In this document: one piece after another, positions 1-64,000 of the stretch
How positions within the stretch are numbered: position 1 is the first letter of the stretch
Layout: every line of letters begins with the position of its first letter
Assembly: GCF_029855125.1 (NCBI RefSeq)
Contig: NZ_CP123229.1
Span: 1,612,001 to 1,676,000 of the forward strand
DNA length: 64,000 bases
Direction of reading: 5' to 3'
Source: Methylocapsa sp. D3K7
Lineage (GTDB): Bacteria > Pseudomonadota > Alphaproteobacteria > Rhizobiales > Beijerinckiaceae
Program-made: the position numbers and the translations under genes
The notes under the pieces: model-generated
The model's database searches: none
What the model was told of the DNA's origin: nothing
What the model saw: only the letters and a program-made list of their open reading frames with translations

Positions 1-754
1 AAATCGTGCAGGCTGCCCAGGCCATTAGATAGGTTTTGTCCAACACCAACGAACCATAGCCATCGTAATAGGCTGATCGCATCCATTCGATTGCCTGAAG
101 AACGGGATTAAAACTCAAATAGTAGCGGGCAACTTCCGGCAAAGAATCGGGAACGAACATGACGCCCGACGAGATGTACAGGGAAATGATGATAAGCGCG
201 TAGCCCGTCATCCACCCGACGAAAGCCGTAGCGATGATCGCATTGATGATCCCCATGCCAAGGCCGAGCAGGACCGAAGCCCCAAAAGCGAAAGAGGCCT
301 GAGCGATGTCGCGCGGCATGAAGTCGACCTCACAAAACCATAGGATCAGGAAGAGCGAAGCCGTCATCATGCAAGCTCCGAGGATTTCAAGGAAAGCGCG
401 GGCCATGAGGACATCAGTAATTTTGACGACCGGAAAGACGATGAGAGGCCGGTTCAACACCAGCCCTATCATGATCCAGCGCGACATGTAGCTGAATGTC
501 ATGAAGGGCACGAGTCCGGTCGCAAAGAAGAGGATGGTACTGTTGCCGAATGGTGCTGTCCGGCCAAGGCTTGTATAGACTGTCAGCAGGACAAGAACAT
601 GGACGAGTGGCCACGCCACACTTGAGAAGAGAAAACCAAGGCCATTGCCGAAATAGCGGGTTTTGACGTCACGCAGCATCAGAGCGTAGATTACTTGCCC
701 CTGCGTACGGAGAACGTCTCCCAGCGAGATCGCACGGTTTTCCAGTTCGGGCAT
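1..754 (-). CDS. ABC-2 type polysaccharide export permease (KpsM/Wzm-like), partial
   Basis: The reading frame opens at an ATG (752-754, complement) with MPELENRAISLGDVL and runs off the window edge without a stop, so the C-terminus is missing. The roughly 250 residues visible hold several hydrophobic segments and an N-terminal cytoplasmic 'LMLRDVKTRYFGNGLGFLF' stretch typical of ABC-2 permeases that export capsule or O-antigen chains. Its partner is probably the KpsT-like ATPase at 10593, and the KpsE-like proteins at 3059 and 11278 would bridge the periplasm. The assignment to this family is confident; the exact polymer exported is inferred from neighbours. Confidence 0.85.
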   Translation of the reverse strand, partial: MPELENRAISLGDVLRTQGQVIYALMLRDVKTRYFGNGLGFLFSSVAWPLVHVLVLLTVYTSLGRTAPFGNSTILFFATGLVPFMTFSYMSRWIMIGLVLNRPLIVFPVVKITDVLMARAFLEILGACMMTASLFLILWFCEVDFMPRDIAQASFAFGASVLLGLGMGIINAIIATAFVGWMTGYALIIISLYISSGVMFVPDSLPEVARYYLSFNPVLQAIEWMRSAYYDGYGSLVLDKTYLMAWAACTI

Positions 755-926
755 CTGATTTCCTGGATATGGATGACGGCTTAACTTGCCATGGCAGTCA
801 ATACTAAAGACGTGACAAAATTTGCTGCTTATAGTTCTTCCAGTATCTTCCTGGAATGTGGCGGGATTTATGCGTTACTGCATATTTCCCTTCCCTTCAG
901 AATAAAATGCGGCGTGAAGCGCACGA

Positions 927-2999
927 TCAGCTCAGAGCTGTCTCCCGCCGGTAAAGAGACAGTCCCGGATGAAAATAAGGATCATCCCTTATCCAAGCGC
1001 GCCAGCGCGTTTGGAAGTGATGCCGCTGAGAAGCGTACGCGGCGAGGCGCCGGAAGGTGCCGCGGCCACGGCTGGCCGATTCATCGTGCAGCAAGCAAAC
1101 TTCCGGATCCAGGCGCGCGGACCAGCCCTGTTCGGCAAGTTTTAGACAAAGGTCGACATCATTGAGGTCGATGGGCAAATGAATGGCGTCAAATCCGCCG
1201 ACCCTTTCGAATTTCCATCGTTGGACGGCCAGGCAGGCCCCTGTCACCGCAGAAATTTCGTGCGGCACCAGATTGCGGGAAAGCCAGCCTGGCTCGCTGT
1301 CCAAAGCCCTCGAACCAAAGTGGCCGGCGTGTCCTCCCATACCTAAAACCACGCCAATATGTTGAATCCGCCCGTCACGATAAAGGAGCTTGCCCCCAAC
1401 AGCACCCACATCAGGCGCCACGGCATGGGCGACGAGACGCGTCAGCCAATCGTTCGAGAGAATTTGCGTGTCATTGTTGAGAAAAACCAAAATGTCGGCT
1501 GAGCTTTTCGCGGCGGCACTATTGCAAATCAAGGAGTAGTTAAAGGCGCCAGGGCATTCCACGATAGAAACCCTGGATTGACGCCGCAGCCCTTCAAAGA
1601 CACGCATAGTCCTTGGCTTGGTGCTTCCGTTATCGGCGATCAAGATCGAATAATTGTCATAGGAAGTCCGGTTGAGAATGCTGTCGATACAAAGGGTCAG
1701 CAGGCCGGCGCGATCCCGGGTGGGAATTATGATCGTCGCGCTCAACGGAGGAGAGCGTTGGCTTGATGGGCGTGAAACACGAGATTGGGGCGCTTGGGCG
1801 GAATTTCCAGGCGTGCGTGTGAGAAGGATCCGGCGCACCGAGCCTACCTCTTTGTCCTGCAATTTCGTCGTCACAGACAAGGGAATCTTGTTCTCCTGGA
1901 GAAATTGATTTTGCTCTTTCTCGGACGCGCCGGACAAAGCGTCCCTATTAACGAAAGCAGCGCGGCCCAGATAGGACTGCGTGATCGATAGCAAACGGCT
2001 CCAGCGCGGTTTCATAATTGGGGTGAGTGTCCCGGCGTTTGTCTGTTCTTCCTCGTCGGCATAAAGGAGCCGGCAGGCAGGAGAGCGATGCGCCTCCTCG
2101 GCGAGACATGCGAGCGCATGCGATGGGAATTCGTCCCCCGGCACGACCGAAGAGATAAAGCAGCGCTTCGGCAAAGACTGTAGGCAGGCCGCAGTCTTTT
2201 TTGGCGCGATCAACCGGATGCGTTGATCTTGAGGCAGGCTGATCGAGCCTTTCTCTGTTATGATAAGCAATAGCCAGCGCCGATAATGTTGCGCACGAAG
2301 GCTATTCCAAGTTTGCGCCAAGTCGGTAAGCGCTGCGCCGTCGGCTTTGACAATGATGACGATTTCGGCACCCTTCGACCAATCACAACGTGGTGCGTCA
2401 ATTCTCGCCAAGTCGACCGCCCGGGCGCGGAGATCACGCCATTCTTTGTAAAAATTGAACGGCGTAAAGGCCGTCGCCCAATTGAGATTGACTTCCGATT
2501 CCGGCTCCCAGCCGATCATTCTGGTGAAAAGGACGTTGCGCGCCAATAGCGGCTCTTGACCCCATCCCTTTGCCAAAAGGGACCAAGGAGAGCAGAGACG
2601 GATCGACTCGACCTCGAAATTAAAAGGACCAAGTCGATTTGCCGGGCTCACACTGGCCCGCACGGCGCGATCAGGAATCCGAACAACCCAAATACCAGCG
2701 CCCGCAACGGGGCCAGGAGCGAGCCGGTCGATGATCTCTCCATCGCTCGTCCAAAATCGAAAAATAGGCCGCACCGGATCGTCCCAAAGACTGGCCCGAT
2801 AGATGATCTCGACAAAAGCACCAGGTTGCAGATTGGGATGCGGTTGTATTTGAAGCCACGGCTCCGAACTTGTGGCGATGAAATAGCCGTCTCGTACTTC
2901 GACATCTCTTTCCGGACAGAGGACGATACGCTCCCCGTTGGCGTTCACCTTTGTCCGTGCGGGAAGGAGGCCCATATAGCTCACTCGCCACCTCGGCAC
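927..2999 (-). CDS. Large family 2 glycosyltransferase
   Basis: A 690-residue protein whose C-terminal part (about 410-640) is a GT2 domain: 'ATIIIPTRDRAGLLTLCIDS' opens the nucleotide-binding fold, 'ADNGS' follows, and 'LVFLNNDTQ' supplies the acidic metal-binding motif. The last part 'LNDVDLCLKLAEQGW' matches the ND-DxC element of rhamnosyl/galactosyl-type transferases. The N-terminal 400 residues are less conserved and may carry a second, degenerate transferase or carbohydrate-binding fold. It should add sugars to the exported polysaccharide in the cytoplasm. The start used is a GTG; an ATG eight codons further in (MGLLPARTK) is an alternative. Sugar specificity cannot be read from sequence. 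Confidence 0.8.
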   Translation of the reverse strand: MPRWRVSYMGLLPARTKVNANGERIVLCPERDVEVRDGYFIATSSEPWLQIQPHPNLQPGAFVEIIYRASLWDDPVRPIFRFWTSDGEIIDRLAPGPVAGAGIWVVRIPDRAVRASVSPANRLGPFNFEVESIRLCSPWSLLAKGWGQEPLLARNVLFTRMIGWEPESEVNLNWATAFTPFNFYKEWRDLRARAVDLARIDAPRCDWSKGAEIVIIVKADGAALTDLAQTWNSLRAQHYRRWLLLIITEKGSISLPQDQRIRLIAPKKTAACLQSLPKRCFISSVVPGDEFPSHALACLAEEAHRSPACRLLYADEEEQTNAGTLTPIMKPRWSRLLSITQSYLGRAAFVNRDALSGASEKEQNQFLQENKIPLSVTTKLQDKEVGSVRRILLTRTPGNSAQAPQSRVSRPSSQRSPPLSATIIIPTRDRAGLLTLCIDSILNRTSYDNYSILIADNGSTKPRTMRVFEGLRRQSRVSIVECPGAFNYSLICNSAAAKSSADILVFLNNDTQILSNDWLTRLVAHAVAPDVGAVGGKLLYRDGRIQHIGVVLGMGGHAGHFGSRALDSEPGWLSRNLVPHEISAVTGACLAVQRWKFERVGGFDAIHLPIDLNDVDLCLKLAEQGWSARLDPEVCLLHDESASRGRGTFRRLAAYASQRHHFQTRWRAWIRDDPYFHPGLSLYRRETALS

Positions 3000-3058
3000 G
3001 CCGGACTATGTCCGGTCCCGCTTAATTTTTCGAAAAGATGCGGCTGTCAAGGATTGTC

Positions 3059-4438
3059 TCAAAGACGATGGTCCTGGATCGACGCCCACGCCAATGCCCC
3101 GGTGCCCCAGACTATAAGTGATCCGATCGAGATAAGCGCAATGAAAGTAAACCGGAGCGGATAGGAATAATCTTGCGGCAGCCCTGGTGGCACGAAAACG
3201 GTTAGGTAGACGGTTTGGCGTTCCGCCGCGTGGCGGGCCCGATCGAGCCCGTCTCTTGCAAAAGTATACATAGTTTCCGCAAACTGGCGTTTAACCTCGA
3301 GTTCCTCGAAATGCACCAGCGAGTTTGCCAAATTGCGTCCCTCTGGACTGTTGCCCGCGAGTCGTGATCGCACTTGGGCGATTTGACCGTTGACGCTCTC
3401 AAGCCGCGTCTGCAACGAGGAGGTTCCAGGCGCATCCGAGGCGCCGGAGCCCTTCGTCACATATAATTCGCTTTCAATTTGGATCTTTTCGCTCATCAAC
3501 TGAACCAAAAGTTTGCCAGTCTGTTCCGCCAGTTTCTCGGGATCGATAAAGCCCTCCGCGTCACGGTAACGCGCAAGATCAACAAACACCGATCGCATTT
3601 GGCGATCGGTCTGGAGAACTTCTTCTTCCGCGCGGCGCATGGCATCTTCGCGTGCGCGCACCGACAACGAATTGACGAGTCGATCGCTTGATTTCAGGAT
3701 TGCTTGCGTCAGAGCCAGCGCATCATCTGGCCGGAAGGCGCGTACCTGCACCGTCACAATTCCAGAGCTGTTGTCGATATAGGTCGAAACCATCTTCAAC
3801 CAATAATCGCGCAAATCCTCGCGCGACGGATTTGAGTTCAGCCGTGCCCAGAAATCAGCTCCGGGCCGACGGAATGTCGCGCCTATATCTATTATCCCGA
3901 AGAGGTCGTTGATGATCGTCGGGCTGCGAATATAACTGGCGACGATTTCGGCATCTTGTGAGGCAAGATTAGGGAGATTGCCCGCGCCCGCGCTCGCGGG
4001 CGTCAAAACACTTTGAAGCTTGTCCTTTTCCTTGTCTTGAGAAGACAAAGCGTCCTGCTCCACCGGGCGCACGGCAAAGCGCGTCTCCGAGGTGAATTGA
4101 TCCGAGGCGATGAATATCAGATAAACCGCTGATATCACAGCCGGAGCCAAGACCACCAGGAAAAAGCTTAAAAGAGCAGGGGAAGGTTTGCGCCATGCGA
4201 CAGGGCGTTCTTCGACAATAATCGTCCCGTCGGTCCCCGTTTGAGCCCGCGTTAAACTTCGATTGGGGATATGCCTGCGCAGCGGTTCGAGAACGCGCCG
4301 GATAAAAAGCGAAGGGAGGTTGGTCGAGGGAAGCGCTGGCGCCAGCCCGGTCCGTTCCTCTTGGGTATCAGGTCCAATCATTGCATCAACCGTACCAGGA
4401 GGGAAGGGACGGGTCCGTTCCCCGTCTGCGGAAATCAC
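3059..4438 (-). CDS. Capsule polysaccharide export inner-membrane protein (KpsE/CtrB/BexC family), copy 1
   Basis: A 459-residue polysaccharide co-polymerase-like protein. One transmembrane segment lies near residues 90-110 ('LLSFFLVVLAPAVISAVYLI'), followed by the family's 'SDQFTSETRFAVRP' motif. A long periplasmic coiled-coil region (about 250-400) follows, then a C-terminal membrane segment near 430-455. This two-TM layout with a large periplasmic domain fits proteins that link the ABC exporter to an outer-membrane polysaccharide channel. The start is a GTG; an ATG at 4381 is possible. A second, related adaptor is encoded at 11278. No outer-membrane Wza/KpsD partner is visible in the window. 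Confidence 0.85.
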   Translation of the reverse strand: MISADGERTRPFPPGTVDAMIGPDTQEERTGLAPALPSTNLPSLFIRRVLEPLRRHIPNRSLTRAQTGTDGTIIVEERPVAWRKPSPALLSFFLVVLAPAVISAVYLIFIASDQFTSETRFAVRPVEQDALSSQDKEKDKLQSVLTPASAGAGNLPNLASQDAEIVASYIRSPTIINDLFGIIDIGATFRRPGADFWARLNSNPSREDLRDYWLKMVSTYIDNSSGIVTVQVRAFRPDDALALTQAILKSSDRLVNSLSVRAREDAMRRAEEEVLQTDRQMRSVFVDLARYRDAEGFIDPEKLAEQTGKLLVQLMSEKIQIESELYVTKGSGASDAPGTSSLQTRLESVNGQIAQVRSRLAGNSPEGRNLANSLVHFEELEVKRQFAETMYTFARDGLDRARHAAERQTVYLTVFVPPGLPQDYSYPLRFTFIALISIGSLIVWGTGALAWASIQDHRL

Positions 4439-4568
4439 GACACGCGCGACAAAGCGCCATAGGCTTCCTGCTGTCAGCGCGCCGGAACATTAGCCATTAA
4501 AGCTTGTGCGACCTGGGTGTAGAAGGGCGTCCGCCCTTTGTCTCCATCCTCGTGCGAGAGCTGTGATA

Positions 4569-5657
4569 CTAAACGCCACCTTCACAGGGACTTATTTTGG
4601 CGTAAGCTGTGGCCATTTGATGGTAAAGTTCCAAATCTTTTTCAAGAATGCCTTCAACCAATCGAATCTTACGCAACTTTTCTCCCACCTCGCTCACTCG
4701 ATGGTATTCATCGAGCGTGGGAAGGTCCGCTGTATCGACGCCAATCAAATCGGCGATGGCGGCTAAAAAATGGCCAATATCGGCGCGAAGCCCGACAACT
4801 TTGAAGCTAGAAAGCGCCTCAAGCGCCGCCGCGACACTCCCTAAATTGGGCATCTGATCGGGAGTGTTTGACGTCAGCTGCCGAACCAAGGGATTTGAAA
4901 GCACCGACATGACCGAATTTGGCAGCCGCCGAAAGAAGCGCTTCAGTTCATTTTCTTCGAAAGTTTGCAATTCGGCCGCATAAGCGATGGTCTCCTCAAA
5001 GGTTAGCGCATCGCGGGCGCCAAGAAGTTGCTCCCCCCCATCCCCGATCATGTTGAGGAGGAGAAGGCGCTCGGCTAATTCATCAAATGGATCTCTGACC
5101 AACGCAACTGTCGTTAGACCTTTTTCCAGATAGAACTCATAGTTCTGATAAAGAAGACGCCCGCTTACATATAATGAAATGCAATTATTAAGACAAAAAA
5201 CTTGCGTAGAGGTCTCTCTACCGTAACGATCGATACCCTTATACCAATATCTGAACTTATGAGATAAAGAATCATCCAACCGCCATAAGGGTAATAGATG
5301 GGTCTCGAGGCGAAGAATATTCAAATCCAGGACAGTTCCAACGGGCCGCCGCCGGTATATCAGGATGCCCGTCTCGGCGTCTGAGAGTTCCAAGTCTTCT
5401 AAACCGGCAAGTCCTGGAATATGCGTTTCATTGATTGTAAATCCGCATTGGCCTGTTGCATGGCGCCCGGCCACAACGAGCGATTCCCTGACTTCGCTTG
5501 TCTCCAATGTTAATAAGTCGCTTCCCCGCCGGCGGACCGTAATCCTCGGTAGCTCAGAGAAGGAGTCCGGAACGAAGTACCCTGTGAGATGCGAACCGGT
5601 ATCGGTTTCGACGTTGAAAAGCATGCGTCTATCGAGACCGTGAACCGCACGGCACAC
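4569..5657 (-). CDS. Uncharacterised capsule-locus protein
   Basis: A 362-residue soluble protein that I do not recognise. It has no signal peptide, no membrane segment and no obvious Walker or Rossmann motif. The N-terminal half is rich in beta-like stretches ('VLDLNILRLETHLLPLW'). The middle contains 'VALVRDPFDELAERLLLLNM', which recalls the arginine-aspartate-proline pattern seen in sulfotransferase-like sugar-modifying enzymes, but this is weak. An in-frame TAA just upstream forces a start at the GTG (5657) or the internal ATG (5624, MLFNVETDT). It sits between the KpsE-like gene and rmlA on the same strand, so a role in making or modifying the polysaccharide is inferred only from position. 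Confidence 0.6.
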   Translation of the reverse strand: MCRAVHGLDRRMLFNVETDTGSHLTGYFVPDSFSELPRITVRRRGSDLLTLETSEVRESLVVAGRHATGQCGFTINETHIPGLAGLEDLELSDAETGILIYRRRPVGTVLDLNILRLETHLLPLWRLDDSLSHKFRYWYKGIDRYGRETSTQVFCLNNCISLYVSGRLLYQNYEFYLEKGLTTVALVRDPFDELAERLLLLNMIGDGGEQLLGARDALTFEETIAYAAELQTFEENELKRFFRRLPNSVMSVLSNPLVRQLTSNTPDQMPNLGSVAAALEALSSFKVVGLRADIGHFLAAIADLIGVDTADLPTLDEYHRVSEVGEKLRKIRLVEGILEKDLELYHQMATAYAKISPCEGGV

Positions 5658-5919
5658 GCCGTTTTAAGCTGGAAACGCATTGGCGCGAGCATACGGAGAC
5701 GGCGGGCTTTCCGTTGTAGCCGGTATTTTGTTCGTCACACGCCGGTTGAAAATTGCTCATGGCTTTTGCGTGGTGAGTGAAGGCTCGAGTGCTTTCCGAT
5801 CAAGTGGCTACCACCGATAAACGAATCACCCAAGCCCGCTAACTGAGAGCGTGCCGGAATTATGTAAAGCAATATTCATTCCCGGAAAGTCTATGACCAA
5901 TCATCATATCTACCTTAAG

Positions 5920-6813
5920 TCAGCGGTCCTGATCCAACAAGCCGCGGTCGGCTTCAGCTAGTTTTGCAAGATAATTGCCATAGCCGGATTTGCCATAACG
6001 ATCGGCGCTCTCAAGGAGACGATCACGGGTTATGTAGCCCTTGAAATAGGCGATCTCTTCCGGGCAAGACATCTTGAGCCCCTGCCGCCGCTCGAGAATT
6101 TCGACATATTGGGCAGCTTCAAGGAGGCTATCGTGCGTGCCCGTATCGAGCCAAGTAAAGCCACGCCCCATGATCTTCACGGCGAGTTCATGACGTTCCA
6201 TGTACGCCCGATTGACGTCGGTAATTTCAAGCTCGCCACGCGAAGAAGGTTTGATGGCGGCGGCAATATCGAGGACGGAATTGTCGTAACAATAAAGGCC
6301 GGTGACCGCCAAGTCGGAGCGAGGAGCGGACGGTTTTTCCTCGATCGAGATCGCGTCCCCCCGCGCGTCGATTTCGACGACGCCATAGCGGGCGGGATCG
6401 GCCACTCTATAGCCGAAGATCGTCGCTCCGTTCCTCTTTGAAGCCGCCGCCTGAAGAAGGGCCGGCAGACCGTGGCCGTAAAAAATATTATCGCCAAGAA
6501 TGAGCGCGACGCGATCACGATCGACAAAATCACGGCCGACGATGAAGGCTTCGGCAAGCCCGCGCGGTTCGTCCTGAACCGCATAAGTGAACTTGATGCC
6601 AAGCAGGCTGCCGTCGCCCAAAAGCTGCTGAAATGCCGACTGGTCCTGCTTCGTCGTGATAATCAGAATGTCGCGGATGTCCGCCAACATCAGTGTGCTC
6701 AAGGGGTAATAGATCATCGGCTTATCGTAGACCGGCAGCAATTGCTTCGAAATCACCAGGGTCAGCGGATAAAGCCGCGTGCCGGTGCCGCCCGCGAGGA
6801 TGATCCCTTTCAC
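5920..6813 (-). CDS. rmlA: Glucose-1-phosphate thymidylyltransferase
   Basis: RmlA converts glucose-1-phosphate and dTTP to dTDP-glucose, the first step to dTDP-L-rhamnose. The 297-residue length is normal. The nucleotide-binding signature '[11 protein letters not shown]' is at residues 7-17, '[16 protein letters not shown]' follows, and '[13 protein letters not shown]' and 'ILGDNIFYG' mark the active site. The start is a GTG that overlaps the rmlD stop by four bases (GTGA), showing translational coupling at the end of the rmlC-rmlB-rmlD-rmlA operon. Confidence 0.97.
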
Positions 6814-7706
6814 GGTAAAGGCTCCGGCTGTTCGAGAAGACAGGCAACCGTTTCAGCCGTCCGCGTCTGCCAAGCTTGCGCCCTATATCCGTAGGTCGTG
6901 GAAAAGAGATTGCTATCGAGCTCGGAATTGGCTGGCCTGCGTGCCCGCGTCGGATAGTCGGCCGTAGTGATCGCCTCGACCGCAGGCTTGCAGCCCGTCG
7001 TTTTGGCCTGAGCCGCGACAATCCGTTCGGCAAAACCGTGCCAAGAAGTCGCCCCGGAACCGGCAAAATGATAGGTGCCCCAGACGGTACGGCTGGCGGT
7101 TATCGCCCGATCGATCGCAAGCACCGCCTCCACAATGTCCACAGTGGAGGTTGGACAGCCATGTTGATCGGCCACAACGCGCAGGCGGTCGCAGTTGCGC
7201 GCAAGTCGCAGCATGGTTTTCAGGAAATTGTTGCCGAACAGGCCGAACACCCAAGCGGTGCGCAAGATGACATGCCGCCGTGCCGCAGAACGCACCTTGG
7301 CCTCGCCTTCCGCCTTTGTCTTGCCGTAGACGCCGATCGGCGCGATTGGATCGGTTTCGACATAGGGTTTGGTTTTCGTTCCGTCGAAAACATAATCGGT
7401 TGAAACGTGGATGACCGGCACACCGGCCGCCGCCGCCGCACCGGCGACGTTCCCGGCACCTTCTGCGTTGATTGCCGCGGCCACCGCCGGTTCGCTCTCG
7501 GCTCTATCGACTGCCGTATAAGCGGCTGCATTGAGGATGAGACGCGGGGTCACGGCAGCCACCGCGCGGGCAACAGCCACGGCGTCGGTAATGTCGGCCT
7601 CGGCACGGGTAAGTCCGACCGCTTCAATCTCCCGGGCCTCGGCGAGTTTCAGCATCTCGCGCCCGAGTTGTCCCGCAGCACCAAAAACCAAAATTGGCCG
7701 GCTCAT
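6810..7706 (-). CDS. rmlD: dTDP-4-dehydrorhamnose reductase
   Basis: RmlD performs the last NAD(P)H-dependent step of dTDP-L-rhamnose synthesis. I chose the start at [15 protein letters not shown] because it places the Rossmann motif 'GAAGQLG' at the N-terminus as in the family and overlaps the rmlB stop by four bases (ATGA). The SDR catalytic pair is seen in 'YGKTKAEGE', and 'STDYVFDG' is the conserved Ser/Thr-Asp-Tyr region. The protein is about 298 residues, the usual length. Confidence 0.96.
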
Positions 7707-8782
7707 GCGACTTGCCCAAATTTCGCCTGCCCAAGCCGTTCGCCACGGTAAGCGCCGGAGCGGATACGCTGCCACCAAGACGGATTGTCGGCATACCAGC
7801 GAACCGTCTTAGCCAGGCCGCTGGCGAAGCTCTCGCGCGGCTCCCAGCCGAGATCGCGTTTTATCTTCGAAGCATCGATCGCATAGCGCTTGTCATGACC
7901 GGGGCGGTCGGCAACGAAAGCGATGAGACCTGCCCTTGGGCCTATCTTCGCGTCGGGGGAAAGTTCATCGACGAGCCCGCAAATTGCCTCGACGACTTGG
8001 AGATTGCTCCGTTCGCTCCAGCCGCCGACATTATAGCAGCCGCCCGGCACACCCCGCTCAGCGATTGCGACGAGCGCGCCGGCATGGTCCTCGACGTAGA
8101 GCCAGTCGCGGATGTTGCCGCCATCGCCATAGACCGAAATCTTCTTGCCTTCGAGCGCGTTTAGGATCGTGAGCGGGATCAGCTTTTCAGGAAAATGATA
8201 GGGCCCGTAATTGTTCGAGCAATTCGAGCATACCGTGGGCAGTCCATAGGTCTGATGCCAGGCGCGCACCAGATGATCGGAAGCGGCTTTGGAGGCGGAG
8301 TAAGGGGAGTTGGGCCGATAGGGGCTCGTCTCGAGAAAATAGCTATCAGCGCCGAGCGAGCCGAAAACTTCGTCGGTCGAGACGTGATGAAAACGAAAGT
8401 GCGTCTTTCTTTGGCTGGATAGCCCCTGCCAATACTCCCGCGCTGCCTCGAGCATGACGAATGAGCCGCCGACATTGGTGTCGATGAAGGCCGCCGGACC
8501 ATCGATCGAACGGTCGACATGACTTTCCGCGGCGAGATGCATTACGACATCGGGCCGGAATTGTTCGAGGATCGCGCGCACAGCCGGAGCATCGCAAATA
8601 TCCGCCTGCGTAAACCGGTAACGCGGCTCCTTCGCCACGCTCGCGAGATTGTCGAGGTTGCCCGCATAGGTGAGTTTGTCGAGGACACAGACCTCATGTC
8701 CGGTGGCCTGAATAAGGTGGCGCACCACCGCGGAGCCAATAAAACCGGCGCCACCGGTTACGAGAAATCGCTTGCTGGTCAC
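7703..8782 (-). CDS. rmlB: dTDP-glucose 4,6-dehydratase
   Basis: RmlB dehydrates dTDP-glucose to the 4-keto-6-deoxy sugar. The Rossmann motif '[10 protein letters not shown]' is at the N-terminus, '[10 protein letters not shown]' carries the catalytic Thr-Asp-Glu triad, and '[15 protein letters not shown]' carries the YxxxK pair. The GTG at 8782 is preferred over an in-frame ATG 27 bases upstream, because a GAGGGGA ribosome-binding site lies four bases before it and it leaves a 7-base gap to rmlC. About 359 residues, normal for the family. Confidence 0.96.
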
Positions 8783-8789
8783 AGTCCCC

Positions 8790-9350
8790 TCACGCGAATG
8801 GTGAAACAAATGTCTTGAACGAGGGTAGCTTGGCGTCCTTGTCGGAGACGGTCACCTCGTCGGGATCGACTGGCCACGCGATACCAAGGCCTGGATCGTC
8901 CCAGCGGAATCCCGCATCGCAGGAAGGGGCATAGAACCGGTCGACTTTATAGGCAATCTCGGTATCCGGTTCGAGCGTGCAGAACCCATGAGCAAAACCT
9001 TCCGGCAAAAAGAGTTGCTCGCCCCCCGCTGCTGTCAATGTGATCGTGAAGGACTGCCCGTAAGTCGCGCTGCCGCAGCGTAAATCGATGACGACATCGA
9101 AAATCGATCCACGCAACACTCTCACCAGTTTGCTTTGCGGCTCCGGGGGAATTTGAAAATGGAGGCCTCTGATCGTGCCGCGCCGGGCCGAACCCGACTG
9201 GTTGTCCTGGACAAAAACGCAAGATATGCCGGCCTCCGCATAAATTCGCTGATTGTAGGTTTCCGTGAAATAACCGCGGGCATCGGCGAACTTTTCCGGC
9301 CGGCAGAGAATGAGGCCTTGAATGCCAAATCTCTCAAATTTCAAATCCAT
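8790..9350 (-). CDS. rmlC: dTDP-4-dehydrorhamnose 3,5-epimerase
   Basis: RmlC epimerises C3 and C5 of dTDP-4-keto-6-deoxyglucose. The cupin core is recognisable: '[11 protein letters not shown]' with the catalytic His, '[14 protein letters not shown]', '[14 protein letters not shown]', and '[18 protein letters not shown]' near the C-terminus. The start MDLKFERFG was chosen for length (186 residues) and an AAGGGCG ribosome-binding site just upstream. It is the first gene of the rml operon, 35 bases after the methyltransferase gene. Confidence 0.96.
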
Positions 9351-9385
9351 GCTGACGCCCTTCTTGCACAGCACCGCATTTTGGA

Positions 9386-10312
9386 TCACACCCGAACCGC
9401 GACAAAGCAGGCGGCCGGTCCATTGGCATGGTCGGGCTGTTCAAACCCCAAGGTCAAATGATAGCCGTTTTGTTCAAGGAGCGCAGAAACCTGAGGAAGT
9501 TCCAGCCACACGGAATTTCCATGAATTCCGCCACAGAAAGTACCAGAATGTGACATGCTGCCATAACTGCGGACGTGATAAGTAAGATGCGCGCCTTTGT
9601 ATTCCCGCTCGATGGTTTCTCGCGTAAAATGACTTCTCCGCATATCTGTAATGGGCATGGCCGCATCATCGAAAAAATGACTCCATACAAAAATGCGGTC
9701 CGTGAGACGCATCAAGTCAAGCAACGCCAAGAGCGGATCCATGAGATGATATAGAACCCCGCTCGCGACGATAAGGTCGAAACGTTCTTGGGTGTCACTC
9801 AAAAACCGTTCAAAATTTCCAAGTGTGAAATGTGCCCGCTCAAGGCGAAAAATTTCTTTGATAACGAGACATTTTAGATAACAGATCGCGTTGGCCTCGA
9901 TCGCCGTGATGGAGGCCGCGCCTTTCGCGTGTAACATTGAAGTATGTGCGGCTTCGAGAGGTCCCAACTCGAGAACATTCCATCCTTCGATCCCGCCAAT
10001 CTGATCGAACAGCCAACTCAGACGGGCGTCGGCGAAAAGGGGCAAATTTCCTGTGACTTTGCCTTCAACAGGAATATGCGACGACCAAGTATTGGAAAAA
10101 AGCGCCAGTCCAGCCTCGGCCGAAGGATAATTATCAATATAATAGTCATTAAGGCAAGTATTTCGAAGATCCTCAAATAGATCTCTGCGCTTTTTTGGAG
10201 GCTTCGAGGGTTCTACAAAAGTGCGATTAAGTAACTCCCTTACCCCCTCAATTATAGATGGCCTTCTAATCGATCGCATCCAAGTCGCACTTTCTGTATT
10301 CAGATTTGTCAA
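9386..10312 (-). CDS. SAM-dependent methyltransferase of the polysaccharide locus
   Basis: A 308-residue class I methyltransferase. 'NVLELGPLEAAHTSML' is motif I of the SAM-binding fold (about residues 113-128), 'ITAIEANAICYLKC' supplies the acidic residue that binds the ribose, and 'FDLIVASGVLYHLMDPL' is motif IV. It lies directly upstream of rmlC on the same strand, so methylation of rhamnose or another polymer sugar is a reasonable inference, though not provable here. The start is a TTG; an ATG at 10279 (MRSIRRPS) is an alternative. Confidence 0.75.
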   Translation of the reverse strand: MTNLNTESATWMRSIRRPSIIEGVRELLNRTFVEPSKPPKKRRDLFEDLRNTCLNDYYIDNYPSAEAGLALFSNTWSSHIPVEGKVTGNLPLFADARLSWLFDQIGGIEGWNVLELGPLEAAHTSMLHAKGAASITAIEANAICYLKCLVIKEIFRLERAHFTLGNFERFLSDTQERFDLIVASGVLYHLMDPLLALLDLMRLTDRIFVWSHFFDDAAMPITDMRRSHFTRETIEREYKGAHLTYHVRSYGSMSHSGTFCGGIHGNSVWLELPQVSALLEQNGYHLTLGFEQPDHANGPAACFVAVRV

Positions 10313-10592
10313 TCCTGAGCCGGTATTTTGGCGGATTTAATGACCATTGTCCGGCGCACGCTATGCTGAGCCGACAGTTTTTGTATAAGCTTTCAGAAAA
10401 ACAAGGAGATGAATCGCAAAAATATCGCCATAATCTTAACTTAAAATGTCTTTGTTGTCAGTGACACGGTAAAAAAATCATCGGACACCATTAGCGTTGA
10501 ACTTTATGAGGGAACCTCGTCCGGCATAAGACGACGAGTGCCCGGCCATCGCGGAGGCTTAAAATAAATCCTTCAAAACAGCGGTGGCTGCT

Positions 10593-11246
10593 ATGATTCA
10601 ATTGAGCAACGTTTTCAAATTCTACAAAACCCAACAACACATCAAGGTCGTCCTCGACCACGTTTCGACGGTTTTCGAAAGTGGCTGGTCATATGGCTTG
10701 CTTGGTGTCAATGGTGCTGGCAAATCAACAACCATGCGGCTCCTCGCCGGGACTGAACTTCCAAACTCTGGCAAAGTACGGCGTTCGGTCCGAGTCTCCT
10801 GGCCTCTCGGGTTCGCCGGGGGCTTCCATCCGCAGATGACCGGCCGCGACAACCTTCACTTTGTGGCGCGCATCTATGGCCAGAATGTGAGGAAAGTTTC
10901 GGATTTTGTGGAAGATTTCTCGGAATTGGGCGACTATCTGGATGCGCCGGTCAAAACATATTCTTCCGGCATGATGGCGCGCTTGGCTTTTGGTTTGTCC
11001 ATGGCAATCGAATTCGATTGCTATTTGATTGACGAAGTTACAGCGGTGGGAGACGCTCGTTTTCAACGGCGGTGCCAGGAAGCTTTCACCCACCGACGGA
11101 AGAATGCGGATTTGATTGTCGTGTCCCACTCGATCGAGACAATCAAATCCTATTGCGACCGGGGCGGGGTTCTGGTCGATGGGCGGCTGATCATGTTCGC
11201 TTCAGTGGATCAGGCCATCGAAATGTACAATCGCATGAATCGGTAG
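10593..11246 (+). CDS. Polysaccharide export ABC transporter ATPase (KpsT-like)
   Basis: A 217-residue ATPase of the capsule-export type. The Walker A motif is 'GVNGAGKST', the signature is 'YSSGMMARLAFGLSMA', Walker B is 'DCYLIDEVTAVGD' and the H-loop is 'VVSHS'. The short length, without the C-terminal substrate-binding domain of O-antigen Wzt proteins, points to a KpsT/BexA/CtrD-type capsule exporter. The gene starts a rightward unit with the adaptor at 11278. Its permease is probably the truncated gene at the window's left edge. The ATG at 10593 is preferred to a GTG nine bases upstream. Confidence 0.92.
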   Translation: MIQLSNVFKFYKTQQHIKVVLDHVSTVFESGWSYGLLGVNGAGKSTTMRLLAGTELPNSGKVRRSVRVSWPLGFAGGFHPQMTGRDNLHFVARIYGQNVRKVSDFVEDFSELGDYLDAPVKTYSSGMMARLAFGLSMAIEFDCYLIDEVTAVGDARFQRRCQEAFTHRRKNADLIVVSHSIETIKSYCDRGGVLVDGRLIMFASVDQAIEMYNRMNR

Positions 11247-11277
11247 GGTGCGTCATGATGCGGCTACGGTTTAACTG

Positions 11278-12570
11278 ATGACGGAAAAGATGCCTGCCGA
11301 GATCGGCGCGAACGATGCCAGCAATCGGCGCAGTGGCGGTCTTAACCCGCGTGAGCGTTCTCAGCTCATCTCCGAAGCGTTAAGTGATGCGGCCCGCAGA
11401 ATGCGGTTTTCGACCCGCGGCCGGAGATCGCTTTCCTCAGGCGGATTTCGTGCCCGGCCGGGGCAAAGAGCCCAGCAAATCTTCTACCTCGTGAGCTTCG
11501 TGGTTATGGTCGCGATCCCAATTCTTGGCGCGGCTGTCTACTATGGCTTGATTGCCAGCGACCAATATGCGGCGGAAGCGCGCTTCACCGTTCGTGGGGG
11601 TGCCGCTCCAAAACTCGACAGCCTCGCCGCCCTTACCGGCGTGCCGACAATGCAGATCATCCAAGATACGCAGATTGTTATAAATTTCATTGAAAGCCGG
11701 GCTATTGTCGAAGAGTTGGACCAGAAAATTGACCTGCGGCACATGTTCAGCCGATCTGGCATCGATATTTTTTCCCGCTTTAACCCAAAAAAACCGATCG
11801 AAAAACTTTTGCGCTATTGGAAAACAATGGTCGATACCTCCGTGCAGATGCCGTCGGGTATCGTTGTGCTTACGGTGCGCGCCTTCAGTCCGGAAGATGC
11901 AACAAAAATTGCCGATGGAATATTGGACGCTAGCGAGAAGCTGATCAATGATATGAATGATCGCATGCGCCGTGATGCAGTTGCTTTGAGCGAGTTGGAA
12001 CAGCAGCGCGCCGGGGAGCGGCTGACTCAAGCTCGTATCGCGCTGGAAAAAGCACGCAACGACGAAGGCATGTTGAGTGCGGAGGGTACTGCGGACGCCG
12101 TGAATAACCTTATTGGTGCTGCACGGAGTGATCTTCTCAAGATGCAACAGGAGTTTGAAACCCAAAAGCGCAATGTTTCGATCAACGCACCGCAAATGCG
12201 TTACCTGCAAACGCGCATAAACGCCACAAATGAGCAAATTGCTTTGTTACAAGAGAAACTGACAAACACAACAGACAAGGACGGCGCCAAGGCCATCTCA
12301 AATGTTATGTCTAAATTGAATCATTTGGAACTCGATCGTCAAATTTCCGAAAAACTTTATAGTTCGACCGTTGCCGCACTCGAACGGGCCCGCCTTTCGA
12401 GCGAAAGCAAAACGCTTTATATAAATTCATTCGTTCTTCCTGTATTGCCGCAAGAAGCCAAATATCCCCGACGCTTTTTGATCATTTGCGGCGTCGCTGT
12501 AGCATCCCTCCTGTTCTGGGGTCTCCTTTGTGGATTAACCGCCTTGGTGCGCAACAACATCGCACGGTAA
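11278..12570 (+). CDS. Capsule polysaccharide export inner-membrane protein (KpsE/CtrB/BexC family), copy 2
   Basis: A 430-residue adaptor with the same plan as the protein at 3059: a membrane segment around 65-90 ('VSFVVMVAIPILGAAVYYGL'), the 'SDQYAAEARFTVRGG' motif, a long periplasmic coiled coil (about 225-365) and a C-terminal membrane segment ('FLIICGVAVASLLFWGLLCG'). It follows the KpsT-like ATPase by 31 bases on the same strand and probably forms an operon with it. It is clearly diverged from copy 1 and is not a recent duplicate. Confidence 0.88.
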   Translation: MTEKMPAEIGANDASNRRSGGLNPRERSQLISEALSDAARRMRFSTRGRRSLSSGGFRARPGQRAQQIFYLVSFVVMVAIPILGAAVYYGLIASDQYAAEARFTVRGGAAPKLDSLAALTGVPTMQIIQDTQIVINFIESRAIVEELDQKIDLRHMFSRSGIDIFSRFNPKKPIEKLLRYWKTMVDTSVQMPSGIVVLTVRAFSPEDATKIADGILDASEKLINDMNDRMRRDAVALSELEQQRAGERLTQARIALEKARNDEGMLSAEGTADAVNNLIGAARSDLLKMQQEFETQKRNVSINAPQMRYLQTRINATNEQIALLQEKLTNTTDKDGAKAISNVMSKLNHLELDRQISEKLYSSTVAALERARLSSESKTLYINSFVLPVLPQEAKYPRRFLIICGVAVASLLFWGLLCGLTALVRNNIAR

Positions 12571-12619
12571 ACCCGCAGGAGCCAACACCGTGTGTTGTTA
12601 GCCATCAGCCTAGCCAAAG

Positions 12620-14815
12620 TCACATACGGGCAGAAGGCAAATGGTCAAGCATGACTAAGCTGGGTTCCGAGCGGTTGCGCGTGTACCAGGGATTTGCTGC
12701 CCGGTCCTGATATTTCGATGTCCCATGACGGGCATCGAGATTTGCTTGCTCCCTTCGAAAGCGAGCGATATTTTCACGCGTCTCATCGCTTCCGCGCGAA
12801 GCGGACTCATGATGAATCAAAGTAGCAAATGGCGTCCACACGATACGATAACCAAGTTGTCCGGCTCGCAGACAAAAGTCGACGTCGTTGTAGGCGATAG
12901 CAAAAGCTTCTTCGTCAAAAAGACCAACTCTTTCCACGCATGTGCGCGAGATGAGCATACAGGCGCCGGTGACGGCGGTAAGCGATTGGCGGACGTGGAG
13001 ACGCGCCATTGGGCCGGGAAAGCTATGTGGCTTGCCGCTAAACCAATGTCCCGCGAAACCACCGAACCCCACGATAACACCCGCGTGCTGGATGGTTTTA
13101 TCTGGATAGAGCAAGCGGGCCCCCACAATTCCCGTGCGTGGGTAATCAAAGCATCCCACCATTTCGCGAAGCCACTCCGAATCCATGATCTCGATATCAT
13201 TGTTGAGCAAGAGAATGAGATCGCCACTTGCAAGACGGATCCCTTTGTTGACCGAGCGCGCAAAGTTGAATGGTTCGGGCTCGATCTTCACAATCGTCGT
13301 GGACCGCTGACGGGCGTGAGATCGATAAAGATTAAGGACGCGCGCGTCCGTTGACCCATTGTCTATCACGATAATTTCGATATCCGGATAATCCGTCTTG
13401 GTCTCGAGTTCAACGAGCAACCGTGAGATGAGTTCGAAGGCATTGCGGTTCGGGATAACGATCGAAACCCTTGGTACAGATCTTTTGATAAGATCGAAGC
13501 GTATCCGATGAAGATGCGTGGTGAGAGCGCTTTCGACTACGACAGGGTGTCCATTGACCGCATAATGATGCGCGAGTGCCTTGCGCGCATGCAGGGTCGC
13601 TGTATCCAAAAAGCGCGAGGAATAGCTGCGATCGTCGCGGCGCCAGACATATGCGGGATAGGGAAGATGCAATATCTCCTCATCACCCAAACCATTGAGG
13701 TAGCGCAACAGGAACTCGTAATCCTGGGAGCCCTGAAACCCGTCACACAATCCGCCACATTCGACGATCCGTTTCTTAAGGCAGAGCGACAGATGGTTGA
13801 TGTAGTTTACGCCAGAAAAAAGAACTGGGTCATGAGCCGGTTTGAGAAAATAGCCGGTTGGCTGCAGGGTAGCGTTGGCGATGATTTCATCCGTGTAGAC
13901 AAATTTAGCGAGCGGGTGGGCTTCGAGCGTCTTGGCGATGAGAGACGCGGCATGAGGGGAGAGCGCGTCGTCGTGGTCGACAAAACCGATCCAGGTTCCA
14001 TCGGCCGCGGCAATTCCTGCATTCGTCGCCGCCGCGATCCCCCGATTCTCGATGTTGCGCAGGATGACAACATTGGGTTCGGATCGACGAGAGTCTAACC
14101 AAGCCCTTGTCGCCGTTGACGTCGAACCGTCGTCGCTCAACACCATCTGGACAAGACTCTGTTCTTGAATCCGGAAAGAAGCCAATAAATCGTCGAGATA
14201 GCGGCTTGGCGTATTAAAAGTTGGTACAACAAAGGATATAAGAGGGATGGTATTCTCGTGGTTTGACAGAAGCGGCGGCGCTTGAATCGCGGCAAGTCCG
14301 ACAACTTTGCTATAATGATCTGCCACGCTGGAAAAAGACGTTTTAACGGGACGAAAAGATCCTGTCTCATTCGACCAAAGTGGATCTTCGCCGAAACGAG
14401 CAAACAGAGTCGCATGCGCGCTTTGCTGCCCATTCCACTGCGTGGCGCGTGCGAGTTGCTTTTGTACGGGACCGGCCGCATTTGACCAAGTAATGGTCAA
14501 GCGAAACCGAACAGGCCGCGAGCAAGGGTCGAGGCGAATCCGGAGAAGGCTGGGCAGGCTGCGCGGCGCGACAACACAGACAAGTCTTTTCCCAATGCCA
14601 AGGGCAAAGCTCTCGGCCTCAGAAAACTTCATTCCAGTATCGAGATACAGCACAGGATCAATCGTGCTCGCGGCGCCTTCAAGGTGAATCAGAAGGAAAC
14701 GAGGCCGGAGCAGTTGAAACGACAGAAGAAAGGCAGGATCCTCATCGATGGCTTGCCATGTTGACAAGCCTCGCAGTCTCAATCCAGATAATGGTCGAAA
14801 AGGAAAAGGAACCAC
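12620..14815 (-). CDS. Two-domain family 2 glycosyltransferase
   Basis: A 731-residue protein with two GT2 domains. The first (about 190-400) opens with 'ISFVVPTFNTPSRYLDDLLA' and has 'IGFVDHDDALSPH' as the DxD-like motif. The second (about 430-660) opens with 'VSIVIPNRNAFELISRLLVE' and has 'LILLLNNDIEIMDSEW' and 'YNDVDFCLRAGQLGY'. Tandem GT2 architecture is typical of enzymes that add two sugars or a repeated unit in O-antigen and rhamnan synthesis. It converges with the KpsE-like gene at 11278, 49 bases away. The start is a GTG. Linkage and donor sugars are unknown. Confidence 0.82.
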   Translation of the reverse strand: MVPFPFRPLSGLRLRGLSTWQAIDEDPAFLLSFQLLRPRFLLIHLEGAASTIDPVLYLDTGMKFSEAESFALGIGKRLVCVVAPRSLPSLLRIRLDPCSRPVRFRLTITWSNAAGPVQKQLARATQWNGQQSAHATLFARFGEDPLWSNETGSFRPVKTSFSSVADHYSKVVGLAAIQAPPLLSNHENTIPLISFVVPTFNTPSRYLDDLLASFRIQEQSLVQMVLSDDGSTSTATRAWLDSRRSEPNVVILRNIENRGIAAATNAGIAAADGTWIGFVDHDDALSPHAASLIAKTLEAHPLAKFVYTDEIIANATLQPTGYFLKPAHDPVLFSGVNYINHLSLCLKKRIVECGGLCDGFQGSQDYEFLLRYLNGLGDEEILHLPYPAYVWRRDDRSYSSRFLDTATLHARKALAHHYAVNGHPVVVESALTTHLHRIRFDLIKRSVPRVSIVIPNRNAFELISRLLVELETKTDYPDIEIIVIDNGSTDARVLNLYRSHARQRSTTIVKIEPEPFNFARSVNKGIRLASGDLILLLNNDIEIMDSEWLREMVGCFDYPRTGIVGARLLYPDKTIQHAGVIVGFGGFAGHWFSGKPHSFPGPMARLHVRQSLTAVTGACMLISRTCVERVGLFDEEAFAIAYNDVDFCLRAGQLGYRIVWTPFATLIHHESASRGSDETRENIARFRREQANLDARHGTSKYQDRAANPWYTRNRSEPSLVMLDHLPSARM

Positions 14816-15089
14816 GCTGTCACTCGAAGGAGAAGCGAACAGAAAGTGCAGAAACGCGATTTTGTGTAACGCGTCAGTTTTGTTGGACGCACCTGCGGCA
14901 ACGAGAACAGCAAGATGCGGTCACATTTTGAGATGATTGTCGCGGAATGACATAAACGCAAGCGGTTTGTTGATCGAATTCAGGATAGAATTGCAAAGTC
15001 TCGCAGGGAGAGAACCGGAAAAGACCATGCGTGGCCATCAGAACCGACATGCCTTGAGCGAACGTGCCTGTTGAGGCGATAATCAAATT
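14816..15089. other. Intergenic stretch
   Basis: A 274-base region between a small gene and the large glycosyltransferase. It holds a 70-codon TTG-started frame (14874-15086) and other short frames, but none has a convincing ribosome-binding site or recognisable sequence. It may contain the promoter of the leftward glycosyltransferase. Confidence 0.4.
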
Positions 15090-15302
15090 TCAATCGATCC
15101 AGCCATGCATACGCGCCTGATGGAGAGCAAATGTCCGGGCTTGATTTCGGAGGCTGAGATCCGAGGGCTTGAGCTCATTGCCAGCTTCGCCGTCAAATTT
15201 CCGGCCCTTCATTACAAATAAAAAACGCACGCCAGCAGGCAAATGGCGAACAAGAATTGTCGCGTTGCTTGCCTCTTCGATAACAAATTCATCTTGGGCC
15301 AT
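15090..15302 (-). CDS. Small hypothetical protein
   Basis: A 70-residue soluble, charged protein beginning MAQDEFVIEEASNATILV. I do not recognise it. Support for a real gene is the GGGAGA ribosome-binding site seven bases before the ATG and a composition unlike a random frame ('RHLPAGVRFLFVMKGRKFDG'). It lies at the edge of the polysaccharide locus on the same strand as the glycosyltransferase. It could also be the N-terminal remnant of a larger decayed gene. Confidence 0.45.
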   Translation of the reverse strand: MAQDEFVIEEASNATILVRHLPAGVRFLFVMKGRKFDGEAGNELKPSDLSLRNQARTFALHQARMHGWID

Positions 15303-15611
15303 GTCAAATTTCTCCCGCAGTTTTACGCCGGTCCTCCACTTTGCAGGCGCTTCGCTTCATCTTCGATCAGAGAGGAAGGATCCTTGCCGCGCGCGGCGTG
15401 GGACAGCCTCTCAATTTGTAAGGACGCTCCAGGCTAGATTTATCCGACAGATCGTCGTTCTTTTGGCTGCTTGCCCTTTCGGCTGCTTAAGCGTGAGAGC
15501 TGTGGAGCCAGGGCTCGCAATCTGCGCGTCTTCTCCGGCGCGGGACGTCTCCATGAATCCATCAGCGCATAAGTTGGGCGCCCCCGCCGGCGCGGCTCTT
15601 CCTTCGTCGAT
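15303..15611. other. Intergenic stretch without a convincing gene
   Basis: A 309-base region between the small hypothetical gene and the 3' end of copA. An 88-codon leftward frame (15440-15706) overlaps the copA end, but it is arginine-rich with no family resemblance and looks like a shadow. I see no clear terminator or repeat here. Confidence 0.4.
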
Positions 15612-18276
15612 CTATTCCGCTGGCGCTTGCCGCAACCCTTCCGTTCCATCTGCCGATGCTCTGGCATGCTGGGAGAGCGGCACGAAACGCTGCAGCCGCA
15701 GCGCATTTAGCACCACGAAGACCGAGGAAAACGCCATGGCGCCCGCCGCCAGCATCGGCGAAAGCAGGATACCGAAGGCTGGATAGAGCATCCCCCCCGC
15801 GACCGGAATCAAAAGGATATTATAGGCGAACGCCCATAGCAGATTCTGTTTTATGTTACGCATCGTGGCCCGGCTGAGTGCCACGGCGGCCGCTGTAACC
15901 CTAAGGTCACCCGACATCAAAACGACATCGGCCGCCTCGATGGCGACATCCGTGCCGCCGCCGATGGCCAAGCCGACATCGGCTTCCGCCAGCGCTGGCG
16001 CGTCGTTGATGCCATCGCCAACAAAGGCGATTGTCCGATGCCGCGCGCGGAGTTCCCGCAGCGCTTCGATCTTACCCTGCGGAAGCACTTCGGCGACGGC
16101 CGCGCCGATCCCGGCCTCACGGGCAATTGCTTCGGCCGTACGGCGATTGTCGCCCGTCACCATGATGACCTCGAGCCCTTGCTCGCGCAGCGCCGCGACC
16201 GCTTGCCGTGCCGTTGGCGCAATCGGATCGGCGATCGCAAGCAGACCCGCGAGCTTGCCGTCGATCTCCGCATAGAGAGGCGATTTCGCAGCCTCGCCAA
16301 AACGCGCCGCCGCCTCGGCGAAGTCCATGACATCGACTCCAAGAGTGCGCATGAAACGATCGGCGCCGACCGCGACATGATGTCCTTCGACCACTGCTTC
16401 GGCGCCAAGACCAGGCCGCGCGGCGAAGTTTTCCGCCCGCGCGGTGATTGCTCCGGCGGGTTCGCTGTTTCCGGCGCGACTCCTGAGCCGAACAAGCTTC
16501 GATAAAAACGTCCGCCAAGCCGGACCTTCCCGTAACGTTTGAAGGTTTGGCTCGGGGTCAACCCAGGCAGCCAGCTTCTCACCCGCACCGGCTTGCTTGG
16601 CTGCGGCAGTGATCGCCATCGCGATAGGATGTTCGGAACGCGACTCCACAGCAGCGATAAAGGCGAGCACTTCATTCCGGTCAAAGCCCGGCGCAGCGAG
16701 AAAATCCGTCAGCTCGGGATGTCCTTTGGTAATGGTCCCCGTCTTGTCCAAAGCGATTGCGCTGACATTCGCAAGAGTCTGCAAGGCATCCCCTTTGCGA
16801 AAGAGAACGCCCAATTCCGCACCGCGTCCCGTGCCGACCATGATCGATGTTGGCGTGGCAAGACCCATGGCGCAGGGGCAAGCGATGATCAGCACGGCGA
16901 CCATCTGGATTAATGCGTAGCTCAACGAGGGCGCGGGCCCGAGCCAAAGCCAAAGCACGAAGGTCAAGGCCGCGACCGCGATCACAGCGGGGACGAACCA
17001 TGCCGTCACCTTGTCCACCAGAGCCTGGATTGGCAATTTCGCGCCCTGCGCTTGCTCAACCATGCGAATGATCTGCGCCAGCACCGTATCGGCGCCGGTC
17101 TTGGTGACCTTGAAGGTGAAGCTGCCTGTCTTGTTGATCGTCCCGCCGACCACGGACGCGCTGGCACCCTTTGCCACCGAAACAGGTTCCCCGGTCAGCA
17201 TCGATTCATCGACAAAGGAGGAGCCTTCCAAAACCTGCCCGTCGACAGGTACTTTTTCGCCTGGCTTGACCAGAACAATGTCCCCCACGGCGACCTCATC
17301 GAGAGCAATATCGACCGGCGTTCCCTCGCGCAGGACGTGGGCGGTCTTAGGCTTGAGGCTGATCAACTGTTCGATGGCCGCGCCGGTGCGGCCCTTTGCC
17401 CGTGCTTCCAAGCTCCGGCCAAGCAAGATCAGAGTCACGATCACCGCGGCAGATTCGAAGTAGACATGCGAGGTTCCCGCCGGAAAGAGACCCGGCGCGA
17501 AGGTCACGAGCGTCGAATAGACGAAGGCAGCGCCAGCACCGAGCGCGACCAGCGCGTTCATATCGGGGGTCTTGCGCCATAATGCCGGAAGTCCGGTCGA
17601 AAAAAACCGCCGGCCAGGTCCGAACAAAACCAATGCAGTCAACACGAATTGCACAATCCGGCTGGCCTGCATGCCGATTGTATTCATGACAAGCCGATGG
17701 ACGGCGGGAAACAGGTGAGAGCCCATCTCGAGCGCGAAGACAGGTGTTGTCAAAATCATGGCGGCCATAAGCGCGCGTGAGATCATGGGATTCTTTGTCA
17801 CGCTGCGCGGCACCTGATGGAGCAAACGCATCCGGCTTGAGTTCATGCGCCGGATAACCCGCTGAACTTGCCGCCTTGGCGAGGGTTTCGGCATTCGTAG
17901 TCCCCGCCGCAAAGCGCACCGTCCCCGTTCTGGTGGCGAGATTGACATTGGCTTCGATTACGCCGGGAATTTTCTTGAACGCTTTTTCGACATGTTTCAC
18001 GCAAGAAGCGCAACTCATTTTGTCGATGTCGAACCGCGCTGTTTCAACCGTGGTCCCATAACCCGCCTTGCCGATCGCGGCGACGACAGCTGCAATGTCG
18101 GGGGCACCCGAAAATACCACTTCGGCGCGCTTCGTCACGAGATTGACCGAGGCGGAAGCAACGCCCGGCGTGGCGACAATCGCCTTCTCCACCCGCGAGA
18201 CGCAGGACGCGCATATCATGCCGTCGATCTCAAGGCTGAATCCGGCGGCCTGCTTTGAAGCGGCTGGAGAAGACAT
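15612..18276 (-). pseudogene. copA: Copper-translocating P1B-type ATPase CopA, interrupted by a frameshift
   Basis: CopA exports Cu(I) across the inner membrane. The first frame (from 18276) encodes two metal-binding domains, with 'GMICASC' (C22/C25) and 'KMSCASC' (C89/C92). Near 17785-17800 the homology moves to another frame, open from 17948 to 15612. That frame holds eight-TM P1B features: 'TGEP', the 'CPC' metal site, 'DKTGT' with the phosphorylated Asp, 'SEHPIA' and '[10 protein letters not shown]'. Joining them needs one base to be skipped (+1). The first frame stays open to 17347, so no short chaperone is made by a nearby stop. The nucleotide-binding domain also has an unusual insertion of about 40 codons (16440-16560). 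The frameshift may be real or a sequence error. Confidence 0.88.
16524..16546. repeat. Inverted repeat resembling a CueR/MerR-type operator, inside copA
   Basis: The plus strand reads ACCTTC, eleven bases, then GAAGGT. Copper-responsive CueR/HmrR operators have the same arms with a nine-base spacing. This one lies within the coding insertion of copA rather than in a promoter, so it may be a coincidence or the trace of an inserted regulatory segment. Confidence 0.35.
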
Positions 18277-18385
18277 TGGTGTTTTCCTTCAGTCCACGAT
18301 CCGCGAAAGTGGAATGCCGTTTCGCGGCAAGATCATCCGAACTATGGGAACCAGGAACATGATGAGGTAAAATCTAATCGCGTTG

Positions 18386-18634
18386 TTAGGCCGCGTTCTC
18401 AACCATGCATTCATAGCCAGCTTCGCCAATCGCGGCGATGACCGCCGCGATATCTGGGACCCCCGCAAAGACCACATTGGCGCGTTTTGCCGCAAGATCG
18501 ACGGAGACCGAGACAACGCCTGGCGTGACGGAAATCGCTTTCTCGACGCGCGCCACGCAGGACTCGCAGGCCATACCCTCCACACGAACGCTGAAAACTT
18601 TGGGGTTCTTCGGATCGGAGGAGAGAGAGGACAT
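18386..18634 (-). CDS. copZ: Heavy-metal-associated domain protein (CopZ-like copper chaperone)
   Basis: An 82-residue single HMA domain with the metal-binding motif 'GMACESCVARVEKAI' and the expected beta-alpha-beta pattern. It would carry Cu(I) to the ATPase encoded 109 bases downstream. It closely resembles the first HMA domain of that ATPase ('CVSRVEKAIVATPGVAS' against 'CVARVEKAISVTPGVVS'; both have 'PDIAAV' and 'EAGY/KAGY'), so it probably arose by local duplication. Both genes are likely one copper-induced unit. The gene symbol is by function. Confidence 0.88.
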   Translation of the reverse strand: MSSLSSDPKNPKVFSVRVEGMACESCVARVEKAISVTPGVVSVSVDLAAKRANVVFAGVPDIAAVIAAIGEAGYECMVENAA

Positions 18635-18938
18635 CGGCAGTTTCCTTCACAAACAGATGAGCTAACGGCAGCCCTTCATCGTAGATCGGCACCAGCCAGT
18701 ACGAAAACAAGTACGGCCGAAGCGAATGACTCGTGATCACGGCCTCTTCTCCATTGTGTCCTTTGCTGAACAATCCGGCAGTGAATGACTTGGGCCGGTT
18801 CAACTTTTCGACATTACGCCGCGGATTGACCTTGGCGCGCGCCATTTCACCGCAACGCCACCGCCGCTATTGCACTCTCATTGGGATGCAGGTGTGCGGC
18901 TTCTATCGAGAAATGAGTTTTGACGGGCTCACGGTCTC
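18635..18938. other. Intergenic region upstream of the copper genes
   Basis: A 304-base stretch between the end of tonB and the start of the copZ-like gene. It should hold the promoter of copZ-copA. I find no canonical CueR operator here. A leftward frame (18411-18845) runs in from this region but overlaps copZ out of frame and has no recognisable homology. Confidence 0.4.
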
Positions 18939-19697
18939 CTATCTTATTGCGAATCGGATTGGGAGGATGAAGTTGGCGGTTGTTTCCATGGCTGGACAGC
19001 TGGCGCCTCGGGCCATTTGGAGTGCCGCCTGGTCGAGCGCTGACGACCCCGAGCTGCCGACGACGCGGGCCGACTGGACATGCCCGTTGCGGCCAATCGT
19101 GAGGGCGAGGCGGACCGTTCCTTGTTCACCCCGCGCCCGCGCCGCTTCCGGGTAATGTCTGGCCAGGCTCCCAAGCCCCGCCGCGCAGGCGCTCCGCGCG
19201 GCGGCGGCGGCCGCCGAATTCGCGGCGTGCGAGGAGGCCGCGCGCGACGCCGCCGCGGAGGCGCGGGGCGGCGCGCTGGTGCGCGGCGCTGGCGGCTCAT
19301 GCACCCGTTTCACCACCGGCTTCGGGATTTCCTTTTCGATTTTCTTCGGCTTTGGTTTTGGCTTATGCGGCGTCATCAGCACGACGTTGGGCTTCGGCGT
19401 GGGGGCAAGCTCCGGTACCGGAATCGTCTGCTGCTGTTCGACCTCCTCGGGCTGCGCCTCGGTCATTTGGGGTCCCGGGGTGACCTCGGCGGGCGACTGC
19501 GTGGGCGGCGCGACGTCCAGGGGCGCAAGCTCGATCATGATCGCCGCCGGAGGCTCCCCGCCGGCCCGCAAGTCACGGATATACAAGATCCAAAAGACGA
19601 TCGCCGCGTGAACAAGGATGACTGCGGCGGCGGCCAAGAGCCAGCGCTGCCAGGACGGCTCATCCCCGGGATGCAGAACCGTCTTGGCGACCGTCAC
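18939..19697 (-). CDS. tonB: TonB energy-transducing protein
   Basis: TonB links the inner-membrane ExbBD motor to outer-membrane receptors. After a short cytoplasmic start there is one membrane anchor ('WLLAAAAVILVHAAIVFWIL'). A proline/lysine-rich periplasmic spacer follows ('PHKPKPKPKKIEKEIPKPVV'), then an Ala/Ser-rich stretch and the C-terminal TonB domain ('YPEAARARGEQGTVRLALTI' ending 'FILPIRFAIR'). The GTG at 19697 is chosen because a GGAG lies eight bases upstream and it leaves about 19 residues before the membrane anchor. The frame is open much further upstream, into the displaced end of exbD, with no stop between them. Confidence 0.85.
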   Translation of the reverse strand: MTVAKTVLHPGDEPSWQRWLLAAAAVILVHAAIVFWILYIRDLRAGGEPPAAIMIELAPLDVAPPTQSPAEVTPGPQMTEAQPEEVEQQQTIPVPELAPTPKPNVVLMTPHKPKPKPKKIEKEIPKPVVKRVHEPPAPRTSAPPRASAAASRAASSHAANSAAAAAARSACAAGLGSLARHYPEAARARGEQGTVRLALTIGRNGHVQSARVVGSSGSSALDQAALQMARGASCPAMETTANFILPIRFAIR

Positions 19698-19752
19698 GGC
19701 CTCGGCTCCAGAGTTTGACTGGCTGGAGGCTTGCCTCCTGACAGCGGGCCCC

Positions 19753-20175
19753 TCAGCGGCGGCCGCCTCCATGCCAACCAGACCGATCTTCAAATAGCCG
19801 GCAGCCCGCAGGAGGTTCATCGTTTCCATCACCTCGCCATAGGGCACCTTGCGGTCGGCGCGCACGCAAAATCCGCTGCTCCTTGTCGCCCTGGGTCGCG
19901 GCATCAAGAGCGCCCGCCAAAGTCTCGCGGCCAATGGGATCGTCCCCAAGCGCCAGCGTAAGATCCTGTTTCACCGTCAAAAACAGCGGCTTATCGGGAC
20001 GCGGCGCGGGTTGCGCGGTGGACGCCGGAAGATCGACATTCACATCAACCGTCGAAAGCGGCGCCGCCACCATGAAAATGATCAGCAAAACCAATATGAC
20101 GTCGATGAATGGCGTCACGTTGATTTCGTGGGTTTCCTCGACGCGATCCTCTTCGAGGGAAAGACGCATGGCCAT
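19753..20175 (-). pseudogene. exbD: Biopolymer transport protein ExbD, frameshifted near the C-terminus
   Basis: ExbD forms the proton-driven motor with ExbB and TonB. The N-terminal half is normal: 'EETHEINVTPFIDVILVLLI' carries the membrane segment with the essential Asp, followed by the periplasmic domain. At about 19868 the conserved C-terminus ('VRADRKVPYGEVMETMNLLR' ... 'IGLVGMEA') moves to the tonB frame. One extra base in the 'ATTTTGCGTGCGC' stretch explains this. As written, the product ends in about 30 unrelated residues. Either the gene is damaged or the sequence has a one-base error. It starts six bases after the exbB stop. Confidence 0.85.
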
Positions 20176-20180
20176 CGGGC

Positions 20181-21215
20181 TTACTCCGCGGATTCGTGCA
20201 GACGGACGACCGGGGCCTTTTCCTTTTGCGGCGGCAATTCCTCGCGGTCGAGGTCGCGGGAGAGGTGGCGCAGAACTTCCGCCGCCGCGTCGCCAAGCTG
20301 CGCCCGATAGGACGTAATGGAACGGGCGAACCCATTGTACATCACCACCGCCGGAATGGCCGCGACCAGCCCCATGGCAGTCGCTAGCAAAGCCTCGGCG
20401 ATGCCGGGCGCCACCACCGCGAGGTTGGTCGTGTTGGTCTTCGAAATCCCAATGAAACTGTCCATGATTCCCCAGACGGTTCCAAAAAGCCCGATAAAGG
20501 GCGCCGTCGCCCCGACCGTCGCGAGAATCCCTGTGCCCCGCATGATCCTCCGTCCCGCATATGCCTCGATGCGCGACAGCAAGGTGGCCGTGCGGTCCTT
20601 GACGCCCTCAATGGCAAGGCCCTCGGAACGGTCGGCTTCGCCCGCGGCGGCGGCAACAAAACGCGCGATGGGGGATGTCTCGGAGCCGAGCTCTTTTTCC
20701 GCGACGCGGAGGCTCGCGGCATGGGCGAGAATCTCGAAATTGCGGCGCGCCCGAGCCTTGGCCATCCAGAGTTCGATCGTTTTCGCCAGCCAAACCGTCC
20801 AGGTCGCGAGCGAGGCCAGCGCCAGCCCCACCATGACAATTTTCACGGGCAGGACGGCGCTGAGAAACATGCCCCAGGGGGAGAGATCCCGCGGCAGGGT
20901 TGACGGCAGCACTGCTTCGGTGACGTGCGGCGAAGGACTGGCGGCTTCGGCGGCAGGCACGGAGGATTCCGCGGCGGGCGCAACCGTCTGCCCCGCCGTC
21001 ACCGGCGCGGCCTCAGGGGGTGAAACAGGTGTAGAAGAGGGCGGCGCAGCAGGCTGGGAAAGCGTGGCTGCCAGTGGAGCGTCCGGCGAAGGCGCCGAGG
21101 TCTGCGCTTGAAGCGGGCCAGCGCAAAAAAATAAAATGCTGAAGGCAGTTACAAGCCCCGCTCCTCTTGCAACAGGCGTGAGTCGCGTCCCTAACACATG
21201 ATCCATGCCGGTCAT
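20181..21215 (-). CDS. exbB: Biopolymer transport protein ExbB
   Basis: ExbB is the membrane scaffold of the TonB motor. The start (MTGMDHVLG) was chosen for its AGGAGG ribosome-binding site seven bases upstream. A signal-like segment ('VTAFSILFFCAGPLQAQ') precedes an unusually long Ala/Pro/Ser-rich linker (to about residue 110), as in the long ExbB proteins of rhizobia. The core has three membrane helices, including 'GTGILATVGATAPFIGLFGT' and 'VAPGIAEALLATAMGLVAAI', the conserved MotA/TolQ/ExbB helices. It is first in exbB-exbD-tonB. Confidence 0.93.
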   Translation of the reverse strand: MTGMDHVLGTRLTPVARGAGLVTAFSILFFCAGPLQAQTSAPSPDAPLAATLSQPAAPPSSTPVSPPEAAPVTAGQTVAPAAESSVPAAEAASPSPHVTEAVLPSTLPRDLSPWGMFLSAVLPVKIVMVGLALASLATWTVWLAKTIELWMAKARARRNFEILAHAASLRVAEKELGSETSPIARFVAAAAGEADRSEGLAIEGVKDRTATLLSRIEAYAGRRIMRGTGILATVGATAPFIGLFGTVWGIMDSFIGISKTNTTNLAVVAPGIAEALLATAMGLVAAIPAVVMYNGFARSITSYRAQLGDAAAEVLRHLSRDLDREELPPQKEKAPVVRLHESAE

Positions 21216-21445
21216 TTCATGTCCTCCTGATCCCATGCCGCGCTGCATTCGCTCATCCGGCGGAGACCATCAATGAAAAAATCTCATTCCGAGGCGCGCC
21301 TGGCCATACCGGGCGAAGATCACACCTACCCTCATGGAAACGTGCAGGGGCCAGAAATCACGACATGCGAAAGGACGTTCCGTAGAACATTTTGAGGCCC
21401 GATGCTTGATTTCTTTGATGCTTGCCAGGCAGACCGTGGCTTGCA

Positions 21446-22588
21446 TCACAAATCCGCAGCTTGCCCTGGCTTCGATATTTGGATAGCCAGGGGATCAAGC
21501 TTGTGTCCAAGCGCCTTCTCCACCGCCGCAGAGAACTCCATCAAAAATCTCGCAGAGTTGAATTTGCTGGCGAGCGCCTTGATCACGGCCGGATCAAAGG
21601 ACATCCCCTCGAAGTCATGTACGGCCTGTTCAATCGCCGCGACGGTCTGCTCCCCAAAAAACAACCCTGATACCCCGGCGACAACGGATTCCGTAAGCCC
21701 GCCGCGTCCATACGCTATGACGGGCCTCCCGCTCGCCATCACTTCAACGGGCACGATACCAAAATCCTCCTCGCCTGGAAACACCAGGGCGCGGCACCGC
21801 GCATAGTGATGGCGCAGGACGCCAAAAGGTTGCTGTCCCATAACTGTTACTGTGGGGCCCGCGCGTTTGCGGACCTCAGCGAGCATCTCTCCTCCGCCGA
21901 TCACAATGAGACGGCGGCCGAGTGCATTAAAAGCCTCGACGGCAAGTTCTGGTCTCTTGTAGGCAACGAGTTCGCCGGCCATGAGATAGTAGTCTTCGAC
22001 ATCGCCGGGAGAAACGCTCTCGAACAGCTCAACATTGACAGGGGGATGGATTACCGCCGAGTCCCGGCGGTAATATTTTTCGATGCGAGCCGCGACGGTC
22101 GCCGAATTCGCGATGAAGCGATCGACCCGCATCGACGCCGTTGCATCCCAAATGCGCAGATAATGGCAGAGAGGCGGCATCATGACGCGCTGCAGCCAGC
22201 CGGTGCGCTCACGGTAATCGTGAAACATGTTCCAGACATAACGCATCGGCGAATGGCAATAACAAAGATGCACGGCGCCCGGGGGCGGTATGATCCCCTT
22301 GGCCGGTCCTGATTCACTGCTGATGATGAGATCGTAGCCACGCAGATCGAGTTGTTCGAGCGCGATCGGCATCAAAGGGAGATAATGCTTGTAATAGCGT
22401 CGCGCGCGAGGCAGAGAATTGATAAATGTCGTAAAAATCCTGTGACTTCGTATCGTTTCCGAGACTTTTTCGGGATCATAGACGTGCGTAAAAATATCCG
22501 CGCCGGGAAATAGCTGGCAAAGCGCCTCGACCACTTTTTCGCCGCCCCGCATCGACACGAGCCAGTAATGGACGATCGCCACGCGCAT
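21446..22588 (-). CDS. Family 4 glycosyltransferase
   Basis: A 380-residue GT-B fold enzyme. The N-terminal 'MRVAIVHYWLVSMRGGEKVV' is the conserved start of a WbaZ-like GT4 group, which also shows 'CYCHSPMRYVWNMFHDYRER'. The C-terminal nucleotide-sugar site is 'VFPGEEDFGIVPVEVMASGR' with the E-x7-E motif. It probably transfers mannose or a similar sugar to a lipid-linked intermediate. It lies about 350 bases from the initiating sugar transferase at 22936 on the same strand, so the two may serve one exopolysaccharide pathway. Confidence 0.85.
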   Translation of the reverse strand: MRVAIVHYWLVSMRGGEKVVEALCQLFPGADIFTHVYDPEKVSETIRSHRIFTTFINSLPRARRYYKHYLPLMPIALEQLDLRGYDLIISSESGPAKGIIPPPGAVHLCYCHSPMRYVWNMFHDYRERTGWLQRVMMPPLCHYLRIWDATASMRVDRFIANSATVAARIEKYYRRDSAVIHPPVNVELFESVSPGDVEDYYLMAGELVAYKRPELAVEAFNALGRRLIVIGGGEMLAEVRKRAGPTVTVMGQQPFGVLRHHYARCRALVFPGEEDFGIVPVEVMASGRPVIAYGRGGLTESVVAGVSGLFFGEQTVAAIEQAVHDFEGMSFDPAVIKALASKFNSARFLMEFSAAVEKALGHKLDPLAIQISKPGQAADL

Positions 22589-22935
22589 GCCGACTAGCCC
22601 CCGTTTGCCTCAAAACGCGTGCCTCCGGAAAGAGACCGCTTTCATTCGGATGCGCCTCGATGAGCTGGGGTGCCTCTGTTAATTCCGCGAGAGGCCCCGG
22701 GCGAATCAGAAACGGCGTTTCAATTTGTTCCTAAATGGAGGCAAGGGCCGCGTCTACGCCCGCTGGGAGGTCTTGGCCCCAGCGAAGAACATTTCGCGGG
22801 ATTGCCAAAAGGCCGGCAGGTTTCCGGTGAAGAATTTCTGGCGGGGAGCCCTCTAAAGCGGGCGGATATTGCTGCGCTGCTGCGCCACGAGAATGCTAGG
22901 TCTCCGCCGCCGCAGCCTGGCCGCGCAAACAATGA
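22589..22935. other. Intergenic stretch without a convincing gene
   Basis: A 347-base region between the sugar transferase and the GT4 gene. A leftward 70-codon frame (22720-22932) starts 'MFARPGCGGGDLAFSWRSSA' but has low complexity and no ribosome-binding site. No repeat or RNA gene was noticed. Confidence 0.4.
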
Positions 22936-23604
22936 TCAGTAACTGCCTTTTCGGGCGATGACGGCACCAAGTGTCCGCATCAAGATCACGATGTCGTTGG
23001 AGATGCGCCAATTGCGCACATAATTCGCGTCCATCTCAATGCGTTGATCATATCCGCAGTCATTGCGGCCGCTGACCTGCCATACACCCGTTATTCCAGG
23101 CCGGGCCTGAAGATAGAGTCCGAGCTTATCGCCATAACGCCCCACTTCGGATGGCACGACCGGACGCGGCCCTACCAGACTCATATCACCCCGGATGACG
23201 TTTATAAGCTGAGGTAATTCATCAAGACTTGATTGGCGCAAAAACTTCCCCACCGCCGTGATCCGCGGGTCATTGGTCAATTTCTGGGTGCGCTCCCACT
23301 CCGCACGCGCTAACGGATCGGATTCCAACAGTGATTTCAGTACCTTGTCCGAATCCGTCACCATTGACCGAAATTTCAGGCAGGCGAAGCGGCGGCCTCC
23401 TTGGCCAACGCGAACATGACTAAAAATCACCGGTCCTGGGTCTGTTAATTTAAGTAACAAAACAACAAACGCAAATAAAGGCAAAAACATGAGAAGCGTT
23501 ATCGAAGCAACAATCACATCAAATATTCTTTTAGCTTTTCCGCCAGTGGTATATGGAGCGACTTTGGATCGCCCCAAGAGCACGGACAACTCGCCATCAA
23601 ACAT
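22936..23604 (-). CDS. Undecaprenyl-phosphate sugar-1-phosphate transferase (ExoY/WcaJ family)
   Basis: This enzyme starts a lipid-linked exopolysaccharide unit by moving a sugar-1-phosphate to undecaprenyl phosphate. The 222-residue protein has one membrane re-entrant helix ('SITLLMFLPLFAFVVLLLKL'), then the catalytic cytoplasmic domain with 'CLKFRSMVTDSD', 'LTNDPRITAVGKFLR', 'SLDELPQLINVIRGDMSLVG', 'PRP' and 'RPGITGVWQVSGR'. Its short size without the N-terminal four-helix domain places it with ExoY. The upstream region (23605-23841) is AT-rich and likely holds its promoter. Confidence 0.93.
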   Translation of the reverse strand: MFDGELSVLLGRSKVAPYTTGGKAKRIFDVIVASITLLMFLPLFAFVVLLLKLTDPGPVIFSHVRVGQGGRRFACLKFRSMVTDSDKVLKSLLESDPLARAEWERTQKLTNDPRITAVGKFLRQSSLDELPQLINVIRGDMSLVGPRPVVPSEVGRYGDKLGLYLQARPGITGVWQVSGRNDCGYDQRIEMDANYVRNWRISNDIVILMRTLGAVIARKGSY

Positions 23605-23841
23605 TATAGCACCCCATAAATTCCATTTCTCCGGTGCCTAGGCTCGCGTGGCTTTTGGCTAAACAGAGCGTTAACAAATTGAACGCTGGTGATAATCGTA
23701 ACAAATTTTTAGGTGCAATGCAACGTAGTCGCCTGCGACCCAGCGTCATTGAAGGTTAATGTTTAATCGGCAATTTGTTCCGAATTCATGACCTAAATAA
23801 GGGATTCGTTCGAATTTCGAAATTCTCGAAGCATCCCGCCT

Positions 23842-24411
23842 TCAATCCTTGGCCCGTTCCACATAGGAACCATCTTCTGTCTGTACGATGACCCGCACGC
23901 CGGGGGAAATATGGGGAGGCACCATGACGCGCGCGCCATTTGATAATTTCGCCGGCTTATAGGACGATGATGCCGTTTGACCTTTCATGGCTGGCTCCGT
24001 TTCGACGACTTCAAGAGTCACCCGGGCAGGAAGCTGGACCCCCACGGCGGTGCTATTAAAGATCGACAGCACGCAAGTCATTCCTTCTTGCAAATAAAGC
24101 GCCTGTTCTCCGACAACCTCGGCGGGAACGGCGATCTGATCAAAGGATTCCATATTCATAAAGTGGAACCCGTCTGCGTCCTGGAAAAGGTAGCTAAAAT
24201 TTGAATCCTCGACGTAAGCACGTACAACCTGCTCGGTCGTTTTGTAGCGATCCGTTGTTTTGACCCCATCCGATAGACGGCGCATATCGATTTGGGTTGT
24301 CGGGGTGCCCTTGCCAGGATGAAAGCTTTCCGCAGTCAAAACAACATAAAGCTGGCCATCCTCTCTCTCGATGATATTGCCTTTCCGGATTGAACTGGCG
24401 ATGACTTTCAC
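23842..24411 (-). CDS. efp: Elongation factor P
   Basis: EF-P rescues ribosomes stalled at polyproline. The 189-residue, three-domain protein carries 'HPGKGTP' at residues 31-37, so the modified lysine is K34. This is the site beta-lysylated by EpmA and EpmB, whose genes begin 182 bases away on the opposite strand. The C-terminal domain '[20 protein letters not shown]' is typical. The divergent arrangement suggests joint expression of the factor and its modification enzymes. Confidence 0.97.
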
Positions 24412-24593
24412 AGGCTTTCCTCTATCAGCTATTGGGGGGTGCCGTCCGCTTGGCGCAGACCTGCCGGCTCAGCATTCGGGCCGGACAATACTCATGTTCC
24501 GGCGTTTCGCTAGTGCTTTCCGAACCAGAAGGCCAATTGCGGCAAAGATAAATTAAGCGTCCTCAAGCCTGGATTTTTGATCGAAATGGCAAA

Positions 24594-25658
24594 ATGAGCA
24601 CTCTGTCCTCAGAACCATCGCCATGGTGGTCCCCGAGCATCCATCGCGACCGGCGCCCTTTCCTTTTGAGCCGAAACAGCATGGTGGCCGCCGCACGGGC
24701 TTTTTTTTCGGGGCAATCGTTTATCGAAGCCGATACGGCCATTCTCCAAGTGTCGCCCGGAAACGAAACCCACATCAGTGCTTTCCGTACCGAAGCTCTT
24801 GATGATAGTGGAATAAAATCAACTCTTTATCTACATACGTCGCCGGAATTCGCAGCCAAGAAACTGCTTGCTGCGGGCGAGGAGCGCATTTTCACTTTCG
24901 CGCATGTGTTCCGGAACCGCGAACGGGGCAAACTTCACCATCCGGAATTCACGATGCTTGAGTGGTATCGCGCGGGCGAGCCCTATCAGAGGCTGATCGA
25001 GGATTGCATGGGGCTTCTGGCACGCACCGTAGCCGCCGCAGGTAGCCGCGATCTGCGCTTTGCCGGACATGTCGCCGATCCCTTCGAAGAGCCGGAAATC
25101 CTGAGCGTCGCTGAGGCATTTGACCGCTATGCCAATATTGATCTTTTGGCGACCCTCAGCGAACCCGTGGCCGGGAGGGAGGCACTCGCGGCGGGCGCCC
25201 GCAGAAATGGGATTACAATTGCCCCGGATGACAGCTGGCGGGATTTGTTCAGCAAGATTATTGCGGCGAAGATCGAGCCGCAACTTGGACATGGCCGCCC
25301 GGCAATTCTCATGGATTATCCGGCAAGCGAAGCTGCACTGGCCAAATTGCAGGACGATCCGCGTTTCGCCGAGCGGTTTGAACTTTATGTTTGCGGCGTC
25401 GAGCTCGCCAATGGATTTGGCGAATTGACAGACCCCGGTCTCCAGCGCCGCCGTTTTGAGGCGGCAATGGCGGAACGGCTGCAGATCTATGGCGAGGCCT
25501 ATCCGCTCGATGAGGACTTCTTGCAAGCCTTGGCGATCATGCCACCGGCGTGCGGGATCGCGCTTGGCTTCGACCGGCTGGTGATGCTCGCGACCGGGGC
25601 ATCTCACATCGAGCAGGTGATTTGGACGCCCGTGCAACGGGGTATGATGGAACGATGA
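24594..25658 (+). CDS. epmA: EF-P lysine-34 beta-lysyltransferase (GenX/PoxA)
   Basis: EpmA is a truncated class II lysyl-tRNA synthetase homologue that attaches (R)-beta-lysine to EF-P. It has no anticodon-binding domain. Motif 2 is 'FRNRERGKLHHPEFTMLEWY' and motif 3 is 'MPPACGIALGFDRLVMLATG' near the C-terminus. At 354 residues it matches the family. It ends in a four-base overlap with epmB (ATGA). The tRNA-charging LysRS of this organism is an unrelated class I enzyme at 61436, so no class II LysRS is seen here. Confidence 0.95.
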   Translation: MSTLSSEPSPWWSPSIHRDRRPFLLSRNSMVAAARAFFSGQSFIEADTAILQVSPGNETHISAFRTEALDDSGIKSTLYLHTSPEFAAKKLLAAGEERIFTFAHVFRNRERGKLHHPEFTMLEWYRAGEPYQRLIEDCMGLLARTVAAAGSRDLRFAGHVADPFEEPEILSVAEAFDRYANIDLLATLSEPVAGREALAAGARRNGITIAPDDSWRDLFSKIIAAKIEPQLGHGRPAILMDYPASEAALAKLQDDPRFAERFELYVCGVELANGFGELTDPGLQRRRFEAAMAERLQIYGEAYPLDEDFLQALAIMPPACGIALGFDRLVMLATGASHIEQVIWTPVQRGMMER

Positions 25659-26764
25659 CCGGCACTCCGGCACTTTTGCGCAATGCCTCGGACCTCGTGA
25701 ACGCCGGTCTTCTTCCGGCCTCCCATAAAGAGGCTGTGGAACGGCTCGCCACAACCTACGCGATCGGCATCACCGGCGCGGTCGCGGAACTGATCGACCG
25801 CGGTGATCCAGATGATCCGATAGCCCGCCAGTTCGTTCCGGATTTGGCCGAACTCGCCCAGCAGCCAGGGGAAATGGCCGATCCCACCGGCGATCTCCGG
25901 TTCAGTCCCATTGAAGGGATTGTGCACCGCTACCCCGATCGCGTGCTGTTGAAATTGCTTCACATCTGTCCGGTTTATTGCCGGTTCTGCTTTCGCCGCA
26001 CCGTGGTCGGGCCAAACAGCCCCACGCATCTTTCACCCGACGCGCTGAGCGCCGCCATCGGCTACATAGAGGGTCACCCCGGAATCTGGGAAGTGATTCT
26101 GACGGGGGGTGATCCACTGACCTTATCGGCACGCAGGCTCGCGGAGATCATGGCGAGGCTCAAAGCCATCGATCATGTGAAAATCCTCCGCATTCATACA
26201 AGGGTGCCGGTTGCCGACCCCTCGAAGATCACGGCTGAAATCGTCAATGTTTTGCTTTCCTCCGGCAAGACGATTTACGTCGCCCTGCATGCCAATCATC
26301 CGCGCGAATTGACGGCGGCGGCGCGCGCGGCCTGTGCCACATTTATCGATGCGGGCATCCCGATGCTCAGTCAGAGCGTCCTGCTCGCGGGCGTCAACGA
26401 CAATATCAAAACCATGACGGAGCTCATGCGCGCTTTCGTCGAGGCACGCATAAAGCCCTATTATCTGCACCATCTCGATCCCGCGCCAGGAACCGCGCAT
26501 TTCCGGGTGCCGATTGCCAAAGGCCGCGATTTGATGCGGCGGCTGCGCGGAAATGTCTCGGGCCTTTGTCAGCCGCATTACATGCTCGATATACCGGGCG
26601 GCCACGGCAAGTCACCGATTGGCCCAAATTATCTTGTAGAAAGAGCTTCCGGTCAGCCTAGCCAGATTACCGATTATAAAGGCCGCACGCACATCTACTC
26701 GCAAGAGGCCCGCGAACAGCGCGAAATGCGAGACGACACAAAGTTGCCTTGGGAGCCTGTTTAG
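25655..26764 (+). CDS. epmB: EF-P-type lysine 2,3-aminomutase (radical SAM)
   Basis: EpmB makes (R)-beta-lysine from lysine for EF-P modification. The radical SAM cluster motif 'CPVYCRFCFRR' (CxxxCxxC) is present, along with 'VILTGGDPLTLSARRLAEIM' for SAM and PLP-region contacts. The start is the ATG overlapping the epmA stop by four bases. At about 369 residues it lacks the C-terminal extension of fermentative KamA enzymes, and with the epmA and efp neighbours the EpmB assignment is firm. Confidence 0.93.
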   Translation: MTGTPALLRNASDLVNAGLLPASHKEAVERLATTYAIGITGAVAELIDRGDPDDPIARQFVPDLAELAQQPGEMADPTGDLRFSPIEGIVHRYPDRVLLKLLHICPVYCRFCFRRTVVGPNSPTHLSPDALSAAIGYIEGHPGIWEVILTGGDPLTLSARRLAEIMARLKAIDHVKILRIHTRVPVADPSKITAEIVNVLLSSGKTIYVALHANHPRELTAAARAACATFIDAGIPMLSQSVLLAGVNDNIKTMTELMRAFVEARIKPYYLHHLDPAPGTAHFRVPIAKGRDLMRRLRGNVSGLCQPHYMLDIPGGHGKSPIGPNYLVERASGQPSQITDYKGRTHIYSQEAREQREMRDDTKLPWEPV

Positions 26765-26835
26765 GCGACAACCAATTCGCCTGACTGGACAAGCCATTCG
26801 CGGCTGACCGCGGCAGGCGCCATTCTGGAGAAGCC

Positions 26836-29469
26836 TTGCTGAAAACTCTTGCCCGTGTGCTCGGTTTTGTTGCGCTCGCCGCGTTGGCGCCCGCCTGCGG
26901 ACAAGCGCACCCCAAACACGCGCAGCTCGCCAAACAAAGCAGCGCCCAAGCCGAACCCGCCGGACAAAAACAAACCCCTGGCCAAAAGCCAACGCCCGAT
27001 CCGGGGCAAGCACAGGTGCAAGCTCCAGCGCCGGGCACCGCTCAGATGGCGCAGCCCGTCGGACCCCCCATGCCGCCGCCCCCGGCGCCGCCGCCGCCGG
27101 AACAAGTGCCGATCGGCCCGATCCTCGACAATCTCGGCGCTTCCTTGAAGCAAATCGAAGCCAGTCTCGAGCGTCACGAGCTGACCGATGTCGAATTGCA
27201 AGATCTGCGTCAGCAGACCGATCCCATTTCGGCCGCCGCCGCCGATGCCGTCGATCGCCTGACGCCGCGCCTTGCCGGTATTAAGGCGCGGCTCGATCAA
27301 CTTGGCCCGAAACCCGACGATCAAGCGGCGCCCGAAAGCCCCGCCGTGACAGCTGACCGGGCTGATCAGCAAAAGCTCTATAATGACATCGATGAACTTC
27401 TGAAGCGCGCCCGGCTTATCGGCGTCCAGGCCGATCAATACAGTGCGAATATCACGGCGCGGCGGCGCGCTTTGTTCACACGATCCTTGTTCGCGCGGGC
27501 GGCGAGCATCGCAAACCCAGATCTCTGGACCAAGGTCTGGCAAGAAGCGCCAAGTGACACAGCCGCCATCAAGGCGGTGTTCAGTGAATGGATCAACGGC
27601 ATCAACGCAAGGCTCGATGGACAGCGCCTGCCGGTTTTCTGGGGCTCGCTGGCCGCGATCCTTTTGCTTTATGTGCCGCTCGCGAAGCTCGCCCGGCGTA
27701 TTCTCGCGCGCAGTCCCGAGGTTTTGGAGCCAAGCCGCCTTTTAAAAATTCTGGGCGCCTGGTGGATCGCACTCGTCATCACGGGTCCCGCCATTGCGAT
27801 GGTTGTTATTGTTTCCCTCGTCTTCCAGGAATTTGATCTCACCAATGCGCGATTGCAGCCTTTCATGCAGGCTGCCGGAGTCGCGGTGATCCGGATTGCG
27901 GCGGCAACGGGAATTACGCGCGGTCTGTTTGCTCCGACCAGGCCCAATTGGCGGCTGCCAAAACTCAACGATAGAGCAGCCGAAAGCATCGTCCGTATTG
28001 CAATCATCCTTGCTTGCATTGTTTCGGTTGCCAGCCTTTTCGAGGCCCTCAACGACATTGTCGGTGCATCATTGCCCGTCGCGGTCACCATGCGCGGTCT
28101 CGCGGCCCTTGCGGGAGCGATCCTTCTCGGTATCGAGCTGTGGCGCTTCGGCAGTACCTTGGATACGGACGATTGTCTTGGCCCCGAGGTTACACGGCAG
28201 CGCGGATGGTTTGACATTTTGCGTTTGGTCTCCTGGGTGGAGGCTTTCGCGATCACCGTCTCGGTTCTAATCGGATACGCCGCATTCGGCAGTTTCCTCC
28301 TCGAACAATTTTTTTGGGTCGGCGCCATTGCCTGCGTCTTGTTCATGTTGATCGTCCTTCTCGAAGAGACAATTAGCGCAAGCCTCGCGCCAACTGCCCG
28401 GCTCGGGCATCGGCTGATCGCCAGCATTGGCTTCAATCGCAACTCGCTCGAACTGACGGGTGTCCTCCTCTCCGGCTTCATCCGGCTTGTGCTGTTCGTC
28501 GTCGCGGCCGGTCTCGTGCTGGCACCCTGGGGGCTTCAACGGAGTGACGTTCCCATCGATATCGGAGCCGCCTTTTTCGGTTTCAAAGTCGGCGACATCA
28601 CGATTTCGCCGTTCAATATTTTTATTGCCATCACGCTTTTCGCGCTCGCCTTCGGGTTTTTCCACGCGGTGCTACAGTGGGTCGATTCCAAGCTGTTTCC
28701 GCATATGAATTTCGACATTGGCCTGCGCAATTCGATCCGCACCAGCCTCGGTTATCTCGGCTTTCTCATCGCTGCCGGCCTCGCGCTCGGCTATCTTGGA
28801 TTGAGTTTCGAAAAGCTTGCCATCGTCGCCGGCGCTTTGTCTGTCGGTATCGGATTTGGACTTCAATCGATCGTCAACAATTTCGTATCGGGCCTAATCC
28901 TCCTGTGGGAACGCACAGTCCGAGTCGGCGATTGGATCGTGGTCGGCGGCGACCAGGGGTTTGTGCGCCGTATCAATGTCCGCGCGACCGAGATCGAGAC
29001 GTTTGATCGCGCCCAAGTCATCATCCCGAACTCAAGCCTCATCACCGGGGTCGTCACCAATCTTGTCCGCAACGACCGGACCGGCCGGGTGTCAATACCT
29101 CTGACCGTCGCAACCGCCGCCGATCCAACCAAGATCCGCGAAGTTCTAATTGCGATCGCCAAGGCAAATCAGCTCGTTTTGACGATACCGGCCCCGCAAA
29201 TCCTGTTTACCGGAATATCCAACAGCGTCCTCAATTTCGAGCTGCGTGTCTTTGTCGGCGACGTGGAAACCAGTGTCCGCGTCAAGAGCGACCTTAATTT
29301 CGAGATTTTCAAACGGTTCAAGGAAGAAAAATTCTTTGATTCCCCTGCGGCACCGGACACAAAGAAGGTGGAAATCATCAATCTCGAAAATTTCAGCAGG
29401 CTTTTGGCGCCGCACCTCGATGAGTTCTCCGCAGCAAGCCAAGCAAAGCGAGGCGTGCCCGGACGCTGA
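26836..29469 (+). CDS. Large mechanosensitive ion channel (DUF3772-MscS)
   Basis: An 877-residue MscK-like channel that opens under membrane tension. The TTG start has GGAGAAG four bases upstream and leads into a signal peptide ending near 'APACGQAHP'. A Pro/Gln/Lys-rich linker (about 35-95) with a run of prolines follows, then a DUF3772 periplasmic helical domain (about 95-240), around ten membrane helices and the MscS core: 'GALSVGIGFGLQSIVNNFVS' is the pore helix, and 'VRVGDWIVVGG' starts the beta domain. The polyproline linker is a likely EF-P-dependent stretch, encoded just downstream of epmAB. Confidence 0.9.
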   Translation: MLKTLARVLGFVALAALAPACGQAHPKHAQLAKQSSAQAEPAGQKQTPGQKPTPDPGQAQVQAPAPGTAQMAQPVGPPMPPPPAPPPPEQVPIGPILDNLGASLKQIEASLERHELTDVELQDLRQQTDPISAAAADAVDRLTPRLAGIKARLDQLGPKPDDQAAPESPAVTADRADQQKLYNDIDELLKRARLIGVQADQYSANITARRRALFTRSLFARAASIANPDLWTKVWQEAPSDTAAIKAVFSEWINGINARLDGQRLPVFWGSLAAILLLYVPLAKLARRILARSPEVLEPSRLLKILGAWWIALVITGPAIAMVVIVSLVFQEFDLTNARLQPFMQAAGVAVIRIAAATGITRGLFAPTRPNWRLPKLNDRAAESIVRIAIILACIVSVASLFEALNDIVGASLPVAVTMRGLAALAGAILLGIELWRFGSTLDTDDCLGPEVTRQRGWFDILRLVSWVEAFAITVSVLIGYAAFGSFLLEQFFWVGAIACVLFMLIVLLEETISASLAPTARLGHRLIASIGFNRNSLELTGVLLSGFIRLVLFVVAAGLVLAPWGLQRSDVPIDIGAAFFGFKVGDITISPFNIFIAITLFALAFGFFHAVLQWVDSKLFPHMNFDIGLRNSIRTSLGYLGFLIAAGLALGYLGLSFEKLAIVAGALSVGIGFGLQSIVNNFVSGLILLWERTVRVGDWIVVGGDQGFVRRINVRATEIETFDRAQVIIPNSSLITGVVTNLVRNDRTGRVSIPLTVATAADPTKIREVLIAIAKANQLVLTIPAPQILFTGISNSVLNFELRVFVGDVETSVRVKSDLNFEIFKRFKEEKFFDSPAAPDTKKVEIINLENFSRLLAPHLDEFSAASQAKRGVPGR

Positions 29470-29497
29470 TTTCCTTCCCTATTGCAGGGTGATTGCG

Positions 29498-29980
29498 ATG
29501 CCCATCAGTCTCTTGGAACGCCGCCGCATCGAAGCCCAATTCGCCAAGGCAATCTTCGATGTTCTTATTGAGGAGACCGGCCGCGCGCGGGCGGTTGAAA
29601 TCCTTTCGAAAGCAGTGATCCGTCTCGCCATCGAATCGGGCGCGGCTTTCGCCGCCCAAGCCTGTCAGCCGGGGGACGCGGAGCCCCCGGACCTCTTGGT
29701 CTATGCGGACGTTTTGGCCGTGTGGCTGGAGGATAATGCCCTGACGATCGATCTGATAGCGCAAGCGAAGAATCGCTTGGAATTCAACGTGAAGCGGTGC
29801 CGCTACGCGGAAATGTACCGCGAACTCGGAATCGCAGACCTCGGCCGTGTTCTCTCTTGCAACCGGGATGGCGCTTTTTGCACGGGGTTTAATCCCGCCA
29901 TCCAGCTCACCCGCACGCAAATAATCATGGAAGGCGCCGAGTTCTGCGATTTTCGCTACACTTTGACAGAGCATGGATGA
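29498..29980 (+). CDS. L-2-amino-thiazoline-4-carboxylate hydrolase-like protein
   Basis: A protein of 160 residues beginning MPISLLERRRIEAQF. The sequence 'CRYAEMYRELGIADLGRVLS' followed by 'FNPAIQLTRTQIIMEGAEFC' and 'DFRY' matches my recollection of the ATC hydrolase family (PF14196), in which a late Cys-Asp-Phe motif is conserved. These cytosolic enzymes open a thiazoline ring to release cysteine derivatives. The true substrate is unknown. The ATG has AGGGTGA seven bases upstream and lies 28 bases after the channel gene. Confidence 0.65.
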   Translation: MPISLLERRRIEAQFAKAIFDVLIEETGRARAVEILSKAVIRLAIESGAAFAAQACQPGDAEPPDLLVYADVLAVWLEDNALTIDLIAQAKNRLEFNVKRCRYAEMYRELGIADLGRVLSCNRDGAFCTGFNPAIQLTRTQIIMEGAEFCDFRYTLTEHG

Positions 29981-30384
29981 CAGAGCACGGCTGAATGGCC
30001 TTCGTGCCTAGCCAGAGCTATGCGTTTATTTTAATTGCTTCAGTTAGTAGATAGATTATAATGAATTCTGTTGATTTCAGGGGCCTCTCGGTCCCGATAG
30101 GTTGAGCGGCGGATGCGCCACGGCCAGGGAAGTGATGGCGCTTATCAACTCGAACGCTGTCCGCGGCCAAACCAAGGGCGGACATGGCACCACCGTCCGG
30201 TCCAGCTCCAGCCATGGCTCTTCCGGCGCCGGTCGGCGTATCTTTTGCTTGTCACCCAGAAACCCTGTACTTTCGTCGCCAAGCGTCCGGGCACAGGGCG
30301 CGAGAGGCGAGGAGGGCAATCAGACATGATCGTGGATCGTGTCTGAAAGCCGACACGCCTCGCAAACATTCAGGAGGATATTCA
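29981..30384. other. Intergenic region upstream of the peroxiredoxin gene
   Basis: A 404-base stretch with no convincing full-size gene. The left part (30020-30080) is AT-rich and could hold a promoter. The right part holds a strong dyad at 30321-30345 with a six-codon open frame (MIVDRV) preceded by GGAGGG. Longer frames here overlap each other and show no family resemblance. Confidence 0.5.
30321..30345. promoter_or_regulatory. 11-bp dyad in the peroxiredoxin leader
   Basis: Arms CAGACATGATC and GATCGTGTCTG pair over 11 positions (one G-T) around a GTG loop. It ends about 40 bases before the peroxiredoxin ATG. The ATG inside the left arm has a GGAGGG just upstream and begins a six-codon frame ending in TGA at the right arm. 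It could be an operator or an RNA hairpin that couples a mini-ORF to expression. Confidence 0.45.
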
Positions 30385-31047
30385 ATGGCACTGCAACTTG
30401 GCGACACCGCGCCGGATTTCGAAACCGATACAACCGAGGGCCATATCCGGTTTCACGAATGGCTCGGGGACTCTTGGGGGGTCCTTTTTTCTCATCCCAA
30501 GGATTTCACGCCGGTCTGCACGACGGAACTTGGCTATATGGCGAAATTGAAGCCCGAGTTCGATCGCCGCAACACCAAGATCATCGGGCTGAGCGTCGAT
30601 CCGGTCGAAAACCACAAGAAGTGGTCGGTTGATATCGCCGAAACGCAAGGCACCGCGCCAAACTATCCCATGATCGGCGATACCGATTTGAGCATCTCAA
30701 AGCTGTGGGGGATGCTCCCCGCCAGCGCCTCCGGTGATCCTTCCACGAGGACTCCCGCTGACAACCAGACGGTGCGCAACGTCTTCGTCATTGGGCCGGA
30801 CAAAAAAATCAAACTCATCATCGTCTATCCGATGACGACGGGCCGCAATTTCGACGAGGTCCTGCGGGTGATCGACTCGCTGCAATTGACCGCCAAACAC
30901 AAGGTCGCGACGCCGGTCAACTGGAAGCAGGGCGATGACGTCATCATTGCCGGTTCGGTGACCGACGATGACGCCAAGAAAATTTACCCGCAAGGATGGA
31001 AAGCGCCGCGCCCCTATTTGCGGATCGTGCCGCAGCCGCGCGGCTGA
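30385..31047 (+). CDS. 1-Cys peroxiredoxin (Prx6 type)
   Basis: A thiol peroxidase that reduces H2O2 and organic peroxides. The peroxidatic cysteine is C45 in 'HPKDFTPVCTTELGYMAKL'. The 220-residue length and the C-terminal 'VKW/VNWKQGDDVIIAGSVTDD' domain are those of the Prx6 group, which lacks the AhpC-type resolving Cys. The start is set by an AGGAGGA ribosome-binding site seven bases before the ATG. cysK lies downstream, which may tie it to thiol metabolism, but spacing (195 bases) suggests separate transcription. Confidence 0.93.
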   Translation: MALQLGDTAPDFETDTTEGHIRFHEWLGDSWGVLFSHPKDFTPVCTTELGYMAKLKPEFDRRNTKIIGLSVDPVENHKKWSVDIAETQGTAPNYPMIGDTDLSISKLWGMLPASASGDPSTRTPADNQTVRNVFVIGPDKKIKLIIVYPMTTGRNFDEVLRVIDSLQLTAKHKVATPVNWKQGDDVIIAGSVTDDDAKKIYPQGWKAPRPYLRIVPQPRG

Positions 31048-31242
31048 TCTTGCTCCTTGCTCTTCCCACGCGCAGGAGGCCGCGCGGAGATATGCGGGAG
31101 CTCCTTGACTTTGATGATCCACATGCTGAATTATCTTTGGAGCCAAGGCTTTGGGTTCCCGTCCGCGCGGCTGCGGGTGTCACCTAGGAACGCCGGGTGA
31201 TCTCGCGTCAATCGTCTTGTGAAGTATCCATAAGGAACAATC

Positions 31243-32238
31243 ATGGCCCAAACAGCCGCAAAGCAGCTCGAAAACCTGGACGCGGCGCATGTGCCGGGAC
31301 GCGGCCGCATTTACGATTCGATTACGGAGACGATTGGCGATACGCCTCTTGTTCGCCTCAAAAAGATCGCTAGGGAAAAGGGCGTCAAGGCCAACCTTCT
31401 CGCCAAGCTCGAATTCTTCAATCCGATCGCCAGTGTCAAGGATCGCATCGGCGTCCATATGATTTCGGTCATGGAAGCCACGGGGAAAATCGCGCCGGGC
31501 AAAAACACTCTCATCGAACCGACGTCTGGCAATACCGGGATTGCTCTGGCTTTCGTCGCGGCGGCGCGCGGCTATAAACTTATTCTGGTGATGCCGGAAT
31601 CAATGTCGATCGAACGCCGCAAGATGCTTGCTCTGCTTGGCGCCGAACTCATCCTCACGCCGGCTCCGCAAGGGATGAAAGGCGCCATCGCCAAGGCCCA
31701 GGAACTCGCCGAGTCGACACCAGGCGCTGTCATTCCACGACAGTTTGAAAATCCGGCGAATGTGGAAATCCATCGGCTCACCACGGCTGAAGAAATCTGG
31801 AACGACACGAAGGGTGAAATCGATGTTTTCGTCTCCGCCGTAGGCACGGGGGGGACCATCACAGGAGTCGCGCAGGTCCTGAAGCCCCGGCGGCCTTCCC
31901 TCAAGGTTATCGCAGTCGAACCGGAAGATTCGCCGGTTCTCTCGGGCGGCCAGGCTGGTCCGCACAAAATCCAAGGCATCGGCGCCGGTTTCGTACCCGC
32001 GATCCTCGACCGGTCCTTGATCGATGAGGTCTTGACGGTTGGCAATCAGACAGCTTTCGACACAGCGCGGCTCGTTGCCCGCCTGGAAGGCATCCCGGTT
32101 GGAATCTCCTCGGGCGCCGCTGTCGCCGCCGCCGTGGAAGTCGGCCTGCGTCCGGAGTTCGAGGGCAAGAACGTCGTGCTTATCATTCCGTCTTTTGCCG
32201 AACGCTATTTGTCGACCGCGCTCTTCGAGGGTCTCTGA
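31243..32238 (+). CDS. cysK: Cysteine synthase A (O-acetylserine sulfhydrylase)
   Basis: A PLP enzyme making cysteine from O-acetylserine and sulfide. The PLP lysine is K66 in '[13 protein letters not shown]', '[20 protein letters not shown]' is the substrate loop, and '[12 protein letters not shown]' binds the phosphate. The 331-residue length is normal with a slightly long N-terminus. The ATG follows an AAGGAAC ribosome-binding site. Confidence 0.95.
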
Positions 32239-32873
32239 AACGATGTTCAGGCACGTTTTTGAGCGAAGATAAGATGTTGGGAACCATTTGGAAGAAGGCG
32301 GGTTGAGTTTAGACGATTGGGGAGCGACAGTCTGGCATAAATATTGCTTGAATTAGCTGCTGGAATGATGGAGATGTTCCATGGTTGAGTTCATTTTGTT
32401 CGGGTCAGCGATGATTTCCATGGCTATGACCGCCGCTTTCCTCAATCAGCGCGGGCTTGCGCGCCTGCCAAACCGGGGACGGCGCCGCAACTCGCAAAGA
32501 TAAGCCCTGACCAGCAGGGTATATTAAGCGGCGATTGCGCAAGAATTCTTATTCGGCGTGGCGGAGGGTAAAGCGCCCTTCCGTAAATTTCCCCGACTCC
32601 ACAGAGGATGGCCAGGAATGCCTCCCTTGTAGGGTTTCATCATCAAACTCCGTTTTAAAACCACCTTAACTCTTGGCACAGAAGCCGGCTGACAGTTTAA
32701 AACAACGCTTGCGTTGCGTTTGATGAGTCTGTTAACAGCTCCGCTGGAGCATGAGCCGGATCTCAGGCATCTTCGCCCGGACGCGTGAAAACACAGTTTT
32801 CATGCCCGGAATTGACAGTTCATAGCGCGACGCCCTTTCCCTGCGCTCCTTCACTACTTTTCCGGGGATTTTT
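32239..32873. other. Long intergenic region with one possible small gene
   Basis: A 635-base stretch between cysK and the kinase gene. Apart from the possible 40-codon gene at 32381-32503, I see no coding frame with family resemblance. A short GC hairpin (GCTCC-GCT-GGAGC) lies near 32740-32752. The right end should contain the kinase promoter. Confidence 0.45.
32381..32503 (+). CDS. Possible 40-residue membrane peptide
   Basis: A short frame MVEFILFGSAMISMAMTAAF then a basic tail ending RRRNSQR. It has a GGAG eight bases before the ATG, one hydrophobic helix and a positively charged C-terminus. This layout is common for small membrane peptides, but no homology can be claimed. It may be a chance frame. 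Confidence 0.3.
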   Translation: MVEFILFGSAMISMAMTAAFLNQRGLARLPNRGRRRNSQR

Positions 32874-33875
32874 ATGCCAGCCAGCCGATTCGATGTGCTC
32901 GGTCTTGGGAACGCGATCGTTGACGTTATCAGCACGGCCGATGATGATTTCCTCGCCGCCGAGGGCCTCAATAAGGGCGGCATGACGTTGATCGACGAGG
33001 CGCGTGCAGAGGTTCTCTATAAGGCCATGGGTCCGGCAACCATCGTGTCGGGAGGCTCCGCCGCCAATACGGTCATTGGCGCGGCAAGCCTTGGCTGCAC
33101 CGCCGCTTTCATCGGCAAGCTGAAGGCTGACGACGCGGGCGCCTCCTATATCCACGATATTCGTGCGGCCAAGGTCGATTTTTCAACGCCCTGCGCAAAA
33201 GATGGTCCGGCCAGCGGGCGCTGTCTCGTGCTCGTGACGCCAGACGGCCAGCGCACGATGAACACCTTCTTGGGCGCCTGCCAGAACCTGTCAGAGGCGG
33301 ATGTCGATGAAGACCTCGTCAAGCAGTCGGCCATCGTCTATCTCGAAGGCTATATGTGGGATCCTCCCGCCGCGAAAGCCGCTTTGGCGAAGGCCGCTAA
33401 AATCGCCCAGGCAGCTGGCCGCCAGGTTGCTTTAACCTTGTCCGATTCTTTTTGCGTCGACCGCTACCGGGATGAATTCCTCGGGCTTATCCGCTCTGGG
33501 ATGGTGCAAATCGTCTTCGCCAACGAAAGCGAGCTGCATTCGTTGTATCAAACAGCAGATTTCGACACCGCTGTCGCACAACTGCGTTCTGAAAACATCC
33601 TCGGCGCCGTAACCCGCTCCGAGCAAGGTTCCGTCATGGTGACCAAGGACGGAGTTCTGGCCGTCCCCGCCTTCCCGGTTGAGACCGTGGTCGATACCAC
33701 GGGCGCCGGGGATCTCTTTGCGGCCGGATTTCTTGCCGGACTGACCAAGAGCAAAGACCTCGAAACCTGCGCCCGGATCGGCGCCCTCGCAGCCGCCGAA
33801 ATCATCCAGCACATCGGCGCGCGGCCGCTCGCCAACCTCCGCCAGCTCGCCGCGCAAAACGGTCTCGCACTCTAG
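32874..33875 (+). CDS. PfkB-family sugar/adenosine kinase
   Basis: A 333-residue ribokinase-fold kinase. 'GLGNAIVDVI' opens the fold, 'GGSAANTVIGAASLGCTAAF' is the substrate-binding signature, and 'DTTGAGDLFAAGFLAGLTKS' carries the catalytic Asp and anion hole of PfkB signature 2. In rhizobia closely similar proteins are annotated adenosine kinase, which recycles adenosine to AMP. Another nucleoside or sugar substrate is possible. Confidence 0.85.
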   Translation: MPASRFDVLGLGNAIVDVISTADDDFLAAEGLNKGGMTLIDEARAEVLYKAMGPATIVSGGSAANTVIGAASLGCTAAFIGKLKADDAGASYIHDIRAAKVDFSTPCAKDGPASGRCLVLVTPDGQRTMNTFLGACQNLSEADVDEDLVKQSAIVYLEGYMWDPPAAKAALAKAAKIAQAAGRQVALTLSDSFCVDRYRDEFLGLIRSGMVQIVFANESELHSLYQTADFDTAVAQLRSENILGAVTRSEQGSVMVTKDGVLAVPAFPVETVVDTTGAGDLFAAGFLAGLTKSKDLETCARIGALAAAEIIQHIGARPLANLRQLAAQNGLAL

Positions 33876-33993
33876 CTTTGACCATGGCGATACCGCCCGC
33901 CGTCAAGACCTGAAATCTCGTGGAACCTTCGCAGCGCATGCGCGTCTAACGGTAAACCCCAGTAGCAAGCATCAACATCGCGAGGAGGCACTG

Positions 33994-35529
33994 ATGAGTT
34001 CGGAACCCGCCCAACCGGCCGGCCCGGATTTGCGGCAAGGCATCCCCTTCAGCGATCTCCCAGACGGCGGCATGCTCGCTGGCCACGTGGGTGGCGAGCC
34101 CGCGCTCCTCGCCCGCCGTGGCGAGGAGATTTTTGCGATCGGGGCTACATGCACTCACTACAGCGGGTCGCTCACCGAGGGTCTAATGGTTGGCGAAACG
34201 GTTCGCTGCCCGTGGCATCACGCCTGTTTCTCCCTGCGCACCGGCTTGGCGGTCCGGGCTCCAGCTCTCAGTCCCGTATCCTGCTGGCGCGTCGAACATA
34301 TCCGGGGAACCGTGTATGTTCGAGATAAACTTGAAATTGTGCCACGGCCCCCGTTGACCTCGCCGAAGTTGCCGGGAACGGTCGTCATCGTCGGCGGCGG
34401 CGCGGCCGGCAATGCCGCCGCCGAAACGCTCAGGAACGAGGGCTATTCTGGCGCCATCACGATGGTGAGCGCCGACGAGAATGGCCCCTATGACCGCCCA
34501 AATCTCTCAAAGGGCTTTCTCGCGGGCTCGGCCGAGGCGGATTGGATACCCTTGCGCCCCCTTGAGTTCTACAAGGAAAAGAAAATTGATCTGCGTCTCA
34601 CCACGCGGGTGGCCTCGATCGATCAGGCTGGCCGCAAGTTGCGGCTTACCGGCGGGAGCGAATTGACGTTTGACGCCCTCCTCCTCGCCACCGGAGCCGA
34701 ACCCATCCGGCTCAATATCCCCGGCAGCGATCTTCCACATGTCCATTATTTGCGGACTCTGGCCGACAGCGGGTCTCTTATCGCCAAGGTCCTCAAGGCG
34801 CGGCGGGCCGTGGTGATCGGCGCGAGCTTCATCGGTCTTGAGGTCGCGGCCTCGCTTCGCGCGCGCGGTCTCGAAGTCGATGTCGTGGCGCCCGAAGCAG
34901 TCCCCATGGAGCGAATTCTGGGACCGGACATCGGAAATTTCGTTCGCCGTATTCATACCGATCATGGTGTACGCTTTCACCTTGGCACAACCGCGGTTTC
35001 GATCACGGAGCGAAGCGTCGTCTTGAAAAATGGAGAAACCATCGAGGCCGATCTCGTCGTCGCCGGCATCGGGGTGCGGCCCTTGACGTCCTTGGCTGAA
35101 GAGGCCGGGCTCACGATCGACCGTGGCGTCGTGGTGGACGCCTATCTTGAGACGCAAGCACCCGGCATTTTCGCAGCGGGAGATATCGCGCGCTGGCCTG
35201 ACCCGCTCACCGGCGAAACCATTCGCGTCGAGCATTTCGTGGTTGCCGAGCGGCAGGGCCAAACCGCCGCCCGCAATATTCTTGGCGCGAAGGAGCGATT
35301 CGACGCCGTGCCCTTCTTCTGGACTGAACAATATGATCTTCAGATCGGCTATGTGGGGCATGCCGAACGCTGGGACAAAATGGAAATCCTCGGCAGTCTC
35401 GCCGCGCGCGACTGCACGATAAACTTTTATCTCGGGGGGAGGAAATTGGCTGTGGCCACGCTTGGACGCGATCTCGAATCTCTCGAAGCCGAAGCCGCCT
35501 TCGAGCGAGTCATTGCCGCGGCAAGGTAG
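33994..35529 (+). CDS. Rieske-domain FAD/NAD(P) oxidoreductase (AIF-like ferredoxin reductase)
   Basis: A 511-residue fusion. Residues about 15-110 form a Rieske [2Fe-2S] domain with 'CTHYSG' and 'CPWHHACFSL' as the Cys/His ligands. The rest is a pyridine-nucleotide-disulfide oxidoreductase: FAD site 'VVIVGGGAAGNAAAETLRNE', NAD(P)H site 'AVVIGASFIGLEVAASLRAR' and the distal FAD motif 'APGIFAAGDIARWPDPLTGE'. The architecture resembles human AIFM3-like proteins. Bacterial relatives pass electrons from NADH to Rieske oxygenases or unknown acceptors. No oxygenase is nearby, so its partner is unknown. Confidence 0.88.
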   Translation: MSSEPAQPAGPDLRQGIPFSDLPDGGMLAGHVGGEPALLARRGEEIFAIGATCTHYSGSLTEGLMVGETVRCPWHHACFSLRTGLAVRAPALSPVSCWRVEHIRGTVYVRDKLEIVPRPPLTSPKLPGTVVIVGGGAAGNAAAETLRNEGYSGAITMVSADENGPYDRPNLSKGFLAGSAEADWIPLRPLEFYKEKKIDLRLTTRVASIDQAGRKLRLTGGSELTFDALLLATGAEPIRLNIPGSDLPHVHYLRTLADSGSLIAKVLKARRAVVIGASFIGLEVAASLRARGLEVDVVAPEAVPMERILGPDIGNFVRRIHTDHGVRFHLGTTAVSITERSVVLKNGETIEADLVVAGIGVRPLTSLAEEAGLTIDRGVVVDAYLETQAPGIFAAGDIARWPDPLTGETIRVEHFVVAERQGQTAARNILGAKERFDAVPFFWTEQYDLQIGYVGHAERWDKMEILGSLAARDCTINFYLGGRKLAVATLGRDLESLEAEAAFERVIAAAR

Positions 35530-35549
35530 GCAATACTTCGCGGCCGCCC

Positions 35550-36272
35550 TTATTCAGGCAGCGCGGCACGATCGGCAAAGACGTGGATTGTGCCGTTGGT
35601 GGACAATCTCGACGCGGGAAGCGCGAGATCGTTGGCTAGCACCCGCGCGAGGATATCGCGCTTTTTCTCGCCCGACACCACAAAGAGAATCAAGCTGCTT
35701 GATTCCAGCGCCGGATAGGTCAGAGAAATGCGCGGCTCCGGCTTTGCCCCAATGATGGATGTTACCCAGGTGCGGCGCTCGCTAAGTGCATTCGTGCCTG
35801 GGAACAGCGACGCGATGTGGCCATCCTCGCCAAGGCCCAGCAAAGTCACATCGAACAGCGGACGCGCTGGGTCGAGTGTCCTGCTTTTGTAAAAACTTTG
35901 CAGCACTGCCTCGTACAATAAGGCCGCTTTTTCCGGCGTCCCCGCGCTCGTTAAAATCGGGTGAACCTGCGCTGGCGGAATGGCCACATGGTCAAGGAGG
36001 GCGTCCCGTGCCATTTTGAAATTGCTGTCCGGATGATCAGGGGGCACAAAACGCTCGTCACCCCAGAACACATGAACTTTCCGCCAATCGGGCGAAACGC
36101 CCAAACCTCCAGCTCCAAGAAGCTCATAGACCCGCTTTGGGGTCGAGCCCCCGGAAAGACTCAGACTGAAACGATCCGTGGCAGAGGAAATCCGCGACGC
36201 GACAAAACGCGCGACCTGCAAAGCCAAAGACTCCGCATCTTCAGCGACCTCTAAAACCGGCGCCGGCGTCAT
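35550..36272 (-). CDS. pgl: 6-phosphogluconolactonase
   Basis: Pgl hydrolyses 6-phosphogluconolactone in the oxidative pentose phosphate and Entner-Doudoroff routes. 'SLSGGSTPKRVYELLG' binds the phosphate and 'VFWGDERFVPPDHPDSNFKM' is the active-site signature; 'LGLGEDGHIASLFPG' follows. 240 residues, the normal devB/pgl size. It lies 92 bases downstream of gnd on the same strand. Confidence 0.95.
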   Translation of the reverse strand: MTPAPVLEVAEDAESLALQVARFVASRISSATDRFSLSLSGGSTPKRVYELLGAGGLGVSPDWRKVHVFWGDERFVPPDHPDSNFKMARDALLDHVAIPPAQVHPILTSAGTPEKAALLYEAVLQSFYKSRTLDPARPLFDVTLLGLGEDGHIASLFPGTNALSERRTWVTSIIGAKPEPRISLTYPALESSSLILFVVSGEKKRDILARVLANDLALPASRLSTNGTIHVFADRAALPE

Positions 36273-36364
36273 GCGCTACAGTGTCCCACAGCCCGCGAGA
36301 GAGATGCCAGCGGGAAGAAGCTTCGTTTGTGCATGCTTTTCCTTAGCCCGCAAACCGCTTAATG

Positions 36365-37363
36365 TCACCGGTCCAGGGCCGGATTTTTCGAAGCGCTCTC
36401 GACGTGGCCTCCAAACTTTGCACGCATCGCCGACAAAAGCTTGTCGCCATAACTGTGCTCCTCCCGCGAACGAAACCGCTCGAAAAGGGATGCGGCAAGG
36501 ACGTTCGCCGGGACACCTTCTTCAACGGCCGCATCGATCGTCCAGCGGCCTTCGCCCGAATCCTGGACCGCGCCGATAAACTTCGAAAGACTGGGATCCT
36601 CGGCGAGCGCCATCGCGCTGAGATCGAGAAGCCAGGATGAAATGACACTGCCACGCCGCCACACTTCCGCGATATCGGCAAGATCGAGCCCGAACCGTTC
36701 GCCTTCTGCAAGGCCGGGGCCGGCCTTGCCGCGCAAAATATCAAATCCCTCGGCATAGGCCTGCATCAGCCCATACTCGATCCCATTGTGGATCATCTTG
36801 ACAAAATGCCCTGCCCCCGCGGGACCTGCATGGATGTAGCCTTGTTCGGCGCGTGGGTCGCGTCCCTCCCGGCCAGGCGTTCGCGCAATGGCACCGAGGC
36901 CGGGGGCCAGCGCCTTGAAAATGGGATCAAGATACTCAACGGCCGCCTTCGCGCCGCCAATCATCATGCAATAGCCGCGTTCCAGTCCCCATATCCCGCC
37001 CGACGTGCCGATATCGATATAGGTGATGAGCTTGCCGCCCAGCACTTTCGCGCGCCGGATATCATCCTTGTAGAAGCTGTTGCCGCCATCGATCAAAATA
37101 TCGCCGGCGCTCAATATCCCGCTCAACGCATGGATCACATCTTCAGTGACAGCACCGGCGGGAAGCATCATCCAGACCGCGCGGGGGGGATCGAGTTTCT
37201 TGATAAGACTTGGCAAATCCGCCGCCGGAATCAGGCCCTCGGCGGCAAGTTGCGCCACCGGCTCCGGACTCCGGTTATAAATCACGCATTGATGTCCCGC
37301 ACGGTGCAATCGCCGCGCGATATTGCTCCCCATTCGCCCGAGGCCAACCACGCCCAACTGCAT
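36365..37363 (-). CDS. gnd: 6-phosphogluconate dehydrogenase (decarboxylating)
   Basis: Gnd converts 6-phosphogluconate to ribulose-5-phosphate and CO2. The start [14 protein letters not shown] sets the Rossmann motif at the N-terminus and has AGAGGTAG upstream; an upstream-extended frame exists but adds no homology. '[14 protein letters not shown]' and '[20 protein letters not shown]' are the substrate and catalytic Lys motifs. At 332 residues it belongs to the short (YqeC/GntZ-like, often NAD-preferring) form. It probably forms an operon with pgl; zwf, often found between them, is absent. Confidence 0.94.
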
Positions 37364-37595
37364 TGCGCTACCTCTATGTGGGCCGAACTCTTTGCGGAAC
37401 CCGCTTTCGCGGCAAGCCGTCCTGCTGTAAAGCCCCACATGCGGAACGCGCCAGCGGACCATAAGTTCGATTGCTTCCGCTCACGGCAATGGGCGCCCTT
37501 GGGCGCTTCTAGCAATTCTGCACCGTTGCGGTGTTTTCTTCGCAAGCCGCGCGCGCAATTCAACGCGACGAAGAGCGAGGAATGGCGCGTTTTCT

Positions 37596-38383
37596 TTCAG
37601 GAGCTATCCCTTGGCGGTTTCTTTTTCTTTCGCGGGATTTGAGAGGTCCTTTATTGCCATACTCCTTGCGGGACTCTTTTGCGTTGCGCTGAGCGCGGAA
37701 GCCCTCGCGAAGAAGGACCCTTGGCCGGTTTGCCGCGACGGCGCCACCGAGGCACGGATCGTCGCTTGTACGGAGATTCTCACGCGGGGGAGCAAGCAGA
37801 CCAAACGCAATCAGCTTGCGGCCTACATCAACCGGAGCAGCGCCTACCAAGCCGCCGGTGATCTCGACCGCGCTATCGCCGACCTCGACAAGGCGCTGCG
37901 GCTCAACCCAAAGTCACCTCTCGCGCTGACCAAGCGCGCGGGGATCCATCAGGAAAAAGGCGATCTTGATCGCGCCATCGCGGATTACAGTTCGGCGCTG
38001 CGGCTCGACAAGAATTTGGCTGCGGCATATCGCGGCCGCGCCAAGGCCTACCGGGCCAAGGGAGACCTCGACAAGGCTCTATCCGATTTCGGCGAGGCCC
38101 TGCGAATCGATCCGCAATCGGCCGCGCTTTATGCCGAGCGCGGCGCAGCCTACCAGGGCCAAAACAATCTCGACCTGGCGCTCGCCGATTTCAGCAAGGC
38201 GGCAGAGCTTGATCCCAAATTCGCGGACGCATTCCTCAACCGCGCCAACATCTATCGCGGCAGACAGGACCTCGAGCACGCCCGTCAAGACTATGAAACC
38301 GCGCTCAAACTCGACCCGCAGCTCGCCCCGGCGAAACAAGCGCTCGATGAACTCAACGCGACCATGGCCAAAAATACCGAGCC
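37596..38383. repeat. Direct repeat copy 1: ribosome-binding site, signal peptide and TPR module
   Basis: A segment of about 790 bases almost identical to 40250-41040. It starts at TTCAGGAGCTATCCC, just before the TTG start, and ends within the codons for 'MAKNTEP'. Similarity stops sharply on both sides. Confidence 0.93.
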
Positions 38384-40142
38384 GCCGAATGTTCCGGTTC
38401 CCGCACCCACGATGACAGCAGACTCGGCTCGCCCCGAAGGCGAATTAATTTCCCATAGCCTTCCCCTGATCACCACCGTTGCCACGGCGCTTGGTCTGTC
38501 CCTCGTGCTCGGCTTTCTTGCAGTTCGGATAAAGCTTCCAGCCCTAGTCGGATATTTGTTGGCCGGTATCCTCATGGGGCCATTCACACCTGGCTTCGTT
38601 GGCGACGCTGGAATTGCAAAGGAACTCGCCGAAATCGGCGTAATGCTGCTGATGTTCGGCGTCGGACTGCACTTTTCACTCGACGACCTGCTGGAGGTAC
38701 AAAAGATCGCGTTGCCGGGTGCCGTGCTGCAAATTGGCGTTGCGACCTTACTGGGTGCCAGTGTTGCCATCGGCTGGGGCTGGAGTTTGGGGGGATCGCT
38801 GGTTTTCGGCCTGGCACTGTCTGTCGCGAGCACCGTTGTGCTGCTTCGGGCCCTGGAAGCGCGCGGCGCTCTCGAAACCATGAACGGACGAATCGCGGTG
38901 GGCTGGCTGATTGTCGAGGATTTGGCCATGGTCCTGGTCCTCGTGATGCTCCCTCCATTGGCAAGTTGGCTTGGCGGCAACCCGTCCGCCCATCACGACC
39001 GGAGTCTATGGCAAACGCTTGCCATCACTTTCGCCGAGGTCGCTACCTTCATCGTTTTGATGCTTGTTGTCGGCCGCAAGGTCTTCCCGAAACTTCTTTG
39101 GCTCGTTGCACAAACCGGTTCTCGAGAACTATTCACCCTTTGCGTCGTGGCCGCGGCTGTCAGCATTGCCTATGCGGCCTCCAAGCTGTTTGGTGTGTCC
39201 TTCGCCCTTGGGGCATTTTTCGCCGGCACGGTCATGCGCGAGTCCGAGTTCAGTCACCGGGCGGCCGAGGAATCTCTGCCACTGCGAGAAGCGTTCGCCG
39301 TGCTGTTTTTCGTCTCGGTTGGGATGCTGTTCGACCCAAGCGTATTGATTGAGCAACCACTGCGGATCCTTGCCGTGGTTGGGATCATCGTAATTGGCAA
39401 ATCGATCGCCGCAGGTGCATTGGTCCTAGCCTTTCGCTACCCGTTGACCACGGCGCTGACCGTGTCGGCGAGCCTAGCGCAGATCGGCGAATTCTCTTTC
39501 ATTTTGGCTGGGCTGGGAGTTGGGCTGGGTCTCCTTCCGGTCGAAGGACAAAGCCTGATTCTAGCCGGCGCCCTGATCTCGATCGCCGTCAACCCGCTGC
39601 TGTTTGCCACAGTGGAGCCGTTGCTGGTCTGGTTTCGCTCCCGTTCGGCACTCGCCCGGAAGTTGGAACGGCCTCTCGATCCCTTGGCCGAGATGCCTTA
39701 CGCTACCGACGAAAAATACTTGTCAGGGCAGGTCGTTCTGGTGGGATACGGCCGTGTCGGACGACGCATTGGCGAATGTCTTGCCGAACATAACATTCCC
39801 TTCGTCGTAGCGGATCAAAAACGCGAACTCGTCGAACGCCTGAGAAAGCGCGGGATCGCGGCCGTCTGCGGAGATGCTGCGGACCCCGCCGTCTTGGTTC
39901 AGGCCCACACCGCTCGTGCCCGCATGCTCGTCGTTGCCACGCCCGACACCATCAATGTGAGGCAGATGGTCAAGAAGGCACGCACGCTCAATCCTGGCAT
40001 CACAACGATCGTCCGTACCCATAACGAAGAGGAAGCCTTATTGCTTGAGCAAGACGCAGTCGATAAAGTTTTTTTTGTGGAAGCCCAACTTGCCAAGGGC
40101 ATGGGTAGCTATGTGCTGGAGACATTCGGAAAATTTTCTTGA
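37611..40142 (+). CDS. TPR-fused CPA2 cation/proton antiporter (YbaL/KefB type) with RCK domain
   Basis: An 843-residue chimera. Residues 1-33 are a signal peptide (ending ALA-KKD). A periplasmic region has cysteines C41 and C53 ('ARIVACTEIL') and five TPR units (about 68-255). After a Pro/Thr linker comes a CPA2 transporter domain (about 283-660) very like E. coli YbaL: 'LVGYLLAGILMGPFTPGFV', 'GVMLLMFGVGLHFSLDDLLE', 'VSFALGAFFAGTVMRESEFS'. A cytoplasmic RCK_N domain follows (about 705-830, 'VLVGYGRVGRRIGE'). The start is TTG with AGGAG eight bases upstream. K+/H+ antiport or efflux is inferred from the family; the TPR may sense or bind something in the periplasm. Confidence 0.9.
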   Translation: MAVSFSFAGFERSFIAILLAGLFCVALSAEALAKKDPWPVCRDGATEARIVACTEILTRGSKQTKRNQLAAYINRSSAYQAAGDLDRAIADLDKALRLNPKSPLALTKRAGIHQEKGDLDRAIADYSSALRLDKNLAAAYRGRAKAYRAKGDLDKALSDFGEALRIDPQSAALYAERGAAYQGQNNLDLALADFSKAAELDPKFADAFLNRANIYRGRQDLEHARQDYETALKLDPQLAPAKQALDELNATMAKNTEPPNVPVPAPTMTADSARPEGELISHSLPLITTVATALGLSLVLGFLAVRIKLPALVGYLLAGILMGPFTPGFVGDAGIAKELAEIGVMLLMFGVGLHFSLDDLLEVQKIALPGAVLQIGVATLLGASVAIGWGWSLGGSLVFGLALSVASTVVLLRALEARGALETMNGRIAVGWLIVEDLAMVLVLVMLPPLASWLGGNPSAHHDRSLWQTLAITFAEVATFIVLMLVVGRKVFPKLLWLVAQTGSRELFTLCVVAAAVSIAYAASKLFGVSFALGAFFAGTVMRESEFSHRAAEESLPLREAFAVLFFVSVGMLFDPSVLIEQPLRILAVVGIIVIGKSIAAGALVLAFRYPLTTALTVSASLAQIGEFSFILAGLGVGLGLLPVEGQSLILAGALISIAVNPLLFATVEPLLVWFRSRSALARKLERPLDPLAEMPYATDEKYLSGQVVLVGYGRVGRRIGECLAEHNIPFVVADQKRELVERLRKRGIAAVCGDAADPAVLVQAHTARARMLVVATPDTINVRQMVKKARTLNPGITTIVRTHNEEEALLLEQDAVDKVFFVEAQLAKGMGSYVLETFGKFS

Positions 40143-40249
40143 ATTTGGACGCGGGCGCTCGAACCTGTCGCCCTCCGTGTCTCTTGCCACTGCCGCCTCT
40201 GCGCCCCCCTTTCTATCAGTAAGAAGGCGGGGTAACGGTTTGGCGTGCC

Positions 40250-41040
40250 TTCAGGAGCTATCCCTTGGCAGTTTCTTTTTCTTTCGCGGGATTTGAGAGG
40301 TCCTTTATTACCCGTTTACTCCTCGCGGTGCTCTTTTGCGTTGCGCTGAGCGCGGAAGCCCTCGCAAAGAAGGACCCTTGGCCGGTTTGCCGCGACGGCG
40401 CCACCGAGGCACGGATCGCGGCTTGTACGGAGATTCTCGCGCGGGGGAGCAAGCAGACCAAACGCAATCAGCTTGCGGCCTACATCAACCGGAGCGGCGC
40501 CTACCAAGCCGCCGGTGATCTCGACCGCGCTATCGCCGACCTCGACAAGGCGCTGCGGCTCAATCCAAAGTCACCTCTCGCGCTGACCAAGCGCGCGGGG
40601 ATCCATCAGGAAAAAGGCGATCTTGATCGCGCCATCGCGGATTACAGTTCGGCGCTGCGGCTCGACAAGAATTTGCCTGTTGCGTATCGCGGTCGCGCCA
40701 AGGCTTACCAGGCCAAGGGAGACCTCGACAAGGCTTTATCCGATTTCGGCGAGGCCCTGCGAATCGATCCGCAATCGGCCGCGCTTTATGCCGAGCGCGG
40801 CGCAGCCTACCAGGCCCAAAACAATCTCGACCTGGCGCTCGCCGATTTCAGCAAGGCGGCAGAGCTTGATCCCAAATTCGCGGACGCATTCCTCGACCGC
40901 GCCAACATCTATCGGAGCAAACAGGACCTCGAGCATGCGCGTCAAGACTATGAAACCGCGCTCAAACTCGACCCGCAGCTCACCCCGGCGAAACAAGCGC
41001 TCGATGAACTCAACGCGACCATGGCCAAAAATACCGAGCC
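40250..41040. repeat. Direct repeat copy 2: ribosome-binding site, signal peptide and TPR module
   Basis: Second copy of the segment at 37596-38383, with one extra codon in the signal peptide and about fifteen amino-acid changes over roughly 257 aligned residues. After 41040 the two genes share no similarity. Confidence 0.93.
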
Positions 41041-42391
41041 ACCAAGCTCTCCCCACGATCATCGCAATTTGCCATGGCCGCTCGCATTGCCCTTTGCCGG
41101 GATGCTGCTTTCGATCGCGCTTGGACCGCTCGTTGTCAAGGAATGGTGGCATATCCACTATGAAAAGGCAGCGGCGTTCTGGGCGATTCTGACGCTCGCT
41201 GGCCTTGCCGCCGTCGAGGGTCCGTCCGCGACCTTGGCGGGATTCGTCCACAATATGGCGCTCGACTATATTCCCTTCATTCTCATGCTTTTTGCGCTCT
41301 TCACCGCTGCGGGGGGCATCGTCATCGAAGGTGAACTCAAAGGCTCGCCAAAGGTCAATGTCGCGATTCTCGCACTCGGCACGATGACCGCCAGCCTTGT
41401 CGGAACGACAGGCGCCTCGATGATCCTCATCCGGCCCCTGATCCGCGCCAACAAGGCGCGTCCTTTCAATGCCCATGTGGTGGTCTTCTTCATTTTTCTC
41501 GTTTCGAACATTGGCGGCGCCTTGACACCGCTTGGCGATCCTCCCCTCTTCCTTGGCTATTTGCATGGCGTGGATTTCTTCTGGACCATGCGCGCTTTAT
41601 GGCCGCAGACTTTGTTCGCCGCAGCTGTCTTGCTGGTCAGTTTTTTTCTCGTCGATACCTATTTGTTCCGGCGCGAGAAGCACCATCCACAGATCGTGGA
41701 CGCCCAAAGGGAAGGACTGCGCGTCCGCGGACTCGTCAATATCTGCCTCATCGGCATTGCGGTTCTCGCCATCGTCGCGAGCGGTGTGTGGCGGCCAGGC
41801 ATAGGCTTCGAGGTACTTGGAACGCGGATCGAACTGCAAAACCTCGTTCGCGAACTCGTTATGATCTTGGTCGGGCTTGCATCGCTTCGCCTGACGAACG
41901 CACACTTGCGCGCCGCAAATGGCTTCGAGTGGGAGCCGATCCGGGAAGTCGCCTATCTCTTCGCCGGTATTTTCATCTGTATCATTCCAGTCATGGCGAT
42001 GCTGCAAGCTGGCACGAGCGGTCCATTTTCGGCGGTGATCCAGGCTCTTTCTCATGCCGATGGAACGCCAAACAACGCCGTCTATTTCTGGGCAACGGGG
42101 TTGCTTTCGTCCTTCCTCGACAATGCGCCAACCTATCTTGTGTTTTTCGAGCTCGCGGGGGGAGATCCGGCAACGCTCATGGGATCGCTGTCCAAGACAC
42201 TGACGGCGATTTCTCTCGGTGCGGTGTTCATGGGGGCCAATACCTATATCGGCAATGCGCCAAATTTCATGGTGTACGCCATCGCCCGCCGCACCGGTGT
42301 GCGGATGCCGGGCTTCTTTCCCTATATGCTCTGGTCGGGAGCAATTCTTCTCCCGCTTTTCGTGGCGGTCACCTGGTTGTTCCTGAGGTAG
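40265..42391 (+). CDS. TPR-fused NhaD/ArsB-like sodium:proton antiporter
   Basis: A 708-residue chimera. Residues 1-257 nearly repeat the secreted TPR module of the gene upstream, including the TTG start. From about 262 the protein is an ion-transporter-superfamily Na+/H+ antiporter: 'LPFAGMLLSIALGPLVVKEW', 'GTTGASMILIRPLIRANKAR', 'NIGGALTPLGDPPLFLGYLH', 'SSFLDNAPTYLVFFELAGG' and 'MGANTYIGNAPNFMVYAIA'. The two Asn/Gly-rich re-entrant motifs are typical of NhaD relatives. About eleven membrane helices. The gene lies 122 bases after the YbaL fusion on the same strand. Confidence 0.9.
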   Translation: MAVSFSFAGFERSFITRLLLAVLFCVALSAEALAKKDPWPVCRDGATEARIAACTEILARGSKQTKRNQLAAYINRSGAYQAAGDLDRAIADLDKALRLNPKSPLALTKRAGIHQEKGDLDRAIADYSSALRLDKNLPVAYRGRAKAYQAKGDLDKALSDFGEALRIDPQSAALYAERGAAYQAQNNLDLALADFSKAAELDPKFADAFLDRANIYRSKQDLEHARQDYETALKLDPQLTPAKQALDELNATMAKNTEPPSSPHDHRNLPWPLALPFAGMLLSIALGPLVVKEWWHIHYEKAAAFWAILTLAGLAAVEGPSATLAGFVHNMALDYIPFILMLFALFTAAGGIVIEGELKGSPKVNVAILALGTMTASLVGTTGASMILIRPLIRANKARPFNAHVVVFFIFLVSNIGGALTPLGDPPLFLGYLHGVDFFWTMRALWPQTLFAAAVLLVSFFLVDTYLFRREKHHPQIVDAQREGLRVRGLVNICLIGIAVLAIVASGVWRPGIGFEVLGTRIELQNLVRELVMILVGLASLRLTNAHLRAANGFEWEPIREVAYLFAGIFICIIPVMAMLQAGTSGPFSAVIQALSHADGTPNNAVYFWATGLLSSFLDNAPTYLVFFELAGGDPATLMGSLSKTLTAISLGAVFMGANTYIGNAPNFMVYAIARRTGVRMPGFFPYMLWSGAILLPLFVAVTWLFLR

Positions 42392-42511
42392 ATCGCGAGA
42401 GGAGGCGCTCTTTTGGACATTTGCTCATAGGGAACATATCGTGTATAAATTACTTTCGTGGAGGCTGTGACAGCATGTCCCGGAAAAGCGCTCTACTTTT
42501 TCGCTATTGTC

Positions 42512-42530
42512 ATTCATGACGTATATGAAT
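42512..42530. promoter_or_regulatory. Inverted repeat upstream of the oxygenase gene
   Basis: ATTCAT, seven bases, ATGAAT. It lies in the AT-rich 234-base gap before the 2OG-Fe(II) oxygenase and could be a regulator site. A 14-codon frame (42475-42519) with GGAGG upstream ends inside it. Weak evidence. Confidence 0.3.
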
Positions 42531-42670
42531 TTAGGCGAATCTTTTTAGCCGGTCATTACGTTCCAAACGCGCTCAAGGATGCATTTTTTTGAAGACATTG
42601 AACTGCATCAAAAAAATCCCGCAAAATGCGCTTAGAAAATAGTCTTGGTCTTTTGGTGGATGATTCTCAG

Positions 42671-43555
42671 ATGACACAAAGCAATTTGGCCCCTGTTAGC
42701 CAGTTTCAACCTGATCACGTGGTGATCGGCGGGAGAACACTCAGTTTTGACGAAATCCTGAACGATGCGTTTTTCACTCCCGCGAAGATTGCGGAGTTGA
42801 GGGAGGCGTTTGTCAACAATCGGCCTTTCCCGCACCTGATCTTGGACGGCCTCTTCGCTCCGGCACTCCTTGAAGCGATGTATGATGAGTTTGACCTCCT
42901 CAAAAAGGACCAGCTACAAGTCTATAATAATATGAACGAAAAGAAACTCGCGACGCGACCATTTGCTCGTCTTGGCAACGCAGCGGAGTTATATTTTAAT
43001 ACCATTCACTCCGGTCGATTTATCGCGTTGCTGCAACAAATTACCGGAATCGGAGGGCTGATTACGGATCCAGGACTAGATGGCGGAGGCCTCCATTCCA
43101 TTCCCACTGGGGGAAAATTTGCGTTGCACACGGACTATACCCAGCACGCCACCACGAAGCTTGAGAACCGGTTGATCTTTATCACCTATCTGAACAAGGA
43201 TTGGTTGCCGTCCTACGGCGGCGCGCTCGAATTGTGGAACATCGAGGAAGAAAAGTGCGAGGCGGAAGTTTTCCCGGTTTTCGGCCGGTCCATCCTTTTC
43301 TATGAATCGAAGAGAAGTCTGCACGGGCATCCAAAGCCGGTCGAGGCGCCGAACGGGCGGCAGCGGCGCTCCGCCTGCACGGCCTATTACACGAATGGGC
43401 GGGACGACGGGGAAGATACGACCTTTCACACCACGGTGGTGTACAATCCGCGCAACGCGGCGCGGCGCGAGAAAATCATGAACGCCGTCAAATATACGGT
43501 CCCCCCGTTTGTTGTGGACGGATACCAGAAGCTCAAGATGTGGTGGCGGAAATAG
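42671..43555 (+). CDS. 2OG-Fe(II) oxygenase (prolyl-hydroxylase-like)
   Basis: A cytosolic non-haem iron dioxygenase. The HxD pair is in '[13 protein letters not shown]'; the distal His is in '[13 protein letters not shown]' and the 2-oxoglutarate Arg in '[14 protein letters not shown]'. The family member resembles proteins in bacterial polysaccharide or peptide modification loci, with '[18 protein letters not shown]' typical of P4Hc-like folds. I prefer the ATG at 42671 (MTQSNLAPV), preceded by GGTGGA, over one 45 bases upstream. The substrate is unknown. ruvB follows closely. Confidence 0.82.
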
Positions 43556-43604
43556 CGTAGAACGTGCCGGGTTCACGCTTCCTCCCAAGGGTAAGGCGCA
43601 TCTG

Positions 43605-44651
43605 GTGCCAGCAGGCCCCCGACTCGTAAGTCCAGAAACGCGTCTTGATGACGCCGAGGTCTCCTTGCGGCCCTTGGCGCTCGCGGACTTCACCGGTCAG
43701 GAGCCTCTGCGCAAAAATCTGAAGGTCTTTATCGAAGCCGCGAAAACGCGGCGCGAGGCTCTCGATCATGTCCTGTTGGTCGGCCCTCCAGGGCTCGGCA
43801 AGACAACCCTCGCGAAGATCGTCGCCCGCGAGCTTGGCGCAACCTTTCATGCGACCTCGGGGCCGGTCATTGCGAAGGCCGGCGATCTCGCCGCCCAGCT
43901 CACCGGGCTCGAAGAGCGCGATGTGCTGTTCATCGATGAGATTCACCGGCTCAATCCGGCGATCGAGGAAATCCTTTATCCCGCGATGGAGGATTACGAG
44001 CTCGACCTCATCATCGGCGAGGGACCTGGCGCCCGCTCGGTGAAGCTGCCACTCAAGCGGTTCACGCTGATTGGCGCCACCACCCGGGCCGGTCTCCTTA
44101 CGACGCCGCTGCGCGACCGCTTCGGCATTCCGCTGCGGCTTGAATTCTACACGGTCGCGGAATTGGAGGCCATCGTGCGGCGCGGTGCGCGGGTGCTGGC
44201 GATTGCAATCTCCGAGGATGGCGCCAATGAAATCGCCAAGCGCGCGCGGGGCACGCCGCGCATCGCGGGAAGGTTGCTACGCCGGGTCCGGGATTTCGCG
44301 GTTGTTGACGATGAGCCAGAAATCACACGGGTCCTCGCCGACAAAGTGCTGCAGCTTCTCGATGTCGATGACATCGGGCTCGATACGATGGACCGGCGCT
44401 ATCTCAACACGATCGCTTTGTCGTTCGGCGGCGGCCCCGCCGGAATCGAGACGATTGCCGCGAGCCTCTCCGAGCCGCGCGATGCGATCGAGGACATTAT
44501 CGAACCCTTCCTTATTCAGAAGGGCTTTGTCCAACGCACGCCACGCGGCCGCATTTTAACCCCGCATGCCTACCGTCATTTGGGCCTGCAAGAACCCGCA
44601 CCGGAAAAACCGCAGTTCCCGCTGTTTTCGGAAGATGACAGTGATGTATGA
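43605..44651 (+). CDS. ruvB: Holliday junction branch-migration ATPase RuvB
   Basis: RuvB is the hexameric motor that drives branch migration with RuvA. '[20 protein letters not shown]' opens the AAA+ domain, Walker A is '[13 protein letters not shown]', Walker B is '[20 protein letters not shown]', and the arginine finger region '[17 protein letters not shown]' is intact. The winged-helix C-terminus ends '[18 protein letters not shown]'. The GTG at 43605 ([11 protein letters not shown]) gives 348 residues and has AAGG upstream; no ATG is nearby. ruvA and ruvC are not adjacent, unlike the usual ruvCAB cluster. Confidence 0.95.
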
Positions 44652-44659
44652 GACTTAAG

Positions 44660-44692
44660 TTTTGTCCGGTTTCAGGGTCCAATCGGACAAAA
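44660..44692. terminator. Inverted repeat after ruvB
   Basis: Arms TTTTGTCCG (44660-44668) and CGGACAAAA (44684-44692) with a 15-base spacer begin nine bases after the ruvB stop. No long T-run follows, but the A/T-ended arms allow termination in both directions. It could also be a dispersed palindromic element. Confidence 0.5.
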
Positions 44693-44819
44693 GTGTTTCA
44701 ACATTTTGGTAAGGTCGCAGGCTAATACCATACATGGCTCTCCACAAGAGTCTTTCTTCAAGCGTATAAGGTCAATTGATCCATTTTACCCGGCGTTTTT
44801 CGCTATAGGGGTAGAGAGG

Positions 44820-45860
44820 TCATTGTGCCTTCGCGCCAGCGACTTTGGCTTGAGCAGCCAACAAATTTGCTTGAGCGGTCAAGAGCGCCGTTTGCGCGTC
44901 CAGATAAGCACCTTCATCTTTTAGTCGTTCTGTTTTTATAGTTAATAGAGATCCAGGTACGCTTAGTATTGCTTTTCCTACATCCAAAGGAATTTGAAGG
45001 CAACCCAGAACCTCACTGGGCTTATTTAAGTCATAACTGGTCACGACCCCCTTAACAAGCGTGATATTTGTCGTTCGCTCAATGCACGGCCCCCTCACAA
45101 TATCGTATTGACCAACCAAAATCGGATCGGGAATCGTCAATAAAAACTGTGTAAATGAATTTTCTATTCCAAATGACACGATTATAGGAACAACAAGGCG
45201 AAAACATAAGCTTGAATTGCAATTATTTGCTGCAATTATAATTTCATCCCTGTGTTCGTATGGCAGGCGAGAGCCATTTGCCCTTGTAATTGTTAAGTCG
45301 ATTTTTCTACTAGTAATTTTTTTAAGCTTTTCCAGTGCACGATTGACAGACTGCTTGTCGAATGGGTCTATTAATAAAGTAATAGTGAAAGGCGTTGGTG
45401 GTGGAACATCTACAAGAGCGGCACCAGTCGGCGGTATCCCAAATGCAGCAGCTTCAGCAACTTGAACAGCTTTAACAATTATATCTGGCGTTCTATCCTT
45501 GTTCTGGGATGAGACCGACGTAAGCAACCCAGAGTCTGTTTTCAGCGTAAAATGATCGTCTGAAAATTCGTTCGCAAACGTGAATAGTCGAAAGCGAGCG
45601 TCATCGTCAGCATAAAAATCTACACTAGAAATTACAACACTATAAGTTTTTTCATCTTTGCCGCAGCAACTGACGTTCAGCAAAAACTTTCCTCTGGGCA
45701 GAGCATAATCGATCCATCCCGCGATTTTATCGGGATACTGCGCACCATATTGATCGGCCACACTGAGTGGCACTGAATATGAGGTTCGATCGGCGCAGCC
45801 TGCGAGCGCTCCAATTAAAACAAGCCAAATTCCGAGCTTAATGTTTAGCTTGGTCAACAC
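44820..45860 (-). CDS. Hypothetical lipoprotein
   Basis: A 346-residue protein with a lipoprotein signal: 'GIWLVLIGALAGCADRTSYS' has the lipobox LAGC with lipidated Cys at about residue 22. The body is beta-rich with no recognised domain. The C-terminus is an Ala/Gln/Leu-rich coiled coil ('ALLTAQANLLAAQAKVAGAK'). The DNA is visibly more AT-rich than its neighbours, which suggests acquisition by transfer. Transcription is opposite to ruvB. Confidence 0.65.
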   Translation of the reverse strand: MLTKLNIKLGIWLVLIGALAGCADRTSYSVPLSVADQYGAQYPDKIAGWIDYALPRGKFLLNVSCCGKDEKTYSVVISSVDFYADDDARFRLFTFANEFSDDHFTLKTDSGLLTSVSSQNKDRTPDIIVKAVQVAEAAAFGIPPTGAALVDVPPPTPFTITLLIDPFDKQSVNRALEKLKKITSRKIDLTITRANGSRLPYEHRDEIIIAANNCNSSLCFRLVVPIIVSFGIENSFTQFLLTIPDPILVGQYDIVRGPCIERTTNITLVKGVVTSYDLNKPSEVLGCLQIPLDVGKAILSVPGSLLTIKTERLKDEGAYLDAQTALLTAQANLLAAQAKVAGAKAQ

Positions 45861-45915
45861 TCACCCCCGAATGAATACTTACGCACATGTCACAGGCTTG
45901 GACGTCAGTGTCCTC

Positions 45916-45955
45916 CTCCGAACGGTTGAGATCCGCGAAAATTCGCTTCACAATA
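45916..45955. repeat. Diverged direct repeat, copy 1
   Basis: About 40 bases beginning CCGAACGGTTGAGATCCG, matched at 47500-47539 (first 18 bases identical, then about 15 of 22). The two copies bracket the two-gene unit at 46069-47382. Confidence 0.6.
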
Positions 45956-46068
45956 CCGCTTAGGAACCGTGCGGTATTCGCGAAGGCTCTGAAATTGGCA
46001 GAGGATTGGCCACACGAGCTTCCATCAAATCGATGTCCACACTTAAGCTTTACTCAAACTCTTCACGG

Positions 46069-46617
46069 TCAGCGTAAAGCCTTATCCAAGAGTTCGCGGG
46101 CTTCAGCATTGTTTTGGGCAATGCCTAGAAGGCTAGGTGGAAAATCTCTAATATCGAAGGCGAATAAGGCGGATGCCTGCGACGCAGGTGAATTAGCGGA
46201 TATGTCGGAGCGCTGGTAAGAGACCCTCACGATAAGTCCCACTGCCTTACCATGGCGATCGACGCGCCACTCGACGTTTTTTGAACCAGCGACGTTGGGA
46301 AAATTGCCAATTTTGAAATCGCTGACCATTTGGCGGTCCAATGGAGCAAGTCTATTGTCGCGTTCCAAGACGAGCCAGCTGCGTGGGTCGTCATCTATTA
46401 CATAGATCGAATAGCCATTGATGCCGCGGCACCGCAAAATGCCGGAACCCTTGGCTTGTCCGAGGGTCCTCTCTGGCAATTGGAGTCGTTCAACAGATTT
46501 GCATTTCTGCAACGTCGTATACAGCGAACGGAGTTTTGACTCTGCGGCATACGCATGCCCCTGACACAGAACGAAGAAGACAGTCGCCAGGTAACCAAAT
46601 ATACGACCGCCGAACAT
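46069..46617 (-). CDS. Secreted hypothetical protein, candidate immunity partner
   Basis: A 182-residue protein with a clear signal peptide ('IFGYLATVFFVLCQGHAYA' before AES). The mature part shows no recognised domain; C38 and C63 could form a disulfide. Its ATG follows directly after the TAA of the M15 peptidase gene with no gap, so the two are translationally coupled. A periplasmic partner next to a peptidoglycan-cleaving protein that lacks a signal peptide suggests immunity, by analogy with effector-immunity pairs. This role is inference only. Confidence 0.65.
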   Translation of the reverse strand: MFGGRIFGYLATVFFVLCQGHAYAAESKLRSLYTTLQKCKSVERLQLPERTLGQAKGSGILRCRGINGYSIYVIDDDPRSWLVLERDNRLAPLDRQMVSDFKIGNFPNVAGSKNVEWRVDRHGKAVGLIVRVSYQRSDISANSPASQASALFAFDIRDFPPSLLGIAQNNAEARELLDKALR

Positions 46618-47382
46618 TTACAGTATCGCCCAGGTCTTTGGACCAACCATGCCGTCGACGCTTAATCCATGAGAGGCCTGGAACGCGAGGACGGCCGCAT
46701 GGGTATCACTGCCAAAAATACCGTCCGCGTCTAAGTTTTCACCAAGTGCTTTGAGCTTCCGCTGCAACTCTGCTACCTTTTGACTGCGATCGCCAAGAGT
46801 GAGAACGTCGGAAATAGCCGCGCCACCCACAGCAAGGCCGCTGGGCACAGCACTGGGGTTCCATGACAAAAGCAATTGTTCGCTCACCTCGAAATGCATG
46901 CCATCCTCGGTTGGAAAGCCGGCTCCCCAGAACCAATTATAACTGTTAAAAATCGGCGCAATGAGCGTCAACCCAAATTGCACTTTGCCATCGCCACGTT
47001 GGTCTAGAATTCCTTTGATATTTAAGTCTAGCGCCAAGCCCCAGGAGTGATTGCTGATAGAATGGTTCGAACCCCGCACCAATCGGCAGCACAGCATTCC
47101 TGCGGAGCCTAGGACGGCATAGACAGCGGGTTGCTTAAGCTTGATATCGTTCATGACCAGCTTGAGGGACTCTACCGCCTTCTCCAGACCTCTGACTCTA
47201 AACGGACCCACACTGTCGGTAACCATCCGAGGTGCTAGGGCTGGATTTGTGATATCCTGACAATTACTCGTATAGGTACTGCGCGGATTTCCCAACACAC
47301 TCAATGCCAGCCGGTTGCTAACTCCATTCAGACCCGGGTTAATTCCCGGCGGTATCGGCACAAGATCTGTAAAATCCGGCAT
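46618..47382 (-). CDS. M15-type D,D-peptidase with C-terminal peptidoglycan-binding domain
   Basis: A 254-residue protein. Residues about 60-175 form a VanY/M15 zinc peptidase fold with 'SNHSWGLALD' (H112, D119 of HxxGxAxD) and 'DGMHFEVSEQ' (H163), the expected zinc ligands. Residues about 190-254 are a PG_binding_1 domain ('VAELQRKLKALGENLDADGI', 'FGSDTHAAVLAFQ'). It should cleave peptide cross-links or stems of peptidoglycan. There is no signal peptide, so it must leave the cell by another route, as a phage endolysin or a secreted effector would. GGGGGTGG precedes the ATG. Confidence 0.82.
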   Translation of the reverse strand: MPDFTDLVPIPPGINPGLNGVSNRLALSVLGNPRSTYTSNCQDITNPALAPRMVTDSVGPFRVRGLEKAVESLKLVMNDIKLKQPAVYAVLGSAGMLCCRLVRGSNHSISNHSWGLALDLNIKGILDQRGDGKVQFGLTLIAPIFNSYNWFWGAGFPTEDGMHFEVSEQLLLSWNPSAVPSGLAVGGAAISDVLTLGDRSQKVAELQRKLKALGENLDADGIFGSDTHAAVLAFQASHGLSVDGMVGPKTWAIL

Positions 47383-47499
47383 TATTCCACCCCCAAAAAT
47401 TTATGATAAATGATTACATCCGTCTAATTGGCAGCGGCAGCGTAAAGTGCCGTAGTTCCCCTGCTCACAATCCAACACAATGGACGACTGCTTTCCTCA

Positions 47500-47539
47500 A
47501 CCGAACGGTTGAGATCCGAGGAATTTTGCTTCAGAATGC
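47500..47539. repeat. Diverged direct repeat, copy 2
   Basis: Second copy of the element at 45916-45955, starting CCGAACGGTTGAGATCCG. It lies in the 273-base gap between the M15 peptidase gene and the LuxR gene. Confidence 0.6.
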
Positions 47540-47610
47540 GTGGTGTGAAAGCGCGCGTTGCGGCCGTCAGGGGGTGACGGTTCGGCCGCTCAATAAGGAA
47601 AATGATCGAT

Positions 47611-47627
47611 TGAGGCCTTGGGCCTCA
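47611..47627. promoter_or_regulatory. Perfect palindrome upstream of the LuxR-type regulator
   Basis: TGAGGCC, TTG, GGCCTCA: seven-base arms with a three-base centre, ending 28 bases before the regulator's start. Position and symmetry suit an operator, perhaps for autoregulation, although a transcript hairpin is possible. Confidence 0.45.
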
Positions 47628-47655
47628 CATGCGCCTTGGCCCGTAACATGGGGGG

Positions 47656-48789
47656 ATGTTGCGAATGGAAGCGATTGACACGGCTGCGCTCTCAAATCTG
47701 ATCGGCGACATTTACGATTGCGCACTCGATCCGTCGCTTTGGCCTCAGACGCTTGAAGACATCACAAAACTCTTCAATGCCAAGATGACATCGATTTTTG
47801 CCATAGAGCCTATGAGCCAATCGATTGTGTTCGCGCAGATGTGGGGCGATGACCCAGTCCAAGTCGCCGCCGATGCCAAGATATACAACCCGATCAACCC
47901 GCTCATAACGGCTGGCTGGCACAGTCCAATCGATGAGCCGTTCCGGCTGCGATCCGTCATGGACCCGCAGGAATTCCGGTGGACGCGTTTTTATAAGGAA
48001 TTCATGGTTAGGAAGGGCTGGTTCGATTTCGTCGCTGTGACACTCCAAAAATCGGCCCCGCGTCATACTGCAGTATGCACATCCCTGGGCGATAAGCGCG
48101 GCGAAGCCACCCGCCAGGAGCTCGAACTCATGGGGCTTTTGGCGCCGCATGTCCGCCGTGCCTTGACAATCCATGAAACGCTCGACGCCAAGGATCGCCG
48201 GATTTTTGGGTTGCGCGGTGCTTTGGATCTCGCGCCAAGCCCGATTTTTCTGCTTGATGATCGCGGCGAACTCCAAGAGATAAACAGGGCCGCCGAGCGT
48301 TTCCTTGCCGAGGAAAAAGCGGCCAGGATCAGGCGCGGCCAGCTGTATTTCACCGATGCCGGAATTACCGCGCAAGTCGCAGCGGCGCTGGCGGCGGCCG
48401 CTAAAGGCGAGAATAAACCCGCGGCAACGGCGGCTCTGAAAACGGTAAGCGGACGCGCCTTCGCTATCGAAATGCTGCCTTTGACGAGACCCGCCTGGCA
48501 GGCAGCGTCGGCGTCAGGTCGCGCCGTGCTGGCGATTTTTCTCCAGGAGGTCGGCTCCCTCCAGCCGCTTCCTGGCGAGGTTTTGGTCAAACTCTATGGC
48601 CTCACTCCAGCGGAGACCCGCCTTCTCGTCCTGCTTGCGCAAGGCATGAACTTACCCGAAGCCGCCGATACGCTGGGTGTCGGAGAGGCCACAGTAAAAA
48701 CGCACCTACAAAGTGTCTTCGCTAAGACAGGAACCCATCGTCAGGCGCAGGTGGTCAAACTCGTGATGTCGGCGTTGCCGCAGCGCTGA
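47656..48789 (+). CDS. LuxR-family transcriptional regulator
   Basis: A 377-residue regulator. The C-terminal HTH (about 312-372) is typical: 'LTPAETRLLVLLAQGMNLPE', 'AADTLGVGEATVKTHLQSVF', 'AKTGTHRQAQVV'. A PAS-like segment (about 200-240, 'SPIFLLDDRGELQEINRAAE') precedes it, and the N-terminal 180 residues are an unassigned sensor region. It is not a typical acyl-homoserine-lactone receptor and no luxI is present. The start may be nine bases later (MEAIDTAAL), where GGGGGG is better spaced. A palindrome lies just upstream. Confidence 0.85.
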   Translation: MLRMEAIDTAALSNLIGDIYDCALDPSLWPQTLEDITKLFNAKMTSIFAIEPMSQSIVFAQMWGDDPVQVAADAKIYNPINPLITAGWHSPIDEPFRLRSVMDPQEFRWTRFYKEFMVRKGWFDFVAVTLQKSAPRHTAVCTSLGDKRGEATRQELELMGLLAPHVRRALTIHETLDAKDRRIFGLRGALDLAPSPIFLLDDRGELQEINRAAERFLAEEKAARIRRGQLYFTDAGITAQVAAALAAAAKGENKPAATAALKTVSGRAFAIEMLPLTRPAWQAASASGRAVLAIFLQEVGSLQPLPGEVLVKLYGLTPAETRLLVLLAQGMNLPEAADTLGVGEATVKTHLQSVFAKTGTHRQAQVVKLVMSALPQR

Positions 48790-49006
48790 CAAGAAGGACG
48801 CACTAATCACTCGCCAAAACCTTTAAGCCCTTCGATGTTGCTTTTCTCGGGAAGCTAACGGGTCCTGTCCCTGCCAATTATTCTGCGCCCAAGCCCTATC
48901 CGGACGGCGCGCGGCGTCGCAGGCTGCCCGCGGCCAAGACCGGCCGGAGCGCGAAAAGACGCCTTTTTTGCTTCCTGCGCCATTCCGAAAAGTGTATCTT
49001 TTCCCC

Positions 49007-49234
49007 ATGACGAAATTGCTTGACCGCGCCGTTGAAGCCGCCCGTAACCTACCGCCTGACACACAGGATGAGATTGCGCGGCTCGTGTTGCAGCTTGCCG
49101 GTGACGAGGTGCCCGCCGTCGCCCTAACAGTCGAGGAGCGCGCCGCGATTGCCTCCTCGAAGGAAGCTTCGGCGCGCGGGGAATTCGCGACGGATGAACA
49201 CGTGCGCGCGGTCTGGACGAAACACGGTCTGTGA
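49007..49234 (+). CDS. Antitoxin of a ParE-type toxin-antitoxin pair
   Basis: A 75-residue acidic protein beginning MTKLLDRAVEAARNL. The N-terminal helix-rich part resembles small antitoxins found before ParE in alphaproteobacteria ('LPPDTQDEIARLVLQLAGDE'); the C-terminal 'SARGEFATDEHVRAVWTKHG' would wrap the toxin. It ends in a four-base overlap (GTGA) with the toxin. There is little ribosome-binding sequence upstream. The identification rests mainly on the partner and the overlap. Confidence 0.75.
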   Translation: MTKLLDRAVEAARNLPPDTQDEIARLVLQLAGDEVPAVALTVEERAAIASSKEASARGEFATDEHVRAVWTKHGL

Positions 49235-49530
49235 GGGTTCGCTATACTCGACCGGCACTTGCCGATCTTGAGTCGATCCTCGACTACATAGCCGTCCACT
49301 CGCCGCAAGGGGCGCAGCATATTCTATCCCGCATTCAGGTTTTCATCGGCCTTTTGGCGGCTCACCCGTTGATCGGCACGCGGACCAATGACCCTACGAT
49401 CCGGCGTCTGCCAACCCTGCCCTATCCCTATCTTATCTTTTATGAAGCCACCGAAGACGAGATTATCATTCACGCCGTGCGTCATACATCGCGTGCGCCA
49501 TCCTCGATGCCGGGCTCTGCCGGACCATGA
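49231..49530 (+). CDS. ParE/RelE-family toxin
   Basis: A 99-residue toxin of the ParE/RelE superfamily. 'VRYTRPALADLESILDYIAV' is the N-terminal helical pair, 'PLIGTRTNDPTIRRLPTLPY' and 'PYLIFYEATEDEIIIHAVRH' are the conserved strands ending in the 'HAVRHTSR' motif. ParE toxins poison gyrase; RelE types cut mRNA on the ribosome, and sequence alone favours ParE. The GTG start overlaps the antitoxin stop by four bases. Confidence 0.88.
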   Translation: MRVRYTRPALADLESILDYIAVHSPQGAQHILSRIQVFIGLLAAHPLIGTRTNDPTIRRLPTLPYPYLIFYEATEDEIIIHAVRHTSRAPSSMPGSAGP

Positions 49531-49555
49531 AAACACGGCGTGAGCCCGCCACGCA

Positions 49556-50590
49556 TCAATTGCCAAAATTTTCGAGCGATTTAATTCTGTCCTCCGTCAA
49601 CACCCGCTTCAAACTCTCCGGGGCAACCGATGGAAAATTGCGCTTTGCAAAACTCACAAACGCGTCGCGGTAGATGAGCCAGGTCCGCTCCGTTTTCTTG
49701 ATCCCCGCCTTGGTCACGGTCCCCCAATCGGAAGTGTCTTTCTTCTTTTGGATTTTGCTGTACAGCGCGTTGAGCTTGTTGTCCGTCTCGGCGAGATCCG
49801 GCGGGGACACTGAGGGCAGATTGCCGCTGATGACTTTTTCCAGCGTCGCCAAGAATTGCTCGTCTTCCGCTTCCCTCGCCGCGATAGACAGGGCGCCACG
49901 GGCTGTGCCTGACATATCGACCTCGTTGTCCGCCACCGCAGCGGCATAGGTATTTTTTGCTTTTTCCAGCGCCGCGAAGGCTTTGCGTTCGGCGCTGGGC
50001 CAATGAGCGGTAATATCAGCAAGCTTGGCTTTGCGCGCGGCGCTCGCGAGCTTGGCACCATGCGCTTCGCAAAACCCCATGGCCGCGCCGCTCGTGATGT
50101 CATCGCACGGGCTGAAATCCTGCCCCTGCCAATTCTCATTCTTGAGTTTTTGCAGATGCGCCAACCAGCCTTCTTCTTCCGCCGGTGCGCCCCCCAGTTC
50201 GCAAGCAAATTTCATCGCGATGTCGAAGTTGCGGGGAGCGCCAATGCCATTCGCATAAATCGTCATCAGCATGCCCGTCCCGGCGAAGAGATTGGGCCAG
50301 CCGTTGTCGGGATCTTGCCGCTCAACATAGGCGCATTGCCGGGCGCGAACGGGATCCTTGGGAACCCCGATACCGAAATAAAGATCTTCCGAACTGCAGC
50401 CCTTGAGAGAGCTCGCCATCGATGCCGGGGGTGCGTCCTCCAACGGCAACGAGAGCTTCTTGAGACCGTCGCAATCGGCCGGCAATGGCGTGTCACTTTG
50501 CTCAATCGGCGCGGCCCAGGACGGCGAGGCCGCCGCCATGACCAGCAGAACCACCGCCCATCGACACCCGCTGAACTCTGAATTTGGCAT
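49556..50590 (-). CDS. Secreted LprI-domain (DUF1311) protein
   Basis: A 344-residue protein with a signal peptide ('WAVVLLVMAAASPSWA'). The C-terminal third (about 235-330) is LprI-like: 'DWGTVTKAGIKKTERTWLIY' followed by 'RDAFVSF', a helical domain named after a mycobacterial lysozyme inhibitor. The middle has several Cys residues and a repeat-like 'CELGGAPAEEEGWLAHLQKL' region that recalls Sel1-type helices. Periplasmic location is likely. The true ligand is unknown. Its start lies close to, and just downstream of, the mutase gene's 3' end on the same strand. Confidence 0.78.
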   Translation of the reverse strand: MPNSEFSGCRWAVVLLVMAAASPSWAAPIEQSDTPLPADCDGLKKLSLPLEDAPPASMASSLKGCSSEDLYFGIGVPKDPVRARQCAYVERQDPDNGWPNLFAGTGMLMTIYANGIGAPRNFDIAMKFACELGGAPAEEEGWLAHLQKLKNENWQGQDFSPCDDITSGAAMGFCEAHGAKLASAARKAKLADITAHWPSAERKAFAALEKAKNTYAAAVADNEVDMSGTARGALSIAAREAEDEQFLATLEKVISGNLPSVSPPDLAETDNKLNALYSKIQKKKDTSDWGTVTKAGIKKTERTWLIYRDAFVSFAKRNFPSVAPESLKRVLTEDRIKSLENFGN

Positions 50591-50592
50591 CG

Positions 50593-52092
50593 CTAAATCG
50601 TCTGATTATAGGCCCCAACCTCGGGATTCTCCCGCAACACGCCATCCACCGCCGCGAACATCTCCCGCATGCGGGCTTCCGATACCGGGCTTTCAACAAC
50701 GACCACCAGTTCCGGCTTGTTCGAGGAGGCGCGCACGAGTCCCCAGGTGCCGTCTTCCGTCGTGACGCGCACGCCATTGACGGTCACAAGGTCACGAATC
50801 TTTTGGCCCGTGAAACGCTCGCCCTTTGCCTGCATCGCTTTGAGGCGTTCGGTGACTTTTTCCGCAACGCCATATTTGACCTCATCGTCGCAATGCGGCG
50901 ACATGGTCGGCGAGCCCCAGGTTTTCGGCAGCGCCTCGTAAAGCTCGGCCATCGATTTGTCCGGATTGCGGTCGAGCATTTCGATCACATGGATAGCGGT
51001 GAGAATGCCATCGTCGTAGCCGCGCCCGACCGGCGCGTTGAAGAAGAAATGCCCGGATTTTTCAAACCCCGCGAGCGCCTTGAGATCCGTCACCCGCCGC
51101 TTGATGTGGGAATGCCCAGTCTTCCAATAATCCGACGTGACGCCTTGCGCGATGAGCTGCGGATCGGTCGCGAAAAGGCCGGTCGATTTGACATCGACGA
51201 CGAAAGTGGAGCCGGGGTAAAGTTTTGAGAGATCGCGCGCCAGCATGACGCCGATTTTGTCGGCAAAAATTTCCTCGCCGCGATTGTCCACGACGCCGCA
51301 ACGGTCGCCGTCGCCATCGAAGCCAAGGCCGACATCGGCCTTCGTTTCGAGAACTTTCGCAGCCATCGCATGCAGCATATGCAGGTCTTCGGGATTGGGA
51401 TTGTAATTTGGAAACGTGAAATCCAGCTCGGTATCGAGCGGGACCACCTCGCAGCCGAGCTTTTCCAGAATCTGCGGCGCGAAGGCCCCGGCGGTGCCAT
51501 TGCCGCACGCCGCGACAACCTTGAGCTTGCGCTTGATTTTGGGCCTATTCACGAGGTCAGCGATATAGCGGGCCGGGAAGTCCTCGACGAAGCGATAGGA
51601 GCCGCCCTCCGCGTAACGGAATTTCCCTTGCAGCACGATGTCGCGCAAGCGGCCCATTTCATCGGGTCCAAAGGTGACCGGCCGCTGGGCGCCCATTTTG
51701 ACGCCCGTCCAGCCATTGTCGTTGTGCGAGGCGGTGACCATCGCGACGGCGGCGCAATCGAGATCGAATTGCGCGAAATAAGCCATCGGCGAAAGTGCAA
51801 GACCGATGTCATGCACTTTGACGCCCGCCGCCATCAAGCCAACCGTCAGCGCATGTTTGATCGAAGCCGAATAGGCGCGGAAATCATGTCCGGTGACAAG
51901 ATTTGGCACGACACCCATGTCATGCAACAGCGTGCCAAGCCCGAGGCCGAGCGCCTGCACGCCCATGAGGTTGATCTCTTTTTCGAACAGCCACCGCGCG
52001 TCATATTCGCGAAAGCCGGTCGGCTTCACCATCGGGGAGCTTTCATAGGCATAGGTATTCGTCGCTAATTGCGGCACGGGCTTAGGAAACAT
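50593..52092 (-). CDS. Phosphomannomutase/phosphoglucomutase
   Basis: A 499-residue alpha-D-phosphohexomutase (ManB/AlgC group) interconverting 6- and 1-phospho sugars for nucleotide-sugar synthesis. 'VMVTASHNDNGWTGVKMG' holds the phosphoserine, 'GFDGDGDRCGVVDNRG' is the Mg-binding loop, 'FEKSGHFFFNAP' is the sugar loop and 'VRASSNKPELVVVVES' binds phosphate. The start MFPKPVPQLAT follows an AAGGACC ribosome-binding site; a longer frame begins 39 bases upstream. It could supply the polysaccharide loci in this window. Confidence 0.93.
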   Translation of the reverse strand: MFPKPVPQLATNTYAYESSPMVKPTGFREYDARWLFEKEINLMGVQALGLGLGTLLHDMGVVPNLVTGHDFRAYSASIKHALTVGLMAAGVKVHDIGLALSPMAYFAQFDLDCAAVAMVTASHNDNGWTGVKMGAQRPVTFGPDEMGRLRDIVLQGKFRYAEGGSYRFVEDFPARYIADLVNRPKIKRKLKVVAACGNGTAGAFAPQILEKLGCEVVPLDTELDFTFPNYNPNPEDLHMLHAMAAKVLETKADVGLGFDGDGDRCGVVDNRGEEIFADKIGVMLARDLSKLYPGSTFVVDVKSTGLFATDPQLIAQGVTSDYWKTGHSHIKRRVTDLKALAGFEKSGHFFFNAPVGRGYDDGILTAIHVIEMLDRNPDKSMAELYEALPKTWGSPTMSPHCDDEVKYGVAEKVTERLKAMQAKGERFTGQKIRDLVTVNGVRVTTEDGTWGLVRASSNKPELVVVVESPVSEARMREMFAAVDGVLRENPEVGAYNQTI

Positions 52093-52199
52093 GAAGGGTC
52101 CTTGCAAAAGACGCCGATCGCGAAACGCCATCGGGCATGTTTGTCGTTCAAAAACCGCGCCAAATAGGGTCCGGCACGGTCAATATGGCTTCTATCTGC

Positions 52200-52556
52200 T
52201 TATTGTTGCTTGGCGATGATTTGGTCTTTGATTCCGGCATAAACGGCCGGAGGAATAATTTTCTTTTGTACCAGCTCGTCCTTGCCCTTGTAGGGACGAT
52301 TGCGGATGATATTGGCGGCGCGGATATCGCCGACGCCTTTCAAAGCGCGAAGCTCGTCCTCGGTTGCCGTGTTGATGTCGAGCAATTGCTGGGCGGCGGG
52401 TTTGGCGGCATGGGGTGCCTTGACCGGCTTGGCCGCCGGCGCCGGAGCGGCCGTGTTTGGCACAGCGGGCTGCACCGCTTGCGCGAGGCAGGGTGCCGCG
52501 AAGCCGGCCAATGCGCAAAGGGATAAAGCGAGGATCATTTTCCTTGCGAACTTCAT
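52200..52556 (-). CDS. ComEA-like helix-hairpin-helix protein
   Basis: A 118-residue exported protein: signal peptide 'MILALSLCALAGFAAPCLAQ', an Ala/Pro linker, then a helix-hairpin-helix pair ('LDINTATEDELRALKGVGDI', 'RAANIIRNRPYKGKDELVQK') of the ComEA type that binds DNA non-specifically. ComEA relatives take up DNA into the periplasm, but many alphaproteobacteria carry one without a known competence system. Confidence 0.85.
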   Translation of the reverse strand: MKFARKMILALSLCALAGFAAPCLAQAVQPAVPNTAAPAPAAKPVKAPHAAKPAAQQLLDINTATEDELRALKGVGDIRAANIIRNRPYKGKDELVQKKIIPPAVYAGIKDQIIAKQQ

Positions 52557-52598
52557 AGGAATTCCTCTCTGATGACGTTTGTACGGGGCGGAAACCGG

Positions 52599-52817
52599 CT
52601 ATTTGAATTTCATGGCACTTGCAATGCGCCCGAGCAATTCGGTTTGTTCTTTCGAATTTTGAGCGACCAATTCCAAATTGTGATCAATCGCCGAAAGCGC
52701 TCGCGCTATATGTTCGAGCGCCTCGGTTTTTTGCTCTTCTATATCGGTCACGCCAGTATCAGGTATAAAGGGGCGAACGGTCTCGGCCGGCCCCCCAATC
52801 CGGGTTCTCGCGGTCAT
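52599..52817 (-). CDS. Small hypothetical coiled-coil protein
   Basis: A 72-residue soluble protein (MTARTRIGGPAETVRPFI ...). The second half 'EEQKTEALEHIARALSAIDH' and 'NLELVAQNSKEQTELLGRIA' shows heptad spacing for a coiled coil. No family is recognised. It lies 42 bases before the ComEA-like gene on the same strand. Confidence 0.6.
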   Translation of the reverse strand: MTARTRIGGPAETVRPFIPDTGVTDIEEQKTEALEHIARALSAIDHNLELVAQNSKEQTELLGRIASAMKFK

Positions 52818-52938
52818 ATCAATCTCCCTATCTTACCCGGTTACGTATTTACACGCCACTTCGGGACTCAGCCGCCAGCATCTTATAGGTTGATCGCGCT
52901 CGAGGGAAACGCCAGAGTGCAAGCCTCAATTGAAAGCC

Positions 52939-53826
52939 TCAATAACGCCACCTCTGGGCGCTCGCCACGAGAAAATCGCGGAAGACCCGCACCTTGGCGA
53001 CATTCTTCACGGCTTCTGAAAAGACGAGATAGCAATTGAGCGTCGGTGTGATCGCATGCGCCATCAATTGCACGAGACCGCTTTCGGGCTCATTGAGGTA
53101 ATCGGGGAGGACGCCAATCCCTATTCCGGTCTCGACCGCGCGCTGCAACGCCGGAATATTGTTGACCGACATCGCGGCAATGCGGTCCTTGCCGCCGCGC
53201 CCGGCGAAAAGCGGCGCATTGAGATCGTTCAGGAAGCTGGTCGGCGTCGCCGAATAGGCCAAAAGCCGGTGCTGGGCGAGTTCTTCGAGCGAATGCGGCT
53301 GGCCATGCCGGCGTAAATATTCGGCCGAGGCATAAAGATGATAATGCACGGCGAAAAGGTGCCGTCTGATGAGGTCGGGCTGTGATGGCTCGCGCAGGCG
53401 CAAGGCGACGTCCGCCTCGCCCATCCCAAGATCAAGCTCCTCATCGGCGAGGATGACCTCGAGCTTGATGTCGGGATAGAGTTCGAGAAAAGGTCCAAGA
53501 CGCGGCGTCAGCCAGCCCATACCGATCCCGAAGCTGGTGGTGATCCGCAGATCGCCGTTCGGCTTTTCGCGGCTTTCGTTCAGCGCCAGCTGGACAGAAT
53601 CCAGCTTGGCCATGACCTCACGCACCGTGCGCAAGAGCAGTTCGCCTTGCTCGGTCAGAATAAGACCGCGCGCGTGGCGATGAAACAAGGAAACTTTCAA
53701 ATCGAGTTCGAGGGCGCTCACCTGCCGGCTGACCGCCGATTGGCTGAGCCCGAGAGCCTCACCCGCATGGGTGAACGAGCCCGACGCCGCCGCCGCATTA
53801 AAAGCCCGCAACTTGTCCCAGTCCAA
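52939..53826 (-). CDS. LysR-family transcriptional regulator
   Basis: A 295-residue regulator. The N-terminal winged helix 'MDWDKLRAFNAAAASGSFTH' and 'AGEALGLSQSAVSRQVSALE' is typical, with the inducer-binding domain from about 90 to 295. It follows trxB by 27 bases on the same strand, an arrangement I recall from other Rhizobiales, so it may be co-transcribed with trxB. Its target genes and effector are unknown. Confidence 0.93.
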   Translation of the reverse strand: MDWDKLRAFNAAAASGSFTHAGEALGLSQSAVSRQVSALELDLKVSLFHRHARGLILTEQGELLLRTVREVMAKLDSVQLALNESREKPNGDLRITTSFGIGMGWLTPRLGPFLELYPDIKLEVILADEELDLGMGEADVALRLREPSQPDLIRRHLFAVHYHLYASAEYLRRHGQPHSLEELAQHRLLAYSATPTSFLNDLNAPLFAGRGGKDRIAAMSVNNIPALQRAVETGIGIGVLPDYLNEPESGLVQLMAHAITPTLNCYLVFSEAVKNVAKVRVFRDFLVASAQRWRY

Positions 53827-53853
53827 TAGGGGCTCTCCTCGCGGCCGCCCGCC

Positions 53854-54837
53854 TTATTCCGCCACGGCCCGCACTTCGCCTTCCCCTGCCAGCCAGTGCT
53901 CAGCCTCGATCGCCGCCATGCAGCCAAGGCCCGCCGCGGTGACGGCCTGGCGATAAATATCGTCGGTGACGTCACCCGCCGCGAACACGCCAGGCACACT
54001 CGTGGCGGTCGAAAAAGGCGCCGTCTTGATGTAGCCGTTCGGCTTGATCGCGATCTGACCCTTGAAAAGCCCGGAGGCGGGTTCGTGTCCGATTGCGACA
54101 AAAACGCCATGGGTGGCAAGATCGCGTGTTTCGCCCGTCGCGACATGTTTCAGCCGGACATGGCTCACGCTCAAGGGATCGCTGGTGCCGATGATTTCAT
54201 CAACGGTATGATCGAAGATCACTTCGACATTTGGGCGCTTGAACAAGCGATCCTGCAGAATGCGCTCGGCGCGGAATATGTCGCGGCGATGAACGATGGT
54301 GACATGGCTGGCGATTTGGCTCAGATAGAGCGCCTCTTCGACGGCCGTATTGCCGCCGCCGACGACGACGACCGGCTTGCCGCGATAGAAAAATCCATCG
54401 CAGGTCGCGCAAGCGGAGACGCCATACCCCTGGAACTTGGTTTCCGAGGGAATGCCGAGCCATTTCGCCTTGGCGCCGGTCGCGATGACCAATGTGTCGC
54501 AGGTATAGACCGCGCCACCGTCTCCGAGCAGGCGGAAGGGACGCCGCCCAAGCTCAACCTCGGCGATATGATCCGATATCATGCGGGTTCCAACATGTTC
54601 GGCCTGGGCTTTCATTTGCTCCATCAGCCAGGGGCCGGTAATCGGAGCGGCGAAGCCGGGATAATTCTCAACATCCGTCGTGACCATCAGCTGGCCGCCA
54701 GGCTCGAAACCGGCAATCAGGACCGGCTCCAGCATGGCGCGCGCAGCATAGATCGCGGCGGTGTAACCAGCGGGGCCAGATCCGATAATGATGAGTTTTG
54801 CATGCGTAGGAGGGATAGGCCGGGAAAGTTCCGACAT
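53854..54837 (-). CDS. trxB: Thioredoxin reductase
   Basis: NADPH-dependent flavoenzyme that reduces thioredoxin. FAD site 'LIIIGSGPAGYTAAIYAARA', redox-active 'SACATCDGFFYRGK' (CATC), NADPH site 'VVVVGGGNTAVEEALYLSQI' and the C-terminal FAD motif 'VPGVFAAGDVTDDIYRQAVT'. The ATG at 54837 (MSELSRP) has AAGG upstream; a TTG seven codons earlier is also in frame. About 327 residues, the normal length. Confidence 0.96.
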   Translation of the reverse strand: MSELSRPIPPTHAKLIIIGSGPAGYTAAIYAARAMLEPVLIAGFEPGGQLMVTTDVENYPGFAAPITGPWLMEQMKAQAEHVGTRMISDHIAEVELGRRPFRLLGDGGAVYTCDTLVIATGAKAKWLGIPSETKFQGYGVSACATCDGFFYRGKPVVVVGGGNTAVEEALYLSQIASHVTIVHRRDIFRAERILQDRLFKRPNVEVIFDHTVDEIIGTSDPLSVSHVRLKHVATGETRDLATHGVFVAIGHEPASGLFKGQIAIKPNGYIKTAPFSTATSVPGVFAAGDVTDDIYRQAVTAAGLGCMAAIEAEHWLAGEGEVRAVAE

Positions 54838-54980
54838 GGGGAGCCTTATGCGTGGCAAGGATTAAGCAAAGGCGCGCCTAACTCGGGCCGCGCGGCCGAT
54901 ATGATGGCACCAATGAAAATATATATGCGGCTTGCTCAAGCGCAACCTTTTGCTTCGCGCAAAACGATCAAGACCGCGAA

Positions 54981-55007
54981 GCACTGGCTGGGCAAGCCAG
55001 CCAGTGC
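54981..55007 (-). terminator. Strong hairpin downstream of the DUF992 gene
   Basis: Perfect 11-base arms GCACTGGCTGG and CCAGCCAGTGC with a five-base GCAAG loop, 18 bases past the stop of the leftward DUF992 gene. There is no adjacent T-run, so it may stabilise the 3' end or terminate weakly. Confidence 0.6.
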
Positions 55008-55025
55008 AGCACTTGGGGCTATGAT

Positions 55026-55541
55026 TTAGCCAGGATGCCGCAAGTGTCTTGGATGCTCCACGGCTGCCGGTTGCAGGGTTAAGGCGCCGATTCCCGCTGA
55101 CAAATTGAGTCCGGTTGATTCTCCCGCCGCCAAAGGCTGCAGGCTGATGGAATTGCCGCTGCCGCCCACGAGCGCATTGGCGCTGAGGCCGGCGCCCAGG
55201 GCAAAACCGGCTCCAGGTCCGGCATAATCGCCGGTCAGGGCGAAATGGCCAGGAGGCCCCGCCGTAACCACGCCCCAGGCAAACTGCCCAGGTCCGGTGG
55301 CGCCGATGTCGAGGCCAATCCGGCTGAGGGTGCCCGTGTAATATTCAGGCCGGCCATGTGCCCTATGATAAATGCAGGAGACACTTTTGCTGGAACCGAC
55401 GACAAAGCCGATGCCCGGCGCGACATTACACGCGAGGAATCCCGATTGGACCGGCGTGGCATTGGATGCGCTGAAGGTTAAACCGCAGAGGGTAGCACCG
55501 AGAAAAACCGCGCGCGCTGGCGAAGAACACAATAAATTCAT
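55026..55541 (-). CDS. DUF992 family secreted protein
   Basis: A 171-residue exported protein. After a signal peptide ('FLGATLCGLTFSASNA') it shows 'GFLACNVAPGIGFVVGSSKS' and 'CIYHRAHGRPEYYTGTLSRI', then a glycine-rich C-terminal beta region ('AGLSANALVGGSGNSISLQP'). This matches DUF992, which is common in Rhizobiales and of unknown function. Two conserved cysteines may form a disulfide. Confidence 0.82.
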   Translation of the reverse strand: MNLLCSSPARAVFLGATLCGLTFSASNATPVQSGFLACNVAPGIGFVVGSSKSVSCIYHRAHGRPEYYTGTLSRIGLDIGATGPGQFAWGVVTAGPPGHFALTGDYAGPGAGFALGAGLSANALVGGSGNSISLQPLAAGESTGLNLSAGIGALTLQPAAVEHPRHLRHPG

Positions 55542-55676
55542 GAAGAATGGCTCCTATGAGGGTACTACTCGCTGTTCAGCCAGCATGTGACCGAAGAACA
55601 AGGGTAATATGGAATATTATTGCCAGGCTGCTGTGTTCCAAACATCTAAGTACCTGGCATTCAGGATGATTATACC

Positions 55677-56072
55677 ATGACTTATTTATTTCGCCAGTTT
55701 TCATCTTTTGTCGTGGTTGGCTTCATCGCCACCGGCGTCCATTATGCGATTTTGATTGGCCTCGTCGAGGTCGCGGGACTGTCGGCGGTGCCCGCTGCCT
55801 TGATCGGCTACATCGCTGGCGGCACGGTTTCATATTGCTTGAACCGGCGGCACGTCTTCCACACGAACCTATCCCATCACGCCGCGGTGTCCCGCTTTAC
55901 CCTGGTTGCTGCAGTTGGCTTTGGACTCACCTATGTGTTCATGTCACTTTTGGTCGATCGAGCGGGGATTCCTTATTTGTTGGCGCAAGTCGTGACAACC
56001 GGCATCGTCATGCTGTGGAGTTTTGCCGCGCATAAAATATGGACGTTCCCGCCGTACCGGGACGCGGGTTAA
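55677..56072 (+). CDS. GtrA-like membrane protein
   Basis: A 131-residue protein with four membrane helices ('SSFVVVGFIATGVHYAILIG', 'AALIGYIAGGTVSYCLNRRH', 'LVAAVGFGLTYVFMSLLVDR' and 'TGIVMLWSFAAHKIWTF'). The 'NRRHVF' and final 'W-F-AHKIWTF' motifs are those of the GtrA family, thought to flip undecaprenyl-linked sugars or act with glycosyltransferases. It stands alone here, without GtrB. Confidence 0.88.
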   Translation: MTYLFRQFSSFVVVGFIATGVHYAILIGLVEVAGLSAVPAALIGYIAGGTVSYCLNRRHVFHTNLSHHAAVSRFTLVAAVGFGLTYVFMSLLVDRAGIPYLLAQVVTTGIVMLWSFAAHKIWTFPPYRDAG

Positions 56073-56094
56073 GTCCGCCGTTCCGCAACGCCGC

Positions 56095-57006
56095 TCAAGG
56101 CCATCGCGCGAGGGGTGGCAGTGACGACAAGATCGCCTCGACATTTCCGCCTGTTTTCAACCCGAAAATTGTACCCCGATCGTAAATGAGATTGAATTCG
56201 GCGTAACGGCCGCGCCGCACAAGCTGCTCATCACGATCGGCGTCCGTCCAGGCAAGCCCCACATTGCGGCGCACGAGTTCGGGATAGATCCTGAGAAACC
56301 CCAACCCAACGTCCCGCGTAAACGCAAAAGCCGCGGCAAACGTGGCTTCGTCACCCTCGGGGCAATCGAGATAATCATAAAATATCCCGCCAATCCCACG
56401 GGGCTCATTTCGATGCTTGAGATAAAAATACTCGTCGCACCATTGCTTGAATTTCGCGTAATCAGCAACTTTGCCATGGCTGTCGCAGGGTGCCTGCATG
56501 GCGGCATGAAAGTCTTGCGCGTCAGGATCGGATTGGATGCGCCGCCGATCGAGCAGAGGCGTAAGATCGGCACCGCCGCCAAACCATGCTTTGGTGGTTA
56601 TGATGTAGCGCGTATTCATATGGACGGTTGGCACATTCGGGTTCCACGGATGCGCGATCAGGGAAATTCCTGAGGCCCAAAATCTGGGATCGGCCTCGGC
56701 CCCGGGGATTTGCGCCGCGAATTCGGCCGGAAAACGTCCAAACACCGTCGAGGTGTGCACCGCCATTTTTTCGAACACGCGGCCACGCAGGACCGCCGTG
56801 CGGCCGCCGCCGCCATCGCCGCCGGAATGATCCGTCCGCGCCCAGGGTTTCGTCACAAATGTTCCTGGCGCCATGCCGGGTTCCGCGTAAGGCCCCTTCG
56901 CCTCCGTTTCCAAAAGCTCGCAGGCGGCGATGATTTTTTCTTGCAGCTGCTCGAACCAGGCGCGCGCCTCGGTCTTATGCTGATCGCCGTGAAAAGAGGC
57001 CGTCAT
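56095..57006 (-). CDS. hemF: Oxygen-dependent coproporphyrinogen III oxidase
   Basis: HemF makes protoporphyrinogen IX in haem synthesis using O2. The 303-residue protein has '[20 protein letters not shown]', '[11 protein letters not shown]', '[12 protein letters not shown]', '[12 protein letters not shown]' and '[20 protein letters not shown]', all hallmark HemF motifs. Its presence indicates aerobic growth and fits the nearby cytochrome bc1 genes. Confidence 0.96.
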
Positions 57007-57117
57007 TCATCGAACCCTTCGAGAAGTGCTTGAGCTTTACAAAATAAAATAGCCCGTTCAACAGCCATCGAGATTGCGGCAGATCAAGCAATCTCGATTG
57101 ACAGTGAAGACGCCGGT

Positions 57118-57744
57118 TTATTTCAAGGCGATCTGCTCGTTGGATGGCAAAACTTTGGCAGGGGTTCTTTTGAATGTTTCCCCAAAACTGCCGACCAGCG
57201 CCGTCTTTACGTTGTACCCATCCTCTGTCAACTGTATATTATAGCAGTGGAAGGGACGGCCGTTTTCCGAGTGTCCTGTCTTCGCGATCTGCTTGCTCAC
57301 CTCACGCAACGTGCGTTTCAATTGGTCGGGATCATCGCTCATCTTGGCAAGCTGTTTCTCGGCCAATTTATAATCGGCGGCAACGTCGTGGAGCATCCGC
57401 GTATCCGCTGGAGTTTCATATTCGCAGAGTTCCTTGAGCTGTCCGACATACATCAGCCGCACGAATTCATCTTGTCCCAAGCTGTGGATGAGTTCCAAGG
57501 CATGGCTGCGTTCGGCAGGGGCGACATTGTCCGCATTGAGGTCGCTGAAGGCGGCGGCCACATTTTCCGCATTGAAGCTGAGCTTGACACTGGCGATTTC
57601 GACAGAATTCAGCGAATCCGCTCTGTCGAGCAATTTCTGGGTCGCATGACAGAAATTGGGAAACTCCATCAAAACAAAGCCAAGCATAATGAAACCGAAC
57701 ACTATGTATAAAAATTGTCTTGAGTAATCGAGAACCTTCGACAT
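57118..57744 (-). CDS. Membrane-anchored hypothetical protein
   Basis: A protein of about 208 residues, with one N-terminal membrane helix ('FLYIVFGFIMLGFVLMEF') and a soluble, largely helical domain with no family I can name. The start MSKVLDYSRQF was chosen because GGAGGAGGG lies five bases upstream; a longer frame begins 69 bases earlier. A cysteine near 'LKELCEYETPAD' and 'FHCYNIQLTEDGYNVKTALV' may be structural. Confidence 0.65.
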   Translation of the reverse strand: MSKVLDYSRQFLYIVFGFIMLGFVLMEFPNFCHATQKLLDRADSLNSVEIASVKLSFNAENVAAAFSDLNADNVAPAERSHALELIHSLGQDEFVRLMYVGQLKELCEYETPADTRMLHDVAADYKLAEKQLAKMSDDPDQLKRTLREVSKQIAKTGHSENGRPFHCYNIQLTEDGYNVKTALVGSFGETFKRTPAKVLPSNEQIALK

Positions 57745-57847
57745 AACACCCTCCTCCGGCAATGCAGGGAGGGTAAAAGAATTAACCATATTTGCCTGTG
57801 CGCCGACGCACAAACTATGATCCGGCCATAGTTGTCAGCTATGCAGC

Positions 57848-58333
57848 CTAGGACACCCCACTGAGCCGGATCTGCCGCGCAGCTTCCCCAACAACCATCG
57901 CCGCCGCCACGGCGACATTCAAGGACCGCATCGGCGGCTTCAAGGGAATGACAAGACGCGCGTCGGCGGCCCCGTGGACTTCGCCTGGCACACCGGCGGA
58001 CTCGCGGCCGGCCAGCAGGATATCGCCGGGGGCAAAGCTGAAATCCGTGTAGGCAAGGCTCGATTGGGTCGTCAGCAGAATGAGCCGCCGCCCCGCGGCG
58101 CGGCGCCACGCGTCGAAGGCCCGCCAATGGGGATAGCGGGCGATCTCGACATGGTCGAGATAATCCATGCCGGCCCGCCGGAAATGCCTATCGGTCACCG
58201 GGAATCCGGCGGGCTCGATAATCGCCGCGGCGAGCCCGAGGCAGGCGCACATCCGCAAAATCGTGCCCGCGTTTTGCGGAATATCTGGCTGATAAAGCGC
58301 CACCGTAAAGGGCGCGATTTGGTCAGGCTGCAT
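57848..58333 (-). CDS. trmL: tRNA (cytidine/uridine-34 2'-O)-methyltransferase
   Basis: A SPOUT-fold enzyme that methylates the wobble ribose of tRNA-Leu. 'VALYQPDIPQNAGTILRMCA' opens the fold; 'LLAGRESAGVPGEVHGAADA' and 'VIPLKPPMRSLNVAVAAAMV' form the trefoil knot and SAM site. The start MQPDQIAPF follows GGAAGG and gives 161 residues, the normal TrmL/YibK length. It lies directly beside, and diverges from, the petABC operon. Confidence 0.92.
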   Translation of the reverse strand: MQPDQIAPFTVALYQPDIPQNAGTILRMCACLGLAAAIIEPAGFPVTDRHFRRAGMDYLDHVEIARYPHWRAFDAWRRAAGRRLILLTTQSSLAYTDFSFAPGDILLAGRESAGVPGEVHGAADARLVIPLKPPMRSLNVAVAAAMVVGEAARQIRLSGVS

Positions 58334-58474
58334 ATTTGCCTTCCGAATGTCCAAATGATTTGAGAACGGCATTGAAACCGTCACATTCGCGTAGCATTAC
58401 GGCATGGCTATTGCTTCCATGACGGGGCTCGATTATTCGATAGTCATGGAACGAGGCCGGGGTTCGAGGACAGT

Positions 58475-58999
58475 ATGGCAGAAACCACGACAGCGGACGA
58501 ACCGACCCGCAGGGACTTTCTGTTCATCGCGACGGGAGCGATGGGCGCCGTCGCGGCGGGTTTCGTGGCCTGGCCGCTCATCGATCAGATGAGTCCCGAT
58601 GCAACGACCCTTGCCGCCGCATCGACGGAAGTCGATATCGCCAATATTCCGGAAGGTCAGATCATCACCGTAAAATGGCGCGGCAAGCCTATTTTCATCA
58701 GCCACCGCACGCCCAAGGAGGTCGAGGAGGCGCGGGCTGTCGCGCTGAACGAATTGCGCGATCCAGCGAGCGATGAATCCCGCGTGCAAAAGCCGGAATG
58801 GCTCATCGTCATCGGCATCTGCACGCATCTTGGCTGTGTCCCGCTGAAAAATGACGGCCCTTTCGCGGGCGGTTATTTTTGCCCTTGTCATGGTTCGGTT
58901 TACGATGCGTCGGGCCGCATCCGCCAGGGTCCGGCGCCCTATAATCTTGCCGTCCCGGTCTATAAGTTCACAAGCGATACAAAACTCACGATAGGGTAA
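58475..58999 (+). CDS. petA: Ubiquinol-cytochrome c reductase Rieske iron-sulfur subunit
   Basis: Rieske protein of the bc1 complex. A Tat-like anchor 'PTRRDFLFIATGAMGAVAAG' at the N-terminus places the domain in the periplasm. The cluster ligands are 'CTHLGC' and 'CPCHGSVYDASGR', with 'GPAPYNLAVP' after them. 174 residues. First gene of petABC; cytochrome b begins 97 bases downstream. Confidence 0.96.
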   Translation: MAETTTADEPTRRDFLFIATGAMGAVAAGFVAWPLIDQMSPDATTLAAASTEVDIANIPEGQIITVKWRGKPIFISHRTPKEVEEARAVALNELRDPASDESRVQKPEWLIVIGICTHLGCVPLKNDGPFAGGYFCPCHGSVYDASGRIRQGPAPYNLAVPVYKFTSDTKLTIG

Positions 59000-59096
59000 A
59001 ATAAAGCCATGCACGCGCTCGCGGCGGCGCGTTCGATGATCCTCAACACTGGCTATGCGAGTGGCCGGAAATAGTCACCGAGAGAAGATATTCATC

Positions 59097-60374
59097 ATGA
59101 GCGGAGAGCCGACCTACGTCCCGAAAAGCCCTCTGGCCCAGTGGTTCGAAAGCCGGCTGCCGGTCATCGGCCTCGTCCATTCCTCCTTCGTGGCGTTCCC
59201 CAACCCGCGCAACCTCAACTATTGGTGGACCCTCGGCGGCATCTTGTCGTTCATGCTCGCCGCGCAGATCGTCACCGGCATCGTGCTGGTTATGCATTAC
59301 ACGCCGCAGTCCGGCCTCGCCTTTGCCTCGGTCGAGCATATCATGCGCGATGTGAACTATGGCTGGCTGCTGCGTTACGCACACGCCAATGGCGCGTCGA
59401 TGTTTTTTTTCGCGATGTATATCCATATGTTCCGCGGCATGTATTACGGCTCCTATAAATCGCCGCGTGAGGTCTTGTGGCTTCTCGGCTTCATCATCTA
59501 TTTTCTGGCGGTCGCGACCGCCTTCATGGGCTATGTGCTGCCTTGGGGGCAGATGAGCTTTTGGGGCGCGACGGTCATCACCAGCCTATTTTCGGCCATT
59601 CCGCTTGTCGGCGATTCGATCACCACCTGGCTGTGGGGCGGCTACGCGGTTGATAACGCGACTCTCAACCGCTTCTTTTCCCTGCACTATCTGCTCCCAT
59701 TCATGATTGCGGGCGTGGTCGTGCTGCATATTTGGGCGCTGCATGTTCACGGATCAAACAATCCGGCCGGCATCGAAAAAAAGACCAGCAAGGACACTCT
59801 CCCCTTCCATCCCTATTTCACCGTAAAGGATGGGTTCGCGCTCGTATGCTTTATCGCGTTTTATGCGTGGTTCGTGTTTTACGTGCCGAACTATCTTTCC
59901 GACGCCGACAACTACATCGAAGCCAATCCGCTCCAGACGCCGGTGCATATTGTGCCGGAATGGTATTATTTGCCTTTCTACGCAATCTTGCGATCGATCC
60001 CATCCAAGCTTGGCGGCGCAAGCGCGATGTTTATCGCGGTTTTCGTGATCGCCTTTCTGCCATGGCTCGACACTTCTCGCGTGAAGTCGGCCGCGTTCCG
60101 TCCGCTGTATCGAATTTTCTTCTGGCTGTTTGTCGCCTGTACCATCCTGCTTGGCTATATGGGATCGCAACCGCCGGAGGGGATCTACGTGATCGCCGCC
60201 CGGTTTCTCACCGTCTATTATTTCCTCCACTTTTTTGTAATCCTGCCGTTGCTCGGGCGCTATGAGCGGCCAAAGCCCCTGCCCGACTCCATTTACGATT
60301 CAGTCTTGGGCAAGTCTGGCAAAGCCGCCGTGGCGGACACCACTCAAATGCAAATACGCGAACCTGGGCAATGA
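59097..60374 (+). CDS. petB: Cytochrome b of the bc1 complex
   Basis: Membrane subunit that oxidises ubiquinol. The start [17 protein letters not shown] has GAGAAG upstream. Eight membrane helices carry the haem histidines in '[20 protein letters not shown]' and '[20 protein letters not shown]', and the Qo site '[16 protein letters not shown]'. At 425 residues it is the cytochrome b subunit alone, not a b-c1 fusion. petC begins 37 bases downstream. Confidence 0.97.
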
Positions 60375-60411
60375 CCATCGGCGCCGTGTCATGGCCAAAA
60401 GGAAAAAACGA

Positions 60412-61293
60412 ATGAGGCACGGAAACCAATTCCGCCGCGGTAGCGGATGGGCGTTTGGCGCCCTCTTGTTGGCGGCTTATGCGGGAGCGAGCGGCACGGG
60501 TTTCGCCGCCGAGGACGCCGGGGGCGCCCCTCCAGCGCATGAACAGCCAAAACCGCCGCGCCAGGAATGGACGTTCAACGGCTTTTTCGGCCGCTATGAT
60601 CAAGCGCAACTCCAGCGCGGTTTTCAGGTCTATCGCGAGGTATGTTCCAACTGCCATTCCCTCAAAATGGTGGCGTTCCGCAATTTGTCCGACCCGGGCG
60701 GCCCCGGCTTTTCGGAAGCGCAAGTCAAGGCACTCGCCGCGAAGTACCAGATCAAGGACGGACCCAACGACGCCGGCGACATGTTCGAGCGGCCCGGGCG
60801 GCCGTCGGATTATTTCCCCTGGAACTTCGCCAATCCGCAGGCGGCAGTGGCGGCGCTCGGCGCCTTGCCGCCCGACATGTCACTGCTCGCCAAGGCCAGA
60901 TCCTATGAGCGCGGGTTCCCCCTTTTTCTGATCGATCCGATCATCCAATATCAAGAGCAGGGGCCCGATTACATCTATGCCCTGTTGAACGGCTACACCA
61001 ACGACAAGGACCCGACCTGGAACGAATATATGCCGGGTCACAAGATCGCCATGCCCATGCCGCTCAGCGACGGCGCGGTTGACTACGCGGATGGCTCGCC
61101 CAAAACGGTCCCGCAATATGCCAAGGATGTCACGGCATTCCTGATGTGGGCTGCCGAACCGAAACTCGAGGAGCGCAAGCGCCTCGGCTTTGGCGTGCTG
61201 ATCTTTCTTGTCGTTTACGCCTTGCTTCTCTTGGTTGTGAAAAAGAAGATATGGCATAGCCCCACGGCGCATCCGAGCCCCGATACGCCCTAG
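60412..61293 (+). CDS. petC: Cytochrome c1 of the bc1 complex
   Basis: Periplasmic haem c subunit. 'EVCSNCHSLKMVAFRNLSDP' holds the CxxCH haem site and 'NEYMPGHKIAMPMPLSDG' the Met ligand region; the C-terminal helix 'GVLIFLVVYALLLLVVKKKI' anchors it. Signal peptide 'WAFGALLLAAYAGASGTGFA'. I prefer the ATG at 60412 (MRHGNQF), which has AAAGGA eight bases upstream; another ATG at 60391 is in frame. Confidence 0.95.
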   Translation: MRHGNQFRRGSGWAFGALLLAAYAGASGTGFAAEDAGGAPPAHEQPKPPRQEWTFNGFFGRYDQAQLQRGFQVYREVCSNCHSLKMVAFRNLSDPGGPGFSEAQVKALAAKYQIKDGPNDAGDMFERPGRPSDYFPWNFANPQAAVAALGALPPDMSLLAKARSYERGFPLFLIDPIIQYQEQGPDYIYALLNGYTNDKDPTWNEYMPGHKIAMPMPLSDGAVDYADGSPKTVPQYAKDVTAFLMWAAEPKLEERKRLGFGVLIFLVVYALLLLVVKKKIWHSPTAHPSPDTP

Positions 61294-61435
61294 GCTTTGC
61301 GGCTCGCGGCCCCAGCCTCACGCCTCCTCGGACCATTTCGGGGATTTGACGGCCGGGCCGGTGCCTCCTATCGTTCCCGGCATGCTCGCGCATTGAGCAA
61401 TCCGCGAAGCTTCTCATTTTTCTCAAGGTCAGATC

Positions 61436-63154
61436 ATGTCCCTCGCCGGCGCGCTCGAGTCCGCCAATGCCTGGCCTTTCGAGGAGGCGCGCAAACTCAT
61501 CCGGCGTGTCGAGGCAACCGGCCAGAATGAAGTTCTATTCGAAACCGGCTATGGCCCCTCCGGCCTCCCTCACATTGGCACTTTCGGTGAGGTCGCCCGC
61601 ACGACCATGGTTCGGCATGCGTTCCGGGTCTTGACAAAGGACAGGATCAAGACACGGCTCCTCGCGTTTTCGGACGATATGGACGGCCTACGCAAGGTGC
61701 CCGACAATATTCCCAACAAGGAGCTTGTCGCCGTCCATCTTGGCAAGCCGCTCACCGAGGTTCCCGATCCCTTCGGCACGCATCCAAGTTTCGGCGCGCA
61801 CAACAATGCGCGGCTGCGGGCGTTTCTGGACCAATTCGGCTTCGATTATGAATTTGCTTCCGCGACGGACTATTACAAGTCCGGCCGCTTCGACGCCGCG
61901 CTCCTCCATATGCTGTCGCGTTACGAGCAAGTGATGGCGATCATGCTGCCGAGTTTTCGCGAGGAACGCGCCGCGACCTATTCGCCCTTCCTGCCGGTTC
62001 ACCCAAGAACCGGCATTGTCATGCAGGTGCCGATCGAGGCGATCGATGCGAGTGCGGGCACGCTGAGATGGCGTGATCCGGACACGCAAGAGCAATTCGA
62101 GACCAAGGTGACCGGCGGCGCCTGCAAGCTGCAATGGAAACCGGATTGGGCGATGCGCTGGTATGCGCTCAAGGTTGACTACGAAATGGCCGGCAAGGAT
62201 CTGATCGAATCGGTGAAACTCTCTGGCGCGATCGTGCGCGCGCTCGGGGGCACGCCGCCGGAAGGGTTCAATTATGAATTGTTCCTCGACGAGAAGGGCC
62301 AAAAAATCTCGAAGTCCAAAGGCAATGGCCTGACCATCGAGGAGTGGCTCACCTATGCGAGCCCCGAAAGCCTCTCGCTGTTCATGTATCAGAAGCCAAC
62401 CGCCGCCAAGCGGCTTTATTTCGACGTGATCCCGCGCACGGTCGATGATTATCTCACCTTTCTTAGCGCCTATCCAAGGCAAGAGGCAAAAGAGCGTCTT
62501 GGCAACCCGGTCTGGCATATTCATTCAGGCGAGCCTCCTGAGCCGGAAATTTTGCACGGCGCCGGCAGCCAATCGACCGCGATCACCTTCGGCATGCTGC
62601 TCAATCTCGCCGCCGTGGCGAACAGCGAGGATCCACAGGTCATTTGGGGATTTTTGCGACGCTATGCGCCGGATGTTTCACCCGAGGCGCATCCCCGCCT
62701 CGATAGGCTGGTGACCTATGCGGCGCGTTATTTCCGCGATTTCGTCCGTCCAGCGAAAAGCTTTCGCGAGCCGGATGACATCGAGCGCGAAGCGCTTGAA
62801 AAACTCTGCGCCGCGCTCGCTGTTTTGCCGGAAGGGTCCAGCGCCGAGGCCATCCAGGCCGCGCTCTATGATGTCGCGCGCAAAATACACCGTTATCAGG
62901 ACATGAAAGCCAAGGGCGCCACGGCCGAGCGGCCAGGCGTTTCCAATGATTGGTTCACCATGCTTTATGCGGTGCTGCTCGGGGAGAGCCGTGGCCCCCG
63001 CTTTGGCTCTTTCGTGGCGCTTTACGGAATTGAGGAGACCCGCCAGCTGATCGCGGAGGCTCTCTCCGGCGTTCTGCAACGCAAGCACGCGGTGTTTTTG
63101 CAAGAAAGCAAGCCGGGCATTCGAAGCGAGAAGACGCCGCCGAAATCTTCGTGA
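61436..63154 (+). CDS. lysS: Class I lysyl-tRNA synthetase
   Basis: Charges tRNA-Lys. The class I signatures are clear: '[16 protein letters not shown]' carries the HIGH-like motif and '[13 protein letters not shown]' the KMSKS-like loop. The 572-residue length matches class I LysRS (LysK type), which is standard in alphaproteobacteria and archaea. The ATG overlaps no other gene and has AAGG nearby. It contrasts with the class II-derived EpmA at 24594. Confidence 0.95.
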
Positions 63155-63181
63155 GAACTCTGTTCAAGGAATGCGCTTCTA

Positions 63182-63523
63182 ATGGATTTGATCTACAAAA
63201 TCGCTCCCGCCGCCTTGTGGCGCAAAGCCCAGGACAGGGGTAGATTCGAAGGCACTCCAGCCGATATCGCCGACAGTTACATTCATTTCTCGACCGCTGA
63301 TCAGGCCAAGGCAACTGCCGCGAAATATTTCGAGGGGCAAGATCATTTGCTTCTCATCGCGGTCGACTCGAAGAAGCTCGGCGAGGCCTTGCGCTTTGAA
63401 GCTTCGCGCGACGGCGCGCTGTTTCCCCATCTTTATGCGGACCTGCCGCTCGATGCGGTGGTTTTTGCAAAACCACTCCTTCTCCTGCCGGATGGCCAGC
63501 ATGATTTCACCGGGCTTCTCTAA
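63182..63523 (+). CDS. DUF952 family protein
   Basis: A 113-residue cytosolic protein. '[20 protein letters not shown]', '[20 protein letters not shown]' and '[14 protein letters not shown]' match DUF952, a family often found next to pyrD in alphaproteobacteria; its function is unknown. It ends in a one-base overlap (TAATG) with pyrD, so the two are probably co-translated. Confidence 0.88.
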
Positions 63524-64000
63524 TGCCCTCTGTCTTCCACGCACTCATGCGTCCGCTGCTGTTCCATCTCGATCCCGAAATCGCGCATGAATGGGCGCTC
63601 AAGGCGCTCCGCAATATCCCCTTGCCAGCGGCCGCCCCAGACGACTCGCGCCTCGCCGTCAAGGCGTTCGGACTTGCCTTTCCAAATCCGCTTGGCCTCG
63701 CGGCGGGCTTCGACAAAAATGGCGAAGTTGCCGATGCGATCCTTCGGCTTGGCTTCGGTTTTGCCGAGATCGGCACGATCACGCCGCTCCCGCAGCAGGG
63801 CAATCCGCGCCCGCGCCTCTTCCGCCTCACGCCCGATCAAGCGATTGTCAACCGTCTTGGCTTTCCAAGCCAGGGCCACGCGGCCGTCCACACGCGCCTA
63901 ACAGCCCGAGCGCATCAGCCGGGGATTGTTGGCGTCAATCTCGGCGCCAACAAAGACGCGCGCGATCGTGTCCCGGATTATGTGCAAGGAATCGACGCCT
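63523..64000 (+). CDS. pyrD: Dihydroorotate dehydrogenase (quinone), partial
   Basis: The class 2, quinone-linked enzyme of pyrimidine synthesis. The frame starts at an ATG overlapping the DUF952 stop (TAATG) and runs off the right edge, so only about 159 residues are seen. '[20 protein letters not shown]' and '[20 protein letters not shown]' bind FMN and orotate, and '[12 protein letters not shown]' follows. The usual 'TPRPQ' appears as 'TPLPQ', a small deviation in an otherwise typical sequence. Confidence 0.93.

What the first reader, a model, noticed from the sequence alone, without database searches (positions are those of the whole stretch)
37596..42391. Tandem antiporters of two unrelated families sharing one secreted TPR module
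Two adjacent genes have the same signal peptide and five-repeat TPR domain, with about fifteen differences over roughly 257 residues, fused to different transporters: a YbaL/CPA2 antiporter with RCK domain and an NhaD/ArsB-like Na+/H+ antiporter. The families are not homologous in the usual sense, so the TPR was placed in front of both. Signal peptide first and transporter after implies a periplasmic TPR that could sense a ligand, recruit a partner or gate both transporters. I know of no described system of K+/H+ and Na+/H+ antiporters controlled by a common periplasmic TPR module.
Basis: partly seen in the sequence, partly recalled or inferred. Interest (0 to 1): 0.8.

Follow-up and report, generated by a model that had tools for sequence, protein, structure and literature searches.

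The report
Shared secreted TPR module on transporters
In some methane-eating bacteria one exported helical-repeat (TPR) module sits in front of many unrelated ion and metal transport proteins, and the two neighbouring copies here look so alike most likely because one has overwritten the other.

Summary
Confirmed: two adjacent genes (843 and 708 aa) share ribosome site, signal peptide and TPR module (about 790 bp, 96%) in front of a CPA2 antiporter and a CitMHS_2/NhaD-type transporter. A dedicated two-antiporter system is not supported; the picture is larger. The same module (signal peptide, Cys-x11-Cys cap, TPRs) precedes about eleven unrelated passenger families: CPA2, NhaD, CitMHS, TerC, rotary-ATPase a and b, two kinds of P-type ATPase, VIT1-like, cupredoxin, cytochrome b561/molybdopterin. 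In a 397-genome family sample, strong matches lie only in three genera, the three that also hold PF02461 (pmoA family); at least 27 fused frames in 17 genomes, some on Methylocystis plasmids. By sequence logic the module is periplasmic: joined directly to CPA2, NhaD and ATPase-a, through an added helix to P-type ATPases; free NhaD relatives carry a signal-peptide-like leader at that place. Trees conflict: the window's CPA2 passenger groups with other fused CPA2s, its module with NhaD-borne modules, so the NhaD copy probably overwrote the CPA2 copy. Fragments of other passengers inside some fusions suggest how fusions arise. Function is inferred: most likely a periplasmic docking tag. Seven literature searches listed no paper describing it.

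The parts
37596..38383 (+). direct repeat copy 1: ribosome site plus module
   Evidence: blastn 760 of 791 columns identical to 40250-41040
37611..40142 (+). TPR-CPA2 fusion gene, TTG start, AGGAG at 37599-37603
   Evidence: relatives P0001 and P0003 start at the same residue
37611..37709 (+). signal peptide (33 aa, ends ...SAEALA)
   Evidence: read by eye; no signal-peptide program was run
37710..38387 (+). Cys-x11-Cys cap and five TPRs, rest of the module
   Evidence: Pfam TPR matches; block pLDDT 76-92 over residues 71-250; Cys pair in 65 of 65 module rows (64 with x11, 1 with x12), rows chosen by a cap profile
38499..39608 (+). CPA2 Na_H_Exchanger domain
   Evidence: PF00999 163 bits, residues 297-666
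39732..40073 (+). TrkA_N/RCK domain
   Evidence: PF02254 88.7 bits, residues 708-821
40250..41040 (+). direct repeat copy 2: ribosome site plus module
40265..42391 (+). TPR-NhaD/CitMHS_2 fusion gene, TTG start
   Evidence: P0003 has the same architecture and an identical passenger, 448 of 448 residues
40265..40366 (+). signal peptide (34 aa)
   Evidence: read by eye; free NhaD relatives carry a signal-peptide-like leader at this place
40367..41044 (+). Cys-x11-Cys cap and five TPRs, rest of the module
   Evidence: block pLDDT 83-96 over residues 41-250
41066..42385 (+). CitMHS_2/NhaD-type transporter domain
   Evidence: PF16980 628 bits, residues 268-707

Best explanation
A secreted TPR module, akin to stand-alone exported TPR proteins of Methylocystis and Methylosinus (and probably derived from one, though the tree is not rooted), has been joined repeatedly to the N-terminus of inner-membrane ion and metal transport proteins in alphaproteobacterial methanotrophs. 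It supplies or replaces the export signal and leaves a folded TPR superhelix tethered on the periplasmic (or intracytoplasmic-membrane lumen) face of the passenger. New fusions probably arise by recombination that carries the 5' part of one fusion gene in front of another gene. In this window the NhaD copy has probably overwritten the CPA2 copy by gene conversion. Shown by sequence: architecture, breadth of passengers, tree conflict, leftovers of other passengers. Inferred: periplasmic side. Inferred with less certainty: the module works as a docking tag that clusters or anchors different transporters through common periplasmic partners or TPR-TPR contacts, rather than gating two antiporters.
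For: Breadth: 30 of the 120 listed hits carry a transport-type passenger, of eight kinds (P0074 and P0089 assigned by eye); Pfam on 19 fetched frames shows a passenger in 17: ATP-synt_A, cation P-type ATPase, heavy-metal-type P-type ATPase, cupredoxin, cytochrome b561/molybdopterin, CPA2 (the other two are a stand-alone and a contig-end cut); at least 27 fused frames in 17 of 397 family genomes. Conflict of trees: the window CPA2 passenger lies in one clade of 8 fused CPA2s with 8 free ones outside (99/100), yet its module lies in a 13-row set with 11 NhaD-borne modules (99/98); holding CPA2-borne modules together is rejected (p-AU 0.0006; with only the nearest 0.0004). With P0001 and P0003, 8 informative sites join the two copies of each pair, 0 go by passenger, 0 crosswise, while passengers are 96.2% and 100% alike. 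Leftovers: an ATPase-a piece before the module of P0087 (53% over 62 residues, E 1.5e-14), weaker in P0074 (3e-10), P0114 (2e-5) and the G013 frame (2e-4); in a G295 P-type ATPase fusion the likeness to the cupredoxin fusion runs on past the shared linker and helix into the start of cupredoxin (103 columns against about 65-70 for fusions without it). Side: no hydrophobic segment between module and passenger in 8 of 8 CPA2/NhaD/ATPase-a fusions tested, a hydrophobic stretch in 7 of 7 P-type ATPase fusions tested; the 12 free NhaD frames shown begin with a signal-peptide-like leader, judged by eye.
Against: No experiment and no interaction data. Groove positions are not clearly better conserved than structural ones, so a common ligand is not shown. 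In the cupredoxin fusions a helix with a positive flank follows the module, which would put cupredoxin in the cytosol: unexplained. NhaD is unfused in the 14 other genomes of the genus, so there it works without the tag. P0001 and P0003 were not shown to be from one genome. The AU groups were named after a quick tree had been seen. NhaD-borne modules as one clade are rejected too (p-AU 8.5e-38), partly because the window's CPA2 module sits among them, but three NhaD modules also lie elsewhere. In other genomes modules group by passenger, not by genome, so gene conversion is shown for this pair only.
Confidence: 0.5

Rival explanations
1. Export/expression cassette: the module spreads because its ribosome site, signal peptide and stable fold give good expression and membrane insertion; the TPR surface does nothing specific.
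For: The copied unit starts at the ribosome site; it takes the place of the leader of NhaD; module length varies between fusions (row lengths).
Against: TPRs are present in the fusions examined although a signal peptide alone would do; dN/dS about 0.27 between the two copies; Cys pair in 65 of 65 rows (rows chosen by a cap profile).
Confidence: 0.3
2. Selfish or neutral domain shuffling: recombination between fusion genes makes chimeras that persist by chance.
For: Leftovers of other passengers inside fusions; some fusions on plasmids that also carry IS transposases.
Against: The passengers identified here are mostly membrane ion/metal or redox proteins, and the linkers fit the expected topology in the 15 antiporter, ATPase-a and P-type ATPase fusions tested; some passenger-wise groups are shared between genomes (G300/G232 ATPase a, G300/G295 cupredoxin).
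Confidence: 0.12
3. One reading: a common periplasmic TPR sensor or gate that couples the K+/H+ and Na+/H+ antiporters.
For: Adjacent genes, near-identical modules; in this genome the fused genes are the only matches at E<=1e-40 for their transporter parts.
Against: Many other passengers; the pair found together in 1 of 397 family genomes among listed hits; near-identity explained by gene conversion.
Confidence: 0.05
4. Single recent event: the module was copied once from NhaD to a CPA2 gene that had none.
For: High identity of the copies; the module nests among NhaD-borne ones.
Against: The window CPA2 passenger lies inside a clade in which all 8 rows are fused, and the junction EGELISHSLPLITT is shared with P0029, P0036 and P0037 (printed).
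Confidence: 0.03

Closest known systems
YbaL/KefC-type CPA2 antiporters (PF00999 + TrkA_N)
   Same: transport and RCK domains over Pfam cut-offs
   Different: 259-aa secreted TPR module in front; below the YbaL equivalog cut-off
CitMHS_2 / NhaD-type transporters (PF16980)
   Same: 628 bits over profile positions 3-448 of 448
   Different: TPR module in place of the short signal-peptide-like leader of free relatives
Rotary-ATPase subunit a (PF00119) fusions in Methylocystis and Methylosinus
   Same: same kind of module in front; annotated as F0F1 ATP synthase subunit A in M. rosea pGW6_1 and named so for Methylosinus sp. LW3 (P0252)
   Different: different passenger; that these are N-type ATPases is recalled, not tested
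MamA magnetosome TPR scaffold
   Same: similar TPR fold (3vty_A, TM-score by target 0.92 over 168 columns); a TPR scaffold at a specialised membrane (recalled)
   Different: not fused to transporters and on the cytosolic side (recalled); score 53.2 against cut-off 200

Membership tests
CPA2 antiporter with RCK | Na_H_Exchanger and TrkA_N domains over Pfam cut-off | tested here: met
   163 and 88.7 bits
YbaL equivalog (NF007950) | score over 700 | tested here: not met
   607.9
TIGR00932 CPA2 subfamily | score over 238.3 | tested here: not met
   212.2
CitMHS_2 (NhaD-type) | PF16980 over cut-off | tested here: met
   628.1 against 25.7 bits
NhaD Na+/H+ antiporter | Na+/H+ exchange activity | not testable with these tools
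   the name comes from source labels of relatives such as P0020
Secreted (periplasmic) TPR module | cleavable signal peptide and periplasmic location | tested here: inconclusive
   leader read by eye; Cys pair in 65 of 65 rows; linker rule 8 of 8 and 7 of 7 tested; natural topologies of the passengers are recalled; cupredoxin fusions do not fit easily
Gene-conversion pair | copies within a genome more alike than by passenger, passenger tree in conflict | tested here: met
   8:0:0 sites; AU tests; one-genome origin of P0001 and P0003 not shown
Magnetosome MamA (NF040959) | score over 200 | tested here: not met
   53.2
Transposable element | own transposase or terminal repeats | not tested
   only the ends of the repeat were mapped, at the ribosome site and at the fusion junction

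The most novel reading that the evidence does not exclude
Alphaproteobacterial methanotrophs use one periplasmic TPR module as an address tag on many of their ion and metal pumps, so that rotary ATPase, P-type ATPases, antiporters and copper proteins are gathered at one place, perhaps the lumen of the methane-oxidising intracytoplasmic membranes, and neighbouring tags are kept uniform by recombination.
Probability: 0.25. Interest if true: 0.85.

Novelty: new variant of a known kind. Interest (0 to 1): 0.62.

Why it matters
If the module is a docking tag, unrelated ion pumps in methanotrophs are organised through one shared periplasmic handle, which would be a new way to assemble transport complexes and could bear on how these bacteria manage ions and copper around the methane-oxidising membranes. 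It also gives a natural series of domain-shuffling events with fragments of earlier passengers still readable.

Tried and rejected
Assembly artefact: rejected (single-contig genome; same architectures in other records). Viral contigs: one scan with the module alignment matched 21 stretches, none a relative by tblastn. Order sample: 2 of 397 genomes at E<=1e-25, both of the same family and one of them the window's own. Neighbours of one stand-alone module gene in G220 (8 frames scanned: polyphosphate kinase, Ppx, choloylglycine hydrolase family, 3'-5' exonuclease/HRDC, AhpC-type, YhdP, two without a match) give no hint of function. The AlphaFold transporter parts are poor (pTM 0.39 and 0.44, 17 and 11 sequences), so domain orientation was not used. 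The fold search returned essentially TPR-containing proteins in the 50 rows shown. Conservation of groove against other positions was inconclusive. The Fisher value for module against PF02461 is confounded by genus and is not used as proof. The promoter/terminator scan gave nothing useful.

Limits of counts: one search scored 13 candidates a genome at most and did not list all matches, so the numbers of fused frames are lower bounds; each protein search lists 120 of 2665, 3748 and 1517 matches. Rows dropped: from the NhaD passenger tree G001, G003, G007 and P0051 (not picked up by the motif, split frame, or truncated protein); from the CPA2 passenger tree the second, 30%-identical G013 copy.
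Full report
What is there. Two adjacent plus-strand genes, 37611-40142 and 40265-42391, are open frames of 843 and 708 aa with TTG starts. A stretch of about 790 bp is repeated (760 of 791 columns identical), beginning 15 nt before each start codon and ending where the passengers begin. It encodes a signal peptide (read by eye), a cap with two cysteines 11 residues apart, and five TPRs. The passengers are a CPA2 antiporter with TrkA_N and a CitMHS_2/NhaD-type transporter. The genome is a single 4.15-Mb contig with no third close copy, and it has a PF02461 (pmoA/amoA family) gene. Its genus is unnamed to me; by recall it resembles Methylocapsa/Methylocella, and a relative of the second protein (P0092) is labelled Methylocella sp..

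How wide it is. The first protein search lists 120 of 2665 matches; I count 30 of the 120 with a transport-type passenger: CPA2 6, CitMHS_2 13, CitMHS 1, TerC 3, ATPase a 4 (P0074 by eye), ATPase b 1, VIT1-like 1, HMA-like 1 (P0089, by eye); the other 90 are TPR proteins that I did not study (domain lists as given there). A search with a cupredoxin fusion lists further cupredoxin, ATPase a and ATPase b fusions, with source names such as Methylocystis sp. and Methylosinus sp. LW3. In 397 genomes of the family 64 match the module profile at E<=1e-15; 49 of these reach 1e-25, all in three genera (tallied). Equal contig lengths identify two of the genera as Methylocystis and Methylosinus. In the order sample 2 of 397 match at 1e-25, both of the same family. 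I fetched the listed strong hits and sorted them: at least 27 fused frames in 17 genomes (ATPase a 8, cupredoxin 5, cation P-type ATPase 5, heavy-metal-type P-type ATPase 5 of which one is cut by a contig end before its passenger, cytochrome b561/molybdopterin 1, CPA2 2, NhaD 1); most of the rest are stand-alone frames of about 300-470 codons without a hydrophobic tail. Passenger names rest on Pfam for 17 fetched frames and the two window genes and on matching tails for the others. Fusions lie on named Methylocystis plasmids: on M. rosea pGW6_1 among metal-efflux genes and in an ATPase operon, on the MJC1 plasmid near sdhCD and IS genes.

Which side. The free NhaD frames of the window's genus that I could display (12, from 11 genomes) begin with a short signal-peptide-like leader followed at once by the transporter; the module stands in its place. 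Between module and passenger there is no hydrophobic segment in 8 of 8 CPA2, NhaD and ATPase-a fusions tested, and there is one in 7 of 7 P-type ATPase fusions tested (scored as one window in five and as two adjoining windows in two). As recalled, the first families have an outside N-terminus and P-type ATPases an inside one, so both fit a periplasmic module. The low-confidence model of the first protein has about 13 membrane helices by my count between TPR and RCK, an odd number. The cupredoxin fusions do not fit easily: a helix with a positive flank follows the module.

How the copies relate. NG86 gives dN 0.024 and dS 0.090 between the two modules. Two database proteins, P0001 and P0003, are close relatives of the two fusions. 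Among the four modules 8 informative sites unite winA with winB and P0001 with P0003; none unites them by passenger, none crosswise; the passengers are 562/584 and 448/448 identical. Whether P0001 and P0003 come from one genome is not known. In the module trees the four fall among NhaD-borne modules. In the passenger tree the window CPA2 is inside a clade of 8 fused CPA2s, with 8 free ones outside. Holding CPA2-borne modules together is rejected (p-AU 0.0006; with only the nearest ones 0.0004), and so is holding NhaD-borne modules together (p-AU 8.5e-38); the groups were chosen after the quick tree. The simplest reading is that both fusions are old and the NhaD module later overwrote the CPA2 module. 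Elsewhere modules group by passenger rather than by genome, for example ATPase a of G300 and G232, so overwriting is shown only for this neighbouring pair. In the NhaD passenger tree fused and free rows are mixed, with at least three changes forced, so fusion was gained or lost more than once.

How fusions arise. Before the module, P0087 keeps a piece of ATPase subunit a (53% over 62 residues, E 1.5e-14); P0074, P0114 and the G013 frame have weaker ones. In a P-type ATPase fusion of G295 the likeness to the cupredoxin fusion runs past the shared linker and helix into the start of cupredoxin; P0089 keeps only a few such residues. These look like 5' parts of older fusions carried in front of new genes; that is inference.

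Function. TPR domains commonly bind peptides or other proteins (recalled), so docking is the most likely role, but no ligand or partner is known. Groove positions are not clearly more conserved than others. A PF02461 match is present in 42 of 49 strong module genomes and in 9 of 348 others, which agrees with, but because of shared genus does not prove, a link to methane-oxidising membranes; 8 of those 9 are other members of the window's genus.

Literature. Seven full-text searches (listings with the starts of abstracts only, no paper opened) listed no paper that describes such fusions; subscription papers are largely missing from that library.

Noticed in passing
NZ_CP034087.1 238277-240907 (L208): The mgtA start is annotated downstream of an in-frame TPR module (open frame from about 237017, L148:12018-15905), so the fusion is hidden in the annotation.
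   Followed up: partly
NZ_CP044329.1 2279-8325 (L209): ATPase operon of Methylocystis rosea BRCS1 may be decayed: a TPR protein, no subunit A listed, gamma in two pieces; the gene table of that collection is incomplete.
   Followed up: no
L178:7152-8129 (G350): A 326-codon frame whose module groups with a P-type ATPase fusion of G300 but ends right after the module; possibly a broken fusion.
   Followed up: no
L147, L151, L159, L128, L245: Cupredoxin fusions have a hydrophobic helix after the module, which with a periplasmic module would place cupredoxin in the cytosol.
   Followed up: no
P0177: A TPR-bearing protein named YidC/Oxa1 membrane insertase by its source; relation to this module not tested.
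   Followed up: no
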